In this document: positions 1 through 64,000 of the stretch, one piece after another
Numbering within the stretch: the first letter of the stretch is position 1
How the letters are laid out: every line of letters begins with the position of its first letter
Origin: Nocardioides sp. R-C-SC26
GTDB taxonomy: Bacteria > Actinomycetota > Actinomycetes > Propionibacteriales > Nocardioidaceae
DNA length: 64,000 nt
Direction of reading: 5' to 3'
NCBI RefSeq assembly: GCF_021246465.1
Contig: NZ_JAHRHK010000007.1
Span: 41,130 to 105,129 of the forward strand
Translations under genes and position numbers: made by a program
Notes under the pieces: generated by a model
Told to the model about the DNA's origin: nothing
Database searches by the model: none
Seen by the model: the letters and a program-made list of their open reading frames with translations, nothing else

Positions 1-74
1 TCCCCCCCCCCGTGCCCGTCTCCCGGCCCCCCCCGAGAAAACCGGACACCGACCGCGACGCAGGGCGGCGTCGC

Positions 75-80
75 TACGGT
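75..80 (+). promoter_or_regulatory. Predicted -10 hexamer for leaderless LOG gene
   Basis: TACGGT fits the actinobacterial -10 pattern TAnnnT and ends 6 nt before the GTG at 87. That is the spacing expected if transcription starts on the start codon itself. No Shine-Dalgarno precedes this GTG. This is inference from spacing only. Confidence 0.45.
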
Positions 81-86
81 GACGCC

Positions 87-1241
87 GTGAGGCGCACCCG
101 CGGCAGCACTGTCCAGATCGAGTCCGAGGCCGAGCTCGCGCGGCGCCTGGCGTTGCGGCCTACCTCGTTGGACGGCTGGCGGATCCGTGGCGTCGATCTG
201 GCCGGCCACATCGAGGCGCTCGACGTCTGCCGACTGGACGGAGCGACCTTCATCGGGTGCACCGCGCCCGACGACGCTGCGGTCGGTCTTCGCGCTCGTG
301 GCGCACTGGTCGTACCCGAGCAGCGCGACCTGCCGCTCGATCCCGACCGCGCCGCGCTGTACACCGCGGCCGAGCTCTACGACACCGTGATCGACGGCGG
401 CAGCTACGCCGCCAGTCTCGATGCCCGCGGCTACGCCTGGACCCAGCGGCTGGAGGAGCGCGACGTCGCGCGGATCGCGGCACTGCACGACCACGCGATC
501 GACGCCGCGCTCCGGGCCTGGGTGGATGCCCAGGCGATGCCCGTGGTCGGTGTGATGGGAGGTCACGCACTCGCCCGGGGAACCGTCGAGTACGCGGACG
601 CCGTCACGCTGGGTCGGCTGCTCGGCGGTGGGCACGTGGTCGCCACCGGCGGCGGTCCGGGCGCGATGGAGGCGTCCAACCTCGGCGCGCGACTGGCACA
701 CCTGAGCGACGACGTCACCGACTACGCGTTGGAGCGGCTCGCGCAGGCGTCCTCGTTCCGGCCCTCGGTCGACGCGTGGGTGCTCCCCGCGCTGCAGATC
801 GCCGCCGAGGCCGCTCAGCTCTCCCCTGTCCCAGCACACACGCTCGGCGTACCGACCTGGCACTACGGCCACGAGCCGCCGAACGCGTTCGCGACCGCGA
901 TCGCCAAGTACGTCGGCAACGCCGTGCGGGAGGCCGTGCTGCTGGAGATCTGCGGCGCCGGCATCGTCGTGCTCCCCGGCGCCGCGGGGACGGTGCAGGA
1001 GATCTTCCAGGACGCCTGCGAGAACTACTACGCGGACGAGTCGTCGGTGGCACCGATGGTGCTGGTCGGGCGGAAGCACTGGACCGAGACGCTGCCCGCG
1101 TGGCCCCTGCTCCAGTCGCTGGCTCGCGGCCGTGCGATGGAGGCGCACGTCCACCTGGTGGACGACGTCCACCAGGCTGCGGAGCTGATCAGATCGCAGC
1201 CACCGCGAGCGACGGCTGACGACCTCCACGCTCCGCGATGA
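87..1241 (+). CDS. LOG-family Rossmann-fold nucleotide-binding protein
   Basis: A 384-aa protein with the two hallmark segments of the LOG / 'lysine decarboxylase-like' fold. These are a glycine-rich turn GGGPGAMEA in the middle and PGAAGTVQEIFQ, a variant of the PGGxGTxxE active-site motif, near the C-terminus. Known LOG proteins are cytokinin-riboside-monophosphate phosphoribohydrolases; bacterial relatives are often unassigned nucleotide hydrolases. This protein is longer than the classical ~190-aa LOG and has an N-terminal region of about 150 residues I cannot assign. The GTG at 87 is preferred over an upstream ATG-less extension because of the -10-like TACGGT just before it. Its last 53 bp overlap the 3' end of the convergent glycosyltransferase gene. 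Substrate is unknown. Confidence 0.75.
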   Translation: MRRTRGSTVQIESEAELARRLALRPTSLDGWRIRGVDLAGHIEALDVCRLDGATFIGCTAPDDAAVGLRARGALVVPEQRDLPLDPDRAALYTAAELYDTVIDGGSYAASLDARGYAWTQRLEERDVARIAALHDHAIDAALRAWVDAQAMPVVGVMGGHALARGTVEYADAVTLGRLLGGGHVVATGGGPGAMEASNLGARLAHLSDDVTDYALERLAQASSFRPSVDAWVLPALQIAAEAAQLSPVPAHTLGVPTWHYGHEPPNAFATAIAKYVGNAVREAVLLEICGAGIVVLPGAAGTVQEIFQDACENYYADESSVAPMVLVGRKHWTETLPAWPLLQSLARGRAMEAHVHLVDDVHQAAELIRSQPPRATADDLHAPR

Positions 1242-2379
1242 CCTCGCGGTAGTGCGCGACCAACGCATCGTTGACCTGGGACCAGGAGCGACCGGTGACG
1301 ACCTCGCGCGCCACCACACCCATCGTGCGTCGGCGTTCCTCGTCGTCGGCGAGGCCGCGCACGAGGGCGACCATCTCGACCGCGTCACCGGGGGCGTAGA
1401 GGTGGCCCGTCATCCCGTCGTCGACGACGTCGATCGGCCCGCCCGAACGGGGTGCCACCACCGGAACTCCGGAGGCGAGCGCCTCCTGGGCCGACTGGCA
1501 GTAGGTCTCGTGACGGCCGGTGTGCACGAACACGTCGAGCGAGGCGTAGACGGCGCCGAGGTCGGCACCGTGGAGCACTCCGGTGAACGTCGCCCCGGGG
1601 AGCACGGTGCGCAACCGCTGCTCCTCGGGGCCGCCGCCCACGACCACCAGCGCGTAGCGTGGATCGGCGTCCACCGCGGCCAGGAGGTCGAGCTCCTTCT
1701 CCGGTGCCAGCCGTCCGACGTAGCCGACGAGAGTGCGGGTCGCGTCGCCGTCGCAGAGCCCTAGCCGGAGGTCCTCGTCGCGGTGCCCGGGGTCGAACTG
1801 CACCAGGTCGACGCCACGTGGCCAGAGCGCGGTGCCGGGCACTTCGAGCTCGGCGAGCTGCTGCAGACTGGCGGTGGACGGCGCGAGCGTGCGATCGACC
1901 TTGGTGTGGATGCGGCGCGTGAGCGAGGCCATCGCCCGCGCGCCACCGGGCAGCTCGTAGCGATCGGCGAAGCCCACGAGATCGGTCTGGTAGATCGCGA
2001 CCACCGGGATGCCCAGCTCGCCGGCCGCCTTGATGGCCTGGTACCCGAGGGTCGCGGGTGAGGCGACGTGCACGACGTCCGGGCGGAAGCGCAGCATCAC
2101 GGTGCGCAACCGGCGCCGCGTCTCCAGCCCGATCTTGAAGTCCCTGTAGAACGGCAGAGCCGCGCCGCGGGCATGCCGCACCCGGAAGCCCGCATAGATC
2201 TCCGGCCCGGTCGGCGCGACGAGCTCGGCACGATGCCCCTGGGCGGCGAGGTGCTCGAGCACGCGGCGCACCGAGTTGGTGACGCCGTTGATCTGCGGCA
2301 GGAAGGACTCGGCGACGACCAACACGCGCAGCGAATCACCATCGGCAGCGTCGTGGGCCCGGACCGTCATGGACTCCAT
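1189..2379 (-). CDS. GT4-family glycosyltransferase (mannosyltransferase-like)
   Basis: A GT-B fold glycosyltransferase of about 396 aa. The N-terminal domain begins with the strand LRVLVVAESFLP followed by QINGVTNSV, typical of GT4 enzymes acting on GDP-mannose or a similar sugar nucleotide. The C-terminal domain has VGYVGRLAPEKELDLL and the EX7E-type segment HETYCQSAQEALASGVPVVA that contacts the donor. Close actinobacterial relatives include MgtA/PimB-type enzymes that mannosylate phosphoinositol or glucuronyl lipids, so a cytoplasmic-face role in glycolipid or lipoglycan synthesis is plausible but inferred. I chose the ATG at 2379 (seven residues after the first ATG at 2400) because a TAGCGT hexamer ends 7 nt before it. 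The gene overlaps the convergent LOG gene by 53 bp. Confidence 0.82.
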   Translation of the reverse strand: MESMTVRAHDAADGDSLRVLVVAESFLPQINGVTNSVRRVLEHLAAQGHRAELVAPTGPEIYAGFRVRHARGAALPFYRDFKIGLETRRRLRTVMLRFRPDVVHVASPATLGYQAIKAAGELGIPVVAIYQTDLVGFADRYELPGGARAMASLTRRIHTKVDRTLAPSTASLQQLAELEVPGTALWPRGVDLVQFDPGHRDEDLRLGLCDGDATRTLVGYVGRLAPEKELDLLAAVDADPRYALVVVGGGPEEQRLRTVLPGATFTGVLHGADLGAVYASLDVFVHTGRHETYCQSAQEALASGVPVVAPRSGGPIDVVDDGMTGHLYAPGDAVEMVALVRGLADDEERRRTMGVVAREVVTGRSWSQVNDALVAHYREVIAERGGRQPSLAVAAI

Positions 2380-2386
2380 GTCTGCG

Positions 2387-2392
2387 ACGCTA
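2387..2392 (-). promoter_or_regulatory. Predicted -10 hexamer for leaderless GT4 gene
   Basis: On the minus strand TAGCGT lies 7 nt before the ATG at 2379. If used, the longer reading from 2400 would not be translated. Confidence 0.4.
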
Positions 2393-2455
2393 GGAATCAT
2401 CCCGCAACCATGCGCCTCGCTCGCGTGGACGACACGTGAACAACCGCGGAACCCC

Positions 2456-2461
2456 TACAGT
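2456..2461 (+). promoter_or_regulatory. Predicted -10 hexamer for leaderless phosphoesterase gene
   Basis: TACAGT followed by 6 nt and then the ATG at 2468. It is divergent from the glycosyltransferase promoter; the two -10 elements are about 64 bp apart. No good -35 or Shine-Dalgarno is visible. Confidence 0.45.
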
Positions 2462-2467
2462 GCGCTG

Positions 2468-4177
2468 ATGCGGATCAGTCGACGACGACTTCTCGGTTCG
2501 GGTGCGCTCGGTGGAGCCCTCTCGGGTGTCGGTGCCGCCGGTGCGACCGACGACCCTCGACGCCGCGGCACGCTGGAGCGCGTGATCCGCCGCGGCCGTC
2601 GTGGATCAGGCGGTTACGCCCGGCTGACCACCGGCCCCGGCGAGCGACACGTCGTCCGCACCGATCTCGGTGTGCCGGCCGGGGCCGGGCGGGGCCGGCG
2701 GCGTCGCGGTCTGCTGGCGTTCGTCCAACTCTCCGACGTCCACATCATCGACGCCCAGTCACCCCTGCGGGTCGAGTGGACCGACCGTTTCGACGACCCG
2801 GGCCCGCTGCCCGGTGTCGGGCTCTTCGCCTCGGCCTACCGACCGCAGGAGATGCTGTCGGCGCAGATCGCGGAGTCGATGGTGCGCGCCATCAACGCGA
2901 TCCGGCGCGGCCCGGTCACCGGGATGCGCCTGGCGCTGGCGATCCAGACCGGAGACAACTCCGACAACTCCCAGTACAACGAGGTCCGCTGGAACATCGA
3001 CCTCCTCGACGGCGAGCGAGTGCGGCCCGATTCGGGCGACCTGCGCCGCTACGAGGGTGTCAGCGACGTCGACCCGTTGAGCTACGACCCCGCCTACTGG
3101 CACCCCGACCGCCCGCCGTTGGGGCGGCGACCCGACATCGCCAAGCGGCGCTACGGGTTCCCGACGGTGCCCGGCCTGCTCGACGCCGCGCGCCGCCCGT
3201 TCCGAGCACAGGGTCTGCGGATGCCCTGGTACACCGCCTTCGGCAACCACGACGGTCTGATCCAGGGCAACTTCCCCGCCTCGACACTGCGCCTGGACGC
3301 CGTCGCGACCGGCCCGCTCAAGGTCATCTCGCCGCCGCTCGGACTCTCTCCCCAGGAGCTGCTCAACTCCCTCGCCGACGGCAGCCTGGGCGACCTGCTC
3401 GGCTCGATCGGCCTGGTGCCCGGCGTCCGGCTGGTGACGCCCGATCGCGACCGTCGACTGATCGCGCGGGCCCAGATCGTGCGCGAGCACTTCCGCACCA
3501 GCGGGCTCCCCCGTGGTCATGGCTTCACCGAGCAGAACCGCGCCGCCGGCACGGCGTATTACTCCTTCGACCGCGGCGCGTGCCGGTTCGTCGTCCTCGA
3601 CACCGTCAACCCCAACGGTTACGCCGACGGGTCGCTGGATCGCACGCAGTTCCGATGGCTCCAGCGGCTGCTCGGCGCCTCGGCCGGGAAGATCGTGATG
3701 GTCTTCAGCCACCACACGTCGTCCTCGATGGGCAATCCCCTGATCGGCACCGGAGCGGATCTCGAGCCACGGGTGCTCGGGCCCGACGTGTTGGCGTTGT
3801 TGCTCCGTCACGAGGAGGTCGTCGCGTGGGTCAACGGACACACCCACCGCAACGAGGTCACCGCGCATCGTCGCCGTGGCGCGGGCGCCAAGCCCGGCGG
3901 GCTGTGGGAGATCAACACGGCCTCGCACATCGACTGGCCCCAGCAGTCGCGCATCATCGAGCTGGCCGACAACCGCGACGGCACGCTGTCGATCTTCACC
4001 ACCATGGTCGACCACGCGGCACCGACCGGCAGGACCGGCCTCGGGTCCCCGCTCGCACTGGCCGCGCTGGCGCGCGAGCTCGCGGCCAACGACTGGCACG
4101 ACCGCACCGACGCCGGCCTGGGCACGCGCCGCGACCGCAACGTCGAGCTGGTCACCCGGATGCCGCAGGCCCGCTGA
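2468..4177 (+). CDS. Tat-exported metallophosphoesterase
   Basis: A 569-aa protein starting MRISRRRLLGSGALGGALSG, a twin-arginine signal peptide, so the folded enzyme is probably exported. Calcineurin-like metal ligands are visible in order: SDVHI (near residue 85), QTGDNSDN, FGNHDG, FSHHTS and NGHTHRN. The long insert between the first and later motifs resembles a propionibacterial metallophosphoesterase family (PPA1498-type in my recollection). The substrate cannot be deduced; phosphomonoester or phosphodiester hydrolysis outside the membrane is the general role. Its 3' end overlaps the convergent acetyltransferase gene by 26 bp. Confidence 0.85.
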   Translation: MRISRRRLLGSGALGGALSGVGAAGATDDPRRRGTLERVIRRGRRGSGGYARLTTGPGERHVVRTDLGVPAGAGRGRRRRGLLAFVQLSDVHIIDAQSPLRVEWTDRFDDPGPLPGVGLFASAYRPQEMLSAQIAESMVRAINAIRRGPVTGMRLALAIQTGDNSDNSQYNEVRWNIDLLDGERVRPDSGDLRRYEGVSDVDPLSYDPAYWHPDRPPLGRRPDIAKRRYGFPTVPGLLDAARRPFRAQGLRMPWYTAFGNHDGLIQGNFPASTLRLDAVATGPLKVISPPLGLSPQELLNSLADGSLGDLLGSIGLVPGVRLVTPDRDRRLIARAQIVREHFRTSGLPRGHGFTEQNRAAGTAYYSFDRGACRFVVLDTVNPNGYADGSLDRTQFRWLQRLLGASAGKIVMVFSHHTSSSMGNPLIGTGADLEPRVLGPDVLALLLRHEEVVAWVNGHTHRNEVTAHRRRGAGAKPGGLWEINTASHIDWPQQSRIIELADNRDGTLSIFTTMVDHAAPTGRTGLGSPLALAALARELAANDWHDRTDAGLGTRRDRNVELVTRMPQAR

Positions 4178-4973
4178 TCGGGTCAGACGACAGCGGCACC
4201 TGGTAGGAGCGCTCCTCCCCGACCATCTCGAAGCCCGCGCGGAGGAGGATCGGCGCAGAGCTCTCGACGCGTCCCTTGACCAAGGCGAGCGTCCCGCCGT
4301 GTGCGACTCCGTAGCGAAGTCGCTCCCGGAGAAGCGCCCGGTAGACACCCCGACGTCGTGCCCGCGGCAGCACCGCGCCACCCCACAATCGGACGTCGCC
4401 CCGCTCGACGGTGACGCCGGCGGTGCCGACCGGGCGACCCTCCCGGTAGGCCACGACCGAGCCGCCGCCACCGGACGCCGCTTTGACCCGCTCGCGCTCG
4501 AACTCCGCGGCCAGGGTGGTCTCGTCCGGCATCGCGCCACCGAAGACCTCGGTGCCCAGCCACATCGCGTCCCTCAGCGTCGCGGCATCGAGCGCCCAGC
4601 GCAGCTCGACGTCGTCGGCCGGGGCGAGATCGGGGAGGTCACGCGCATCGAGTGCCCTCCCGAGGACGGCGAGCGTCTCGGCAAGCACCCCGCCCCGCGC
4701 GAGAAGCAGGTCCTCCCACCCGGTCGGCGCTTCGAGGCGTACCCAGCAGAGCAGATGCGGCCGCCCGGTGGGCACACACCCGGCCACTACCTCGTCGAGC
4801 ACGACGTCCATCGCACGCGTCGGCGTGAACGACCGCAGCTCCAGCGGCTCGTCCCACCACGACGGCAGCCCGAGCACCAGGTACTCCGGGGACTCGACGC
4901 GGACGGCGTCGTGGGGGATGAAGCTCCACCGCGCGACGGCAGCGACGATCTCGTCGTGGAGTGTGAGGCCCAT
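4152..4973 (-). CDS. GNAT-family N-acetyltransferase
   Basis: A 273-aa protein. The C-terminal ~130 residues form a GNAT domain: VGTAGVTVERGDVRLWGGAV leading into the acetyl-CoA pyrophosphate-binding loop PRARRRGVYRALLRERLR, then the late β-strand ILLRAGFEMVGEERSYQVPL. The N-terminal half, which holds a LWW-like hydrophobic segment and ELRSF, is not a second recognisable domain. The ATG at 4973 is preferred to the one two codons earlier because GGAG then sits at a normal spacing. Acceptor substrate unknown. Convergent overlap with the phosphoesterase gene. Confidence 0.78.
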   Translation of the reverse strand: MGLTLHDEIVAAVARWSFIPHDAVRVESPEYLVLGLPSWWDEPLELRSFTPTRAMDVVLDEVVAGCVPTGRPHLLCWVRLEAPTGWEDLLLARGGVLAETLAVLGRALDARDLPDLAPADDVELRWALDAATLRDAMWLGTEVFGGAMPDETTLAAEFERERVKAASGGGGSVVAYREGRPVGTAGVTVERGDVRLWGGAVLPRARRRGVYRALLRERLRYGVAHGGTLALVKGRVESSAPILLRAGFEMVGEERSYQVPLSSDPISGPAASG

Positions 4974-5067
4974 CGTCATCTCCGATCTCGGACGGCTCGG
5001 ATCGAGAGCGCGCGCGGATCGGGCTGATGCCGGCTCGCTCTCGACGACTCCTAGGGGCCGAAGGACA

Positions 5068-5607
5068 TCACGACGACATCGACTTCTGGCCGTCGACCGC
5101 CTCGCGGATGATGTCGGCGTGACCGGCGTGCTGTGAGACCTCGGCGATCAGGTGCAGGAACGTGCGCCGCGCCGTCCAACGTTCGCCGGGCGCGAACCAG
5201 GGCGCCTCCGGCAACGGCTGGGTGGCGTCGAGGTCGACCGTGGCGATGAGTCGCTCGGTCTCCTCGGCCACCCGGTGGTGCTCGGCGACCACGTCGGCGA
5301 GGGTCTCGCCCTCGAGCAACCGGAACTGGTTCTGGTAGGCGAGGACCGCCTCGGGCGGGTTGTTCCAGTCGATGTCGGCCCAGTCGATATCGGGCTGGCC
5401 GGCAGGCCCGTCGACGATGAATCGCTGCCATTCGGACTCGGTGGCGGTGACGTGCTTGACGAGGCCGCCGAGGCTCAGCGTGCTGACCGTGGGCGTGAGG
5501 CGGGCCTGATCGTCGCTGAGGTCGCGGACGGTGCCGAGGAAGAGCTCGCGATGCTTGCGCAGAGTGCCGACCAAGTCGGCGCGTTCGGGGCTGGGTGAGG
5601 GGGTCAT
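5068..5607 (-). CDS. DinB / DUF664 family protein
   Basis: A 179-aa four-helix protein of the DinB-like superfamily. The putative metal-binding histidines are HVTATESEW (first helix pair), EHHRVAEE and, near the end, HLIAEVSQHAGHADIIRE, which matches the H-x3-H pattern of the DUF664 subgroup. Actinobacterial members are thought to be mycothiol-dependent transferases or hydrolases; nothing in the neighbourhood specifies the substrate. I take the ATG at 5607 rather than the long upstream in-frame extension, which reads as low-complexity arginine-rich sequence. Confidence 0.8.
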   Translation of the reverse strand: MTPSPSPERADLVGTLRKHRELFLGTVRDLSDDQARLTPTVSTLSLGGLVKHVTATESEWQRFIVDGPAGQPDIDWADIDWNNPPEAVLAYQNQFRLLEGETLADVVAEHHRVAEETERLIATVDLDATQPLPEAPWFAPGERWTARRTFLHLIAEVSQHAGHADIIREAVDGQKSMSS

Positions 5608-5733
5608 GAAGCCAGCATCGACCCTGGCGCCGACATTCCTCCGCAGGCGCGATGAACCCCCGCGCGCATCCGACACGGACCCGGTCGCTCGCGCGGGCCG
5701 TCCGCGGCTCGCGCGATCTGGGACCATCGTCGC

Positions 5734-6195
5734 GTGGTCCTGGCCGTCGTCACCCTCCCCCGCGTCACCGCGCCGGTCGCCATCGACTACTCGTTCTGGC
5801 GCGGTTATCGGTTCTCGGTGGCCGACAGGGTCGTGAAGCCTCATGGCTTCCCGCGCAACCGACTCAGCCTGCCGGGTACGGCCGGGACCGTAGAGGCGAC
5901 GTTCAAGGCGGGCGTCCTCCGTGCGTATCCCGTGATCTCGGTCGACGGCGTCGACCACCCCACCGGCCCGACGACCCCGCGCGCGGTCCAGGTCATCGGG
6001 TTGCTCCCGCTGATCTCGCTGATGCTGGTCACCGGGGCCATCGGCGCGCTACTGACCTTCGGAGCCATCGCCGGAAACGTCAGCATCATCCGCGAGGACC
6101 TGTCCGATCGCGTCAAGATCCTGCTGATGCTGACGGTGCTCGCCGCTGTCGTCGCGGCCGATCTTTTCATCGTCTCTCTCGCCACCGCCGCCTGA
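5734..6195 (+). CDS. Small membrane protein, function unknown
   Basis: A 153-aa protein with a polar N-terminal ~85 residues and two strong membrane segments (about residues 88-112 and 127-150) separated by a charged loop REDLSDRVK. I do not recognise the family. The GTG start is preceded by a GACCAT hexamer 6 nt away and no Shine-Dalgarno, so the message may be leaderless. It ends 13 bp before the GyrI-like gene on the same strand and may be co-transcribed with it. Confidence 0.55.
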   Translation: MVLAVVTLPRVTAPVAIDYSFWRGYRFSVADRVVKPHGFPRNRLSLPGTAGTVEATFKAGVLRAYPVISVDGVDHPTGPTTPRAVQVIGLLPLISLMLVTGAIGALLTFGAIAGNVSIIREDLSDRVKILLMLTVLAAVVAADLFIVSLATAA

Positions 6196-6208
6196 ACGAG
6201 CCGCCTCG

Positions 6209-6853
6209 ATGAGCCCCGACGTCTCCCCGGCGGGCAAGGTGGATCTGCGGAGGTCGATCGACGGCTACCGCGCCCGCGCCGGCCAGTTCCGGATCCTCGA
6301 CATGCCGCGGGTGGCCTACCTCATGGTCGACGGGCGCGGCGACCCCAACACGGCGCCGCGCTACGCCGACGCACTCGCGAGCCTGTACCCCGTCGCCTAC
6401 ACGCTGAAGTTCGCGAGCAAGGGGCTCGGCCGCGACTACGTCGTCCCGCCCCTGGAGGCGCTGTGGTGGGCCGAGGACATGACGGCGTTCACCTCAGCAC
6501 GCGACAAGTCGGCCTGGAGCTGGACGGTGATGCTGCTCTGCCCGGAGTGGATCACCTCGGCGATGGTCGACGACGCCGTCGGCTCCTGCCGGGCGAAGCG
6601 GGACGTCCCACCGCTGCTGGACGACGTCCGGTTCGCGAGCCTCGACGAGGGAACCTGCGTTCAGACCCTCCACCTCGGGCCCTACGACGACGAAGGCCCG
6701 GTGCTCGCGGAACTGCACGGCCGGTTCATCCCCCAGCACGGTCTGGCCATGTCCGGCCGCCACCATGAGATCTACCTCAACGACGCGCGCCGCACCGACC
6801 CGGCGAAGTTGCGCACGATCCTGCGCCAACCCGTCGTCCGCACCGACGACTGA
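6209..6853 (+). CDS. GyrI-like small-molecule-binding domain protein
   Basis: A 214-aa protein. It has the SOUL/GyrI-like pattern MPRVAYLMVDGRGDPN near residue 32 and the later VQTLHLGPYDDEGPVLAELHGR segment, which corresponds to the conserved 'HxGPY' strand-loop of GyrI-like domains. PPLEALWWAE in the middle is typical of the stand-alone variants. GyrI-like domains bind hydrophobic cationic drugs in multidrug regulators; stand-alone proteins have also been reported as hydrolases of such compounds. There is no DNA-binding domain here. Its stop codon abuts the stop of the convergent TetR gene with no gap. Confidence 0.78.
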   Translation: MSPDVSPAGKVDLRRSIDGYRARAGQFRILDMPRVAYLMVDGRGDPNTAPRYADALASLYPVAYTLKFASKGLGRDYVVPPLEALWWAEDMTAFTSARDKSAWSWTVMLLCPEWITSAMVDDAVGSCRAKRDVPPLLDDVRFASLDEGTCVQTLHLGPYDDEGPVLAELHGRFIPQHGLAMSGRHHEIYLNDARRTDPAKLRTILRQPVVRTDD

Positions 6854-7411
6854 TCACTCCAGGCACTCGAGCAGGTAGGCACGCACCACGGGCCACGACG
6901 GATGGGCATCCGTAGCGCCCTCGATCCCCGTCATCACGGCCGTGCCGCGTGCGGTCGCCATCGCGAGCTGGACGAAGTCGGCGAACCTCGGGTCGGCACC
7001 GAAGCCGGGGAGCGCCTGGGCGGCGAAGGAGGTGATGGTCGCCATCCCGCCGTTCATCATCGACGCCGTCGAGCGCCCGAGCGCCGGGTCGGTGCGGGCC
7101 GCGACGAGCAGTTCGATCACCGCAGCGGCGATCGGGAGCTGATGGATGTCGAGGATCAGATCGAGGAGCGACTCCGCGCGGGTGCGCTCGTCGGGGACGT
7201 CGACGATCCGTTGCGCCGCCTCCGCGAGGAGCTGCTGGGTCAGGCGGGTCAGAGCCGCCTCGACGAGAGCGCCCTTGGTCGGGAAATAGTGCTGCAAGGC
7301 GCCCTGACTCAGGCCGGCGATCTCGGCGACCTTGCGCGTCGTCGTCGCGGCGTAGCCGTGCTCGGCCAGGCAGTCGATCGTCGCATCGAGAAGGCGTTCG
7401 GCGGCGGACAT
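6854..7411 (-). CDS. TetR/AcrR-family transcriptional repressor
   Basis: A 185-aa regulator. The N-terminal helix-turn-helix is clear: AAERLLDATIDCLAEHGYAATTTRKVAEIAGLSQGALQHYFPTKGALVEA, split over residues 3-52, with the recognition helix around SQGALQHYF. The rest is an all-α ligand-binding domain. It is transcribed away from the SDR-OYE operon, and the 104-bp divergent region holds a perfect 14-bp palindrome, so it most likely represses itself and that operon. The inducer is unknown but is probably a substrate of the two oxidoreductases. Confidence 0.9.
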   Translation of the reverse strand: MSAAERLLDATIDCLAEHGYAATTTRKVAEIAGLSQGALQHYFPTKGALVEAALTRLTQQLLAEAAQRIVDVPDERTRAESLLDLILDIHQLPIAAAVIELLVAARTDPALGRSTASMMNGGMATITSFAAQALPGFGADPRFADFVQLAMATARGTAVMTGIEGATDAHPSWPVVRAYLLECLE

Positions 7412-7442
7412 GGACCGACGGTGACGGATCCGACACCAGCAG

Positions 7443-7466
7443 GCAAGTCAGATGACTTGCAAGTCA
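7443..7466. promoter_or_regulatory. TetR operator made of overlapping palindromes
   Basis: TGACTTGCAAGTCA (7453-7466) is a perfect 14-bp palindrome. It overlaps a second one, GCAAGTCA-GA-TGACTTGC (7443-7460), so the motif AAGTCA occurs three times in alternating orientation. The element sits between the divergent TetR and SDR genes, about 32 bp before the TetR start and 50 bp before the SDR start, where a repressor would block both promoters. Confidence 0.75.
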
Positions 7467-7515
7467 AACGACGTGGGCCGTACGTTCGTCCGACCACCGA
7501 CACAGGAGGACCGTC

Positions 7516-8382
7516 GTGAAGAGTTTCGCGGGCAGGGTCGCCGTCATCACCGGCGCAGGATCGGGCATCGGTCAAGCACTGGCACTCCAGCTGACGCGGG
7601 CCGGTGCCCGCGTCGCGGTGTCCGACTGGAGCGAGGCCGGACTCGCCGAGACCGTGGCCCTGTGTGCCGAGGTCGGCGACGCACCGCACTCGCAGGTGCT
7701 CGACGTCCGTGATCGCGCGGCCTTCGAGGTCTACGCGTCGGCCGTCGTGGCGCGGTTCGGCCAGGTGAACCTGGTGATCAACAACGCCGGGATCACCATC
7801 TTCGGCACCGTCGAGGAGTCGCCGTACGCCGACATCGAGAAGGTGATGGACGTCGACTTCTGGGGCGTCGTGCACGGCACCAAGTCGTTCCTGCCGCACC
7901 TCATCGCGTCCGGCGACGGACACATCGTGAACATCTCCAGCATCTTCGGGCTCTTCGGCGTGCCGACGCAGAGCTCCTACAACGCCGCGAAGTTCGCCGT
8001 TCGCGGCTTCACCGAGTCGCTGCGCCAGGAGATGCTCATCGCCGGCCACTCCGTCGGCGTGACGTGCGTGCACCCCGGCGGGATCCGCACCAACATCGTC
8101 AACAACGCACGAGCGAGCAACACGGCCGATCTCGGTGCGATCCAGCAGCTCTTCGACCGCACCTTGACCCGCACGACCGCCGATCAGGCGGCATCCACGA
8201 TCCTGCGTGGCGTACGGGCCGACCGACCGAAGGTGCTCATCGGCCTCGACGCCCATCTGGTCGACGTCGTCGTCCGCACGCTGGGCGCGACCTACCAGCG
8301 GCCCTTCGCACTCGTGGCGAAGTCCTTGACCCGTTCGATCACCAGCGCCGCCCCCGTCCGTGCGAAGGTGCCGACGTCGTGA
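7516..8382 (+). CDS. Short-chain dehydrogenase/reductase
   Basis: A 288-aa classical SDR. The cofactor turn TGAGSGIG is at residues 12-19, an acidic residue (VSDWSEAG) after the second strand suggests NAD(H) preference, NNAG lies near residue 92, and the catalytic SYNAAK has Tyr155 and Lys159. The start is GTG with AGGAGG 6-7 nt upstream. Its stop overlaps the start of the OYE-family gene (GTGA), so the two are translationally coupled and probably act on the same or successive ketone/enone substrates. Likely repressed by the divergent TetR protein. Confidence 0.88.
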   Translation: MKSFAGRVAVITGAGSGIGQALALQLTRAGARVAVSDWSEAGLAETVALCAEVGDAPHSQVLDVRDRAAFEVYASAVVARFGQVNLVINNAGITIFGTVEESPYADIEKVMDVDFWGVVHGTKSFLPHLIASGDGHIVNISSIFGLFGVPTQSSYNAAKFAVRGFTESLRQEMLIAGHSVGVTCVHPGGIRTNIVNNARASNTADLGAIQQLFDRTLTRTTADQAASTILRGVRADRPKVLIGLDAHLVDVVVRTLGATYQRPFALVAKSLTRSITSAAPVRAKVPTS

Positions 8383-9629
8383 CCACCCACCTCTCGCGGC
8401 CGCTCACCCTCCCGAGCGGCCAGGCGATCCCGAACCGCTTCATGAAGTCGGCGCTGAGCGAGTCCCTCGGAGATCGTGACTGCGGCCCCACCGCAAAGCT
8501 CGAACGGCTCTACCGCCGATGGGCGGACGGCGGCTTCGGCCTCGTCGTCACCGGCAACGTGATGGTCGACCGACGGCACCGCGGCGAGCCCGGCAACGTC
8601 GTCGTCGAGGACGAACGACACCTCGACGGTCTGAGGGGTTGGACGGCGACGTTCGCCGAGAGCGACGCCAGACTCTGGATGCAGGTCAACCACCCCGGCC
8701 GTCAGGCCAACGCCCTGGTCAGCGGCCGGCAGCCGGTGGCACCCAGTGCGATCAAGGTGCGGATCCCGGGAGCCGCCAAGCCCCGAGCGCTCACCGACAC
8801 CGAGATCCACCAGCTCGTCGAGCGGTACGCGACCACCGCGCGGATCGCGCAGTCGGCAGGCTTCGACGGCGTCCAGCTGCACGGCGCCCACGGTTACCTC
8901 ATCACCCAGTTCCTCTCCCCCCTCAGCAACCAGCGCACCGATGCCTGGGGCGGCGACGCCGAGCGACGACGCCGGTTCGTCCTGGAGGTGCTCCGCGCCA
9001 CGCGCGCGGCGACCGGTCCGGAGTTCGCGATCGGGATCAAACTCAACTCCGCGGACTTCCAGCGCGGCGGCTTCAGCGAGGAGGAGTCGCGCGACGTCGT
9101 CAGCGCGCTGGTCGCCGAGGGCATCGACCTGATCGAGGTCAGCGGCGGCACCTACGAGGCGCCGGCGATGATGGGAACGGTCACGAAGTCCTCCAGCACG
9201 ATCGCCCGCGAGGCCTACTTCCTGGAGTACGCCGCTGCGCTGCGCGAGCTCGCACCCCACACCCCGATCGCCGTCACGGGCGGCTTCCGCTCGGCCGAGG
9301 CCATGGAGGGCGCGGTCGCGGACGGCCACTGCGACGTGGTCGGCCTGGGCCGCCCCGCCGCCGTCGTACCAGACAGCGCCGACGCCGTGCTGAGCGGAGC
9401 GGCCGACCGCCTGCCGAGCCACGGCGTCCAGATGGGTGCCCGGGCAGTCACCGGCAGATTCATGGACCTGCGCACCGCCGACGGCGGCCTCGACCTCGCC
9501 TGGCACACCGACCAACTGCATCGCATCGGAGCCGGCAAGGAACCCGACCCGCGACGCGGCTGGAAGCGCACGACGGCCGCGATGGTGATCCGCAACGGCC
9601 CCCAGGCCTTCCGCGCCAAGCGCGGCTGA
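8379..9629 (+). CDS. Old Yellow Enzyme-type NADH:flavin oxidoreductase
   Basis: A 416-aa FMN-dependent TIM-barrel oxidoreductase. It shows the N-terminal LPNRFMKSA-like strand (here AIPNRFMKSALSE), WMQVNHPGRQ, the flavin/substrate segment GVQLHGAHGYLITQFLSP, SNQRTDAWGG, and the phosphate-binding VTGGFRSAEAMEGAV with GLGRP. Family members reduce activated C=C bonds using NAD(P)H. The GTG at 8379 shares four bases with the stop of the SDR gene. A two-gene enone/alcohol detoxification or catabolic operon under TetR control is the likely context. Lacks the extra FeS/flavodoxin-like domain of 2,4-dienoyl-CoA reductases. Confidence 0.88.
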   Translation: MTTHLSRPLTLPSGQAIPNRFMKSALSESLGDRDCGPTAKLERLYRRWADGGFGLVVTGNVMVDRRHRGEPGNVVVEDERHLDGLRGWTATFAESDARLWMQVNHPGRQANALVSGRQPVAPSAIKVRIPGAAKPRALTDTEIHQLVERYATTARIAQSAGFDGVQLHGAHGYLITQFLSPLSNQRTDAWGGDAERRRRFVLEVLRATRAATGPEFAIGIKLNSADFQRGGFSEEESRDVVSALVAEGIDLIEVSGGTYEAPAMMGTVTKSSSTIAREAYFLEYAAALRELAPHTPIAVTGGFRSAEAMEGAVADGHCDVVGLGRPAAVVPDSADAVLSGAADRLPSHGVQMGARAVTGRFMDLRTADGGLDLAWHTDQLHRIGAGKEPDPRRGWKRTTAAMVIRNGPQAFRAKRG

Positions 9630-9656
9630 GGCCGCCCTCGGGCACGCGACCCATCA

Positions 9657-9673
9657 CGGCGGACCGTCCGCCG
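9657..9673. terminator. Possible bidirectional terminator hairpin
   Basis: CGGCGGAC and GTCCGCCG are perfect complements around a single base, giving at least a 7-bp stem. It lies in the 72-bp gap between the converging OYE and rlmN genes. There is no T-run. Confidence 0.3.
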
Positions 9674-9701
9674 ACGCGCGCAGCCAGGCCGAGCGCCGCT
9701 C

Positions 9702-10826
9702 CTACTCCGAGGCTGCCAGCTGGCCGCAGGCGGCGTCGATCTCGTCGCCGCGGGTGTCGCGGATCGTGGTGCTGATCCCCTTGGCCTCGAGCCGTCGCAC
9801 GAACTCGTCGGTGTCGGCGTCGCGGGAACGGGTGAACTGCGAGCCCGGCACCTCGTTGAGCGGGATCAGGTTGACGTGCCCCCATCCCCAGTCGGCGCCG
9901 ACTCCGTGCAGGACGTCGGCGAGCAGGTCGGCGCGCCAGGCCTGGTCGTTGATGTCGCGCATCATCGCGTACTCGATCGAGACGCGGCGCTTCGTCGTCC
10001 GGGCGTAGTTCCAGGCTGCATCAACGGTCTCGGCGACCGAGAACCGGGTGTTGATCGGCACGAGCTCGTTGCGCAGTTCGTCGTCAGGGGCGTGCAGGCT
10101 GAGGGCGAGGGTGACTGGGATGCCCTCCTCGGCGAGCTGCAGCATCCGCGGCACGAGCCCGACCGTGGAGACGGTGATGCCCCGCGCGGACATGCCGTAG
10201 CCGTCGGGCGCAGGGTCGGTCAGGCGACGGACGGCGCCGACGACGGCCCTGTAGTTGGCCAGCGGTTCGCCCATGCCCATGAACACGATGTTGTTGACGC
10301 GGCCTGGTCCGCCGGGCACCTCGCCCCGATCCAGCGCCCGTGCCCCCGCGATCACCTGCTCGACGATCTCGCCGGTGCTCATGTTGCGCTGCAGGCCACC
10401 CTGACCGGTCGCGCAGAACGGGCACGCCATGCCGCACCCGGCCTGGCTGGACACGCACATCGTGGTGCGGTCGGAGTAGCGCATCAGGACCGACTCGACG
10501 AGGGCGCCGTCGAACAGCTTCCACAGCGTCTTGCGGGTCGTGCCACGATCGGCCGACTGCGTGCGCAGCGGCGTCATCAGCTCGGGCAGCAGCGCGCCGA
10601 CGAGGTCCGCGCGCTGGGCGGCCGGGAGGTCGGTCATCTGCTCGGGGTCGTCCACGAGGCGGCCGAAGTAATGGGCCGCGATCTGCTTCGCGCGGAATCC
10701 CGGAAGCCCCTGCTCCTCCAGCAGCGACTTGCGCTCGGCGGGATCGAGGTCGGCGAGGTGGCGCGGCGGCTTCGCGCGGCCGCGCGGGGGCTCCATCACC
10801 AGGGGCAGGGTCTTGATCTCCGACAT
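9702..10826 (-). CDS. rlmN: Dual-specificity RNA methyltransferase RlmN
   Basis: A 374-aa radical-SAM methyltransferase that puts C2-methyl groups on A2503 of 23S rRNA and A37 of some tRNAs. The [4Fe-4S]-binding CxxxCxxC is CGMACPFC at Cys131/135/138. It is followed by [16 protein letters not shown], the GMGEPL motif and, at the C-terminus, the Cys of DAACGQL that resolves the protein-RNA adduct. Length is normal. The ATG at 10826 (MSEIKTLP) is chosen because the in-frame sequence upstream runs into a palindromic repeat. It is the last gene of the leftward rpsB-tsf-pyrH-frr-cdsA string. Confidence 0.95.
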
Positions 10827-10882
10827 GACCCGACCAGTGTCCCACCTGGTGGGGCTCCGCGCCGACTCGCGGCGCAGACGGG

Positions 10883-11010
10883 AGCGGTGAGTCTGGGACG
10901 GAACCGGCAGCACGAACCGTGCCGCACCCACCACTGCCCGTAGCCGGCCGTCGTCAGCGGTGAGCCTGGGACGAAACCCGAGACACGAACCGTCCTAGAC
11001 TCACCGCTCC
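10883..11010. repeat. Palindromic repeat pair between rlmN and the membrane protein gene
   Basis: Two 38-nt direct copies (10883-10920 and 10956-10993, about 80% identical, offset 73 bp) share AGCGGTGAG-CTGGGACG at the left and CACGAACCGT at the right. The second copy is followed by an inverted arm (10992-11010), making an 18-nt stem (two mismatches) around a 17-nt loop. The same arm is also an exact 14-nt inverted match to GGAGCGGTGAGTCT at 10881. It resembles a REP/MITE-like dispersed element; a role as terminator of the upstream transcript is an alternative. Confidence 0.7.
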
Positions 11011-11081
11011 CTCCACCGCGACCAGATGACCGGCCGCCGAGCGCGGGGCGCGGGCGGACGACGGCGCAGACGAGGTCGCGG

Positions 11082-11504
11082 TCAGCCGTCGCGGTTCAGC
11101 AGCACCCAGAGCGTCGCGACGCCGACGACGAGCACGACCACCGCGGTGATCACCATGCCGACGAGCATGTAGATGCCGAATCGGCGCGTCCGCGGCAGAG
11201 CGGCGAGCAGGATCGGCAGAGCGAAGACCACCAGGACGTAGCGGAAGAGCCGCTCCGCGGTCTCCTGGTCGAACAGGGCACTGAGGAGGCCGCCGTACGC
11301 CCCGGGCACCACCGTCACGCACAGCAGACCGGCGAAGAACGCGCTGAGCGGTGTGAACACCGGGTGGTCGCGGTGCCACCAGTCCGGGCGATCGGCGCGA
11401 CGGCGACCGCGCGGCGACGCCGTCGAGCGCGCGGCCGTGTCGGCGTCGTCGTGGTGACGTGGACGCCGCGGGGCGACCGTCCGTCCGCCATCGTCTGTGT
11501 TCAT
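11082..11504 (-). CDS. Small multi-pass membrane protein, function unknown
   Basis: A 140-aa protein. Residues 1-47 are polar and Arg/Asp-rich, followed by three hydrophobic segments (about 50-72, 86-104 and 111-136). An RTRR loop lies between the last two. No family recognised. The ATG is preceded by TACGAT with a 7-nt spacer and no Shine-Dalgarno, so a leaderless transcript is likely. It lies downstream of cdsA on the same strand but with its own predicted promoter. Confidence 0.55.
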   Translation of the reverse strand: MNTDDGGRTVAPRRPRHHDDADTAARSTASPRGRRRADRPDWWHRDHPVFTPLSAFFAGLLCVTVVPGAYGGLLSALFDQETAERLFRYVLVVFALPILLAALPRTRRFGIYMLVGMVITAVVVLVVGVATLWVLLNRDG

Positions 11505-11511
11505 CGGGTCG

Positions 11512-11517
11512 ATCGTA
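11512..11517 (-). promoter_or_regulatory. Predicted -10 hexamer for leaderless membrane-protein gene
   Basis: Minus-strand TACGAT ends 7 nt before the ATG at 11504; it matches TAnnnT. Confidence 0.4.
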
Positions 11518-11622
11518 GAGGTGAGGACCCCACGCCGTGGGCCAGACCACAGAACCGGTCGATGACCACCCCCACGATCCGAACCCGGCTCCGACGACGA
11601 GGTGGGTCGGCACGGATGCGAC

Positions 11623-12510
11623 TCAGGTGAAGACGGCGTAGTGCAGCAACAGCCAGACCGGGGCGATCGTCGCGAGCAGCGAGTCGAGCCGATCCATCAG
11701 TCCACCGTGACCCGGGATCACCTGGCTCATGTCCTTGATGCCCAGATCGCGCTTCATCACCGACTCGCACAGGTCGCCGAGCGTCGCCATCACCACCGCG
11801 ATCACGCCGAGGCAGAGACCGACCCACCAGTCGCCCTCGAGCAGGAACTCCACGAGCGCCCATCCGGCCGCCATCGTGAAGACCATCGAGCCGGCGAAGC
11901 CCTCCCAGGACTTCTTCGGCGAGATCACCGGAGCCATCGGGTGCTTGCCGAACAGCACGCCCGCGATGTACCCGCCGATATCGGAGGCGATGGTGACCAG
12001 GATGAAGGTGATGATCCCCTTCACGCCGGCGTCGTCGAGGCCGCCGCCGTCTCGCCCGCCCTCGGCGAGCATCAGGGCGACGAACGAGCCGAGGAACGGG
12101 ATGTAGATGAGCGTGAAGACCGACGCCGTCGCGTTCTTCACGTACCCGTCGATACCGCGCCGCAGCAGCCACAGCATCACCACGAGCGCGGTCACCGCCG
12201 TGGCCGTGACCAGCGCCGCCGTGCCGGACAGGTAGGCGACGACGACCATCACCGAGCCGCCGATCATCAACGGCTGCTCGGGCAGGTCGATGTCCTTGGC
12301 GAGCAGGCCCCGGCGCAGCTCCCAGACCGCCACGACGACCGCCACGACGACGATCACCATGAACGCCGGCTTCCAGAACGCCAGCGAGGCCGCGATCGCC
12401 GAGAGCAGCACGAAGGCCGAGGCCACCGCGGCCTTCAGGTCGCGGCCGGCACGCCCGTGGTCCTTGGCTGCGGGGGTCGGGGACGCCGTCGTCCCAGGGG
12501 TCTCGGTCAT
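11623..12510 (-). CDS. cdsA: Phosphatidate cytidylyltransferase
   Basis: A 295-aa integral membrane enzyme that makes CDP-diacylglycerol from phosphatidic acid and CTP, feeding phosphatidylinositol, phosphatidylglycerol and cardiolipin synthesis. It has about eight hydrophobic segments and the CDS signature near the C-terminus, SVMKRDLGIKDMSQVIPGHG, with the following GLMDRLDS. It also has VISPKKSWEGFAGS, the substrate-binding loop typical of the family. The N-terminal ~25 residues are polar. The ATG at 12510 is 25 bp after frr, consistent with a pyrH-frr-cdsA operon. Confidence 0.95.
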   Translation of the reverse strand: MTETPGTTASPTPAAKDHGRAGRDLKAAVASAFVLLSAIAASLAFWKPAFMVIVVVAVVVAVWELRRGLLAKDIDLPEQPLMIGGSVMVVVAYLSGTAALVTATAVTALVVMLWLLRRGIDGYVKNATASVFTLIYIPFLGSFVALMLAEGGRDGGGLDDAGVKGIITFILVTIASDIGGYIAGVLFGKHPMAPVISPKKSWEGFAGSMVFTMAAGWALVEFLLEGDWWVGLCLGVIAVVMATLGDLCESVMKRDLGIKDMSQVIPGHGGLMDRLDSLLATIAPVWLLLHYAVFT

Positions 12511-12535
12511 CGACGGAGTGCGAGCACGGGAGGTC

Positions 12536-13093
12536 TCAGACCTCCAGCAGCTCGGCCTCCTTGCCCTTGAGCATCTCGTCGATCGCGTCGGTGTGCTTCT
12601 TGGTGATGCCGTCGAGCCGCTTCTCGGCACCGGTGAGATCGTCCTTGCCGATCTCACCGTCCTTCTCCAGCTTCTCCACGGCCTGCTTGGCATTGCGGCG
12701 CAGGTTGCGCACGGCGACGCGGCCGTCCTCGGCCTTGCTCTTGGCGAGCTTGATGTACTCCTTGCGGCGCTCCTCGGTCAGCTCGGGGAAGACGCAGCGC
12801 AGCACCTTGCCGTCGTTCGAGGGGTTCACGCCGAGGTCGGAGTCGCGGATCGCCTTCTCGACGGCGTTCATCGCACCCTGGTCGTAGGGCTGGACCAGGA
12901 TGATGCGCGCCTCCTGCGAGGTGAAGGAGGCCAGCTGCTGCAACGGCGTCGCGCTGCCGTAGTAGTCGACCATCACCTTGTTGAACATGCTCGGGTTCGC
13001 GCGGCCGGCCCGGATGGTCGCGAACTCCTCACGGGTCGCCTCCACCGACTTCGCCATCTTGGCGTCGGCCTCGTTGAGGGTCTCGTTGATCAC
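12536..13093 (-). CDS. frr: Ribosome recycling factor
   Basis: A 185-aa protein of the exact family length. It releases mRNA and tRNA from post-termination ribosomes together with EF-G. It shows the N-terminal helix MINETLNEADAKMAKSVEAT, the core motif RAGRANPSMFNKVMVDYYGS and the C-terminal helix ending in GKEAELLEV. Start codon is GTG. It lies 60 bp downstream of pyrH and 25 bp upstream of cdsA. Confidence 0.97.
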   Translation of the reverse strand: MINETLNEADAKMAKSVEATREEFATIRAGRANPSMFNKVMVDYYGSATPLQQLASFTSQEARIILVQPYDQGAMNAVEKAIRDSDLGVNPSNDGKVLRCVFPELTEERRKEYIKLAKSKAEDGRVAVRNLRRNAKQAVEKLEKDGEIGKDDLTGAEKRLDGITKKHTDAIDEMLKGKEAELLEV

Positions 13094-13153
13094 GCTGGCA
13101 CCTTTCCGGGTTCGATCTGACGCTGGCGGCGCGCGGCCGCCGTCTGTGCTCGC

Positions 13154-13867
13154 TCAGCCGGCGCTGACGAGCGTGCCGATCCTCTCACCCTGCACGGCGC
13201 GCAGGATGTTGCCCTCGGGCTCCATGCCGAAGACGATCATGGGCATCTTGTTCTCCCCGCACAACGCGAAGGCCGTCTGGTCCATGATGCGCAAGCCGCG
13301 CGAGATCGCCTCCTCGTAGCTGAGGGTCTCGTACTTGGTGGCGGTCGGGTCGATCTTGGGGTCGGCGCTGTAGACGCCGTCGACGCCGCTCTTGGCCACC
13401 AGGACGACGTCGCACTTGCTCTCCAGGGCCCGCTGCACCGCGACGGTGTCGGTGGAGAAGAACGGCATCCCCATCCCGGCACCGAAGATGACCACGCGCC
13501 CCTTCTCCATGTGCCGGATGGCGCGACGCGGGATGTAGGGCTCAGCGACCTGGCCCATCGTGATGGCGGTCTGCACCCGGGTCTCCACGCCGAGCTTCTC
13601 CAGGAAGTCCTGCAGGGCCAGACAGTTCATGACGATGCCGAGCATGCCCATGTAGTCGGCCCGGACGCGGTCCATGCCGCGCTGCTGCAGCTCTGCGCCA
13701 CGGAAGAAGTTGCCGCCGCCAGTCACCACGGCGATCTGGACGCCGGCCCGGGCCACTGCGGCGACCTCGCCGGCGATCTTCTGGACGACGTCGGGGTCGA
13801 CGCCGACGTTGCCGCCGCCGAACACCTCACCGGAGAGCTTGAGGAGCACGCGCTTGTAGCCGGTCAC
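13154..13867 (-). CDS. pyrH: Uridylate kinase (UMP kinase)
   Basis: A 237-aa amino-acid-kinase-fold enzyme that phosphorylates UMP to UDP in pyrimidine synthesis. Seen: the N-terminal [37 protein letters not shown] and the C-terminal [19 protein letters not shown]-type nucleotide-binding region. Start is GTG. In many actinobacteria pyrH directly follows tsf; here a PLD-like lipoprotein gene lies between them. Confidence 0.97.
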
Positions 13868-13908
13868 AGTGATCCTTCGCAGGTCGTCAGCAGGTCCGGA
13901 ACAAGAGG

Positions 13909-15024
13909 CTACCGCGCCCGCTGCCCTTCACGGACCGCCCTCCGGACAAGTGCGTCGAGCAGACCCTGATACCGCCGGAACACCGCGTGGCCGTCGAGGC
14001 CGACGAGCACCTCGGGCCGCTCCAGCGACTTGCTGGTGTAGTTGTCCGATCCGGTGAGGACACGCCACCTGCGCCCGCGGGGCGCCGTCGGATCCGGCCA
14101 AGTGAGGGTCGTGAGCTTGAGATGGATGTCCTGACCGTTCTCGAACACCGCGTCGTAGACCTCGACGCGCGACTCCTCGAGGATCTGCCGCGGACGCGCG
14201 CCGACACTCGGGCCGAGGAACACCTCCACCTCGGCACCTGCCGCAGCCTTGGCCGCGAGCAGTCGCGCCAGGTCGATCCCGCGGCCGTCCAGCCAGGCGT
14301 ACATCGCGATCCGGATCCGCGCGCCTGACGCCGGGACGTCCTCCAGCGCCACGCGCACCGGATCGGAGTCCTGGTCGAAGCCGGGGTAGAACCACAGCAT
14401 GAGCCCGGGCAGTCGCGCGCTCGACATCGTGCCGACGTCGGGCAGCTCGCGGCGCAGCTGCTCGAATCGACGGTCGAGGACGCGGAGCAGGTCCGGACGC
14501 CGAGTGAAGAGCGCGACGTCGGTGTACTGGCGCGCCGACTGGTAGGTCAGGTTCATCGAGCCGAGTGCGACGACGTCGTCGACGTCGGCGGTGCGCGAGA
14601 ACGACCAGACCTTCTGGTGGAGTCCTCCCCGAGTCGCCCGGACGAACGACGACGAGGTCGGATCCGCTCCGAGCCCTCCACGGAGGACCTCGTAGGCACT
14701 CCACTGCTTCGAGACGCGGTGCAGCAGCACCTGGACGTCGACCCCACGTCGATGTGCCGCCACGAGGGCGTCCGCTGCCGGCAGGAAGGTGAAGGAGTTC
14801 CCGGTGATGCGGATCCGCTCCCCCGGCGGCGTGGCGTCGATCAGCGAGACCAACGTGGCGAAGGTCGTGTTCTGCGCCTCCTTCCCCTCGTCCATGGGCC
14901 CGCTCAGGAGGAGCCGGGACCGCAACGGACCAGGATCGCTCCCGGTCGCTGCCGACGACGAGGGGTCGGACTCGGCTGACGTCGTCGAGCAGCCCGCGAG
15001 CGCCAGAGCGACCACCACGGCCAC
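13909..15024 (-). CDS. Phospholipase D-like secreted lipoprotein
   Basis: A 371-aa protein with two degenerate HKD half-sites. The first is [10 protein letters not shown] followed by [11 protein letters not shown]; the second is [10 protein letters not shown] followed by GSDNYTSKS. This is the two-domain PLD-like architecture. The N-terminus contains the lipobox LALAGC, so the mature protein should be a membrane-anchored lipoprotein outside the cell. The only ATG/GTG/TTG start in frame (GTG at 15024) gives a 12-residue leader with no basic residue. The frame stays open upstream and encodes Arg residues that would suit a signal peptide, but without a canonical start. Substrate (phospholipid, wall polymer or nucleic acid) unknown. 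Confidence 0.75.
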
Positions 15025-15041
15025 AGCCGCGGGAAATGCCG

Positions 15042-15075
15042 AGAGCCGGCCGCACCTCGCGGTGCGACCGGCTCT
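15042..15075 (-). terminator. Terminator hairpin downstream of tsf
   Basis: AGAGCCGGCCGCACC (15042-15056) pairs with GGTGCGACCGGCTCT (15061-15075), 14 of 15 positions, around TCGC. On the minus strand it is followed by CGGCATTTCCC. It ends the rpsB-tsf transcript and lies just before the PLD-lipoprotein start. Confidence 0.7.
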
Positions 15076-15089
15076 GGAGAGGCGTGGGC

Positions 15090-15899
15090 TCAGGCCCCGA
15101 CCTCGAAGCGTGCGAACCGCGACACCGTGGTGCCGGCGGCGTCGAGCACCTGCTTGACCGACTTCTTCGCCTCGAAGACCGACTCCTGGTCGAGCAGGAC
15201 GATCTCCTTGAAGAAGGCGCCGATGCGACCCTCGACGATCTTGGCGACGGCAGCCTCGGGCTTGCCCTCCTCGAGCGTCTTCTTGGTGAGCACGCTGCGC
15301 TCGGCCTCGACGACGTCCGCGGGAACCTGGTCGCTGGTCAGGAACTGCGCCTTGAGGGCGGCAGCCTGCTGCGCGGCCTGCTTGGCGGCAGCCTCGTCAC
15401 CCTCGAACTCGACGAGAACGCCGAGGGTCGGGGGCAGGTCGGAGGCCTTCTTGTGCAGGTACACCGTCGTGGTGCCCTCGAAGTAGGCGACCTCACCCAG
15501 CTCGATCTTCTCGCCGATGGTGCGGGCGAGCTCCTCCACGGTCTCACCGACGGTGGAGTCACCGAGCGGAACGGCCTTGAGGGCCTCGGCGTCGCCGACC
15601 TTGTGGGTGTTGGCGGCCTCGGCGATCTGCTGGGCAGCGCTGATGAAGGCCTCGTTCTTGGCCACGAAGTCCGTCTCGGCCTTGAGGCTGATCAGGGCGT
15701 TGCCGGAGGCGGCGACCAGGCCTGCGGAGGCCTCGCGCTCGGCGGCACGGGCGGCGGCCTTGGCCGCACCCTTGACGCGGAGCAGCTCGACGGCCTTGTC
15801 GAAGTCGCCGTCGGTCTCGTCGAGCGCCTTCTTGCAGTCCATCATCCCGGCGCTGGTCGCCTCGCGGAGGCGCTTGACGTCAGCAGCAGTGAATGCCAT
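15090..15899 (-). CDS. tsf: Translation elongation factor Ts
   Basis: A 269-aa EF-Ts, the nucleotide exchange factor for EF-Tu. It begins MAFTAADVKRLREATSAGMM, the UBA-like domain with the conserved DCKKAL. It continues with the core TDFVAKNEAF motif and a dimerisation/C-terminal segment. Length matches actinobacterial family members. It lies 48 bp after rpsB on the same strand and is closed by a strong hairpin. Confidence 0.97.
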   Translation of the reverse strand: MAFTAADVKRLREATSAGMMDCKKALDETDGDFDKAVELLRVKGAAKAAARAAEREASAGLVAASGNALISLKAETDFVAKNEAFISAAQQIAEAANTHKVGDAEALKAVPLGDSTVGETVEELARTIGEKIELGEVAYFEGTTTVYLHKKASDLPPTLGVLVEFEGDEAAAKQAAQQAAALKAQFLTSDQVPADVVEAERSVLTKKTLEEGKPEAAVAKIVEGRIGAFFKEIVLLDQESVFEAKKSVKQVLDAAGTTVSRFARFEVGA

Positions 15900-15947
15900 G
15901 GGTACTCCCTCGTACTCGAAAGGTAGGTGTCGATCCGCGGGGATCGA

Positions 15948-16895
15948 TCAGGACTCGGCCGGGACCTCGGCAGCGGGCGCAGCCTCAGCCTCGGTGGCCT
16001 CGGGAGCAGCGGCCTCGGGAGCTGCCGCAGCCTCGGTGGCCCCAGCACCCTCCGACGTCGCCCCCGTCGCCTCGGCGGCCGGGGTGTCGCCCTCGGCGGC
16101 CGTGGCCGTCTCGGCGGCGGTCGCCGCGTCACCGCTGAGCAGCTCGCGCTCCCACTCGGCCAGCGGCTCCTCGGCGCCGGGCGCCGTCTCACCGGTCTTG
16201 GCGCCCGAGCGGGCGATCAGGCCCTCCGCGACGGCGTCGGCGATGACCCGGGTGAGCAGGCCGACGGCGCGGATCGCGTCGTCGTTGCCGGGGATCGGGA
16301 AGTCGACCTCGTCGGGGTCACAGTTGGTGTCGAGGATGCCGATGATCGGAATGCGCAGCTTGCGCGCCTCCTCGATCGCCAGGTGCTCCTTCTTGGTGTC
16401 GACCACCCAGACGGCGGAGGGGGTGCGGCTCATCTCGCGAATGCCACCGAGGGTCTTCTCGAGCTTGTCGCGCTCCCGCTTCATCTGCAGGAGCTCCTTC
16501 TTCGTGCGACCCGAGCCGGCGACGTTGTCGAAGTCGACCTCGTCGAGCTCCTTGAGACGGTTGATCCGCTGGTGCACGGTGGTGAAGTTGGTGAGCATGC
16601 CGCCGAGCCAGCGCTGGTTGACGTACGGCATGCCGACGCGCGTGGCCTGCTCGGCGATGGCCTCCTGGGCCTGCTTCTTGGTGCCGACGAACATGATCGT
16701 CCCGCCCTTGGCCACGGTCTCCTTGATGAAGGCGTAGCTGCGGTCGATGTAAGCCAGCGACTGCTGCAGGTCGATGATGTAGATGCCGTTGCGCTCGGTC
16801 ATGATGAAACGCTTCATCTTCGGGTTCCAGCGACGCGTCTGGTGACCGAAGTGGACGCCGCTCTCGAGGAGCTGGCGCATAGTGACGACTGCCAT
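15948..16895 (-). CDS. rpsB: 30S ribosomal protein S2
   Basis: A 315-aa S2. The core (about 230 residues) has [42 protein letters not shown] and [14 protein letters not shown]. After this comes an ~85-residue C-terminal tail almost entirely of Ala, Glu, Thr and Pro, much longer than the E. coli protein. The ATG at 16895 is set by homology and by AGGAGA upstream; the long open frame further upstream is non-coding leader. S2 binds the ribosome late in assembly and usually autoregulates rpsB-tsf. Confidence 0.96.
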
Positions 16896-16917
16896 GGTTC
16901 TTCTCTTCTCCTGTGCA

Positions 16918-16972
16918 GGAGACGACACCGTTCGCGCGCGTCCTTGATCCAGGACGCACCGGCACCGTCTCC
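16918..16972 (-). promoter_or_regulatory. Structured rpsB 5' leader
   Basis: Two nested stems can form in the rpsB leader RNA. The outer one is GGAGACG (16966-16972 read on minus) with CGTCTCC (16918-16924). The inner one is a perfect 7-bp stem GCGTCCT/AGGACGC (16951-16957 with 16938-16944) around a 6-nt loop. The structure ends about 22 nt before the start codon, where an S2 autoregulatory element would be expected. Function inferred. Confidence 0.45.
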
Positions 16973-17131
16973 GGTCGGTTTCTGGTTGTTGCCTCCGACG
17001 ACGTCGGCGACCCTGACACCTACGAGGAGCCCCGCCGCCCACCGGTGTGGACGGACCAGGAGCACCTCCCGCGGGCGATCGGACTCTGAAGGAGGTCCCA
17101 GGGTCCGTCGCGGTCTGCAGGCGTGCGAATT

Positions 17132-17149
17132 TCACGTCGCGAGACGTGA
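17132..17149. promoter_or_regulatory. 18-bp palindrome at the predicted rpsB transcript start
   Basis: TCACGTC-GCGA-GACGTGA is a perfect inverted repeat. It lies just downstream of the predicted rpsB -10 element, so it would be either a hairpin at the very 5' end of the rpsB mRNA or an operator. In the 397-bp divergent gap between rpsB and the M23 gene it is, with the leader stems, the only structure I see. Confidence 0.45.
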
Positions 17150-17156
17150 TGCGCCC

Positions 17157-17188
17157 AGGGTAGTCGAGCGCGGCCGACCTCACGAATC
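17157..17188 (-). promoter_or_regulatory. Predicted rpsB promoter
   Basis: Minus-strand TACCCT (17157-17162) with GATTCG (17183-17188) about 20 bp upstream. The same arrangement, GATT(T)C about 20 bp before a -10-like hexamer, recurs before rpsP, rplS and rpmB. It would give a leader of roughly 255 nt. Confidence 0.45.
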
Positions 17189-17292
17189 CGCGCTCGTGCA
17201 CTCCACGTCCCCAACCGCCTCCCGCTCGCTGCCGTCCACACGCGGTCGCTCCCGTGGCGGCGCTCGGGCGATCGCCGCGTGACAGTCGTGCG

Positions 17293-17892
17293 ATGCGCAC
17301 GATCCTGGTCGCCCTGATCCTGACCCTCCTCGCGGCGTCCGATGCCGCGGCTGACCCACCAGGTTCGCCCCGCCCCACGCCCACGCCTGTCGGCGTGTGG
17401 CCCCTCGAGCCGGAGCCCCGGGTGGTGGAGCACTTCGACCCGCCGTCCGACCCGTACGCCAGTGGGCACCGCGGCGTCGACCTCCTCGCCACTCCCGGTG
17501 CGTCCGTGAGAGCCGCGATGGCCGGCACCGTGACCTTCGCCGCCCAGCTCGCGGGGCGGGGGGTGGTCGTGGTCGACCACGGCGACACCCGGACCACCTA
17601 CGAGCCGGTCTCGGCGTCGGTGAGCCGAGGCGACGTCGTCGCTGCCGGCGACCGGATCGGCGCGCTCGCGCTTCCCGGATCGCACTGCTTCCCGCGCGCC
17701 TGCCTCCACTGGGGGTGGCGTGCTGGCGAGCTGTACCTCGATCCGCTCGAACTCGTCGGGGCCGGGCCGATCCGGCTCCTGCCACTGTGGCGCGACCTTC
17801 CGGCGGCGTCGACCGCGCCGGCGGTCGCAGCGGCGCGGGCCGCGCCACGCGCGGGGCTGTCGCATCCCTACGCCGTCCTCGAGCTGTGGTGA
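17293..17892 (+). CDS. Secreted M23-type peptidase-like protein, probably degenerate
   Basis: A 199-aa protein with a signal peptide ([20 protein letters not shown], cleavage near residue 20) and an M23/LytM β-barrel domain. The first metal-site motif HxxxD is present in SGHRGVDLL (about residues 57-62). The second motif, normally HxH, reads CLHWGW, so the histidine that would bind zinc is replaced by glycine. The protein may therefore bind rather than cut peptidoglycan; similar HWG variants occur in actinobacterial relatives as I recall. It is divergent from rpsB and convergent with xerC (19-bp gap). Confidence 0.78.
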
Positions 17893-17911
17893 CCCTCCCG
17901 CGCCAGGACGT

Positions 17912-18850
17912 CTAGGCGCGGGGATGCGCCTGTTGGAAGGCCCGGCGCAGGCGATCGGTCGAGACGTGGGTGTAGCGCTGAGTGGTGGCCAGCGAGGCGT
18001 GGCCGAGCAGCTCCTGAACCGACCGGAGGTCCGCGCCGCCCTCGAGCAGATGCGTCGCCGCCGAGTGACGTAGGCCGTGCGGCCCGAGGTCGGGTGCCCC
18101 CGGCACGTCGGCGATCCGACGATGCACCAGCGTGCGCACCGCACGCTGGTCGATCCGCTTGCCCCGGGCACCGAGGAAGAGCGCCGCCCCCGAGCCCGGG
18201 ACCGCGAGCTGCGGCCGCGCTTGACGTACCCACATCTCGACGGCTCGGGCCGCGGGGCGTCCGAACGGGACGCTGCGCTCCTTGCGCCCCTTGCCGAGCA
18301 CCCGCACCACATGGCGGTCGCGGTCGACGTCGTCGACGTCGAGTCCGCACAACTCGCCCACCCGCACGCCGGTCGCGTAGAGAAGCTCGAGGATCGCGAC
18401 GTCGCGCATCCCGAGCGGATCGGTGCCGTCAGCATGGTCCACCGCCGCCGCGATCAGGTCGCGTGCCTCGTCCACGCGGAGCACCGCGGGCAGCGTCTGA
18501 TGCGGCCGAGGAGATCCGAGTGAGGCTCCGACGTCGATCGGGATCCGTCCGGTACGCGTCAACCAGGCCGTGAAGACCCGCACCGCGGTGGCTCGTCGCG
18601 CGATCGTGGTGCGCGAGCGGCCGAGTGTCTGCTGCTTGGCGAGCCAGCTGCGCAGGGCGCGCAGATCGAGGCCGGCAGCCTCGGTGATGCCGAGGCGGCC
18701 CGCGTGGTCCAGAGCGCTGGCGACGTCTCCGATGTAGGCCCTGATCGTGTGCTCGGAGAGATCGCGTTCGGCACTCAGATGGCGTTCGTAGGCGGCGAGA
18801 TCGGCGGCGAACGACTCCGAGATCGCGTCGACCTCGGGAACGTCAGCCAC
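17912..18850 (-). CDS. xerC: Tyrosine recombinase XerC-like
   Basis: A 312-aa tyrosine recombinase with an N-terminal SAM-like core-binding domain (residues ~12-100, [18 protein letters not shown]) and a C-terminal catalytic domain. The catalytic residues are visible: Arg in [12 protein letters not shown], Lys in [10 protein letters not shown], His/Arg in [15 protein letters not shown], and His then Tyr in [16 protein letters not shown]. Length and context (beside dprA and rpsB) fit chromosomal XerC, which resolves chromosome dimers with XerD, rather than a phage or integron integrase. TAGCAT lies 6 nt before the GTG start, so the mRNA is predicted leaderless. Confidence 0.9.
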
Positions 18851-18856
18851 CTCTCG

Positions 18857-18862
18857 ATGCTA
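18857..18862 (-). promoter_or_regulatory. Predicted -10 hexamer for leaderless xerC
   Basis: Minus-strand TAGCAT followed by 6 nt and the GTG at 18850. It lies in the 38-bp gap after dprA, so xerC may have its own transcript as well as read-through. Confidence 0.45.
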
Positions 18863-18888
18863 GCCGCGGGGCGCGCCTCGTCGTCGGA

Positions 18889-20052
18889 TCACGCGCGCGC
18901 GAGCCCACTGAGCCGCCACCCACCGCCCTCCTGCTGCACCAACCCGGCGCGAGCGAGTCTGGTGAGGCTCGCTTGGACCTCGAGCAGGCCCAATCCCGCG
19001 ACCCGCGCGACCGAGTCGACCGGCACTGCGCCGGCGACAGGAACGGCGTCGAGCACCTGTCGTTGACGGGGCGCCAGCCGATCACGGACGTCGCGACGTC
19101 GGGGTCGCTGCGGCGCCAGCTCCTCGCCGCTGCGCCCGAGCAGTTCGCGAACGTCGTGCGCACCGGTGACGAGCTGCATGACGCCAGCCTGGAGCTGCTC
19201 GTGGACGCCTGCCGACGTCTCACTGGTGACCGGGCCCGGAACGCCCATGACGACGCGATTGAGCCGCGTCGCCCAGTTCGCGGTGTTGAGCGCGCCGCTG
19301 CGCGACGCGGCTTCGACCACGACCGTGCCCGCGGTGAGCGCCGCGATCAGGCGATTGCGAGCCAGGAAGCGGACGCGCTGCGGCGCACAGCCCGGAGCCG
19401 CCTCGGACACGAGCGCTCCCACCTCGGCGATGCGTCGCAGGAGGTCGGCGTTGGACTGCGGGTAGTACCGATCGACGCCGCACGCCAGGACGCCGACCGT
19501 GAGACCGCCGACCGCGAGGGCCGCGCGGTGGGCGGCGATGTCGACGCCGAACGCGCCTCCCGACACGACGGCCATCCGATGGGTGGCGCACTCCCCCGCG
19601 ATCTCCCCCGCGATCGCACCCCCGTAGCTGGTGGCAGCACGCGAGCCGACGACCGCCACGGCCGACGTCACCTCGCTCAGGCGCGCTGGTCCACGGACCC
19701 ACAGTCCCACCGGCACACCGCCTCGTTCGTGCAGTGCTCCGGCTCCCGACAGGTCGTCGAGCCCGGTCGGCCACTCGACGTCTCCGGGGATGATGAACCG
19801 GATGCCCTGCCGGTGCGCGATCTCGAGCTCGCGCGCCGGATCGAGGCTGACCAGCCGCGTCGCGACATCGTCGGCGAGGCCCTGGTCGTCTCGACGATCG
19901 CCCTGCGCTGCCGGACCAGGGCCGGCGACGAGCAGGTCGTGGACCCGCGTCGCTCCCAACTGCTCGACGAGGGACGTCAACCGGACATCGCCTGGTTCAG
20001 CGAGCCTGCTCAAGGCGGCACGCGTCAGGCGCTCGACGTCGGTCGCGATCAT
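18889..20052 (-). CDS. dprA: DNA-processing protein DprA
   Basis: A 387-aa DprA/Smf, the RecA-loader for incoming single-stranded DNA in transformation. The Rossmann core is clear: VAVVGSRAATSYGG, VVSGGAFGVDIAAHRAAL, GVLACGVDRYYPQSNADLL, RFLARNRLIAAL and VVEAASRSGALNTANWA. A C-terminal winged-helix (DprA-WH-like, about residues 320-385) follows. It starts four bases inside comM (ATGA overlap), so translation is coupled in a yraN-comM-dprA operon. Confidence 0.93.
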   Translation of the reverse strand: MIATDVERLTRAALSRLAEPGDVRLTSLVEQLGATRVHDLLVAGPGPAAQGDRRDDQGLADDVATRLVSLDPARELEIAHRQGIRFIIPGDVEWPTGLDDLSGAGALHERGGVPVGLWVRGPARLSEVTSAVAVVGSRAATSYGGAIAGEIAGECATHRMAVVSGGAFGVDIAAHRAALAVGGLTVGVLACGVDRYYPQSNADLLRRIAEVGALVSEAAPGCAPQRVRFLARNRLIAALTAGTVVVEAASRSGALNTANWATRLNRVVMGVPGPVTSETSAGVHEQLQAGVMQLVTGAHDVRELLGRSGEELAPQRPRRRDVRDRLAPRQRQVLDAVPVAGAVPVDSVARVAGLGLLEVQASLTRLARAGLVQQEGGGWRLSGLARA

Positions 20053-21671
20053 GCCGACGCCTCGTGAGCCACAGCGTCATCGCCCGAACCGAGCTGGCGG
20101 AGTGGAAGCGGATCGCCGGTGCGCAGGCGAAGGGCGAGGTCGACCTCGTCGACGCCCGGCACGACGTCGGAACCCTCGCGGACAGCGCGGAGGTCGGCGA
20201 GGGTCCAGGCCAGTCGATGCACCCGGACGGCGCCTCGACCGCTCAGTGCGCCCGAGTACTGGGCGGTGTCGAGCACTCTCGCTGCGTCGTCGGGCAACGG
20301 CCACCGCTCGCGCAGTGCCGGCGCCGCGACGTGGGCGTTGAGACGCCAGCCGCAGTCGCGATACCGCGCGGTCTGGCGCTCTCGAGCCGCGTGGACACGC
20401 GCACGCACCTGGGCCGAGGTCTCGCTCCGATCGACCTCACGTTCGTGTGGTCGCAGCGGGAGGAGTGCCCGGGTGATGTCGATGCGGTCGACGAGCGGGC
20501 CGGCCAGCTTCGCCCGATAGGCACGCACCTGCTGCACGCGACAGCTGCACTGACTGCGCCCGCCACGGACGCCGTAGTTGCCGCACGGGCACGGGTTCGA
20601 GGCGAGCACGAGCAGCGTTCGGGCGGGAAGGGTGACCGACTCGTCCCGGCGCGCGATCGTGACGTCGCCGCTCTCCAGCGGCTGACGCAGGGCCTCGATG
20701 ATGTCGTGCCGGAAGAGTGCGAACTCGTCGAGGAAGAGGACTCCCGCGTGGCAGCGGCTGACCTCTCCCGGGCGAACCTGACCCGAGCCGCCACCGATGA
20801 TGCTGGTCTTGCTGGCGTCGTGGTGCGGAGCCGCGTACGGCGGGCGACGGATGAGACCTTCACCGGGATCGAGGTCGCCGGCCAACGAGCAGAGCGCGGT
20901 GATCTCCAGCGACTCCTCGGGCGTGAGTTCGGGGAGCAGGGTGGGGATGCGCTCGGCCAGGCTGGTCTTGCCGGCCCCCTTCGGCCCGGTGAGGAGGAGG
21001 TGATGTCCGCCGGCAGCTGCCACCTCGACGGCGAACTTCGCGTCCGGCATGCCGTGCAGGTCCGCGAGATCGACCTCGCCCAGTCGGGCGTCACCGCGCC
21101 ACCCCAGGAACCGCCCACCCGACACCGGCGCGACCGCGGCGGCAACAGGGACCTCGTCGCCGTTCAGCTCCGCGACGACCTGACCCAGCGATCTCATGCC
21201 GAAGACCGCCATCCCCGGCACCATGGCCGCCTCGGCGGCCTGCGGCTCCGGGACGAAGACATGCCGGACGCCCCGGTCGGCGGCGGAGAGCACCATCGGC
21301 AACACCCCCGGGACGCATCGCAAACCGCCCTCGAGCGTGAGCTCGCCGATGAACGCCGTCGCCGCCAGCGCCTCGGGTGCGATCTGCCCGTCGGCGGCGA
21401 GGATCGCCACCGCGATCGACAGGTCGAAGTGGGGACCGCGCTTGGTCAGGTCGGCCGGCGAGAGCAGCACGGTGACCCGTTTGGTGGCCGGCCAGCCGAA
21501 GTGGCTGTTGATCACCGCCGACTTGCAGCGGTCGAACGCCTCCCGCAGCGACTGGTCGGGCCGCCCGACCATGGTGAATCCCGGCGCACCTGCCGCGACG
21601 TCGGCCTGGACGTCGATCACGTGCCCCAGCGCACCGTACAGGCTGATCGTCGTCGCCGTCGCGATCCCCAT
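20049..21671 (-). CDS. comM: ComM/YifB Mg-chelatase-like AAA+ ATPase
   Basis: A 540-aa protein with an N-terminal ribosomal-S5/Lon-like domain (PGFTMVGRPDQSLREAFDR) and a C-terminal AAA+ domain. The latter has Walker A GPKGAGKTSLAER, Walker B FLDEFALF and the SNPCPCGNYG cysteine motif (CPCGNYG plus later Cys residues) typical of YifB/ComM. ComM is a branch-migration helicase used in natural transformation. The ATG at 21671 lies one base after the yraN stop; a GTG 15 nt upstream (21686) is the alternative. Confidence 0.92.
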   Translation of the reverse strand: MGIATATTISLYGALGHVIDVQADVAAGAPGFTMVGRPDQSLREAFDRCKSAVINSHFGWPATKRVTVLLSPADLTKRGPHFDLSIAVAILAADGQIAPEALAATAFIGELTLEGGLRCVPGVLPMVLSAADRGVRHVFVPEPQAAEAAMVPGMAVFGMRSLGQVVAELNGDEVPVAAAVAPVSGGRFLGWRGDARLGEVDLADLHGMPDAKFAVEVAAAGGHHLLLTGPKGAGKTSLAERIPTLLPELTPEESLEITALCSLAGDLDPGEGLIRRPPYAAPHHDASKTSIIGGGSGQVRPGEVSRCHAGVLFLDEFALFRHDIIEALRQPLESGDVTIARRDESVTLPARTLLVLASNPCPCGNYGVRGGRSQCSCRVQQVRAYRAKLAGPLVDRIDITRALLPLRPHEREVDRSETSAQVRARVHAARERQTARYRDCGWRLNAHVAAPALRERWPLPDDAARVLDTAQYSGALSGRGAVRVHRLAWTLADLRAVREGSDVVPGVDEVDLALRLRTGDPLPLRQLGSGDDAVAHEASA

Positions 21672-21672
21672 C

Positions 21673-22095
21673 TCAGCCGATCCCACGGACGTGGTCGACG
21701 ACCGCCGGCCCCTTGACCGGACGCAGGATCGCGACCAGGTCGATGCGGATCTCCGGCGGAGACACCGATCGCGATTGAGTCCACCGCTCGGCCAGTCGTC
21801 GAAGCCGCTCCAGCTTCTCCGCGGTGATCGCCTCGTGCGGGGCGCCGCAGATCGTGCTGGTGCGCGTCTTCACCTCGCACACGACCAGCACGTCTCCCTC
21901 GCGCAGCACAAGGTCGATCTCGCCCTCGTCGCAGCGCCAGTTGCGCTCCAACACCGCCATGCCCTGCATCTCGAGCTCGCGCGCTGCGAGTCGTTCGCCG
22001 TAGGCGCCGAGGGCCTGCCTCGCCTCCGCCGTCGACTCGATGAGCACCGGTCGCTCCGGTCGCGCTGCTGTCTGCTCGTTGGTCTCTGTCGTCAT
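21673..22095 (-). CDS. yraN: YraN / UPF0102 family nuclease-like protein
   Basis: A 140-aa protein of the restriction-endonuclease-like fold. Conserved motif order: [35 protein letters not shown] (with the Glu/Asp of the metal site), [10 protein letters not shown] (the ExK motif) and the C-terminal IRIDLVAI. A role in DNA metabolism is suggested by the constant association with comM and dprA but is unproven. The N-terminal ~25 residues are an unconserved-looking polar extension. Its Shine-Dalgarno is inside a hairpin. Confidence 0.9.
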
Positions 22096-22101
22096 GTCGC
22101 C

Positions 22102-22118
22102 GACCTCCTTGGGAGGTC
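22102..22118 (-). promoter_or_regulatory. Hairpin covering the yraN ribosome binding site
   Basis: On the minus strand GACCTCC-CAA-GGAGGTC precedes GGCGAC and the ATG. The full Shine-Dalgarno GGAGG is base-paired in a 7-bp stem with a 3-nt loop. Confidence 0.55.
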
Positions 22119-22231
22119 AGCGTTCTCTCACCTGCAGACGCGCGCAGCCACGGTCGAGGAACCTGTGGAGATCACGACGTTCCGCGCACTGTGGATGCCT
22201 ATCGAACGAGCACCCGGCTATCCGTGGGGGG

Positions 22232-23872
22232 CTAGCCGCGCAGGATGGGGCCGGAGCACTCCGGGCTCGCCACGCCGTAGACGTCCGCGCCCGCGACGTT
22301 GAGGCCGAGCAGGCCCGTGAGAGGACCGAGCAGAAGGCGGTCGACACCCTGCACGAGCGGATTGACGATCGTGTTCAGTACCGGGCCGACGATGCTCCCG
22401 ATCGGTACCGGGAGCGCGACGGGAACCCCGAGCAACGTCGCCTTGACCACCGGCGTCGACGCCACGGCGAGGCCGTTCAGTCCCACCTGGCCAGAACCGG
22501 ACGGCACGGGGCGCGAGGTGATCGCTCCCGGGGTGTTCGACGTGTAGGACAAGGGCGGCACCCGCACCTGTGCCGTGCTCGACAACCTCGACTCCGTCGT
22601 CGTCGCCGACACCGGGATCACGATCTCGACCTTGACCAGGCCCAGGTTGCCCACCAGGCGAACGTTCAGCCCGAGGGCGACCTCGGTCAGCGCGTTCTGC
22701 ACACGCACGTCGACGCCCTCGGCCGCCCCGTCCACCGCGCAGTGGATGCCGGTCAGCGTGCCGCGGCCGGACGCGAGATCTGCGGACAGACTCAGCGAGA
22801 CGCTTGCCGAGAGGCCGAGGATCGACGGCACGTTCACGACATCGCCCCCGAGCGTGAGCGAGGTCTGCGAGGTCCTCCGCTGGGTGCTGTTCACCCGGCC
22901 GCAGGCACGTTTCGGGGCCTCGACCAGCTTGAGACCGCCGCGGATCGCCGTCAGCCCGAGGCTGAGCCCGAGATCGTTGACCCCGATCAGGTTCTCGCCG
23001 TTGGCGATGAACGCGCTCGTCGCGAGAAGATCGAGGACGTTGACGCTGGCGTCGAGTGCCGAGGCACCGCCCGGGGCGAGGCCCACCAGTTCACCGACCG
23101 TCACGTTGGGAAGAGGACCCGCGCCCAGCGGGATGTTCCGCAGCAGTGTCACGTCGGCGGTGTCGCCGCCCTGGTTCTGCAGCACGGTGCCGGACGCCAC
23201 CATGAGCTCGCCGACCGAGACGGCCGAGATGTCGGCCAACTCGTCGACGCTGCCCGCGCCCAACTCAGCCGCCAGACCGGCCAGCGAGATGCTCGCGTCG
23301 GCGAGTCCGGCATAGCTGATGACACCGAGCCCGAGCGCATCGCCGATCAGGCCGTTGAGCAACGCCGAGTTCCCCGAGTTCACCGCGAGTGCGTACGAGC
23401 CGATCTGGAAACAGGCGAGCTCGTCCTGCGTCGCGACAGCCGACCTGGTCGCGCCTCCTGAGGACGCGAGACCGAACGCGAAATCGACGGAGGTGTGGGC
23501 GGCGACGCGGACAGCCGTCGGAATGGCCGTACCGCTCAGAGCGACGAACTTGCCCGCCCCGTCGAGCTCACCCCACTCGATGTCGGAGGCAGTGATGGAC
23601 GCCGGGTCGCCGATGGTGCCCGCGTTGCGTGCGATCGACTCCCGCGCCAGGGAGACCTCGACGGCCGACAGCTGAGTGACGGTCCGGGCGCCGAGCTCGC
23701 GCGAGAGGTCGAGGGCGACGATGTCGGCGAGCGCCTGCATGTCGCGCCGGGCGACGCGCTGCATGCCGATGTCGACCGTGATCGCGGCGATGGCGACCAG
23801 ACCGAACGCGAGCGCCGCCGCGATGATCGCGATGGCACCACGATCGTTGCGGCGTCGACCTCGGAGGAACAT
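22232..23872 (-). CDS. TadG-like protein, third cassette
   Basis: A 546-aa Tad-domain protein. After a basic N-terminus (MFLRGRRRNDRGAIA) there is one membrane helix, then VDIGMQRVARRDMQALAD, the same juxtamembrane segment seen in the other two TadG-like proteins. The long outer part is rich in Gly, Ala, Leu, Ser and Thr, with VTVGELVGLAPGG and a cysteine-containing carboxyl end CSGPILRG. Its start overlaps the TadE3 stop by one base (TGATG). Likely anchored in the membrane with the large domain outside; the function of stand-alone TadG-like proteins is not established. Confidence 0.75.
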   Translation of the reverse strand: MFLRGRRRNDRGAIAIIAAALAFGLVAIAAITVDIGMQRVARRDMQALADIVALDLSRELGARTVTQLSAVEVSLARESIARNAGTIGDPASITASDIEWGELDGAGKFVALSGTAIPTAVRVAAHTSVDFAFGLASSGGATRSAVATQDELACFQIGSYALAVNSGNSALLNGLIGDALGLGVISYAGLADASISLAGLAAELGAGSVDELADISAVSVGELMVASGTVLQNQGGDTADVTLLRNIPLGAGPLPNVTVGELVGLAPGGASALDASVNVLDLLATSAFIANGENLIGVNDLGLSLGLTAIRGGLKLVEAPKRACGRVNSTQRRTSQTSLTLGGDVVNVPSILGLSASVSLSLSADLASGRGTLTGIHCAVDGAAEGVDVRVQNALTEVALGLNVRLVGNLGLVKVEIVIPVSATTTESRLSSTAQVRVPPLSYTSNTPGAITSRPVPSGSGQVGLNGLAVASTPVVKATLLGVPVALPVPIGSIVGPVLNTIVNPLVQGVDRLLLGPLTGLLGLNVAGADVYGVASPECSGPILRG

Positions 23873-24360
23873 CAGCTGACCCTTGCCTGGGCCTCGTAGG
23901 TCACCGTGTCGGGCATCAGGATGCCGAGACCCGGGAACTGCGGCCCGGCCGGCGCGTTCTTGTAGTCGTAGACGAGGCGAACCGTCACGCAGCGGACCGT
24001 GGCATCGGCTGGAGTGGGGGTACAGGGGCCGGGCGCCGAGACGGCACAGGTGCCGGCCGCCTTGCCGTCCCTGGTGAGATTGCCGCTGGCGCACCTGATG
24101 CCCGCCGAGCTCAGGGCCTCGGTCACGGCGTCGTAGCCGGCCTGCTGCTTGCTCGACGTCGTCATGGTGACGGCAGCCGCACGAGCCCCCTCGGCAGCGG
24201 CCTGGCTGAGCGACTGACGCAGGGAGAGGAGCAGGCCGTAGCTGATGATGCCCATCACGATGAGGATGAAGGGGATCATCACCAGGGCGAACTCGACCGC
24301 GGCAGCGCCGCGGTCGGACTCACGCCGTCTGGACGTGCTGACGTAGAGACGAGCGCTCAC
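23872..24360 (-). CDS. TadE-like pseudopilin, third cassette
   Basis: A 162-aa protein. The N-terminus RRRESDRGAAAVEFALVMIP is a TadE prepilin-like signature: basic stretch, Gly, then a hydrophobic helix with Glu at about position +5. RQSLSQAAAEGARAAA follows and four Cys in the outer part may form disulfides. GTG start. It is followed directly by its TadG partner and lies 127 bp after the end of the second cassette. Confidence 0.78.
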   Translation of the reverse strand: MSARLYVSTSRRRESDRGAAAVEFALVMIPFILIVMGIISYGLLLSLRQSLSQAAAEGARAAAVTMTTSSKQQAGYDAVTEALSSAGIRCASGNLTRDGKAAGTCAVSAPGPCTPTPADATVRCVTVRLVYDYKNAPAGPQFPGLGILMPDTVTYEAQARVS

Positions 24361-24487
24361 CGTCTCCCCCTCCTGAGTTGCCCACCACCGTGGTGGTAGC
24401 CCACCCCGGCTTCACATTATGGACGCAGGAGAGCCTCGGGAGGCCTTCTCCAACCAAATTGGCCCGCCGCACAGGTTCCTGCCGGCC

Positions 24488-26317
24488 TCACCCGCGGAGC
24501 CCCGGCGTGCCGCACGAGACCGGCGGGGAGCTGTCGAGCATGACGTTGGACCCACCGACACGTGCTCCGATCAGACCGAGCAGGGGGTCGAAGACGGTGG
24601 TGGAGAGGCTTCGGGGGTCGGTCGGGCTCAGCAACTGGGTCAGCCCGGTGCCGAGGATGGCGTCGATCAGCTGGTTCTGCTGGGGGGTCGTGAGGTTGAT
24701 CCAGGCGCCGAGCGCGCCCCCGAGCAGCTCGACGTTCGCCGAGATGTTGGCGTAGCTCTTCGACCAGGAGAGGATCGAGACACTCCCGCTACTGGTCACG
24801 TAGGGCGTGTCGTAGGCCTGCGGCGGCACCGTGACGGTCATCGACGGGTTGCTCGAGGGGGTCAGTCTCGCCACGAGCGTGACGGCGGCATTCACCGAGA
24901 TGACGGCCTCGGCGATGTTGAGGCCGAGAGCACCCAGACCCAGGAGCCGGGCTCGCACCTCCGCCCGCAGCGGCGTACTGATCGTGACCGTCGCCAGGCC
25001 GTTGCGCACGTCGAGGCTGATGCCCTTCGCACCCGCCCCGCAGGCGAGGCCGGTCAGGATCGACTCGGTCCCCGCCGCGCTGAGGTCGAGCGAGACGTGG
25101 TTCTCGGCCGTGATCCGTGCCAGCTTGATGTTGGTCAACAGGTTGGTGATCGGCTGGAGCGGGAAGTCGACGATCGTCGGGTTGAGCGTGCCGTCGATGT
25201 GGATGTTGAGCTGCTCGGTGTCGGAACGCACCCCGATCGTCGACGTGCTCCCCGGAGCACCGCAGTACTGATGAGCTCCCTGCGACAGACGCACCGCGAG
25301 ATTGACGTTCGTCATGCTGGACAGCTGAGCCCCGAGGTAGATGTTGGCGACGTTGGTGCCGTTCAGTGCGGCGATCGAGCCCCCGACGATGTCCAGAACA
25401 TTCGCCGACGCCGCGGCCAAGGCGCCCGCGCCGGACTTGAGCCCGAGGATCTTGCCCATCTGCACCGTCGTCGTGGTCTTGGTGACGGCCTGGAGGGTGT
25501 TCAACAGGTTCACCGTCGTGGTGTTCGACGGCGAGGCCAGCGCCGCCAGGTGGACGTAGAGGTTCTTCGCCAGAACGGTCGCGGATGCGAGCTGCTCGAC
25601 CGTCCCCACGTTGAGACGCGTGGCGAGCTGCAGCAGGTCGACGTTCGCCGACGCCAGCGACATGTAGTCGAGGGCCGAGACCGTGCCGCCGTTGGTGAAG
25701 GCTCCGGACTGCTCAGCCATCTTGCGAAGGACGGGGTTGATCAGCTGTGACCGGTTGGTGTTGACCTGAGCAGCCCACGATCCCAGCTTGTAGCAGGCCG
25801 ACGAGGCCACGCCCGCGATCGCCGTCCTGCTGGCGCCTCCGTCGCCGGGGCGGAAGGAGAAGGCAACCGACCCCGAGGCGCGCACCCAGACCGCGTCCGG
25901 GATGTCGCTCGCAGCCGTGAGCGAGACCACCTCCCCGGTCGTCGGGTTGCGGACCGGCTTCCCGGTCGAGTCCAGGTCGACCAGGCGCACGTCGAGCGAT
26001 GGCGTGGCGTCCACCCCCGTGCTGTTGCGCGCCACGCTCCGGTCGCGCGCGGTCGCCAACGAGGGATGCGAGGAGTCGCCCGCGATGATCACGGCGGCAT
26101 TGCGACCGTCGACCAGCTGGGAGAGGTCCAGCGCCACCATGTCGGCGACCGCCTGCATGTCGCTTCGCACCGCGCGCTGCATTCCGATGTCCACCGCGAA
26201 GGCCGCGACGCTCATCAGCAGCGCGGACCCGAGGATGCCGACGAGGACGGCGATCGCCCCTCGCTCACTGCGATGCCGCGCGGGGAGTCTGCGGCACACG
26301 ACTTCGAGCCGGATCAC
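24488..26317 (-). CDS. TadG-like protein, second cassette
   Basis: A 609-aa Tad-domain protein homologous to its neighbours. The N-terminal SERGAIAVLVGILG helix is followed by AVDIGMQRAVRSDMQAVAD, then a long outer domain containing LNVGTVEQLASA, ILGLKSGAGALAA and ANVLDIVGG, and the C-terminus VSCGTPGLRG. The GTG start (26317) shares four bases with the TadE2 stop (GTGA), so the pair is translationally coupled. Confidence 0.75.
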   Translation of the reverse strand: MIRLEVVCRRLPARHRSERGAIAVLVGILGSALLMSVAAFAVDIGMQRAVRSDMQAVADMVALDLSQLVDGRNAAVIIAGDSSHPSLATARDRSVARNSTGVDATPSLDVRLVDLDSTGKPVRNPTTGEVVSLTAASDIPDAVWVRASGSVAFSFRPGDGGASRTAIAGVASSACYKLGSWAAQVNTNRSQLINPVLRKMAEQSGAFTNGGTVSALDYMSLASANVDLLQLATRLNVGTVEQLASATVLAKNLYVHLAALASPSNTTTVNLLNTLQAVTKTTTTVQMGKILGLKSGAGALAAASANVLDIVGGSIAALNGTNVANIYLGAQLSSMTNVNLAVRLSQGAHQYCGAPGSTSTIGVRSDTEQLNIHIDGTLNPTIVDFPLQPITNLLTNIKLARITAENHVSLDLSAAGTESILTGLACGAGAKGISLDVRNGLATVTISTPLRAEVRARLLGLGALGLNIAEAVISVNAAVTLVARLTPSSNPSMTVTVPPQAYDTPYVTSSGSVSILSWSKSYANISANVELLGGALGAWINLTTPQQNQLIDAILGTGLTQLLSPTDPRSLSTTVFDPLLGLIGARVGGSNVMLDSSPPVSCGTPGLRG

Positions 26318-26775
26318 TGCGGCACCTTCCCCGATGCGGTGTAGCTCAACGTGTCGGGCAGGATCGCCCCGATCCCCGGCACCGGCAACAGCGGGTGCGC
26401 GCCGTAGTCGTAGGTGACGGTGACGAAGACGCACTGACCGAGGTCGCCGTCACCGCAGGCCCGCGTGGTGGTCGAGCAGGTGCCGACGGTCGCTCCGGCC
26501 CGTCGCAGTGACCCCTGGGAGCAGGTCACGTCGTAGCTCTTCAGCGCCGCGGACACGCTGTCGTAGGCCGCGGTCGTCGAACTGGCCGACGTGACATAGA
26601 CGCGAGCGGCCTGGGCGGCCGACACGCTGACGGCCTGGCGGAAGGAGAGCATGTAGCCGTACGCGAGGATCCCGAAGAGCAGCCAGGCGAGCAGGGGCGC
26701 GACGAGGGCGAGCTCCAGTGCGGCCGCACCGTTGTCCCGACGTCGACCGGCACCGCGATCCTCGCGCCTACGCAT
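26314..26775 (-). CDS. TadE-like pseudopilin, second cassette
   Basis: A 153-aa protein with the TadE pattern RRRDNGAAALELALVAPLLA followed by a membrane helix and FRQAVSVSAAQAARVYV. The outer part has several Cys and ends in PDTLSYTASGKVPQ, matching the C-terminal PDTVTYEAQA of TadE3. ATG start preceded by GGAGG. It lies 132 bp after the end of cassette 1. Confidence 0.78.
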   Translation of the reverse strand: MRRREDRGAGRRRDNGAAALELALVAPLLAWLLFGILAYGYMLSFRQAVSVSAAQAARVYVTSASSTTAAYDSVSAALKSYDVTCSQGSLRRAGATVGTCSTTTRACGDGDLGQCVFVTVTYDYGAHPLLPVPGIGAILPDTLSYTASGKVPQ

Positions 26776-26907
26776 AGCTCGCCTCCTGCGAACACGAACG
26801 GGGACCCCGAAATCCCTGCCCGTTCTGATCGACCGGCGGCGCGACCACCTGAGAGATGTCCAGCACTTTGTCGCAGGTGCGGTGGAGACACCCGCGCGAT
26901 CGATCGG

Positions 26908-28773
26908 TCAGCCAGCGAGGGCGGGAGTGCCGCAGGACGGCGTCGGCAACGCCGTGAAGGTCGACCCGGCGATGGTGAGCCCGAGCTGGGCGCGCACCGC
27001 GTTCGTCACCGCGGTCAGCAGCGGGTTCACGATCGTGGTGGTCAGCGGGCCCAGCAGGTTGGTCTGCACCGCGTTCACCACCGAGTTCAGTGACGACAGC
27101 ATCTGGTTGACGAGCGGACGCCCGTTGGAGAACTGCCCGTCGGTCTGCATCGTGGTGTTGATCTGGACGTTGCCGACGGAGAGATCGCCGTTCGGCCCCT
27201 GCTTGACCTTGCCGTAGTCGCCGGGGACGAGCAGCGTGGCGGCGGTCGTCTTCTCGGTGCTCGGCACGGTGGTCAGGGCGATGGTCAGGGTCGACGTCAC
27301 TGTCTCGTGCTGGCGCCCGATCCCCAGGAATCCGCCGTAGTTCCGCGTCTCACGGATGATCAGCGGGATCCGCACCGTGGCCGGCGCGAGCGAGGCTCCC
27401 TGAGTGACCGACATGCTCGTCGGCGTGCGTCCGTTGCAGCTCAGCGAGTTGACCGTGCCCGACGCCGAGCCGAGCGAGATCGTCGCAGACACCTTGCCGA
27501 GTGAGACCTGGGGCAGGTCGTAGGTGTCGGTGCCGAGCAGCGTGCCGAGCAACCCGAGTACGCCGCTCAACAGGCCGTTGAGCGCGTTCACCAGGTTCGT
27601 CAGACCGCTGGTGAGTGTTCCGGGCGCGTTGATGTCGGCCGTGGCCGTGACCGCGATCTGCTCCATGGTCCGCTTGCCGTCGCCCAGGCAGACCCGGGTC
27701 GGTTTGCTGCCCACCGTGACGCCGAGCGAGAGCCCGGTGAGGTTCTGGCCGGTGGCCGCGATCGTGATCGGTCGCGTGCCGTTCGCCAACTGCACGGCCG
27801 CGGTCGCCAGGTCGAGCGCGTTGACCGTCGTGCCGAGCGCCGCCTGGCCCCCCTGGGAGATGCCGAGCAGCGTGCCGACGGTGAACCTGTCGAGGAGCGG
27901 ACCGACATGGGCTCCGATCTGCGACGTCAGCACGTTGGCCTGCGCGGCACCCGTCGTGCCGCTCCGCGTCAACGCCTCGACCTGTGCGGCGATGACCTGA
28001 GCTGCGGTGACCTGGGTGGTCAGGAGCTGGTCGACGGTACCGACGTTGAGCTGGGTCTTGAGGATGTTGAGGAAGTTCAGCACGTCGAGATCGGCGCTGA
28101 GGATCCCGGAGCTGCTCAACGCGGTGAGATCGATGTTGGTGCCGAGGATCCTCGTGATCGGCCCCAGCACCGCACCCTCGCCGCTGGCGAGCCGGGCGGC
28201 GTAGGAGTCCATCATCATGCAGGCCGTCTTGTAGGCGCGCGCGATCGCCGAGCGGCACACCGAGCCGCCGCCGCTGACGAGGCTGAAGTCGACGCGATTG
28301 GAGATCGTGACGAGCACAGCGGTCGGCGTGGCGCCGACCGGAGCCGCCGTGAAGTAGGCGTTGTAGGGCGATGCGCCACAGCCGAGCGACTGGTCGCCGA
28401 CGAACGTGTTCGAGAGGTTGCCGGTGTGCACCACGACGGTCGGTGCGTCCGAGCCGACCATGCCACGTGAGGCGTTCACGGTCGCCTGGGCGATCGCGGT
28501 GAGCGCCGAGACCGACGTCGTGCCCGTGCCGAGGGCGCGCGCGGCGTCCTGCGCGGCGGCGTCGGCGAGGGTCTGCGCGTCACCTCGAGCCATCCGCTGC
28601 ATGCCGATGTCCACCGCGTAGCTCGCCACCGGCAGCACCACGAAGCACGTCACCAGGGCCATGAAGACGGCGACGGCGCCGCGCTCGGTGCGACGTCGGC
28701 GCGACAGCGCGAGACGACGTGCGAGCGGAACACGATCACCGGAGCGGGACGCGCCATTCATCAGGATCCTCAT
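26908..28773 (-). CDS. TadG-like protein, first cassette
   Basis: The largest of the three, 621 aa. RRRRTERGAVAVFMALVTC begins the membrane helix and is followed by YAVDIGMQRMARGDAQTLAD. Further on are LNVGTVDQLLTTQ, FTVGTLLGISQGG and NALDLATA, equivalent to segments in TadG2 and TadG3. The carboxyl end is PSCGTPALAG. The start overlaps the TadE1 stop (ATGA); a second ATG four codons later is possible. Confidence 0.75.
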   Translation of the reverse strand: MRILMNGASRSGDRVPLARRLALSRRRRTERGAVAVFMALVTCFVVLPVASYAVDIGMQRMARGDAQTLADAAAQDAARALGTGTTSVSALTAIAQATVNASRGMVGSDAPTVVVHTGNLSNTFVGDQSLGCGASPYNAYFTAAPVGATPTAVLVTISNRVDFSLVSGGGSVCRSAIARAYKTACMMMDSYAARLASGEGAVLGPITRILGTNIDLTALSSSGILSADLDVLNFLNILKTQLNVGTVDQLLTTQVTAAQVIAAQVEALTRSGTTGAAQANVLTSQIGAHVGPLLDRFTVGTLLGISQGGQAALGTTVNALDLATAAVQLANGTRPITIAATGQNLTGLSLGVTVGSKPTRVCLGDGKRTMEQIAVTATADINAPGTLTSGLTNLVNALNGLLSGVLGLLGTLLGTDTYDLPQVSLGKVSATISLGSASGTVNSLSCNGRTPTSMSVTQGASLAPATVRIPLIIRETRNYGGFLGIGRQHETVTSTLTIALTTVPSTEKTTAATLLVPGDYGKVKQGPNGDLSVGNVQINTTMQTDGQFSNGRPLVNQMLSSLNSVVNAVQTNLLGPLTTTIVNPLLTAVTNAVRAQLGLTIAGSTFTALPTPSCGTPALAG

Positions 28774-29261
28774 GTGAGTTGCACCACCGAGGTGAAGGTC
28801 AGGTCTTGGGGAAGCACGAAGCCGTAGCCCGGGAGCGAAGGCAGCAACGAGTGGGCCCGGTAGGGATAGGTGACCGTCACCGAGATGCAGGTGTGGCCCG
28901 TCGCGCAACCGGTGACCGTCGGGGTCGCGCCGACCCGGATCGTGCAGGTGAGGTACTTGGTCCCACAGGTCATGCCGTAGGTGTTGACGGCGTTCGCGAC
29001 AGCTGTCGCCGCTGCCGCCTGGGCCGGGCACGTGGTCGCTGTGTACGGCCCCGTGGCGGCACACGTTCCGTCCGTGGGGTTGTAGGCCCCGACAGCGCCG
29101 CGAGCTCCCTCTGCCGCCGACTGCGAGAGGGCCTGGCGGAAGCTGAACATGTAGCCGTAGCCGATCGCGCCGAAGACCAGGTACAGCATCGGCACCATCA
29201 CCAGTGCGAACTCGACCGCGGCCGCACCGCGGCTGGTCCGTCGTCGACCTGCGCTCCCCAT
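28770..29261 (-). CDS. TadE-like pseudopilin, first cassette
   Basis: A 163-aa protein. RRRTSRGAAAVEFALVMVPM is the TadE signature, followed by YMFSFRQALSQSAAEGARGA. The outer part holds six Cys residues, two of them in GCATGHTC. The ATG at 29261 is chosen because GGGGGAGG stands 4 nt upstream; another ATG 15 nt earlier is possible. It opens the three-cassette block and is preceded by a 201-bp gap that should hold the promoter; I see no convincing -35/-10 pair there. Confidence 0.78.
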   Translation of the reverse strand: MGSAGRRRTSRGAAAVEFALVMVPMLYLVFGAIGYGYMFSFRQALSQSAAEGARGAVGAYNPTDGTCAATGPYTATTCPAQAAAATAVANAVNTYGMTCGTKYLTCTIRVGATPTVTGCATGHTCISVTVTYPYRAHSLLPSLPGYGFVLPQDLTFTSVVQLT

Positions 29262-29462
29262 CGCGCCTCCCCCCATGGCTGCGGACGGGGCGAGACGGCC
29301 CGTCCTCCGCTCATCGAGCGTAGGGAGAGATCCCCGCGACCAGCCAGTGACTAGACGCAGGTCTGACCGATCGGACACTCGCCCCGGGCAGGCGCCTGCC
29401 ACCCCCTCGGGCGGCTCAGAGGTCGCGTCGATAGGGGCTGACCTCTCAGGGAGCCGACGGAA

Positions 29463-29771
29463 TCAGGGCTTCGGGGGCTCGAAGGCCGACTCGGCGAGCT
29501 CCTCGACGTTGACGTCCTTGAACGTCAGCACCTTCACGGTCTTGGCGAACCGCGCCGGTCGGTACATGTCCCACACCCAGGCATCGCTCATCGAGACCTC
29601 GAAGAAGACGTCGCCGTCCTCGCCCCGCGACTTCACGTCGACCTGGTTGCACAGGTAGAAGCGTCGATCGGTCTCGACCACGTACTTGAAGATGCCCACG
29701 ACGTCGCGGTACTCGCGATAGAGGGTGAGCTCCTGCTCGGCCTCGTACTTCTCGAGCTCCTCGGCACTCAT
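29463..29771 (-). CDS. DUF2469 family protein
   Basis: A 102-aa protein with the characteristic start MSAEELEKYEAEQELTLYRE and middle VVETDRRFYLCNQVDV, ending in aromatic/acidic residues. The family is widespread in actinobacteria directly downstream of rnhB, as here (ATGA overlap with the rnhB stop), and its function is unknown. Hydrophilic and probably cytoplasmic. Confidence 0.9.
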   Translation of the reverse strand: MSAEELEKYEAEQELTLYREYRDVVGIFKYVVETDRRFYLCNQVDVKSRGEDGDVFFEVSMSDAWVWDMYRPARFAKTVKVLTFKDVNVEELAESAFEPPKP

Positions 29772-30562
29772 GCTGGCGACTCTAATGCCCGCGCAGAGGC
29801 GACCGCGTGCGTGTCGGCGACGGAGTCCGCGCCCCCGAGAGGTGGCGCCAGGCCCGGCAGGCGCCACGACGTCCGGTGGTGGGGGGTCGGCCCGAGACGA
29901 GCCAACGCATCGATGTGCTCCGGCGCGGCATAGCCCTTGTTCTCCGCCCACCCGTACTCGGGGTGGTCGGCGGCGAGTTCCACCATGATCTCGTCGCGCG
30001 CGGTCTTGGCCAGAATGCTGGCCGCCGCCACGGCCGCGCAACGCAGATCGGCCTTGATCATGGTGACGACGCGCGGAAGTGCCCACGGCGCGGCGCCGAC
30101 GGCGTGCGTCGTCTCGGGCAGACCGCCGAAGAGGACGTCCTGGTCGGGAGGACTGAGATAGTCGTGGTTGCCGTCGAGCAGGACGGCGTCGGCCTGGACG
30201 GCGAGCGCGCGCAGCGCGCGCTCCCCCGCCAGCCTCATCGCCGTCATGATGCCGAACGTGTCGATCTCGGCCGGGCTGGCGTGCCCGACGGCGTGCGCGG
30301 CGGCCCAGCGCTCGATCCGCGGGGCCAGACGTCGACGCGCGTCGGGCGTGAGCAACTTGCTGTCGCGCACGCCCTGCGGCGCGGTCCGGGTCGCCGCGGT
30401 GACGAGGACCGCGCCGATGGTCACGGGACCGCTCAGGGCGCCGCGTCCGACCTCGTCGCAACACGCCAGGGCGGCGACGCCGTCGCGCAGCATGCGCCGC
30501 TCCACTCGCAGGGAGGGCGGCGTACCGGCGCGGGCGCGAGCTGCTCGCGGCGCGCCCGCCAT
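29768..30562 (-). CDS. rnhB: Ribonuclease HII
   Basis: A 264-aa enzyme that removes ribonucleotides and RNA from RNA-DNA hybrids. The active-site motif CDEVGRGALSGPV (Asp36, Glu37) is present with Ser in place of the usual Ala before GPV. VLLDGNHDYL and the later DLRCAAVAAASILAKTARD supply the other acidic residues. The start overlaps the lepB stop by one base (TGATG). Part of the lepB-rnhB-DUF2469 operon. Confidence 0.93.
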   Translation of the reverse strand: MAGAPRAARARAGTPPSLRVERRMLRDGVAALACCDEVGRGALSGPVTIGAVLVTAATRTAPQGVRDSKLLTPDARRRLAPRIERWAAAHAVGHASPAEIDTFGIMTAMRLAGERALRALAVQADAVLLDGNHDYLSPPDQDVLFGGLPETTHAVGAAPWALPRVVTMIKADLRCAAVAAASILAKTARDEIMVELAADHPEYGWAENKGYAAPEHIDALARLGPTPHHRTSWRLPGLAPPLGGADSVADTHAVASARALESPA

Positions 30563-31365
30563 CACTCGCCGTCCGCTGCGGGGATGTCGGCGTAGACGTC
30601 GGGGCGTCCCAGAAGGGTCCAGTGCCGTTGGGGCCAGATGACCCCGAAGACCTTCCCGACCACCAGGTCGACGTCCACGTACGGGTTGTCGGTGCAGTCG
30701 GTCTCGCCCTCGGGGTCGCACAGGTGGTAGGAGGAGTCCGCGGAGCGGGCGCGGTGGTCACCGAGCACGAAGATGGTGCCCTCGGGCACGGGCCCGGCCG
30801 TCCAGTCGCAGGTCGGGGTCATCGGGCCGTTGCACTGCACGTTCTCCGCGCGAGGGGCGATGACGTCGTCCTCGTCGAGCGGCTCGCCGTTGACCAGGAT
30901 GCGTCCCTCGTCGTCACAGCACTCGATGACGTCGCCCTCGACGCCGATCACCCGCTTGACCAGATGACCGCCCTCTGGGTACAGCCCGATCTTCGCGAGC
31001 ACGGACTGCACACCCGTCGGGGACTCGTCCTCCCCCGCCCCGAGCCAACCGCCCGGATCCTCGAAGACGACGACGTCTCCGCGCGAGGGTGATCCGCCGA
31101 ACCAGTAGGAGACCTTCTGCACCAGGATCCGGTCGTCCTTGGCCAGGGTGGGCTCCATGGAGTCGGAGGGGATGTAGAACGCCTGGACGAACAGCGACTT
31201 GACGATCAGTGCGACGACGAGCGCCGCACCGGTGAGCACGAGCAGCTCCTGCCACAGCGCCAGTCGCCGCGGCGCGGCCTGGTCACCGCCGTGCGCCCCG
31301 GACTCGACCTCGCTCTCCGCCGTCGCGTCGTCGATGGTCTCCGGCGATCGGTCGTCGGTGCTCAC
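30562..31365 (-). CDS. lepB: Signal peptidase I
   Basis: A 267-aa S26 peptidase with a ~35-residue cytoplasmic acidic N-terminus, one membrane anchor (about 38-60) and the catalytic Ser69 in YIPSDSMEPTL. Lys137 lies in HLVKRVIGVEGD and box E GDHRARSADS toward the end. It cleaves Sec and Tat signal peptides outside the membrane. The GTG at 31365 is preferred; the in-frame sequence upstream overlaps the rplS terminator. A ~30-residue Cys-containing insert lies before box E. Confidence 0.94.
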   Translation of the reverse strand: MSTDDRSPETIDDATAESEVESGAHGGDQAAPRRLALWQELLVLTGAALVVALIVKSLFVQAFYIPSDSMEPTLAKDDRILVQKVSYWFGGSPSRGDVVVFEDPGGWLGAGEDESPTGVQSVLAKIGLYPEGGHLVKRVIGVEGDVIECCDDEGRILVNGEPLDEDDVIAPRAENVQCNGPMTPTCDWTAGPVPEGTIFVLGDHRARSADSSYHLCDPEGETDCTDNPYVDVDLVVGKVFGVIWPQRHWTLLGRPDVYADIPAADGE

Positions 31366-31395
31366 CCCGAGAGTGTAGGAAGCAGCCGAAAACGA

Positions 31396-31426
31396 ACGAT
31401 CCGCGCCCCAGAGGGACGCGGATCGT
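31396..31426 (-). terminator. Rho-independent terminator after rplS
   Basis: ACGATCCGCGCCC pairs with GGGACGCGGATCGT (one mismatch, short loop) and on the minus strand is followed by TTCGTTTTC. It separates rplS from lepB. Confidence 0.8.
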
Positions 31427-31444
31427 GTGAGCGAGTGGAGCTGA

Positions 31445-31795
31445 TCAGAGCTCGCGACGCTCCTTGATCTTGGCGGCCTTGCCGCGCAGGTTGCGCAGGT
31501 AGTACAGCTTCGCGCGGCGCACGTCACCACGGGTCACGACCTCGATCTGCTCGAAGATCGGGGAGTGCAGCGGGAAGGTGCGCTCGACGCCGACGCCGAA
31601 GGAGACCTTGCGGACGGTGAAGGTGCGGCCGATGCCCGAGCCGTGCATCCGGATCACCACGCCCTGGAAGATCTGGACACGCGAGCGGCTGCCCTCGATG
31701 ACCTTGACGTGGACCTTGACGGTGTCGCCGGCGCGGAAGGCCGGGATGTCGTCGCGCTTGCTGGTGTTGCCGATCTCGGCGAGCACGTTGCTCAT
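31445..31795 (-). CDS. rplS: 50S ribosomal protein L19
   Basis: A 116-aa L19 at the 30S-50S interface. It has [39 protein letters not shown], the [15 protein letters not shown] segment and C-terminal [17 protein letters not shown]. Length is normal. In most relatives rplS follows trmD directly; here amt and fic lie between them and rplS has its own predicted promoter. Confidence 0.97.
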
Positions 31796-31978
31796 GGTGT
31801 TCTCCTCGCTACTGCCACAGGTCAGCCGCGGTATTCAGGCGGGGTCGTCGCCCCTGATCGCTACGGACGGCACGGTCTTCGGGCCGGACGCTCCGACACC
31901 CCCTGCGGCGGGAACCGGTGCAGGCCCCCCGCGTGCGTTCCTCGGAGCGACCCATCGGCCCGACCGGGCCAACGGGTG

Positions 31979-32009
31979 AGTCTGCCACAACGGCGCGACC
32001 AACTTGAAA
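31979..32009 (-). promoter_or_regulatory. Predicted rplS promoter
   Basis: Minus strand TTTCAA / TTCAAG, 18-19 bp spacer, then TGGCAGACT. The same TGGCAGACT with a similarly placed TTTCCG stands before rpsP. CAGACT departs from TAnnnT only at the first base. Confidence 0.5.
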
Positions 32010-32198
32010 TCCCGCGCACCCCGCTCAGCGTCGCGCGTGGGCGGACGCACTAGTGGCACGTCCGGGAAGTTCTGATGCGCTTCGCGCACCCCCGGCACGC
32101 ACCCCGCGGCGTTGCCGACGCTTGCGAGACAACCTGGTATGGCTGCGCGCCGGCGCCTTGCGCTGCACGCACCGGGAGCACGCCAACCGCTTCGGAAC

Positions 32199-32225
32199 TT
32201 CTCGGACGCACTCGGTGTACGAGAA
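32199..32225. promoter_or_regulatory. Inverted repeat upstream of fic
   Basis: TTCTCG and CGAGAA, 15 bp apart, end 7 bp before the chosen GTG start. It could be an operator or chance; GAGAAT inside it also stands 6 nt before the start. Confidence 0.25.
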
Positions 32226-32232
32226 TGAACCC

Positions 32233-33516
32233 GTGACCGGCCGAGCGCGATCTCAGACCCGGACCGACGGTACGCCCGGAGAAGCCGGGTCGGGGGTGCT
32301 CGAACCGACGTCGGACTGGCCGGCGCATGCCGAGGAGCGTCGTCCCTGGCAGCAGTCGAGCCCCCGAGGCCCTCGCGCCGACCGTCTGCTCCGCGAGATC
32401 GTGGTCACCCTTCCGCCGTTCATCCGAGACGTCGACTACGTGACGGACCGCCCCCTGGCCGCGATGACGACGGCCAGCGCCGGCGGACTGCACCATCTCG
32501 ACCTGGTGCACGGGCGCACGCTGCAGTCGCTCAACCACCTGCTGCTGCGCACCGAGTCGGTGGACTCGTCGAAGATCGAGGACGTCGAGGCCAGCCTGGC
32601 CGACTACGGCCGCGCGCTCCTCGGCGAGGGAGCGTCCTCCTCGGCCCGCTCGATGGCGTCAGCGACCGCTGCGATGACGCGGATCATCGGCGACGCCGGG
32701 CGCACTCGCACCGTGAGCGCCGAGTCGATCCTGCGCGGCCACCGCGACCTCTTCGCCCGCGACCCCAGCCAGCAGCACAATGCCGGGCGGTTCCGCACAC
32801 GGCAGAACTGGGTCGGCGGCAGCGACTACGCCCCACGCGACACCCTGCACGTGCCCCCTCCGCCCGAGACGGTGCCCGCCTACATCGAGGATCTCTTCGC
32901 CTTCGCCAACCGCAAGGACGTTCCGCTGGTCGTCCAGGCGGCGATCGTGCATGCGCAGTTCGAGTCGATCCATCCGTTCATCGACGGCAACGGACGGATC
33001 GGTCGTGCGCTCATCCACGCCGTGCTGCGACGTGGTCGGGGAACCCAGCACCTCACCGTGCCGATCGCCTCCGCTCTCGTGGCCCATCGCGAGCGGTACT
33101 TCGGCGCGCTCAACGACTACCGCGACGGGTACGCCTACACGCTGATCGCGATGCTGGCCCGCGCCATCACCACCGCCACGACCGAGTCGTGGAGCACGGC
33201 CGGTCGGCTGCACGAGATCCGAGAGGAGTGGCACGACCGGCTCGGCGGCACCCGACCGGGCACTCCGCTGCACCGACTGCTCGACCTGCTCACCGAGGAG
33301 CCGATCCTCAACATCGACCTGGTCCTCGCGCGCACCGGGGCGACCGACGTCGAGGCACGCGCCGACATCGGTCGACTGACCCAGGCGGGGATCCTGACCC
33401 GCGTCCCCCGGACGCGGCGAGCACCGGTGTGGTCGTCGCGCGAGGTGCTGGGCGAGATCGAGGACCTGAGCACTCGCATCAGGGCATCGAGCATGCGGAT
33501 CGCCGAGACCCGCTGA
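32233..33516 (+). CDS. Fic-domain AMP transferase, self-inhibited class
   Basis: A 427-aa protein with three parts. The Fic N-terminal region has a helix carrying SSKIED (Ser112...Glu116), the (S/T)xxxE(G/N) inhibitory pattern of class II Fic proteins with Asp in the last place. The Fic core has HPFIDGNGRIGRALIHAV with catalytic His247. A C-terminal winged-helix-like segment ends near APVWSSREVLGEIEDL. Such enzymes AMPylate target proteins when the inhibitory helix moves. No separate antitoxin gene is present. It is the only rightward gene in a 13-kb leftward block and interrupts the trmD-rplS order, so it was probably inserted. GTG at 32233 chosen; an in-frame GTG at 32215 is the alternative. 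Confidence 0.88.
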   Translation: MTGRARSQTRTDGTPGEAGSGVLEPTSDWPAHAEERRPWQQSSPRGPRADRLLREIVVTLPPFIRDVDYVTDRPLAAMTTASAGGLHHLDLVHGRTLQSLNHLLLRTESVDSSKIEDVEASLADYGRALLGEGASSSARSMASATAAMTRIIGDAGRTRTVSAESILRGHRDLFARDPSQQHNAGRFRTRQNWVGGSDYAPRDTLHVPPPPETVPAYIEDLFAFANRKDVPLVVQAAIVHAQFESIHPFIDGNGRIGRALIHAVLRRGRGTQHLTVPIASALVAHRERYFGALNDYRDGYAYTLIAMLARAITTATTESWSTAGRLHEIREEWHDRLGGTRPGTPLHRLLDLLTEEPILNIDLVLARTGATDVEARADIGRLTQAGILTRVPRTRRAPVWSSREVLGEIEDLSTRIRASSMRIAETR

Positions 33517-33518
33517 AC

Positions 33519-33539
33519 GGGGGGGGGGCGGGCCCCCCC
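33519..33539 (+). repeat. G10/C7 homopolymer hairpin after fic
   Basis: Ten G (33519-33528), then CGGG and seven C (33533-33539). The G and C runs pair into a stem just past the fic stop and may serve as its terminator. Such runs are prone to slippage and sequencing error. Confidence 0.45.
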
Positions 33540-33552
33540 TGACGGCGGGGCC

Positions 33553-33580
33553 GGCCCGCCCCGCGTGCGCGGGACGGGCC
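33553..33580 (-). terminator. Terminator hairpin after the first amt gene
   Basis: GGCCCGCCCCGCG pairs with CGCGGGACGGGCC (12 of 13) around TG. No T-run. It stands between the converging fic and amt genes and could act in both directions. Confidence 0.5.
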
Positions 33581-33634
33581 GAACGGTTCCAGGTGTCAGC
33601 GGTCTGGCCGGACTGACCCGACCGACCGGGAACC

Positions 33635-34891
33635 TCAGTCGAGGGCGTAGCCGCCGCCGTGGAGCACCAGGTCGATGCCGGCCACCTCGTCCTCCTCCTT
33701 GGCCCGGAAGCCGATCGTCTTCTCGATCGCCGTGGCGAAGATGAAGGAGACGGTGAAGGAGAACGCGATGACGGTGATCGAGGAGAAGAGCTGAGCCAGG
33801 AACAGCTTGCCCTCCCCGCCGAAGACCAGGCTGCCACCGGTGAGCGTCTCCGAACCGAAGATGCCGACGTAGAGGCAGCCGATGAAACCGGCCACGAGGT
33901 GGATGCCGACCACGTCGAGGGTGTCGTCGAAGCCGAGCTTGAACTTCAGGTCGACAGCGAACGCGCAGATGGCGCCGGAGATGAGGCCGAGCACGAGGGC
34001 CCAGACCGGAGTGACGAAGGCGCACGCCGGAGTGATGGCGACCAGGCCGGTGACGATGCCCGAGGCGGCGCCGACCGCGGTGGCCTTGCCGTCCTTGAAC
34101 GTCTCCACGACGATCCAGCCGAGCAGAGCCGCGGCGGGGGCCAGGAGGGTGTTGAAGAAGATCAGCGAGGTCTGGCCCGCGTCGCCACCCTGGACGCCGG
34201 TGTTGAAGCCGAACCAGCCGAACCACAGGATCGCCGCGCCGATGAGCACCAGCGGAACGTTGTGGGCGACCGACTCCTCCTTGGAGAAGCCGACCTTGCG
34301 ACGGCCGAGGACCAGAGCCAGAGCCAGCGCGGCCGCACCGGCCGACTGGTGGATCACGGTGCCGCCGGCCCAGTCGAGCGCGCCGATGCCGAGACCCCAG
34401 ACGTCGTTGGCGAGCCACCCGTAGAAGGTGCCCTCCTCGTCGAATGCCCAGATCCACTTGAAGGTCGGGAACACCACGAAGGTGGCGAACAGTGCCGCGA
34501 ACAGCATCCAGGGCCAGAAGCGGGCGCGGTCGGCGACGGCGCCGGAGACCAGCGCGACGGTGATGATGCAGAACGCCACCAGGAAGGCGTGGCCGGCGAA
34601 GAGCGCCGCGTCAGTGCCAGTACCGGCGGTCGACACCAGGTTCGACATGCCGAAGTCCTCGAACGGGTTGCCGAAGAACTTCGAGCCGCCGCTGTTGCCC
34701 TGGCTCGTGATACCCACGCCGCCGTAGAGGACGTAGAGGATCGTGACGATGGCGATCGAGCCGAAACTCAGCATCATCATCGAGACGACGGACTTCTGCT
34801 TGACCAGACCGCCGTAGAAGAAGGCGAGGCCGGGGGTCATGAAGATGACCAAGGCCGCGCAGAGAAGTGTCCATTCAAGTCCAACAGACAT
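33635..34891 (-). CDS. amt: Ammonium transporter (paralogue 1)
   Basis: A 418-aa Amt/MEP/Rh channel with about 11 membrane helices. Family motifs are DWAGGTVIHQSAGAAALALAL (signature with the twin-His region), FGWFGFNTG and DDTLDVVGIHLVAGFIG. The cytoplasmic tail is short and acidic. It is not next to a PII gene; its paralogue at 43125-44402 is. It is inserted between trmD and rplS. A GlnR-type box stands about 110-125 bp upstream, so expression in nitrogen limitation is likely. Confidence 0.93.
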   Translation of the reverse strand: MSVGLEWTLLCAALVIFMTPGLAFFYGGLVKQKSVVSMMMLSFGSIAIVTILYVLYGGVGITSQGNSGGSKFFGNPFEDFGMSNLVSTAGTGTDAALFAGHAFLVAFCIITVALVSGAVADRARFWPWMLFAALFATFVVFPTFKWIWAFDEEGTFYGWLANDVWGLGIGALDWAGGTVIHQSAGAAALALALVLGRRKVGFSKEESVAHNVPLVLIGAAILWFGWFGFNTGVQGGDAGQTSLIFFNTLLAPAAALLGWIVVETFKDGKATAVGAASGIVTGLVAITPACAFVTPVWALVLGLISGAICAFAVDLKFKLGFDDTLDVVGIHLVAGFIGCLYVGIFGSETLTGGSLVFGGEGKLFLAQLFSSITVIAFSFTVSFIFATAIEKTIGFRAKEEDEVAGIDLVLHGGGYALD

Positions 34892-34998
34892 GCAGTTCCT
34901 CGCTGAGTCTCGGGAGTGGGAGCGCCGGCGGCGACCTTGCCGCGCCGCACTTCGTCCGAGATGGTGGCGAGTGGATGTTTAGGAAGGACGCCGGTTGT

Positions 34999-35014
34999 GT
35001 TTCGACCACGTAAC
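34999..35014 (-). promoter_or_regulatory. GlnR-like box upstream of amt paralogue 1
   Basis: On the minus strand GTTAC-GTGGTC-GAAAC is an exact fit to the actinobacterial GlnR consensus gTnAC-n6-GaAAC. A further GTAAC lies 15 nt upstream. Between trmD and amt, 108 bp before the amt start. Confidence 0.65.
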
Positions 35015-35030
35015 CGACACAGCAGGCGTG

Positions 35031-35741
35031 TTACGGCTGCGCATCGTCGTCGAGCGTCGTGGGTGCGGGCAGCAGATCAGGGCGTCGCTCGGCTGTGCGA
35101 CGCAGCGCCTCCTCGTGTCGCCAGGACGCGACCCGGCCGTGGTCGCCCGACAACAGCACGGGCGGGACGTCGTGCCCACGCCACGTCGACGGCTTGGTGT
35201 ACACGGGGTACTCCAAGAGCCCGTCCTCGTGCGACTCCTCGACCAGTGACTCCGCGTTTCCCATGAATCCGGGCAGCAGGCGCACCACCGCCTCGGTGAT
35301 CGCCAGGGCCGCCACCTCGCCGCCGTTGAGCACGTAGTCACCGAGCGACAGCTCCACGACCTCGGCGCGTGACGCGGCGTGGTCGAACACCCGCTGATCG
35401 ATCCCCTCGTAGCGACCGCAGGCGAACATCATCTGCGAGCGGGTGGCGAGGTCGCGGGCGATGGCCTGGCTGAACGGGATGCCGGACGGCGTCGGAACCA
35501 CCAGCGTGCCCCCGTCCGGGAGTAGCTCGTCGAGCGCCTCTCCCCACGGTTCGGGCTTCATCACCATGCCGGCGCCACCGCCGTAGGGGGTGTCGTCGAC
35601 CGTGCGATGCCGGTCGTGGGTCCACGAGCGCAGGTCGTGGACGTGGATGTCGAGGAGGCCGCTGGCTCGCGCCCTCCCGGCCAGGGACAACTCGAGCGGA
35701 GCGAACCAGTCGGGGAAGATCGTGACGAAGTCCAGACGCAC
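35031..35741 (-). CDS. trmD: tRNA (guanine-N1)-methyltransferase
   Basis: A 236-aa SPOUT methyltransferase that makes m1G37 in tRNAs and prevents frameshifting. It begins [33 protein letters not shown], the trefoil-knot [11 protein letters not shown] and [16 protein letters not shown] are intact. The C-terminal [16 protein letters not shown] completes the fold. It lies 12 bp after rimM, and the two are likely co-transcribed. Confidence 0.96.
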
Positions 35742-35753
35742 TGCGGAGCTCGC

Positions 35754-36305
35754 TCAGGACTCGTCGTCGAGCGGGGCGACCAGACCCGGCCGGTCGGCGA
35801 CGACCACCCGTCCTCCAGCGACGTCGACCTCGGGGACGAGGGCGACGACGAAGGGCACGAGGGTCTCGCGGCCGTCGAGAGCGGTGATCTCGAGGAGGTC
35901 CTGCGCTCCCCCGTGCACGAGGCCGCGCACCGTGCCGAGCGGGGCGCCGTCGAGGTCCACCACGGCCAGCCCGATCAACTGGTGGTCGTAGAACTCCTCG
36001 GGGTCGTCCGGCGTGGCGTCGGCGGGCACACTGACCCGCAGCAGGACGTCGCGCGCGGCCTCCGCCGCGGTCCGGTCGCCGAGCTCCTCGAAGGTGGCCA
36101 ACAGCACCGACTGGTGCCACCGCGTGCGGGTCACGGTCACGGTGCGATGCCTGAAGGCGGAGCCGCGCGGCGCCTCGACGTCCAGGACGGCGCCTGCGAC
36201 GAACCTCCGCTCCGGCTCGTCGGTCCGTACATCGACGGTGACCTCACCGCGGACGCCGTGCGGCTTGCCGATCCGTCCGACCACGACCTCGACGGTCTCC
36301 ACCAT
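35754..36305 (-). CDS. rimM: 16S rRNA processing protein RimM
   Basis: A 183-aa 30S assembly factor. The N-terminal RimM barrel starts VVVGRIGKPHGVRGEVTVDV. The C-terminal PRC-like domain includes FYDHQLIGLAVVDLDG and ends in LVPFVVALVPEVDVAGG. It binds S19 and the 16S 3' domain. A strong terminator upstream separates it from rpsP-khpA. Confidence 0.94.
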   Translation of the reverse strand: MVETVEVVVGRIGKPHGVRGEVTVDVRTDEPERRFVAGAVLDVEAPRGSAFRHRTVTVTRTRWHQSVLLATFEELGDRTAAEAARDVLLRVSVPADATPDDPEEFYDHQLIGLAVVDLDGAPLGTVRGLVHGGAQDLLEITALDGRETLVPFVVALVPEVDVAGGRVVVADRPGLVAPLDDES

Positions 36306-36337
36306 GCCTCCTGGCTCGACGATGACTCATGAAAATG

Positions 36338-36373
36338 ACGCTGACCCGTCTCCAGATGAAGACGGGTCAGCGT
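36338..36373 (-). terminator. Rho-independent terminator after the KH-protein gene
   Basis: ACGCTGACCCGTCTCC pairs with GAAGACGGGTCAGCGT (15 of 16) around AGAT and is followed on the minus strand by CATTTTC. It lies between khpA and rimM. Confidence 0.8.
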
Positions 36374-36396
36374 AGAACGCCTGTGCGGCGACGAGG

Positions 36397-36647
36397 TCAG
36401 CGACCACGTCCAGGGCGGTCGACGTCGACGAAGTCGATACGAGCGCCGTCGCTGCCGGCAAGCGCGGAGATGACCGTGCGGAAGGCCGAGGCGGTACGGC
36501 CACCGCGACCGATCACCTTGCCCAGGTCGTCGGGGTGCACGCGCACCTCGAGGACCGAGCCACGGCGAAGCTGCTTGTCGCGCACGACGACATCGTCCGG
36601 GTGGTCGACGACCCCGCGGACGAGGTGGTCGAGAGCGTCGGCCAGCA

Positions 36648-36648
<1 letters not shown>
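36397..36648 (-). CDS. khpA: KH-domain RNA-binding protein KhpA
   Basis: An 83-aa single KH domain with the GxxG loop in GKVIGRGGRTASAFRTVIS (GRGG). Members bind structured RNAs and, in firmicutes, act with KhpB in cell elongation. Its ATG overlaps the rpsP stop by one base (TGATG), so the two are coupled. Confidence 0.93.
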
Positions 36649-37157
<509 letters not shown>

Positions 37158-37284
37158 GTTTGTGGTGTCTCCTTGAGAATCGTGTTCGGGTGGAGAGCGG
37201 GACACGCGTGGGGCACGCGCTCGAACTCCGTGGGGCCACATCGGGCACGGTGAGAGGGGCCGTGCACGCGGGACTCGACGCGGA

Positions 37285-37314
37285 AGTCTGCCAGAGCGGA
37301 CGTGCCGCCGGAAA
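37285..37314 (-). promoter_or_regulatory. Predicted rpsP promoter
   Basis: Minus strand TTTCCG (37309-37314), 18-bp spacer, CAGACT (37285-37290) preceded by TGG. It shares TGGCAGACT and the upstream ATTTC with the rplS promoter. Leader about 120 nt. Confidence 0.5.
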
Positions 37315-37326
37315 TCAACGAACCGA

Positions 37327-38403
37327 TCAACTCCGATAGACCGCACCGCGCAGCACCACGCAGGCCGGCCGGGTCAGGGTCGAGAGGTCCGCACGCGGAT
37401 CGGCGTCGTAGACGACGAAGTCGGCCGGATCCCCCTCGCCGAGCCCGGCGGGATGCCCCAACCAGGTGCGCCCGTCCCACGACGCGGCCGCGATGACGGT
37501 CTCGGCGGGGAGCCCGAGTTCGACCATCGCGTGGATCTCCTCGTGGAGTGTGCCGTGGCGACCGCTCCCACCACCGTCGGTGCCCACGTAGAGCGCGACG
37601 CCGGCTTCGTGGGCGGCCATCAGGACGTCGCGCCGACTGGCGAAGAGCGACTCCATGGTCTCGGCGTAGCGCGGGAACTTGTCGCGACCGGCCTCGGCGA
37701 ATCCGGGGAACTTGCGGGTCTGCAGCACAGTCGGAACGAGAGCGACGCCATGCTCGGCCATGTGCTCCACGTGCTGCTCCCCGAGCCCGGTGCCGTGCTC
37801 GATGCAGTCGATCCCTGCCTCGAGGAGCCCGTCGAGCACATCGACGCCGAAGCAGTGCGCGGTGACCTTGGCTCCCTCGGCGTGCGCGGCCTCGATGGCT
37901 GCGGCGAAGTCGGCAGCGGGGAAGGACGGGGCGAGGTCGCCGGCCTCACGGGAGATCCAGTCGCCGACCAGCTTCACCCACCCGTCGCCGTCACGAGCCT
38001 GCTCGACCACCGTCGCGACCAGATCCGCGGGCTCGACCTCGACCCCGTAGTCACGGAGGTAGCGACGGGTGCGCGCGACGTGCTTGCCGGCGCGGATCAA
38101 CCGCGGAAGGTCGTCGCGCTCGTGCACCCAGCGCGTGTCGGCCGGCGAACCGCAGTCGCGCAGCAGCAATGCACCGCTGTCACGGTCCAGTACAGCCTGG
38201 CGCTCGATCTCAGCAGCGTCGACGGCGCCGCCGTCCTCGAGACCGAGATGGTTGTGGGCATCGACGAGCCCGGGCACGAGCCAGCCACTCGCGACGGTCT
38301 CGGCACCGGCCTGCGGCTCGTAGGTGATGCACCCGTCGACGACGAAGACGTCGCGCGCCTCGCCGTCCGGCAGGGCCGGACCATGGAACTTCGCTGCCAC
38401 CAC
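37327..38403 (-). CDS. Amidohydrolase-family metal-dependent hydrolase
   Basis: A 358-aa protein of the imidazolonepropionase/aryldialkylphosphatase-like amidohydrolases. [14 protein letters not shown] gives the HxH metal pair, [10 protein letters not shown] the likely carboxylated Lys, AHCFG and IEHGTGL the two further His ligands, and VGTDGGG the catalytic Asp. Substrate not deducible. It lies between rpsP and the NYN-protein gene; its end is 169 bp upstream of rpsP. The start is one of two adjacent GTG codons (38403 or 38400), chosen because sequence upstream overlaps the preceding gene. Confidence 0.83.
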
Positions 38404-38413
38404 CCGTCCGACG

Positions 38414-38791
38414 CTACAGCCGGTCCAGGAGCCAGGTCGGACCCAGCACGTCGGCGAACGCGGCGAGGTTCGCCGCGAGCGCGCGGTCGGCGGTGACCAC
38501 GCGAACCTGATGCCCACGCTCGGCAGCGGCCCGCGCACGGCGCACGATCTCGCTGTCACCGTCGCGCGCCGCGTGCACGACGAGCACGTGCGCGTCCTTG
38601 CCGGCCCGCACGCCCGCCTTCGCGCCGCCCTCCAGCACGAGCACGATCTGCTCGAACCCGACGTCGGCCACCAGCAGTTCCTCGTGGAGTCGGCGGGCGG
38701 CGCCGGCGCGGTCCTTCCACCACCCGTCTGCCCGAGCGCCGACGACGTTGGCGGCGTCGACGACGAGCACCGGGGGTCGTGGCCTGCTCAT
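38414..38791 (-). CDS. NYN/PIN-like domain protein
   Basis: A 125-aa protein. VLVVDAANVVGARADGWWKD supplies the first Asp and Asn of the NYN/PIN-type nuclease fold. IVLVLEGGAK, DGDSEIVRRARA and VVTADRALAANL supply the later acidic residues. A ribonuclease-like role is plausible. Homologues are sometimes labelled NTP pyrophosphohydrolase, which the motifs do not support. 10 bp before the amidohydrolase gene. Confidence 0.65.
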   Translation of the reverse strand: MSRPRPPVLVVDAANVVGARADGWWKDRAGAARRLHEELLVADVGFEQIVLVLEGGAKAGVRAGKDAHVLVVHAARDGDSEIVRRARAAAERGHQVRVVTADRALAANLAAFADVLGPTWLLDRL

Positions 38792-38816
38792 CGGACTGCC
38801 CTCGTGACGGGGTGGG

Positions 38817-40388
38817 TCACTTGAGGAAGTTCGAGAAGTCCTTCGGCAGGTTCAGGTTGGCCGCCGCGGTCTCGTAGTCGATGTCCTCGGTCGGAGCGCC
38901 GAACGGGTTCGCGCCCGCGGCGGCTGCCTTCTGCTTCTCAGCGTCCACCTCTGCCTGCTGTGCCGCCTTGGCCGGGTTGCCCGAGCGGCGGGCGCCCTTG
39001 CCCTTCTTCTGCTGCTTCGGCTGCTGGTTGCGCTTGCCGGCTCCGGGCATTCCCGGCATTCCCGGCATACCCGGCATGCCCCCGCCGCGTGCGAACTGCA
39101 TCATCATCTTCCGCGCCTCGAAGAAGCGGTCGACGAGCTGGTTGACGTCGGTGACGGTGCGGCCCGCTCCCTTGGCGATGCGAGCCCTGCGGGAGCCGTC
39201 GATGATCTTGGGGTTGTCACGCTCGGCCGGCGTCATCGACTGGATGATCGCCTGGATCCGGTCGATCTCGCGCTCGTCGAAGTTCTCCAGCTGCTCGCGC
39301 ATCTGGCCCATGCCCGGGAGCATCCCGAGGATCTTCGACATCGAACCGAGCTTGCGCACCTGCTGCATCTGCTGCAGGAAGTCGTCGAGGGTGAACTCCC
39401 CGCCCTTGCCGGTGAGCTTCTCCGCCGCCTTGAGTGCCTGCTCGGCATCGAAGGTCTTCTCGGCCTGCTCGATCAGGGTGAGCATGTCGCCCATGTCAAG
39501 GATGCGCGAGGCCATCCGGTCGGGGTGGAAGACGTCGAAGTCGGTGAGCTTCTCCCCCGACGACGCGAACATGACCGGGCGTCCGGTGACCTGACGGATC
39601 GAGAGCGCCGCGCCTCCCCGCGCGTCGCCGTCCAGCTTGGTGAGGACGACACCGTCGTAGCCGACGCCGTCGAGGAACGCCTGCGCCGTGACCACGGCGT
39701 CCTGGCCGATCATCGCGTCGACGACGAAGAGCACCTCGTCGGGCTGTACGGCCTCGCGGATGTCGGAGGCCTGCTGCATCAGCTCGGCGTCGACGCCGAG
39801 GCGGCCGGCGGTGTCGACGATGACGACGTCGTAGAGCGAGCGCTTGGCCTCCTCCAGGGAGGCGCGCGCCACCGACACAGGATCGCCGACGCCGTTGCCA
39901 GGCTCGGGCGCGAACACCGGCACTCCGACCCGTTCGCCGTTGACCTGCAGCTGGTTGACGGCGTTGGGACGCTGCAGGTCGCAGGCCACCAGCAGCGGCG
40001 TCTTGCCCTGCTCCTTGAGCCAGAGCGCGAGCTTGGCCGCCAGGGTCGTCTTACCGGCGCCCTGGAGGCCGGCGAGCATGATGACGGTCGGGCCGTGCTT
40101 GGCGAATCGCATCCGGCGGGTCTCGCCACCCAGGATCGTGACGAGCTCCTCGTGCACGATCTTGACGATCTGCTGAGCCGGGTTCAGCGCCTGGCTGACC
40201 TCGTCGGCGCGTGCACGGTCCTTGACCGCGGCCACGAAGTCCTTGACCACCGGAAGCGCGACATCGGCCTCGAGTAGCGCGATGCGGATCTCGCGCGCGG
40301 TCGCGTCGATGTCGGCCTCGGAGAGCCGACCCTTCCCCCGGAGGTTCTTGAAGGTATCGGCGAGGCGGTCGGAGAGCGTGGCGAACAC
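38817..40388 (-). CDS. ffh: Signal recognition particle protein Ffh
   Basis: A 523-aa SRP54. The N domain is LADTFKNLRGKGRLSEADID. The G domain has GLQGAGKTTLAAKLA, DTAGRLGVD and TKLDGDARGGAALS. The M domain carries the methionine-rich FARGGGMPGMPGMPGMPG and KRNQQPKQQKKGK before a C-terminal extension. It binds signal sequences and SRP RNA and pairs with FtsY, also in this window. GTG start. Confidence 0.97.
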   Translation of the reverse strand: MFATLSDRLADTFKNLRGKGRLSEADIDATAREIRIALLEADVALPVVKDFVAAVKDRARADEVSQALNPAQQIVKIVHEELVTILGGETRRMRFAKHGPTVIMLAGLQGAGKTTLAAKLALWLKEQGKTPLLVACDLQRPNAVNQLQVNGERVGVPVFAPEPGNGVGDPVSVARASLEEAKRSLYDVVIVDTAGRLGVDAELMQQASDIREAVQPDEVLFVVDAMIGQDAVVTAQAFLDGVGYDGVVLTKLDGDARGGAALSIRQVTGRPVMFASSGEKLTDFDVFHPDRMASRILDMGDMLTLIEQAEKTFDAEQALKAAEKLTGKGGEFTLDDFLQQMQQVRKLGSMSKILGMLPGMGQMREQLENFDEREIDRIQAIIQSMTPAERDNPKIIDGSRRARIAKGAGRTVTDVNQLVDRFFEARKMMMQFARGGGMPGMPGMPGMPGAGKRNQQPKQQKKGKGARRSGNPAKAAQQAEVDAEKQKAAAAGANPFGAPTEDIDYETAAANLNLPKDFSNFLK

Positions 40389-40443
40389 GAAGCCAGCCTA
40401 ACGATCCGCGGTGACGCTCACGGCAACGAGGCTGGGGGGCTCG

Positions 40444-42687
40444 CTAGGCCGAGGCGGTCTCGCCACTGAGCGCCGCCCGGACGGCGTGCGCCGCGGCAGC
40501 CGCGCGGGTGTCGGAGAGGGCCCCGGCCGAAGGCTCCTGCAGGTAGAAGACGTCGACGGCCTGTGGGCCGAGGGTGTCGACGTGGGCCGAGCGGACGGCC
40601 ACGTCGTGCTCGGCCAGGGCGCGGCACACCAGGTGGACGACGCCGGGCCGATCGGCGGTGCGCACCTCCAGCACCGTCGCCAGGTCGCTGGCCTCGGGCC
40701 GCACCACCACCGACGGGGCGAGATCGCCGCGCGCCGGTGCGAACCGGCGGGCCGGATCGATCCGCCCCGCCACGATGGCCTCGTACTTGGTGCGCACCAG
40801 GCCGGGCTCGGCACCGTCGGAGGCGACGTCCCAGACCGAGAACCCGACCGCCGGGCCGACGCCGTCGTCGTCCTGCGACCAGACGCGCGCCGCGCGCACG
40901 CCCAGGCGCAGCACCGCGAGGGTGGCCGCGACGTCGGCGAGCAGCCCGACCCGATCAGGCGCGATCAGGGTCAGCCGGGCACCGTCCGGCAGCGGTTCGA
41001 CGGTGACCGAGACGCTGCCAGGCTCCAGCCCAGGCGGCACCGGGGCGACGTCGGTGGTGATCGGCGGCAGCGTCACGCCCGAGTCCAACGACGCCTGAGC
41101 ACGGCGAGCCAGGTCGAGGATCAGGCCGGCGCGCCACGACGACCACGCCTTGGGCGACGTCGCCTTGGCGTCGGCCTCGGTCAAGGCACGCAACAGGGAG
41201 AGATTCTCGCTCGTCCGGACGCGCGAGGTGATCAGCTCGACGGTCGCGGGGTCGTCGGGGTCCCGGGTGGTGGCGGTCTCGGCGAGCAGCAGGTGCCAGC
41301 GCACCAGCAGCGCGATCAGCTCGACGGCGTCGGCGTCGAAGCCGCACCGCTGAGCCACCCGGCGCGCGAGCGGCTCACCGGCCTGGCTGTGATCGGTGAG
41401 GCCGCCCTTGCCGATGTCGTGGAGCAGCGCGGCCACCATCAAGACGTCGGGGCGCGCGACGCTGCGGATCAGGCCGGCGGCCTCGACGCAGGTCTCGACG
41501 ACGTGCCGGTCGACGGTGAACCGGTGGATCACCGAGGCGTGCGGAAGCAGCCTGATCCGCTCCCACTCCGGCAGGATCCCGGCGAGCGCACCCGTCTCGT
41601 CCAGGGTCTCCCACACATCGAGCAGACCCGGGCCCGAGGCCAGCAGACGCACCAGCAGGTGCCGCGCCTCCTCCGGCCAGGGGTCGGGCAGGGGCGCGCA
41701 CTCGCGCACGAGGCGGGCCGCGGTGGCGGGCGCCAGCAGGACGCCGCGCTCGGCGGCGGCGGTGGCCGCGCGCAGCAGCAGCGCCGGATCGCGACCGGGG
41801 TCGGCCCTGCGATCGAGCACGACCTCCCCCGCCGAGAGCGCGACCCCGGCGGCCAGCGGTTCGAGCACCGGGCGACGTGCCACCTGGGGCGAGGACGGCC
41901 GCGAGAGGACGCCGTCCACGCGGCGCCAGGCGAGCCGGGTGACGTGGGTGATGCGGCGCCCGATCTGGCGCACGTGCATCTGCGCGGCGCGCTCGTCGGG
42001 CAGACCCAACCGGACGGCGAGCTCGGCCCAGGTCTCCGGTGTGACGCGGTCGGTCGCGCGACCGGCCATGTCGTGCACGTGGTCGCGCACGTCGAGCAGT
42101 GCCTGCCGCGACGTCTCCAGCGGCCCGTGCGGCACGTCGACCAGCCAGGTGGCGACGATCCCGCGCAGCGTGGTGGCATCGCGCAGGCCGCCCTCGGACT
42201 CCTTGAGGTCGGGCACCGACAGGTGGGCTAGCTCGCCCATCAGCTGGTGGCGCGACTGCGCGGACTCCCGGATGAGCGGCAGTCGGCCGCGGGCACCCTT
42301 GCGCCACTCGGCGAGCATCGTGGTGCGCAGCCGGAGGCTCAGGCTGGTGTCGCCCGCGACGTGGCGGACGTCGAGCAGGCCCGAGGCGACGCGGTAGTCG
42401 GCGTCGGCGGCGGCGAGCATCTCGGGCAGGGAACGCACCGAGTGGTCGAGTCGCGCCCCGCTGTCCCACAGCGGGTACCAGATCTGCTCGGCCGCCGCGC
42501 TCGGGTCGAGGTCGGGGTGGTGCACCAGGACGACGTCGAGATCGGAGAAGGGCGCGAGCTCTGCACGGCCGTAGCCGCCGACGGCCACCAGGGCCATGCC
42601 CGAGTCGGGAGCGCAGGAGCCGGCGAAGGCGTCGACGCACCGGGCGTCGGCCTCGGCCGTACGGAAGGCGCGCTCTGCTGCGGTCAT
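40444..42687 (-). CDS. glnD: PII nucleotidyltransferase GlnD
   Basis: A 747-aa four-domain protein that modifies PII in response to nitrogen. The nucleotidyltransferase site is GGYGRAELAPFSDLDVVLV (G-[GS]...DxD). A GlnD-type helical linker follows with DLKESEGGLRD. The HD domain has the motif LLHDIGKGG. Two ACT domains follow, at roughly 570-640 and 680-740. In actinobacteria the homologue adenylylates rather than uridylylates PII at Tyr51, a known family difference. The ATG at 42687 has GAGGAG upstream; a longer in-frame version to 42777 lacks conservation. Confidence 0.93.
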   Translation of the reverse strand: MTAAERAFRTAEADARCVDAFAGSCAPDSGMALVAVGGYGRAELAPFSDLDVVLVHHPDLDPSAAAEQIWYPLWDSGARLDHSVRSLPEMLAAADADYRVASGLLDVRHVAGDTSLSLRLRTTMLAEWRKGARGRLPLIRESAQSRHQLMGELAHLSVPDLKESEGGLRDATTLRGIVATWLVDVPHGPLETSRQALLDVRDHVHDMAGRATDRVTPETWAELAVRLGLPDERAAQMHVRQIGRRITHVTRLAWRRVDGVLSRPSSPQVARRPVLEPLAAGVALSAGEVVLDRRADPGRDPALLLRAATAAAERGVLLAPATAARLVRECAPLPDPWPEEARHLLVRLLASGPGLLDVWETLDETGALAGILPEWERIRLLPHASVIHRFTVDRHVVETCVEAAGLIRSVARPDVLMVAALLHDIGKGGLTDHSQAGEPLARRVAQRCGFDADAVELIALLVRWHLLLAETATTRDPDDPATVELITSRVRTSENLSLLRALTEADAKATSPKAWSSWRAGLILDLARRAQASLDSGVTLPPITTDVAPVPPGLEPGSVSVTVEPLPDGARLTLIAPDRVGLLADVAATLAVLRLGVRAARVWSQDDDGVGPAVGFSVWDVASDGAEPGLVRTKYEAIVAGRIDPARRFAPARGDLAPSVVVRPEASDLATVLEVRTADRPGVVHLVCRALAEHDVAVRSAHVDTLGPQAVDVFYLQEPSAGALSDTRAAAAAHAVRAALSGETASA

Positions 42688-42748
42688 CGCCGTCGGATCT
42701 CCTCGTGGTGGTGGACGTTCCGGACTGCCGGACCCCGGGCAGACAGCA

Positions 42749-42774
42749 GGGCCCGGCCGCCACCGGCCGGGCCC
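42749..42774 (-). terminator. GC hairpin between glnK and glnD
   Basis: GGGCCCGGCCG and CGGCCGGGCCC are perfect 11-bp complements around CCAC. No T-run. It may reduce glnD expression relative to amt-glnK. Confidence 0.5.
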
Positions 42775-42783
42775 CACCGGACG

Positions 42784-44402
<1,619 letters not shown>

Positions 44403-44513
44403 AGAACCTCCAGGAGTCCGAACAGGGAGTCGGAGGTGCAGCCCGGGCCTTCCGGCCGACCACCCGACTGCGAGGACTCTGCGCCGCGGAGGTTTCAACG
44501 CCACCCGTCGCGT

Positions 44514-44560
44514 GTTTCGGAGACGAAACAGGTTTCCGCTCTGTGTTACGCGGACGTTTC
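44514..44560 (-). promoter_or_regulatory. GlnR-like boxes upstream of amtB
   Basis: On the minus strand GAAAC-n6-GTAAC (44545-44560) fits the alternating GlnR pattern. GTTTC-GGAGAC-GAAAC (44514-44529) is a palindromic second element with the same 11-bp phasing. The two are 20 rather than 22 bp apart. About 112-158 bp before the amtB start. Confidence 0.55.
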
Positions 44561-44572
44561 GGCCTCCGGCCG

Positions 44573-45733
44573 TCAGCCGAGGAGTGCGTCGACGAAGGCC
44601 GCGGGATCGAACGGCGCCAGATCGTCGGGGCCCTCGCCGAGGCCGACGAGCTTGACCGGCACGCCGAGCTCACGCTGCACGGCCATCACGATGCCGCCCT
44701 TGGCCGAGCCGTCGAGCTTGGTCAGCACGATGCCCGTGACATCGACGACCTCGCTGAAGACCCTGGCCTGAACCATGCCGTTCTGACCGGTGGTGGCATC
44801 GAGCACCAGGAGCACCTCGGTGACCGGAGCCTGCTTCTCGATCACCCGCTTGACCTTGCCGAGCTCGTCCATCAGGCCGGCCTTGTTCTGGAGCCGCCCG
44901 GCAGTGTCGACGATGACGGTGTCGACGCCCTGCTCGACCCCCTGTCTGACCGCCTCGAAGGCGACGCTCGCGGGGTCGGAGCCCTCGGCGCCCCGCACGA
45001 CGTCGACGCCGACGCGCTCGCCCCAGGTCGCCAGCTGGTCGACGGCGGCGGCGCGGAAGGTGTCGGCGGCCCCCAGTGTCACGCTGCGGTCCTCGGCGAC
45101 CAGGATCCTGGCGATCTTGCCGACGGTCGTGGTCTTGCCGGCGCCGTTGACGCCGACCACGAGCACCACGCCGGGCTGCCCCTCTGCTCCGCTGACCTGC
45201 AGACGTCGATCCAGGCTCGGGTCGACCAGCGCGATGAGCTCATCGCGCAGCACCGACCGCGGGTCGCCCGCCTCGGCGCCGTCCACGCGCAGCCGGGTGC
45301 GGAGGTTCTCCACGACCTTCTGGGTCGGGGCGACCCCGACGTCGGCGGTGAGCAGGACGTCCTCGATGGCCTCCCAGGTGTCCTCGTCGAGGCGGTCGCG
45401 TGAGAGCAACGCGAGCAGACCGCGACCGAAGCCACCCTGGGAGCCGGCGAGCCGCTGGCGCAGCCGAGCCAGGCGGGATCGGGTGTCCTCGGGGCGGTCC
45501 AGGACCGGCGCGGCCGGAGGCGCCTCCGTCGGCTCGACGAGACCGCCCGGCGCCGCATCGACGTCGCCGACCGAGGGGGCCGGCCCGGTCCCGGGAGTCT
45601 CGACCGGCGGCATCGCCGGCGGGACCTTGCCCGTGCCCTGTCGTCGCGTGACGAGACCGACGATCAGGCCGATCCCGACGAGGAGGATCAGGACGCCAAG
45701 GCCGATGAGCACGGAGATCTCCATGTCGCTCAT
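44573..45733 (-). CDS. ftsY: Signal recognition particle receptor FtsY
   Basis: A 386-aa SRP receptor GTPase. Unusually for model FtsY, the N-terminus is a true membrane helix (residues ~6-28), as in many actinobacteria, followed by a Pro/Ala linker to ~85. The NG domain shows GVNGAGKTTTVGKIA, DTAGRLQNKAGLMDEL, TKLDGSAKGG and GLGEGPDDLAPFD. ATG at 45733 (or 45724). Confidence 0.96.
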   Translation of the reverse strand: MSDMEISVLIGLGVLILLVGIGLIVGLVTRRQGTGKVPPAMPPVETPGTGPAPSVGDVDAAPGGLVEPTEAPPAAPVLDRPEDTRSRLARLRQRLAGSQGGFGRGLLALLSRDRLDEDTWEAIEDVLLTADVGVAPTQKVVENLRTRLRVDGAEAGDPRSVLRDELIALVDPSLDRRLQVSGAEGQPGVVLVVGVNGAGKTTTVGKIARILVAEDRSVTLGAADTFRAAAVDQLATWGERVGVDVVRGAEGSDPASVAFEAVRQGVEQGVDTVIVDTAGRLQNKAGLMDELGKVKRVIEKQAPVTEVLLVLDATTGQNGMVQARVFSEVVDVTGIVLTKLDGSAKGGIVMAVQRELGVPVKLVGLGEGPDDLAPFDPAAFVDALLG

Positions 45734-45794
45734 CCAATCAGGCAGCGAGCGGATTCGTTCGACGGCCCGAAGTCACTGCGGCGACCGGCCCGGT

Positions 45795-45971
45795 TCAGGA
45801 GCGGCGGGACGGCTCCGGCAGCGTCGGGACGGCGTCGGCGGCCTTCTCCATCGCGTCGCCGAGCCACGGGACGACGGGCACCTGCTCGCCCCGGTCGGTG
45901 TAGGCGGCGTAGACCGCCACCAGCGCTGCGAAGACCAGCGAGACGATCAGGGCGACGGCGACGACGAGCAT
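45795..45971 (-). CDS. 58-aa single-pass membrane protein
   Basis: A short protein with one N-terminal membrane helix (MLVVAVALIVSLVFAALVAV) and a polar tail. The ATG at 45971 has GGAGGGG 6 nt upstream, which decides the start. It lies between the thioesterase gene and ftsY on the same strand. No family recognised. Confidence 0.6.
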   Translation of the reverse strand: MLVVAVALIVSLVFAALVAVYAAYTDRGEQVPVVPWLGDAMEKAADAVPTLPEPSRRS

Positions 45972-46058
45972 GGAAGACCCCTCCGAGATGACGACGTCTT
46001 CATTCTGCGCGATCACACGACCCCGGAAACCACCTGGTGGCGGCAGGGGTGGTTCAGA

Positions 46059-46544
46059 TCACGCCTCGTCACCGGATGTCGAGACGACCAGCGGCTCCAG
46101 CACCGCGCGGATCTGGTCGGGGATCGGCGTCGGTGGCCGTGCCGGGTCGTTGTCGTCGACGTAGACGTGCACGAACCGGCCCTCCGCGTTCGCCGGCTGC
46201 TCAGGCCCGGCGTCCTCGCCCTGGAAGAGGCCGACCCGGTAGACCACCGACGTGCGGCCGAGACGTTCGACCAGCACCCCCATCTCGATGGGGCGCGGGT
46301 AGCCCATCTCGGCGAAGTAGCGGCAGCTGACCTCGGCGACCACTCCGATGGCAGGCAGCTTGCGGATGTCGGTGCCGGTCGCCTCCGCGAGATGTGCGTT
46401 CACGGCCGTGTCGATGAGGTCGAAGTACCGGGCGTTGTTCAGGTGCCCGTACACGTCGTCGTCGGACCACCGCGTCGTCGCGGTGCGCCAGGTTCGGTAG
46501 TCGCCACGCACCGGGCGCGGAGCACGGCCGGTCGAGGCGCTCAT
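46059..46544 (-). CDS. Hotdog-fold acyl-CoA thioesterase
   Basis: A 161-aa 4HBT-type protein. TTRWSDDDVYGHLNNARYFDLIDTA (split here at the catalytic Asp/His-Asn) contains the conserved DxxxHxNN-like DVYGHLNNARY. Then AEVSCRYFAEMGYPRPIEMGV and GRFVHVYVD follow. It probably hydrolyses small or aromatic acyl-CoA esters. Its start overlaps the smc stop (ATGA), an unusual coupling with no obvious functional link. Confidence 0.85.
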   Translation of the reverse strand: MSASTGRAPRPVRGDYRTWRTATTRWSDDDVYGHLNNARYFDLIDTAVNAHLAEATGTDIRKLPAIGVVAEVSCRYFAEMGYPRPIEMGVLVERLGRTSVVYRVGLFQGEDAGPEQPANAEGRFVHVYVDDNDPARPPTPIPDQIRAVLEPLVVSTSGDEA

Positions 46545-49500
46545 GCCGACTCGGTCTCGCGCAGGCGCTGGCTGATGACGGCGCTGACGCCGTCGCCGCG
46601 CATCGTGACGCCGTAGAGGGCGTCGCCGACCTCCATCGTGCGCTTCTGGTGGGTGATGACGAGGAGCTGGGAGTTCTCGCGCAGTTCCTCGTAGATCTCC
46701 AGCAGGCGCCCCAGATTGGTGTCGTCCAGCGCGGCCTCGACCTCGTCGAGGATGTAGAAGGGCGAGGGACGGGCCTTGAACAGGGCCACGAGGAAGGCGA
46801 CGGCGACCAGGGACCGCTCGCCGCCCGACAGCAGCGAGAGCCGCTTGACCTTCTTGCCCGGCGGACGAGCCTCGACCTCGACACCGGTGGCGAGCATGTC
46901 GTGGGGGTTGGTGAGCACCAGGCGGCCCTCGCCCCCGGGGAAGAGTCGCGAGAAGGTCTGGTCGAAGGCCTTCTCGACGTCGGCATAGGCCTCGGTGAAC
47001 ACCTGCTCCACCCGGACGTCGACGTCGCGCACGATGTCGAGGAGGTCCTTGCGGGTCTGCTTGAGGTCCTCCAGCTGCTCGGTGAGGAACTTGTGCCGTT
47101 CCTCCATCGCCGAGAACTCCTCGAGAGCCAGCGGGTTGACCCTGCCGAGCATCGCGAGCTGGCGCTCGGCAGCGCGCAGCCGCTTCTGCTGCTCCTCGCG
47201 GACGAACGGGGTCGGCTGCAGTTCCTCGCCGTCGGGGGCGGGATCGGCCGTCGCCGAGGGCGGCACCAGCTGGTCGGGACCGAACTCGCCGACCAGTCCG
47301 GCGGGCTCGAGACCGAGCTCTTCGAGCGCGCGCTCCTCGATCTGCTCGATCCGCATGCGCTGCTGGGCGCGGGCCATCTCGTCGCGGTGCACCGAGTTCA
47401 CCAGCTCGTCGTGCTCCTTGCCGAGGTCGCGCAGCGCCGCCCGGACGTCGAGCAGCTCGCGCTCGCGGCCCGTGCGCGACTGCTCGACCCGCAGCCGATC
47501 CTGGGTGGCGGCATGCAACGAGGTCTCCAGCCGGGCCAGCACGTACTCCGCGGCGACGGCGACCGCCTCGGCGGCGCGTCCCTCGGCGACGAGCCGCTCA
47601 CGACGCTCGGCGGCGCGCGCCCGGGTCTCGCGCTCGGCCGCCGCCTGGCGCAGCATCGCGTCGACGCGGCCGTGCAGGGCACGCGCCCGCTCCTCCGCGG
47701 TGCGCAGGGCGAGCCGCGCGTCCACCGCGGCCCGCCCCGCCGCGGTCGCCGCGGCGGCGAGCCGCTCGCGGTCGGCGGTGTCGGGCTCCTCCTCCGGAGC
47801 ATCCTCGGCGGCGGCCAGGCGCTGCTCGAGCTCCGCGAGGCCGGCCAGGTCGTTCGTGCGCGCCTCCTCGGCCTTCTCCATGGCCTGGGTGAGACGCTCG
47901 GCCTCGCCGCGGGCGGCACGGGCCTGCGAGCCGTACTGCCCCAGTTCCTCGGCGACCGCCGCGAGCGTCGCGTCGGACTCGTGCAGCTTCGCCAGGGCGA
48001 CGTCGACCCGCTTCTGCGCCTCCAATCGCTCCGCCTCGAGCCCGGAGAGCTCGAACGCGAGGCGCTCGCCCGCGGCGGTCACCTCGGCGAGCTGGCTCGC
48101 GGCGTCGTCGACCGCGCCCTGGATCTCGATCAGGCTCTGCTGGGCCGAGGAGCCGCCGGCGGCGCGATGTGCGCCGAGCAGGTCGCCCGCGGGCGTCACG
48201 AAGAGCACGTCGGGCAGGTCGGCGACGAGACGGCGCGCGACGTCGAGGTCCTCGACGACGGCGACCTTGCGCAGGAGTCGAACCAGCGCCGGACGCAGCG
48301 CGTCGGGCGCCTCGACGACGTCGAGTGCGTAGACCGCGTCGCCCGGCAGCCCCGGCCAGTCCTCGTCGTCCACTGGCGCACCGCCGAGCACGAACCCGGC
48401 TCGCCCGAGATCCTCGGACTTCAGCAACCTGAGTGCCGTGACGGCGGAGTCGGCATCGGCGACCGCGACGGCGTCGGCAGCGCTCCCCAGAGCACTCGCG
48501 ACGGCCGCTTCGTAGCCGGGCCGCACGGTGAGGAGCGCCGCCACCGATCCGAGCAGCCCGGAGACGGGCTCGGACGCCGCGAGCAGGGCACCCGCGCCGT
48601 CCTTGCGCGCCAGGCCGATCTCGAGTGCGTCCTTCCGGGCTGCGAGAGCGGTGCGATCACGATCCGCCTGCTGCGCCTGGGCCTGGGCGGCTTCCAGCCG
48701 CTCCTCGATCGCCTCCAGGGCGGTGTGCGCGGCCTCGTGCTCGGCGTCCAGCCCCTCCTCGCCGGCGTCCAGACCGGCGACCTGCGTCTCCAACGCGGTG
48801 AAGTCGCGCTGTGCGCGCTCGGCTCGCGCCTGAGCGTCTTCGCGGGCCAGACGCAGTCGACCGATCTCGTCGTCGGCGGCCGCGGCACGCGAGCGCAGCG
48901 CGTTGACCTGGCCGTGCAGCCGGGCCAGGCCCTCACGTCGGTCGGCCGCTGCCCGCTGCAGGCCGGCGATGCGGCGGTCCTCCTCCGCTGCGGCGTCCTC
49001 GGCGGCGCGACGAGCCGCCACGGCGTCCTCGAGCGTGGTGCGGTGGGCTTCGACCTGCGTGGTGATGGCCTCCTCCTCCGCGCGCACCCGCGCGGCCTCG
49101 GCCTCGATCTCCTCCGGGTCTCGGCCACCACCCGACTCGGACTCGGTCACGCCGGCGGCGTTGCGGATGCGCTCGGCCGCCAGTCCCTGCGTCCCGCGGA
49201 TCCGCTCACGCAGACCGCCCAAGGCGTACTGCACCTCCTGGGCACGGCTGAGCGCGGGCAGGTCCTCGCGCAGCGCTGCCTCCAGGGCTGCCTCGGCCTC
49301 GCGGGCCTGCGCGATGGCCGCCTCCACCTCCTCACGACGCTCCACGAGGATCGACTCGTCAGCGAGCTCTTGTTCGAGGGCGGTCCGCGCGATCACCAGG
49401 TCGTCGGCGAGCAGCCTGGCCTTGGCGTCGCGCGCGTCGGCCTGGACGCCGGCCGCCTTGCGGGCGACCTCGGCCTGACGCCCCAGCGGCTTGAGCTGAC

Positions 49501-50098
49501 GACGGATCTCGCTGAGCAGGTCGTTCAACCGGTGCAGGTTGCCCTCGGTGGCATCGAGCTTCCGCAGCGCCTTCTCCTTGCGCTTGCGGTGCTTCAGAAC
49601 GCCTGCCGCCTCCTCGATGAAGCCCCGACGGTCCTCCGGCGTCGCGTGCAGGATCGTGTCCAGCTGGCCCTGCCCGACGATGACGTGCATCTCCCGGCCG
49701 ATGCCGGAGTCGCTCAGCAGCTCCTGGACGTCGAGCAGCCGGCAGGAGTTGCCGTTGATCGCGTACTCCGAGCCGCCGCTGCGGAACATCGTGCGGCTGA
49801 TCGTCACCTCGGAGTACTCGATCGGCAGCGCGCCGTCGGAGTTGTCGATCGTGAGCACGACCTCGGCACGACCCAGCGGCGCACGCCCCGACGTCCCGGC
49901 GAAGATGACGTCGTCCATCTTGCCGCCGCGCAGGGACTTCGCACTGGCCTCGCCCATCACCCACGCGAGTGCATCGACGACGTTGGACTTGCCCGAGCCG
50001 TTGGGTCCCACGATGCAGGTGATCCCGGGCTCGAGCTGCAGCGTCGTCGCCGAGGCGAAGGACTTGAAGCCCTTGAGCGTCAGGCTCTTCAGGTACAC
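46541..50098 (-). CDS. smc: Chromosome segregation protein SMC
   Basis: A 1185-aa SMC ATPase that extrudes DNA loops with ScpA/B. It has Walker A GPNGSGKSN (residues 31-39), coiled coils rich in Ala, Glu and Arg from ~165 to ~490 and ~680 to ~1010, and a hinge between them with the glycine-rich AAVASALGSAADAVAV. The ABC signature is LLSGGERSLVAVAFL and Walker B/D-loop YILDEVEAALDDTN near the C-terminus. The GTG at 50098 (VYLKSLTLKGFKSFA) has GGGGAG upstream; the reading from 50173 adds an unconserved leader. Confidence 0.97.
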   Translation of the reverse strand: MYLKSLTLKGFKSFASATTLQLEPGITCIVGPNGSGKSNVVDALAWVMGEASAKSLRGGKMDDVIFAGTSGRAPLGRAEVVLTIDNSDGALPIEYSEVTISRTMFRSGGSEYAINGNSCRLLDVQELLSDSGIGREMHVIVGQGQLDTILHATPEDRRGFIEEAAGVLKHRKRKEKALRKLDATEGNLHRLNDLLSEIRRQLKPLGRQAEVARKAAGVQADARDAKARLLADDLVIARTALEQELADESILVERREEVEAAIAQAREAEAALEAALREDLPALSRAQEVQYALGGLRERIRGTQGLAAERIRNAAGVTESESGGGRDPEEIEAEAARVRAEEEAITTQVEAHRTTLEDAVAARRAAEDAAAEEDRRIAGLQRAAADRREGLARLHGQVNALRSRAAAADDEIGRLRLAREDAQARAERAQRDFTALETQVAGLDAGEEGLDAEHEAAHTALEAIEERLEAAQAQAQQADRDRTALAARKDALEIGLARKDGAGALLAASEPVSGLLGSVAALLTVRPGYEAAVASALGSAADAVAVADADSAVTALRLLKSEDLGRAGFVLGGAPVDDEDWPGLPGDAVYALDVVEAPDALRPALVRLLRKVAVVEDLDVARRLVADLPDVLFVTPAGDLLGAHRAAGGSSAQQSLIEIQGAVDDAASQLAEVTAAGERLAFELSGLEAERLEAQKRVDVALAKLHESDATLAAVAEELGQYGSQARAARGEAERLTQAMEKAEEARTNDLAGLAELEQRLAAAEDAPEEEPDTADRERLAAAATAAGRAAVDARLALRTAEERARALHGRVDAMLRQAAAERETRARAAERRERLVAEGRAAEAVAVAAEYVLARLETSLHAATQDRLRVEQSRTGRERELLDVRAALRDLGKEHDELVNSVHRDEMARAQQRMRIEQIEERALEELGLEPAGLVGEFGPDQLVPPSATADPAPDGEELQPTPFVREEQQKRLRAAERQLAMLGRVNPLALEEFSAMEERHKFLTEQLEDLKQTRKDLLDIVRDVDVRVEQVFTEAYADVEKAFDQTFSRLFPGGEGRLVLTNPHDMLATGVEVEARPPGKKVKRLSLLSGGERSLVAVAFLVALFKARPSPFYILDEVEAALDDTNLGRLLEIYEELRENSQLLVITHQKRTMEVGDALYGVTMRGDGVSAVISQRLRETESA

Positions 50099-50203
50099 GC
50101 AGGACTCCCCGGGGGCAGCAGGCCCGCGGTTGCGGGCCGAGCGGTTCAGGAACGTGCTGTCACGCAGGCGCAAGCGCTCGCCGGGGGAAGCAGCCCGCCC
50201 ACC

Positions 50204-51526
50204 CTAACGCTCGTCGTCCACGGCACCGTGCACCTGCTGCCCGGCGTCAGGCACGAAGGCGGCAGCCTCGGCTGTGGGCTGGTCGTCGGCATGGGCGATG
50301 TGGTGCAGCTGCGGCCAGATCGCGCAGACCAGGACGGCCGACCCTGCGAACGCGAACCAGAATGGTGCGGTCAGCCCCCCGTGCTCGGCGATGACGCCGC
50401 CGAGCATCGAGCCGAGTGCCATGCCTCCGAAGACACCGAGCACATTGACGCTGCCCACGCGGCCCTGGAGCGCCTCCGGCACCGCCCGCTGCCGGATCGT
50501 GATCGAGGTCGTGCCCCAGATGAACGCGTGGGCACCGAAGACGAAGAAGATCGCCATCGCGACCCACGGCGAGTGCGTGAGCGCGAGGCCGAGATGCACG
50601 AACGTCTCGACGACCAGCCCGATGCGCATCAGGCCCGCCAGGCTGATCCGGCGAGTGAGCCAGCCGTAGGAGAGCGTGCCGGCGATGCCGCCCAGGGCTC
50701 CTACGGTGGTGACCAGGCCGAAGCCGACCTCCCCCAGACCCAGGTGCTCGGTGGAGTAGAGGACGAGCACCGACCACGCCGCGCCGAAGGTGGTGTTGAA
50801 GACGAAGATCGTGACCACCAACGTGCGTACCGCTGCGTGGTGCCACGTCCACCGCACCCCCTCGACGACCTCGCGCCACACGTGGCCAGGGGTGTCCGCG
50901 TCGCGCACCCGCGGCGTCGTCGCGACCCGCGTCACCAGGATCGCGCTCAGCGCGACGAGGACGGCGTAGGCGACGAAGGGTACGACCGAGCCGAGGGCGA
51001 ACAGCAGCGCACCGAGGGGCGGTCCGGCGAGCTGGTTCATCGTCAGGAATCCCGCCTGCAGGCGGGTATTCGCCGTAGCGAGGTCGTCACGGTGGACGAG
51101 CATCGGCAGCAGCGCCGCCGAGGCGCTGTCACCGAACGTCTCGGCGACGCCGAGCAGGAACAACGCCGCCAGCACGACCGCGATCGACACGGCGTCCGCG
51201 ACGATCGCCGCCGCCAGCACCCCCAGCACCGCACAGCGCGCGATGTTGACCGCGACCACGATCTTGCGGCGATCGACACGATCGGTGACGACACCAGCGA
51301 GCAGCCCGACCAAGAACGGCGGCAGATAGATCATCGTGGCCGCGAGGGCGACCAGACCGGGCGAATCGGTCTGGCTCGCCACGAGCAGCGGCCCCGCCGC
51401 GACCGCGATACCGTCGCCGATGTTCGACACCCACGACGACGCCAGGAGCCATCGGAAGGACGTCCCCAGCCGTTCGGGGACGGCTACGGCGAGCGCGCGA
51501 CGTCCCAGGTGGATATCGGTGCTCAC
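50204..51526 (-). CDS. MFS transporter (MFS_3-like)
   Basis: A 440-aa major facilitator protein with about 12 membrane helices. The cytoplasmic loop VTDRVDRRKIVVAVN between helices 2 and 3 is the family signature; a central basic loop follows helix 6. It resembles the enterobactin-exporter/'transmembrane secretion effector' branch, often drug or siderophore exporters. Substrate unknown. GTG start; TAGCGT stands 9 nt upstream, so the leader is very short. Confidence 0.85.
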   Translation of the reverse strand: MSTDIHLGRRALAVAVPERLGTSFRWLLASSWVSNIGDGIAVAAGPLLVASQTDSPGLVALAATMIYLPPFLVGLLAGVVTDRVDRRKIVVAVNIARCAVLGVLAAAIVADAVSIAVVLAALFLLGVAETFGDSASAALLPMLVHRDDLATANTRLQAGFLTMNQLAGPPLGALLFALGSVVPFVAYAVLVALSAILVTRVATTPRVRDADTPGHVWREVVEGVRWTWHHAAVRTLVVTIFVFNTTFGAAWSVLVLYSTEHLGLGEVGFGLVTTVGALGGIAGTLSYGWLTRRISLAGLMRIGLVVETFVHLGLALTHSPWVAMAIFFVFGAHAFIWGTTSITIRQRAVPEALQGRVGSVNVLGVFGGMALGSMLGGVIAEHGGLTAPFWFAFAGSAVLVCAIWPQLHHIAHADDQPTAEAAAFVPDAGQQVHGAVDDER

Positions 51527-51590
51527 AAGGTGCGGACGCTACTCGCAGCGTCCGCGGAGGGCACCTGGATTACCAGCTGCCCGGCCGGTC

Positions 51591-51788
51591 TCAGACCGGC
51601 TGCAGCTCCTGTTGGGGCGAGGGGTCGAGCAGCTCGGCGGCGCGAGCCACCAGGCGGTCGTTCTCCTCGCTCAGACGCAGGACGAGGGACTCCAGCTCGG
51701 CCACCCGGTTGCGCAGTCGAGCATTCTCGACGGCGAGCCGGGGGTCGCGCAGGTCGCTGCTCAGGTGTCCGATCAGCGCCTTGGCCAT
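51591..51788 (-). CDS. 65-aa coiled-coil protein
   Basis: A short acidic/basic heptad protein: RLAVENARLRNRVAELESLV and LRLSEENDRLVARAAELLD give Leu/Val at heptad a/d positions over about 40 residues. No family recognised. The ATG at 51788 has GGAAGG upstream; a longer in-frame version to 51869 begins with Pro/Gly-rich sequence and is less likely. It lies between mutM and the MFS gene. Confidence 0.5.
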   Translation of the reverse strand: MAKALIGHLSSDLRDPRLAVENARLRNRVAELESLVLRLSEENDRLVARAAELLDPSPQQELQPV

Positions 51789-51899
51789 GGGACGGTGTGC
51801 CTTCCAGTTCAGCGGTGACCCGGGATCAGGGCCGTCTCCAAGAGTCTCACCGAGTGGGACGAGGGTCAATCTGACGGCATCGCGCGAAGGGCGCGCCGT

Positions 51900-52742
51900 T
51901 CACCGGCCCCGCGGCGCCTTCTGGCAGGTGGGGCAGAAGTAGGAACTGCGATTCATGAACGCGACCCTGCGGATGGGCGTGCCGCACCGCGAGCACGGTC
52001 GATCCTCCTGGCCGTAGGCCGAGAGAGACCGGTCGAAGTAGCCCGACTGGCCGTTCACGTTGACGTAGAGCGCGTCGAAGCTCGTCCCGCCTTGCGCGAG
52101 CGCCTCGGCCATGACGTCCTGGACGTGGCCCAGGAGCCCGAGCACCGTCGTCCTGCTGAGCTGGCGACCGGCACGCTCCCCGTGGACGCCCGCTCTCCAG
52201 AGGCTCTCGTCGGCATAGATGTTCCCCACGCCGCTCACCACGGTCTGGGTGAGGAGCAGTCGCTTGATGCCGGAGGCGCTGCGTCGGATGCGGGCGGCGA
52301 CGGCGTGGGGGTCGAAGGCCGCCTCCATGGGGTCGGGCGCGATGTGGACGATCTCCGAGGGGAGCTCCGCCCCCCCGGAGCTGAGCGACAGACCGCCGAA
52401 CATGCGTTGGTCGACGAAGCGGAGCTCGTCGTCGCCGAGGCCGAACCGGACCCGTAGGTGTCGCTCGTCGACCTGTCCGACCGGCTGCACCAGCATCTGC
52501 CCACTCATCCCGAGGTGGGCCATCAGGGCGTCACCGTTGTCCAGCGGGAGCCATAGGTACTTGCCACGACGGCGCGCGCCGACGAGCACGCGCCCGGTCA
52601 GGTCCGCCGCGAACGCCGCCGCGCCCGCGACATGGGCTCGCACCGGACGCGGGTGGAGTACCTCGACCGCAGCGATCCGACGCCCGACGACGTGTCGTTC
52701 GAGGCCGGCGCGGACGACCTCGACCTCGGGCAACTCGGGCAC
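51900..52742 (-). CDS. mutM: Formamidopyrimidine-DNA glycosylase
   Basis: A 280-aa Fpg that excises 8-oxoguanine and has AP lyase activity. [14 protein letters not shown] is the catalytic N-terminus (Pro2, Glu3 after Met removal). KYLWLPL has the conserved Lys, [14 protein letters not shown] forms the helix-two-turn-helix, and the C-terminal zinc finger is [10 protein letters not shown]...YFCPTC. GTG start, 14 bp after rnc. Confidence 0.96.
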
Positions 52743-52756
52743 GAGAGGTCGCCGGC

Positions 52757-53536
52757 TCAGCCGGCGGAGGCCGACGGCGCGGGCGCGGCCGCGATCTCGC
52801 GGTAGGCGGTCTCGGCGGCAGCCTGCTCGGCTTCCTTCTTCGAGCGGCCCGTTCCGTTGCCGTAGAGCTGCTCCCCCACCCGCACCTGGGCGAAGAAGGT
52901 CTTCATGTGGTCGGGGCCCTCGTCGCGGATGACGTACTCGGGGACGCCGAGCGTCCGCTCGGCGGTCAACTCCTGCAGCGACGTCTTCCAGTCCAGGCCC
53001 GCACCGAGCGCCGAGGCCTCCTCGATGAGCGGGTCGAAGAGGAGGTGCACCACCGCCGCGGAGGTGTCGATACCGCCGCTGAGGTGCACGGCGCCGATCA
53101 CGGCCTCGACGGTGTCGGAGAGGATCGACGCCTTCTCGCGACCACCGGTGCTCTCCTCACCGCGACCGAGCTTGATGTGCGCGCCCAAGCCGATGGTCTG
53201 CGCGACGCCAGCCAACGCACGGGCGTTGACGACTGCGGCGCGGAGCTTGGCCAGCCGTCCCTCGGAGAGGTCGGGGTGGCGGGTGTAGAGGGTCTCGGTG
53301 ACGACGACGCCGAGCACCGAGTCGCCGAGGAACTCCAACCGCTCGTTGTGCGGCAGACCACCGTTCTCGTAGGCGAACGACCGGTGCGTCAGCGCACGCT
53401 CGAGCAGCTCGGGATCCAAGGTGGGATTCCCGAGCTGCGTGCGCAGCGCTTCGTAGGTGCCGATGGCCGCGGTCGAGCGCTGGGTGCGCGTCAGAGAACC
53501 TGACGGCGGGCGTTGCGCGCGCCGTACTGGCCGCAC
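52757..53536 (-). CDS. rnc: Ribonuclease III
   Basis: A double-strand RNA nuclease: [13 protein letters not shown] is the catalytic signature, and [16 protein letters not shown] has the second acidic pair. A C-terminal dsRBD ([33 protein letters not shown]) follows. After the rpmF stop there is no ATG, GTG or TTG in frame before conserved sequence. The start is therefore either the ATG at 53536, inside rpmF (259 aa), or CTG at 53494 overlapping the rpmF stop. Coordinates use the ATG. Confidence 0.93.
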
Positions 53537-53676
53537 TCACCGCAGGCACGGTGGGGCAGGTGCTGGGAACCGCAGGCCGGGTTCGCGCACGTGACGAGCT
53601 GCGGCGCGGTCGCCTTCCACTGCGAACGGCGGTGGCGCGTGTTGCTGCGCGACATCTTCCGCTTCGGGACAGCCAC
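53491..53676 (-). CDS. rpmF: 50S ribosomal protein L32
   Basis: A 61-aa L32: [20 protein letters not shown], then the zinc motif [19 protein letters not shown] with all four Cys present (the C+ form). GTG start with GGAG 6 nt upstream. It lies between DUF177 and rnc in the conserved order. Confidence 0.96.
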
Positions 53677-53743
53677 GGTGATCTCCTTGTTCGAGCCGGC
53701 CGCCGCGAGGCGACCGGTGCTGGGTGGTTCGGATGCTGCTACG

Positions 53744-54331
53744 TCAGGGGGTGTGGCCCGAGGGCCGCTCATCGATCTCGGTCAACGCTGCCCATCGCGG
53801 GTCGATCGGCGCCTCATGTGCGTGGTCGGGATCCTCGATGAGCCGCGCTCCACACTCGGGGCACAACCCAGGACAGTCGTCCTCGCACAACGGCTGGAAC
53901 GGTAGTGCGAGCACCACCGCATCCCGCAACACGGGCTCCAGGTCGAGAAGATCGTCCTGGAGTGTGCTGACGTCGTCGTCCTCGTCGTCGGGGTTGTGGT
54001 CACGCAGATCGTCGTAGACGTACAGCTCCTGGAACCGCACCGCGAGCTCGTCGCGGATCGGTTCCAGGCACCGCACGCACTCGCCGTCCAGGTCGGCTGA
54101 CGCCGTCCCGGTGACCAGCACCCCCTCCATGACCGCCTCCAGCCGCAGGTCGAGTTCGACCGGCGCACCTTCGGGGACAGCGAGGACTTCGATGCCCAGA
54201 TCTGCTGGAGCCGGCACCGTCCGCGACACCTCACGCTGGGACCCCGGGCGGCGGCCGAGCTCGCGAGTATCGAGCACGAGCGGCGCTCTCGGGTCCAGGC
54301 TGGTCAGGAGATCACTTCCGGTTCCGGGCAC
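53744..54331 (-). CDS. YceD / DUF177 family protein
   Basis: A 195-aa protein regularly found before rpm[15 protein letters not shown] and the C-terminal [16 protein letters not shown] are two cysteine clusters, the second like a zinc ribbon. A role in 23S rRNA or large-subunit maturation has been proposed for the family. GTG start. Confidence 0.9.
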
Positions 54332-54377
54332 AACAGATCAGCGAGAAGCGTACTGCTGGGGCAGGGCCGGACCCAAA

Positions 54378-54397
54378 CCGAGCGGGTCACCGCTCGG
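54378..54397 (-). terminator. Terminator hairpin at the coaD stop
   Basis: CCGAGCGG and CCGCTCGG, perfect 8-bp complements around GTCA. The coaD stop codon lies in the loop side, and the minus strand continues TTTGGG. Confidence 0.6.
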
Positions 54398-54866
54398 CGA
54401 GACGCGCGAGCAGCCGCTCGTGCACGAAGTCCGGCACGAACTCGCGCACGTCGCCACCGAACGCGGCGACCTCCTTGACCAGGCTGGAGGAGACGAACGA
54501 CTGCCCCGTCGAGGTGGGCAGGAACACCGTCTCGACCCCGGTGAGCGCGAAGTTCATCTGCGCCATCGGAAGCTCGTAGTCGAAGTCGCTCGAGGCGCGC
54601 AGGCCCTTGACGATCGCGCGGGCGCCCTGGTTGGCACAGAACTCGGTGACGAGACCGGTGAAGCCCTCGACGCGCACGTTGCGCCATCCCGCGCACGCCC
54701 GGCCGAGCATGTCGAGCCGCTCCTCCGCCTCGAACAGTCGACGCTTCGACGGGTTGACGCCGACCGCGACGATGACCTCGTCGAACAGCGCGCTGGCGCG
54801 GGCGATGATGTCGAGATGCCCGTGGGTGACAGGGTCGAAGGATCCTGGACAGACGGCGCGGCTCAC
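54387..54866 (-). CDS. coaD: Phosphopantetheine adenylyltransferase
   Basis: A 159-aa nucleotidyltransferase of the penultimate CoA step. PGSFDPVTHGHLDII carries the (T/H)xGH motif, KGLRASSDFDYELPMAQMN binds phosphopantetheine, and SFVSSSLVKEVA is the ISSSxxK-type motif. GTG start, 30 bp after rsmD. Confidence 0.96.
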   Translation of the reverse strand: MSRAVCPGSFDPVTHGHLDIIARASALFDEVIVAVGVNPSKRRLFEAEERLDMLGRACAGWRNVRVEGFTGLVTEFCANQGARAIVKGLRASSDFDYELPMAQMNFALTGVETVFLPTSTGQSFVSSSLVKEVAAFGGDVREFVPDFVHERLLARLAER

Positions 54867-54896
54867 GGCATCGGAACGTATCTCACCGCGCCCGGC

Positions 54897-55460
54897 TCAT
54901 CCAGCGTGGGCGTACCAGAGCGTCGTCTCGCCGTAGCGCTTCGACCGCGTGCCCTCGAGCCGCGGTCCGGGCCAGCGCGGCTCCGGACTGCGCCGTGCAC
55001 GCTCGACGATGACGAGCGCGTCGTCGGCCAGCCACGGCGCCAGCAGCCGCAGGTCCTCGGCGAGCTCGTCGTCGGTGAGCGGGTAGGGGGGGTCGCTGAC
55101 GACGACGTCGAACCGCTGGTCGTCCGGGGGCGGCACCGCGAGGAAGGTCTGGACGGCGAGCGGGCGCACCGTGGCCGCGCGGCAGCCGAGTGCGTGTGCG
55201 TTGGACTCGATCAGGCGCGCCGTGCGCCGATCGGACTCCACGAGGGTGACGGCGGCCGCGCCTCGGCTCCACGCCTCCAGGCCGATCGCGCCGCTACCCG
55301 CGTAGAGGTCGAGGACGCGCAGCCCCTGCATCGACCCGCACCACGCCTCGATCGAGGAGAACATCGCCTCCCGCACCCGGTCGCTCGTCGGGCGGGTCCG
55401 ATCTCCCGGAGGTGTCTGGAGGCGACGGCCGCCCACCGCTCCCCCGATGATCCGGGTCAC
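54897..55460 (-). CDS. rsmD: 16S rRNA (guanine966-N2)-methyltransferase
   Basis: A 187-aa SAM methyltransferase. RIIGGAVGGRRLQTPPG is the N-terminal family pattern, LDLYAGSGAIGLEAWSRGA is the SAM motif I and DPPYPL is the catalytic motif IV. GTG start overlapping the recG stop by four bases. Confidence 0.94.
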   Translation of the reverse strand: MTRIIGGAVGGRRLQTPPGDRTRPTSDRVREAMFSSIEAWCGSMQGLRVLDLYAGSGAIGLEAWSRGAAAVTLVESDRRTARLIESNAHALGCRAATVRPLAVQTFLAVPPPDDQRFDVVVSDPPYPLTDDELAEDLRLLAPWLADDALVIVERARRSPEPRWPGPRLEGTRSKRYGETTLWYAHAG

Positions 55461-57712
55461 GAGCGCTCCAGGAAGTCGGCCTCGGCCCGTCGCTCCAGCT
55501 CGGCGACGGCGTCACGCAGCTCGGGCCAGGCGACCAGCTCGGCGTCGACGGCGAGCAGCGACTCGGCCGCCTCGCGGGCCTCCACGATCGTCTTCTCGTC
55601 GCGCAGCACCCTCAGATTCTCCAGCGAGGAGCGCCACCCCGACTGCGAGCGCCCCAGCACGTCGCCCTCGCGGCGCTGCTCGAGATCTACCCGGCTCAGT
55701 TCGAAGCCGTCGGTCGTGCCGGCGACGGCGTCGAGGCGCTCGCGCGACGGATGCTCGCCGCCGATCGGGGTGACCAGCAGACACAGCCCCGGAAGCCCTC
55801 CTCGCCCGACGCGACCGCGCAGCTGGTGGAGCTGGGAGATGCCGAACCGGTCGGCGTCCATGATCACCATCATCGTCGCGTTGGGGACGTCGACGCCGAC
55901 CTCGATCACCGTCGTCGCGACGAGGACATCGACCTCGCCGGCGGCGAAGGCCCGCATCGTCGTGTCCTTGTCCTCGGAGGTCATCCGGCCGTGCAGCGTG
56001 CGCAGCCGCAGCGCGCTGAGCGGCCCGGCGCTCAACTCCTCGGCGAGGGCGTCCACGGCGACCAGCGGCGGTCGCGTGCCCGGCTCCGGTGGGTCCTGGC
56101 CCTCGACGCCGACGGCGGGCGGCTCGGCGTCGGACTCGCCCTCCTCGGTGACGTCGCCGCTGATCCGCGGGCAGACGACATAGACCTGGTGGCCGCGCGC
56201 GACCTCCTCGCGCACGCGCTCCCAGACCCGCTCGTACCACGCCGGGTGGTCGGCGACGTCGACGACGTTCGTCTGGATCGCCGCGCGGCCGGCGGGCAGC
56301 TCACGCAGCACCGAGGTCTCCAAGTCGCCGAAGACGGTCATCGCGACCGTGCGCGGGATGGGCGTCGCCGTCATCACCAGCACGTGCGGAGGCACCGCCC
56401 CCTTGCCGGTGAGGGCGGCGCGCTGCTCGACGCCGAACCGGTGCTGCTCGTCGACGACGACCAGCCCGAGGTCGGCGAACATCACGGTGTCCTCGAGGAG
56501 CGCGTGGGTGCCCACCACGATGCCCGACTCGCCGGTGACCAGCCGGGAGAGCGGGGCGGTTCGCTGGCTCTTGGTCATCGAGCCGGTGAGCAGCTCGACG
56601 CGGGTCGCCTCCGCGGCAGCGCCGAGCATGCCGGCCTCGGCGAGGTCGCCGAGCATGGCGGTGATCGAGCGATGGTGCTGCTGCGCGAGCACCTCGGTGG
56701 GGGCGAGCAACGCGGCCTGGCCTCCGGAGTCGACGACCCGCAGCATCGCCCGCAACGCCACCAGCGTCTTGCCCGAGCCGACCTCGCCCTGGAGCAGGCG
56801 GTTCATCGGGTGCCCACTCGCGAGATCGGCGTCGATCTCCTCCCCGACGGCGCTCTGCCCCGCCGTCAGCTCGAACGGCAGCCGGGCGTCGAAGGCCGCG
56901 AGGAGGCCGCCGTCGCCGCCCGTGCGGGCGACCGCGCCGACGCTGCGCTGGACCGCCCGACGACGCGCGAGCACCACCTGGGTGACCAGCGCCTCGGCGA
57001 ATCGGAATCTCCGCTGCGCCCTCGTCACCTGGGCGAAGTCGTCGGGGGCGTGCACCCACTCCAGGGCGGTGGGGAGGTCGAGGACGGCGTAGCGCTCGGC
57101 CAGCTCGTCCGGCACGACGTCGGGCATGTCGTCGACCACGCTGCGCGCGAAGGCGACAGCGCGCTGGACGTCGTCGACCGCGAGGCCCTTGGTGAGCGGG
57201 TACAGCGGGAACAGGCCGCGACCGGCGAGTGCCGCGCCGACGGCGCCGTCGACCTCGGCCGGCGACTCCGTGCCGTCGGGGAACATGATCGCCGTCGGAT
57301 TGGTCAGCTGCCACTGGTCGCGGAACTGCCCGGCCTGTCCCATGAAGACCCCCCGCGCGCCGGCGTTGTACTGCCGGTGATGGAACTCGGCGATGTGCCG
57401 CTTCTGGGAGAAGAAGGTCATCGTGAGCGGCCGGCCGTCGGTGCGCAGGGTGGTCTCGACGCGGAAGGCGAGGCGCCGCGTGCCGGGGTGGGTGTACTCG
57501 CGGATCTTGGACGAGACGATCTCCCCGACCACGGCCAGGTACTGCCCGACCTTGAGCTCGTCCACCTTGGTGAGCGAACCGGTCTCCAGGTAGCGCCGTG
57601 GGAAGTGGTGCAGCAGGTCGCCGACGGTGCGCAGACCGAGCCCCTGGCTGAACTGGGTGGTCTTGCCGGAACCGCCCAGCACCGCCTCGATCGGTGAGTC
57701 GAGGGAGATCAC
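55457..57712 (-). CDS. recG: ATP-dependent DNA helicase RecG
   Basis: A 751-aa superfamily-2 branch-migration helicase. It has an N-terminal OB/wedge domain, Walker A GEVGSGKTLVAL, DEQH box VVDEQHRFGVEQRAAL, MTATPIPRT and the C-terminal helicase half with TTVIEVGVDVPNATMM and QLRGRVGRG. An acidic ~25-residue insert lies in the C-terminal half before SALRLRTLHG. GTG start. Confidence 0.96.
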   Translation of the reverse strand: MISLDSPIEAVLGGSGKTTQFSQGLGLRTVGDLLHHFPRRYLETGSLTKVDELKVGQYLAVVGEIVSSKIREYTHPGTRRLAFRVETTLRTDGRPLTMTFFSQKRHIAEFHHRQYNAGARGVFMGQAGQFRDQWQLTNPTAIMFPDGTESPAEVDGAVGAALAGRGLFPLYPLTKGLAVDDVQRAVAFARSVVDDMPDVVPDELAERYAVLDLPTALEWVHAPDDFAQVTRAQRRFRFAEALVTQVVLARRRAVQRSVGAVARTGGDGGLLAAFDARLPFELTAGQSAVGEEIDADLASGHPMNRLLQGEVGSGKTLVALRAMLRVVDSGGQAALLAPTEVLAQQHHRSITAMLGDLAEAGMLGAAAEATRVELLTGSMTKSQRTAPLSRLVTGESGIVVGTHALLEDTVMFADLGLVVVDEQHRFGVEQRAALTGKGAVPPHVLVMTATPIPRTVAMTVFGDLETSVLRELPAGRAAIQTNVVDVADHPAWYERVWERVREEVARGHQVYVVCPRISGDVTEEGESDAEPPAVGVEGQDPPEPGTRPPLVAVDALAEELSAGPLSALRLRTLHGRMTSEDKDTTMRAFAAGEVDVLVATTVIEVGVDVPNATMMVIMDADRFGISQLHQLRGRVGRGGLPGLCLLVTPIGGEHPSRERLDAVAGTTDGFELSRVDLEQRREGDVLGRSQSGWRSSLENLRVLRDEKTIVEAREAAESLLAVDAELVAWPELRDAVAELERRAEADFLERS

Positions 57713-57737
57713 GGGGTCGCGCCGTACGACATCGGGG

Positions 57738-59468
57738 CTACTCCACCGACATCAGGAGCGGGTACCGCTCCTGACCGCCGTCGTAGACGACCACGTCGAC
57801 GTGCGGGTGCGACTCCGCGAGCACGCCCCCGACCCGCTCGGCCAGGGCGTGGTCGCCGGCGCCGCCGACCAGCGTGATGAGCTCGCCGCCACCGGCAAGC
57901 AGGCGCTCGGCCACGCCGACGGCGACGTCGTCGAGGTCGTGGCCGACCACGGCGAAGTCGCCGGCGATGACGCCGAGCACGTCGCCCGGTTCACACCATC
58001 CGGCCATCGTGAGCGCCTTGCGGGCGGCGATGGTGATCGCGCCGTGCCGGACGTGGCGAGCGGTCGCCGTCATCTCCAGGACGTCGTGGTCGAAGCCGCG
58101 CCCGGGCTCGTGCACGGCCATCGCGGCCAGCCCCTGCACCTGGGCCTGCGTGGGGATGACAGCCACCCGCAGGCCCAGATCCGCCTCCGCGGTCCGGGCC
58201 GCCAGCTCCGCGACGCGCACCGAGTCGCCGTCGTTGGGCAGGACGATGACCTCGCGTGCGCCGCACGCCGAGATCGCCTCGAGCATGACGCCCGCCGAGG
58301 GTCGGTCTCCGGGCCCACCACGCACGACGGCAGCGCCGGCGTCCTCGAAGAGCGATGCCAGGCCCGGTCCGGCGGCGACGACGACGACGCGACGGCCGGT
58401 GGCCGCGGTGGCCGCGTTCCCCGCGGCCGCCTGGTCGGCGAGCTGCTGGCTGATCTGCTGGGCGAAGTGCGTCACGCGGATCCGGTGCGGGCGGCCCGCC
58501 TCGATGCCCGCCTCGATCGCGGCGCCGACGTCGTCGACGTGCACGTGGACGTTCCACAGCCCCTCGCCGCCGACGACGACCAGGGAGTCGCCGAGAGGCG
58601 CGAGAGCCGCGCGCAGGGCCGCGACCCGATCGTCGGCGGCCTCGAGCAGGTACATGACCTCGTAGGCCGGGCCGCCGGCCTCGAGGTCTCCTCCCCCATG
58701 GGCGGCGTCGTGGCCGATGGCCGACACGGGTGCGGTGCGACGCACCGGGATCGCGTGCTGACCGAGCACCGTCGGCATCGACACCGGACGACGACCCGTC
58801 ACGGCCGTCTCGGCGGCGTCGAGGATGACGCAGAGCCCGCGTCCACCGGCGTCGACGACGCCGGCGTCGCGCAGCACCGCGAGTTGCTCGGGTGTGCGGG
58901 CCAGGGCCGCACGGGCTGCCGCGGCACTGACGACGAACACGTCGCGAGCACGCGCGGCCGGGTCCTGCTCGACGTGCTCCGCCGCGGCCTCCGCAGCGGC
59001 ACGGGCGACGCTGAGGATGGTTCCCTCCACAGGCGTCCCGACGGCGCGATAGCTCGCCTCGGTGGCCTCGGTCAGCGCCTGAGCCATCACGACCGCGTTG
59101 CGCTCGACGTCACTCGAGCGGGCGACGCGACGAGCGATCGCGCCGAGCATCTCGCTGAGGATGACCCCGGAGTTGCCCCGGGCCCCGAGCAGCGCACCGC
59201 GGGTGAAGGCGGCCAGCGCCGTCGCTCGCGGATCGGCCTCGGGCGATCCGGCGGCGCCGTCGAGCCCGCCGCGCACTGCCTCGTGCACGGCTTCGCGCGC
59301 CGCCGAGAAGGTCAGGTACATGTTCGTGCCGGTGTCGCCGTCGGGCACCGGGTAGACGTTGAGGGCGTCGATCTCCTCGCGGGCCGCCGCCAGCGCGTCG
59401 GCAGCCAGATCGACGAACCGCAGCACGACGTCCAGCGAGATGCCGGTGCCGGTCGGTTCGGGTTCCAT
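57738..59468 (-). CDS. DAK2/DegV-type kinase-like protein (FakA-like)
   Basis: A 576-aa protein. The N-terminal DAK2 (DhaL) domain has LNVYPVPDGDTGTNMYLT with the Mg-ATP aspartates and ALLGARGNSGVILSEM. The central and C-terminal parts resemble the FakA_M/FakA_C regions (GGEGLWNVHVHVDDVG, VIVLPNDGDSV, LITLVGGAGD). FakA phosphorylates fatty acids presented by FakB; no FakB gene is in the window. Conserved next to recG and rpmB, as here. Confidence 0.88.
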   Translation of the reverse strand: MEPEPTGTGISLDVVLRFVDLAADALAAAREEIDALNVYPVPDGDTGTNMYLTFSAAREAVHEAVRGGLDGAAGSPEADPRATALAAFTRGALLGARGNSGVILSEMLGAIARRVARSSDVERNAVVMAQALTEATEASYRAVGTPVEGTILSVARAAAEAAAEHVEQDPAARARDVFVVSAAAARAALARTPEQLAVLRDAGVVDAGGRGLCVILDAAETAVTGRRPVSMPTVLGQHAIPVRRTAPVSAIGHDAAHGGGDLEAGGPAYEVMYLLEAADDRVAALRAALAPLGDSLVVVGGEGLWNVHVHVDDVGAAIEAGIEAGRPHRIRVTHFAQQISQQLADQAAAGNAATAATGRRVVVVAAGPGLASLFEDAGAAVVRGGPGDRPSAGVMLEAISACGAREVIVLPNDGDSVRVAELAARTAEADLGLRVAVIPTQAQVQGLAAMAVHEPGRGFDHDVLEMTATARHVRHGAITIAARKALTMAGWCEPGDVLGVIAGDFAVVGHDLDDVAVGVAERLLAGGGELITLVGGAGDHALAERVGGVLAESHPHVDVVVYDGGQERYPLLMSVE

Positions 59469-59567
59469 CGCCTACCTGGGTGTCGCTGGGTCAGAGAGTG
59501 AGGTGGCACACGGTAGTGCTCATCGGCCTGTTCAGCCGAGCGGCCCGCGTTCACGCGTCGCACACGA

Positions 59568-59597
59568 TTTCGGCGTGACGCCGCGCTCGGATACATT
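59568..59597 (+). promoter_or_regulatory. Predicted rpmB promoter
   Basis: TTTCGG (59568-59573), 18-bp spacer, TACATT (59592-59597). Same layout as the other ribosomal protein promoters in the window. Leader about 115 nt. Confidence 0.5.
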
Positions 59598-59719
59598 GGT
59601 GCGGTTGCCTGCTCGGCCCTCGTGGTTCACGCCTGTGATCCACGCCTGGCGTCGCGGGCCCTCGAACTCAGCACCATTCTCGTCGTACCCATCATCAGTT
59701 CAGAACTCAGGAGTGCCCC

Positions 59720-59905
59720 GTGGCTGCCGTCTGCGACATCTGCGCCAAGAAGCCGACGTTCGGCAACAACCGCCCGTGGTCGCGCAAGATCACCAAGCGT
59801 CGGTTCGACCCGAACATCCAGCGTGTGCGCGCCAAGGTCAACGGCACGCCGACCCGCCTCAACGTCTGCACCGGCTGCCTCAAGGCCGGCAAGGTCACGC
59901 GCTGA
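59720..59905 (+). CDS. rpmB: 50S ribosomal protein L28
   Basis: A 61-aa L28: CDICAKKPTFGNN and, at the end, VCTGCLKAGKVTR, so both Cys pairs of the zinc-binding C+ form are kept. GTG start with AGGAG upstream. Opposite in strand to the DAK gene behind it. Confidence 0.95.
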   Translation: MAAVCDICAKKPTFGNNRPWSRKITKRRFDPNIQRVRAKVNGTPTRLNVCTGCLKAGKVTR

Positions 59906-59951
59906 TCCCGACCGCCCGGGGCTGATCGCTCCGAGCACCCGGCTTCGTCAT

Positions 59952-59981
59952 CAGGCCGTCGTCCCTCGGGACGACGGCCTG
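59952..59981. terminator. Bidirectional terminator between rpmB and thiL
   Basis: CAGGCCGTCGTCCC and GGGACGACGGCCTG are perfect 14-nt complements around 2 nt (13 bp with a tetraloop). They lie in the gap between converging genes. Confidence 0.7.
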
Positions 59982-60015
59982 TGCGCGTTGAGCGGCCCCT
60001 CGATCGCACACCGAC

Positions 60016-61002
60016 TCAGAAGTGCGTCCAGCCTCCGGGGCCGTCGTAGGCGAGTCCGTCGACGGTGACCCGGGGAGTCGCTGCGTCGGGGTCGGGCGAC
60101 GTCACGACCGGGCGCACCTCCCCCACCACGCGCCACCCGACGGGTACCTCCCCCGCCGTCGGGAACGTCGCCACCAGGGCGTGGTCGTCGCCGCCGGTGA
60201 GCACCAGCCTCACCGGATCGGTGTTGAGAGCCGCTGCGACGGTCTCCAACGGCTCGGGGATCTCGAAGGCCTCCGAGCGGACGTCGATCCACACACCCGA
60301 GTCGACGGCGATGTGCCCCAGATCGGCCAGGAAGCCGTCGGAGACGTCGATCATCGCGCTCGCCCCCGCTTCGGCGGCCTCCCGCCCGGCGTCGTAGGGC
60401 GGCGCCGGACGTCGGTAGGCCTCCACCAGGGCCCGCGGCGAGCCGAAGCCGCGGCCGAGCACAGCGAGGCCACCGGCCGCCCACCCCTGCCGCCCGGTCA
60501 GGGCGACGACGTCGCCGGGTCGGGCTCCGGAGCGCAGGACGGGGGTCTGGGTACAGGCGCCGATCACCGTGACGGCGATGACGATCTCCTCGGCCCGGGT
60601 CAGGTCGCCGCCGACCACGCTCGCCCCCACCGCCTCGCACTCCTCGGCGAACCCGGCGGCGAATTCCATCGCCCACGCGAGCGGCAGATCGGCCGGCGTG
60701 GCCAACCCGATGGTCAGCGAGTGGGCCCGCCCGCCCATGGCATTGATGTCGGAGAGATTCTGGGCGGCCGCTCGGTGACCGACGTCGCGCGCCGTGGCCC
60801 AGTCGCGCCGGAAGTGCCGGCCCTCGACCACGAGATCGGTGGAGACCACCACGTGTCCCGTGCGCACTCGGAGCACGGCTGCATCATCGCCCGGGCCGAC
60901 GAGCACGTGGTCACCTTGGGGGAAGAGGCCCTGGAGGCGGGAGATCAGGCCGAACTCTCCGACGTCGGCGACGGTGACCTCACGAGGCGGCTCCGATGAC
61001 AT
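60016..61002 (-). CDS. thiL: Thiamine-monophosphate kinase
   Basis: A 328-aa PurM-fold kinase making thiamine diphosphate. GDDAAVLRV, STDLVVEGRHF, NLSDINAMGG, GGDLTRAEE and IDVSDGFLADLGHI are the family motifs, with the C-terminal GGDDHALVATF. Single gene, divergent from the DUF3515 gene. Confidence 0.95.
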   Translation of the reverse strand: MSSEPPREVTVADVGEFGLISRLQGLFPQGDHVLVGPGDDAAVLRVRTGHVVVSTDLVVEGRHFRRDWATARDVGHRAAAQNLSDINAMGGRAHSLTIGLATPADLPLAWAMEFAAGFAEECEAVGASVVGGDLTRAEEIVIAVTVIGACTQTPVLRSGARPGDVVALTGRQGWAAGGLAVLGRGFGSPRALVEAYRRPAPPYDAGREAAEAGASAMIDVSDGFLADLGHIAVDSGVWIDVRSEAFEIPEPLETVAAALNTDPVRLVLTGGDDHALVATFPTAGEVPVGWRVVGEVRPVVTSPDPDAATPRVTVDGLAYDGPGGWTHF

Positions 61003-61113
61003 GCCGCCATCCCATCAGACGACGCGGCCGCGCAGCACCGTGGATGAGCGATTTCCGCGAATCCCTAGACTCGCCACGCGGTTGCCGCACCGCACGAGCA
61101 GGAGGTTGAGGCG

Positions 61114-61653
61114 TTGTCGACCACGCACCCACCGCAGCGCCGACCATCGAGCGGGATGAGCCGCGGCGTGTCGGCGCTCCTGGCGTCCACCGCCTTCGCG
61201 CTGACCGCGTGCGGTGCCTCCGACGTCGCGCTGCGCCCAGCGGACCTGTCGGACGCGGACCGTCGGACATGCGAGGCGTTCGTCGAGGCCCTGCCGGACG
61301 AGCTTGCCGGCATGGGGCGCCGCGAGGTGCCGACGTCCGACGAGACGGAGGGCTCCGCACCGGTCGGGGCCGCCTACGGCGACCCGGCGATCACGGTGCA
61401 GTGCGGGGTGCCGGTCCCCGAGGAGTTCGATCGCACCCAGACCTGCGAGCTCGCCAACGACGTCGGCTGGTACGTGCCGACGACGGTCTTCGACGACCAG
61501 GGAGCCGACGTCACGATGACGACGGCCGGGTACCGCCCTGTCGTCGAACTGCGGCTGCCGGCGCAGTATCGGCCCGACGGTCCCGCCGCCGCGACCGCCG
61601 AGCTCGCCGCGGCGGTCAAGACCCACACCGAACTCGTCGAGCCCTGCGACTGA
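61114..61653 (+). CDS. DUF3515 lipoprotein
   Basis: A 179-aa protein with a signal peptide and lipobox FALTAC (Cys about residue 33), so anchored outside the membrane. The mature part has RPADLSDADRRTCEAFVEAL, PAITVQCGVP and TCELANDVGWYV, typical of DUF3515, a family of actinobacteria with unknown function. TTG start supported by GGAGG upstream; an in-frame ATG at 61156 would still leave a signal peptide. A possible -10 TAGACT lies at 61066-61071. Confidence 0.85.
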   Translation: MSTTHPPQRRPSSGMSRGVSALLASTAFALTACGASDVALRPADLSDADRRTCEAFVEALPDELAGMGRREVPTSDETEGSAPVGAAYGDPAITVQCGVPVPEEFDRTQTCELANDVGWYVPTTVFDDQGADVTMTTAGYRPVVELRLPAQYRPDGPAAATAELAAAVKTHTELVEPCD

Positions 61654-61683
61654 GGGATCGCGCGAGAAGGCGACCTGCCGACC

Positions 61684-62859
61684 TCAGCGCAGGCCGGTGT
61701 CGCGTGCGAGCGCGAGCTGGAGCAGCCGGTCGACCAGCGCCGGATAGTCGACGCCGGACGCCGCCCACATCTGCGGATACATCGAGAGCGGCGTGAAGCC
61801 GGGCATCGTGTTGATCTCGTTGACCACGATGCCGCCGTCGGGCAGCACGAAGAAGTCGACCCGTGCCAGGCCCTCGCAACCGACCGCCTCGAACGCGGAG
61901 ACCGAGAGCTCCCGCAATCGGGCGGTGAGCTCGTCGGAAAGGTGCGCGGGGATGTCCAGCTCGGTGGCCTCCTCGGGCAGGTACTTGGCCCGGAAGTCGT
62001 AGAAGTCGTGATCGCCGGTGATCCGGATCTCCGCCGGGACGCTGGTCTCCGGCGTGCCGTCGAGGGCCTGCAGGACGCCGCACTCGATCTCGCGCGCGCC
62101 CTCGGCCGAGACCTCGACCAACACCTTCGGGTCGTACCGCAACGCCTCCTCGATGGCGCCGGCGAGCTCTCCGGCGCTGCGCACCTTCGAGATGCCGATG
62201 CTCGAGCCACCACGAGCGGGCTTGACGAAGACCGGGTAGCCCAGCGTGTCGACACGCTCGGTCGCCGCGCGGGCGCTCTCGCGCCACTGTCGCGCCGTCA
62301 CCACGACACTCGGCATCACCGGAAGCCCAGCGGCCGCGAGCACGATCTTCATGTAGGCCTTGTCCATGCTGACGGCCGAGGCCAGCACCCCCGCGCCGAC
62401 GTACCGCACGTCGGTCATCTCCAGCAGGCCCTGCAGCGTGCCGTCCTCGCCCCAGGGGCCGTGCAGTACGGGGAACACCACGTCGACCTCGCCCAGCGCC
62501 CGCGGGGGCCGCCCTGCCTCCGAGACCACCAGCTCGGTGCCCGACTCGGCCCGCGCGAGCGCGACCGGCGTGGCGTCCGCGTCGACACTCGGCAGGGTCT
62601 CGGCGCTGGTGAGCCGGAGACGCTCGACGTCGCCGGACTCCAGCACCCATCGACCGTCGGCCGCGATGCCGAGCGGAACGACGTCGTAGCGGTCCCGGTC
62701 GATCGCGGCGAGGACGCTGCCCGCCGTCACGCACGAGATCGCGTGCTCGCTGGACCGGCCGCCGAACACGACGGCCACGCGCGGCTTGCGCGCCACGGCG
62801 TCGGCACCCGCGGGGTCGCCTGGGGAGCCGCCGGAGGTGGTGCCTGGGGAGCCGGTCAC
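61684..62859 (-). CDS. ddl: D-alanine--D-alanine ligase
   Basis: A 391-aa ATP-grasp enzyme for peptidoglycan precursor synthesis. VVFGGRSSEHAIS, PVLHGPWGEDGTLQGLLEM, YPVFVKPARGGSSIGISKV, VEVSAEGAREIECGVL, RVDFFVLPDGGIVVNEINTMPGFT and SMYPQM are all present. The start is set at GTG 62859, with a -10-like hexamer 7 nt upstream. The longer reading to 62904 would overlap the divergent gene. Confidence 0.94.
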   Translation of the reverse strand: MTGSPGTTSGGSPGDPAGADAVARKPRVAVVFGGRSSEHAISCVTAGSVLAAIDRDRYDVVPLGIAADGRWVLESGDVERLRLTSAETLPSVDADATPVALARAESGTELVVSEAGRPPRALGEVDVVFPVLHGPWGEDGTLQGLLEMTDVRYVGAGVLASAVSMDKAYMKIVLAAAGLPVMPSVVVTARQWRESARAATERVDTLGYPVFVKPARGGSSIGISKVRSAGELAGAIEEALRYDPKVLVEVSAEGAREIECGVLQALDGTPETSVPAEIRITGDHDFYDFRAKYLPEEATELDIPAHLSDELTARLRELSVSAFEAVGCEGLARVDFFVLPDGGIVVNEINTMPGFTPLSMYPQMWAASGVDYPALVDRLLQLALARDTGLR

Positions 62860-62866
62860 GGGCAGA

Positions 62867-62876
62867 ACCCTATCCT
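62867..62876. promoter_or_regulatory. Overlapping divergent -10 elements, ddl / PLP enzyme
   Basis: TATCCT on the plus strand (62871-62876) ends 6 nt before the GTG at 62883. TAGGGT on the minus strand (62872-62867) ends 7 nt before the GTG at 62859. The two hexamers overlap by two bases. Confidence 0.5.
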
Positions 62877-62882
62877 CGTGAG

Positions 62883-63953
62883 GTGGCCGATCTGACACCT
62901 GCAACCGTGGCCGTGACGGCGGGGCGCCCCGCGCACGAGCCCGACCAGCCGCTCAACGTGCCGATCACGATGGCCTCGACCTACGTCGCAGGTGGCGACG
63001 TCGAGTACGGGCGGTACGGCAATCCCACCTGGACGGCGTTCGAGGACGCCCTCGGCCAGCTCGAGGGCGGGCGATGCCTGGCCTTCGCGTCCGGCATGGC
63101 GGCCGCGAGCGCGCTGCTCGACCTGGTGGGTCAGGGAGCGAACGTCGTGATGCCACGCCACGGCTACAACGGCTCGGTGATGGCACTGGCCGACCTCGAG
63201 GCGCGCGGCCGGCTAAGCGGCACCCTGGTCGACGTCACCGACACCGCGGCGCTGCACGCGGCCTGCGCCGATGCCGCTCTCGTGTGGATCGAGTCGCCGA
63301 CCAATCCCGCCCTGGAGCTGGTCGACATCGCCGGCGTGGTCGAGGTCGCTCACGCCGCGGGCGCCTACGTCGTGGTCGACAACACCTTCGCGACGCCGTT
63401 GCTGCAGCAGCCGCTCTCCCTCGGCGCAGACCTCGTGCTCCACTCGGCCACCAAGTACCTCTCGGGCCATAGCGACGTGCTGATGGGCGCCGTCGTCACC
63501 GCCGACGACGAGCTGTACGAGGTCGTGAAGAATCGTCGCTCTCTGACCGGCGCATCCCCCGGCGCCTTCGAGACCTGGCTCGCGCTCCGCGGTCTGCGCA
63601 CGTTGCACCTCCGGGTCGAACGCGCCCAGGCGAATGCGCAGGTGCTCGTCGAGCGTCTCCGCGATCATGCGGCGATCGAGGAGGTGCGCTACCCAGGCTT
63701 CGGGGGCATCATCGGCGCCGTCGTGGCCGCAGGCCCGGACGCCGCGGACCTGCTGGTGCGCACGACGTCGCTGTGGGTGCACGCGACGTCGCTCGGCGGG
63801 GTGGAGTCGACCTTCGAACGACGCCGTCGGTGGAAGGCCGAGCCGGTCACCATCCCCGAGGGCCTGGTGCGACTCTCCGTCGGCATCGAGGACGTGGAGG
63901 ATCTCTGGCGCGACCTCGCCGGGGCACTCGACCGACTGCCGACCACACGCTGA
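62883..63953 (+). CDS. Cys/Met-metabolism PLP enzyme (cystathionine γ-synthase family)
   Basis: A 356-aa fold-type I PLP enzyme. YGNPTWTAFEDALGQLEGG and FASGMAAASALL bind the cofactor phosphate, NTFATPLLQQPLSLGADLVLHS precedes Lys in SATKYLSGHSDVLMG (Schiff base), and SLGGVESTFE closes the site. Family members include cystathionine γ-synthase/lyase, β-lyase and methionine γ-lyase. At 356 aa this one is shorter than the usual 380-400, and the exact reaction cannot be told. Divergent from ddl; ends at a strong hairpin. Confidence 0.85.
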   Translation: MADLTPATVAVTAGRPAHEPDQPLNVPITMASTYVAGGDVEYGRYGNPTWTAFEDALGQLEGGRCLAFASGMAAASALLDLVGQGANVVMPRHGYNGSVMALADLEARGRLSGTLVDVTDTAALHAACADAALVWIESPTNPALELVDIAGVVEVAHAAGAYVVVDNTFATPLLQQPLSLGADLVLHSATKYLSGHSDVLMGAVVTADDELYEVVKNRRSLTGASPGAFETWLALRGLRTLHLRVERAQANAQVLVERLRDHAAIEEVRYPGFGGIIGAVVAAGPDAADLLVRTTSLWVHATSLGGVESTFERRRRWKAEPVTIPEGLVRLSVGIEDVEDLWRDLAGALDRLPTTR

Positions 63954-63985
63954 GTCGACCCGTCTCTACCTCGAGACGGGTCGAC
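63954..63985 (+). terminator. Terminator hairpin after the PLP-enzyme gene
   Basis: GTCGACCCGTCTC and GAGACGGGTCGAC are perfect 13-bp complements around TACCTC, starting right after the stop codon. No T-run follows. Confidence 0.65.
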
Positions 63986-64000
63986 GTGCTGGCCGGGGTT

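Follow-up and report, generated by a model that had tools for sequence, protein, structure and literature searches.

Three pairs of genes for TadE-like and TadG-like pilus proteins stand in tandem in the DNA that we analyzed, and no Tad pilus machine is encoded beside them. Which machine, if any, do these proteins serve? The window is a 64-kb stretch, at positions 41130-105129 of contig C75 (211 kb), from a genome of 3.7 Mb in 106 contigs. Based on the gene content of this genome and of its relatives, the three gene pairs (or cassettes) are probably alternative minor-pilin sets, forming the tip, for the Tad/Flp pilus machine that is encoded on another contig, C1.

Three cassettes of minor-pilin genes

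The cassettes are six open reading frames on the minus strand at 22232-29261, and the consecutive pairs, sizes, overlaps and gaps given in the initial annotation were all found. The first cassette comprises E1 (28770..29261; 163 amino acids), a TadE-like minor prepilin, and G1 (26908..28773; 621 amino acids), a large TadG-like minor pilin that was assigned from its open reading frame and start, its Pfam match, and its place in the family tree. The second cassette comprises E2 (26314..26775; 153 amino acids) and G2 (24488..26317; 609 amino acids, with a GTG start), which is homologous to G1, to G3, and to a fourth paralogue, G4. The third cassette comprises E3 (23872..24360; 162 amino acids, with a GTG start) and G3 (22232..23872; 546 amino acids), for which we also have an AlphaFold2 model. 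E and G overlap by 4 bases in the first and second pairs and by 1 base in the third; the pairs are separated by 132 bp (pairs 1 and 2) and 127 bp (pairs 2 and 3).

All three TadE-like proteins score above the curated cut-off of Pfam's TadE family (PF07811, 22.9 bits): 43.1 bits for E1, 32.7 bits for E2, and 56 bits for E3. For Pfam's Tad domain (PF13400, cut-off 22.3 bits), G1 is above the cut-off (25.2 bits), while G3 (22.2-22.6 bits) and G2 (16.9 bits, but 23.1 bits in a whole-genome search) are around it. Across the TadG family, 63 of 70 members match PF13400 and 9 of 70 match Tad_C (PF09977) at E <= 0.01. The TadGs of the window have the N-terminal Tad domain with its VDxG and R..LQ..AD motif. 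As originally noted, the motif VDIGMQR..R.D.Q occurs in G1, G2 and G3; the NVGTV(D/E)QL segment, which was also thought to be shared, is present in G1 and G2, but G3 reads GAGSVDEL instead. A search of the cassette proteins against NCBIfam profiles gave nothing over the cut-off. In all-against-all comparisons of the six proteins, E1-E3 were homologous to each other at E values of 4e-14 to 8e-24 and G1-G3 at 2e-21 to 4e-39, so that homology within each type (TadE to TadE and TadG to TadG) is far above chance.

The TadE-like proteins retain intact prepilin-peptidase sites (G/xxxxE at the start of the hydrophobic helix): SRG/AAAVEF in E1, DNG/AAALEL in E2, and DRG/AAAVEF in E3. By a simple pattern search, the glutamate at +5 is present in 39 of 55 TadE family members and is rare in TadG. 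The TadGs of the window have the start of a prepilin site, but position +5 is a hydrophobic residue.

The regions upstream of the three cassettes have no 7-mer common to all, no sigma-70-like promoters were found in them, and terminator-like sites are no commoner there than in shuffled sequences; these sequences thus show neither co-regulation of the cassettes nor separate promoters for them. The G+C content is 67-71% over the cassettes versus 69-73% in the flanks, and the base composition shows no sign of recently acquired foreign DNA.

Tad machines elsewhere in the genome

The absence of a Tad machine, which was first noted for the window, extends to the entire 211 kb of C75: TadA, TadB/C and prepilin peptidase are all missing from it. 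A complete tad locus, with clustered genes for TadA, TadB/C, Flp and TadV, is found neither at the cassettes (C75 has no TadA, TadB/C or TadV) nor on the rest of the contig, just outside the window. For the genome as a whole, however, the claim of cassettes "without a Tad machine" does not hold. Matches to TadA, TadB/C or prepilin peptidase lie on contigs C1, C26, C66 and C40, and there are three Tad clusters.

The C1 cluster (40-52 kb of that contig) encodes RcpC, TadZ, TadA, TadB with a von Willebrand A (vWA) domain, TadC, a sensor histidine kinase, a response regulator, and Flp pilin(s) (a Flp_Fap match), and it lacks both TadE and TadG. The genome has five TadE genes, of which three are in the window, one is in the C26 cluster, and one is in the C66 cluster. 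It also has seven matches to the Tad domain, and none of these is on C1. The C26 cluster has the order TadA-B-C-Flp(DUF4244)-TadE-TadG. In the C66 cluster, TadA-B-C comes first and is separated by a serine integrase and phage-like genes from TadE, a TadE-like gene, and TadG, in this order. Because C1 is the only Tad cluster without its own TadE and TadG, we name it as the machine that the cassettes would serve. The whole genome encodes a single prepilin peptidase, as does that of Micrococcus luteus (PMC4322843).

Two features of these clusters are of separate interest. On C1 (L027:6619-9234), the vWA domain precedes the TadB platform domain in frame, so the two are apparently one protein. On C66 (about 130.8-143 kb; L024:10838-12388 and L025:241-2055), the 3' end of tadC coincides with the start of the serine integrase, and the phage-like genes extend to the next TadE, so that an element of 12-13 kb splits this second Tad locus.

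A conserved chromosomal dock

In related genomes, the cassettes occupy a fixed site, or dock, with the order rplS-lepB-rnhB-DUF2469-[E-G]n-yraN-comM-dprA. In the window, the upstream border is the DUF2469 gene (29463..29771, minus strand), which is kept beside the site in nearly all docks, and the downstream border is the YraN gene (21673..22095, minus strand), followed by comM (20049-21686) and dprA (18889-20052), all in conserved synteny. We found the arrangement of DUF2469, one or more E-G pairs, and YraN in nearly 50 named loci of the Nocardioides group. When cassette numbers were compared across relatives, there were 1 to 3 per dock, with some inverted and some partial. In a sample of 59 genomes, most occupied docks have one or two cassettes, and a set of three occurs only in the window; three are also present in N. 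marmorisolisilvae (L034) and in a Pimelobacter metagenome-assembled genome (MAG; L082). In another genome (G015, L149), DUF2469 and yraN are separated by about 11 kb of other DNA instead of cassettes.

Since dprA and comM adjoin the site, and since M. luteus uses Flp pili for transformation (PMC4322843), we considered whether the cassettes belong to a DNA-uptake (competence) pilus. But yraN and comM stay with DUF2469 where the dock is empty, which implies that this neighborhood is independent of the cassettes, and we consider a competence role to be improbable. ComEC is encoded by all 59 genomes, with or without the machine, and argues neither for nor against such a role.

The cassettes co-occur with the C1-type machine

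We searched the same 59 genomes for TadA and for the TadG family. A C1-like TadA and a member of the cassette family were both present in 45 genomes and both absent from 10, with two mixed cases of each kind. In other words, the cassette family is found in 45 of 47 genomes with a C1-like TadA versus 2 of 12 without it (Fisher p 6e-8).

We then divided the C1-like machines by the identity of their TadZ to that of C1, into type a (54-74%) and type b (35-43%). Machine loci were read in the 47 genomes with C1-like TadA, which include the window's own genome, and docks were read in 57 genomes (the dock was not found in G030 or G068). One more genome, G004, was left unscored because its dock contig is truncated. 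Among the remaining 56 genomes, 30 of 33 with a type-a machine have an occupied dock, versus 0 of 23 others (Fisher p 8e-13, for a division into types that was made after the data were seen). The 23 comprise 13 genomes with only a type-b machine and 10 with neither type. One of these 10 (G069; L153, about 2064) keeps a 219-amino-acid remnant of TadG in its dock, with no TadE, which looks like decay following the loss of the machine.

The location of E-G pairs also differs between the two types of machine. No type-a locus has an E-G pair in cis. Among the 13 type-b-only genomes, all of whose docks are empty, 9 have E-G in cis, and in the other 4 no E-G pair lies closer than 9 kb to the machine. 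Two genomes, G013 and G020, have both types of machine, and in each of these E-G is in cis at the type-b locus, is absent from the type-a locus, and the dock is occupied (in G020, by E only).

The exceptions are G058, G028 and G023, whose docks are empty despite a type-a machine. E/G-like matches are present elsewhere in the genomes of G028 and G023, and none was found in G058. Also, several of the occupied docks (such as those of G006, G024 and G070) have only divergent, weak-scoring E/G genes.

Two observations bear on whether this association reflects shared ancestry or linkage. First, on a tree of ComM, seven independent contrasts in the presence of a type-a machine were matched by concordant changes of the dock in 5-6 cases and by discordant changes in none (median p 0.03 by sign test, from few independent events). 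For instance, G035 and G018 have near-identical ComM and yet differ both in the type-a machine and in the occupancy of the dock. Second, in relatives with both loci on one contig, a distance of 0.1 to 1.3 Mb separates the dock from the machine, so the association does not depend on close linkage.

These results bear on the two alternatives that were raised in the initial annotation. There is strong support for the first, minor-pilin sets that depend on a Tad system elsewhere, both from C1 being the sole cluster without TadE or TadG and from the co-occurrence. The other alternative, that the E-G pairs form a surface structure of their own from three TadE/TadG dimers, independent of Tad, is disfavored, as related genomes without the machine do not have the cassettes. 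It might draw on the lack of any Tad machine gene on the 211-kb contig and on the size of the TadGs, most of each being without a known counterpart. But all 10 assessable genomes with neither a type-a nor a type-b machine have an empty dock, apart from the remnant; cassettes and machine were lost together in independent lineages; the type-b Tad cluster includes related E-G pairs; and the TadEs retain their prepilin-peptidase sites. We regard a Tad-independent structure as very improbable.

A further alternative is that the C26 or C66 machine uses the cassettes instead of C1, or that all three machines do. The Tad clusters of this genome have one prepilin peptidase in common, and in M. luteus, the products of two tad loci cooperate (PMC4322843). 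However, the C26 and C66 clusters each have their own TadE and TadG, and C66 is split by the phage-like element. Furthermore, C26-type TadA is also found in genomes with empty docks (for example G001, G011, G015, G059 and G072), and only the type-a machines track the dock. Service to C26 or C66 therefore seems unlikely, and the C1 machine is still our preferred partner for the cassettes.

The cassettes are deeply diverged

The initial annotation proposed that the block arose by duplication. This is correct in the sense of deep shared ancestry, but not in the sense of recent tandem copying. In a tree of 71 TadGs, the four members from this genome (G1-G4) fall in four places, and four changes are required by the starred branches. 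G1 clusters with the one cassette that N. marmoriginsengisoli has (59% identity), and G2 with copies from a Pimelobacter MAG and from N. alkalitolerans. The TadGs of the window are just 26-32% identical to one another, as compared to a family median of 35%, so they are no more similar than cassettes from different species are. The tree and these identities rule out a recent tandem duplication in this lineage. Instead, the array must consist of old paralogues or of cassettes that were gained at different times.

G4 (on contig C38; L026:5496-7226), one of the genome's seven Tad-domain matches, is a lone fourth member of the TadG family. It has no adjacent TadE and lies beside a glycosyltransferase-like gene. 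Its closest relative in the window is G3 (37% identity).

Across 55 cassettes, the distances between Es are correlated with the distances between Gs (Mantel r 0.40, p 5e-4). This is as expected if the pairs travel together, although common species history also adds to r.

Do all three cassettes matter? One of them alone might supply the tip, with the others being functionless paralogues that are kept briefly as cassettes turn over. The variation in cassette number from 1 to 3, the fact that relatives contain inverted copies, partial copies and remnants, and the prevalence of docks with one or two cassettes are all compatible with this. But in the window, all six genes are intact, with overlapping starts and E-G pairing preserved, and the deep divergence of the cassettes implies that they have been retained for a long time. 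We consider a single functional tip to be unlikely and tentatively favor several usable sets.

TadG has a conserved membrane helix and a variable outer domain

The AlphaFold2 model of G3 (mean pLDDT 85.5, pTM 0.78) begins with a helix of 47 residues, which is followed by a sheet domain of the pilin type and a helical central part; distal to these is a long beta domain that carries a C-terminal helix, and the last strand, which is conserved (GADV...C..P.L.G), closes the chain. Pairwise identity among TadGs drops outward, from 60% in the membrane helix to 39%, 34%, and finally 26% in the outer domain. Such a gradient would be expected if the base is anchored and the other end is exposed and diversifies.

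In comparisons to the PDB, neither sequence search, nor Foldseek with the whole model or the distal domain alone, nor VIA-align gave an outstanding match for the outer domain, and no Foldseek match was below E = 0.04. The TULIP proteins BPIFA1, SPLUNC1, LBP and CETP recur as matches (Z of 5.0-6.9, at roughly 4.4-5.8 Å over 124-147 residues), but beta-barrels match equally well. Pfam identified no vWA domain in the cassette TadGs.

A model for detached tips

The processing of TadE by prepilin peptidase, the start of a filament by TadE and TadG, and the addition of Flp pilins are taken over from Tad biology. In our model, each TadE would be a small prepilin, matured by the one prepilin peptidase that the genome encodes. 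The TadGs would each place their conserved membrane helix and pilin domain at the end of the pilus, with their fast-diverging outer domain displayed at the tip. As C1 provides Flp pilins, the ATPase and the platform but neither TadE nor TadG, an E-G pair from the dock would start the filament: the complex of TadE and TadG would initiate it and end up at the tip while TadA and TadB/C add the Flp pilins of C1 below. Several divergent pairs could then provide interchangeable tips on one pilus. What we observed are the gene content, the dock, the co-occurrence with the C1-type machine, the mutual exclusion with in-cis pairs, the joint divergence of E and G, and the graded variability of TadG; incorporation into the pilus, the position at the tip, the exchange of tips, and what the tips bind are inferences. 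The tips might serve in adhesion, in contact with prey or a partner, or in DNA uptake.

More tentatively, the interval between DUF2469 and yraN might be a permanent dock of Nocardioides, which stacks tip cassettes and exchanges them between lineages for a Tad machine that lacks a tip of its own, so that one Gram-positive pilus is repeatedly refitted. The outer domain might then be a new tip fold, perhaps one resembling the lipid-binding TULIP proteins. We view this extension as possible but doubtful.

Comparison to known Tad systems

The closest precedent is the Kil system of Myxococcus xanthus, in which four paralogous sets of KilL/M/N (similar to TadE/F/G) serve one Tad-type Kil pilus (PMC12075869). 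Interchangeable TadEFG-like tips on a single Tad pilus were thus published for Myxococcus in 2025, and the outer domain of KilN also has no clear relative among solved structures (PMC12075869). As with the Kil tips, we see several paralogous minor-pilin sets (three cassettes and the orphan G4) that are mostly unlinked to the machine, one fitting machine (C1, the only one here without its own E and G), and one large member whose variable distal domain has no clear structural relative. On the other hand, KilLMN is a heterotrimer of TadE-, TadF- and TadG-like proteins, while the sets in the window have two genes; our sets are in a Gram-positive host and lie together at one conserved site, and the C1 machine is not known to be predatory.

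M. luteus, like our strain, is an actinobacterium with dispersed Tad loci, a small Flp pilin, and a peptidase that is encoded apart (PMC4322843, PMC6916266). Its two unlinked loci, tad-1 and tad-2, are both needed for one Flp pilus (PMC4322843). However, each of those loci has its own TadE/F and TadG, while C1 has none and would use a separate cassette site. In Caulobacter, a tip role was proposed for the TadG orthologue CpaL (PMC12607857), and in the CpaJ/CpaK/CpaL group, as in our cassettes, a large TadG-type pilin is predicted to be at the tip along with small minor pilins (PMC12607857). CpaL contains a vWA domain, whereas the outer part of the window's TadGs is modeled as a long beta domain and the vWA domain instead precedes the TadB of C1.

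In the open-licence literature on Tad/Flp pili of Nocardioides, we found no description of such an arrangement. What sets it apart from the known systems is a machine without any E or G, the stacking of two-gene cassettes at a single conserved site of a Gram-positive genus, and a natural record of gains and losses that ties the cassettes to one type of machine.

The role of TadE and TadG is a standing question for the Tad field, especially in Gram-positive bacteria, and the data from M. luteus left undecided whether they are components of the tip or of the base (PMC4322843). Because the machine and the E-G pairs are at separate loci, are lost together, and the pairs are present in 1-3 copies, cassettes could be swapped or deleted with the machine untouched, which would be a direct test. 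The arrangement would also bring a Gram-positive genus under the "adaptable tip" idea, and one can predict from it which minor pilins go with which of a genome's several Tad machines.

Cassette relatives beyond Nocardioides

In family searches, relatives of the cassettes were almost all from Nocardioides, which suggests that the window's genome is of this group. Among 198 genomes of the class, members of the TadG family scoring above 350 bits were confined to the window's own family. An E-G pair of the cassette family is also present on a contig from an Acidimicrobiaceae MAG (L083:5250-7690), which reflects either lateral transfer or a misbinned contig.
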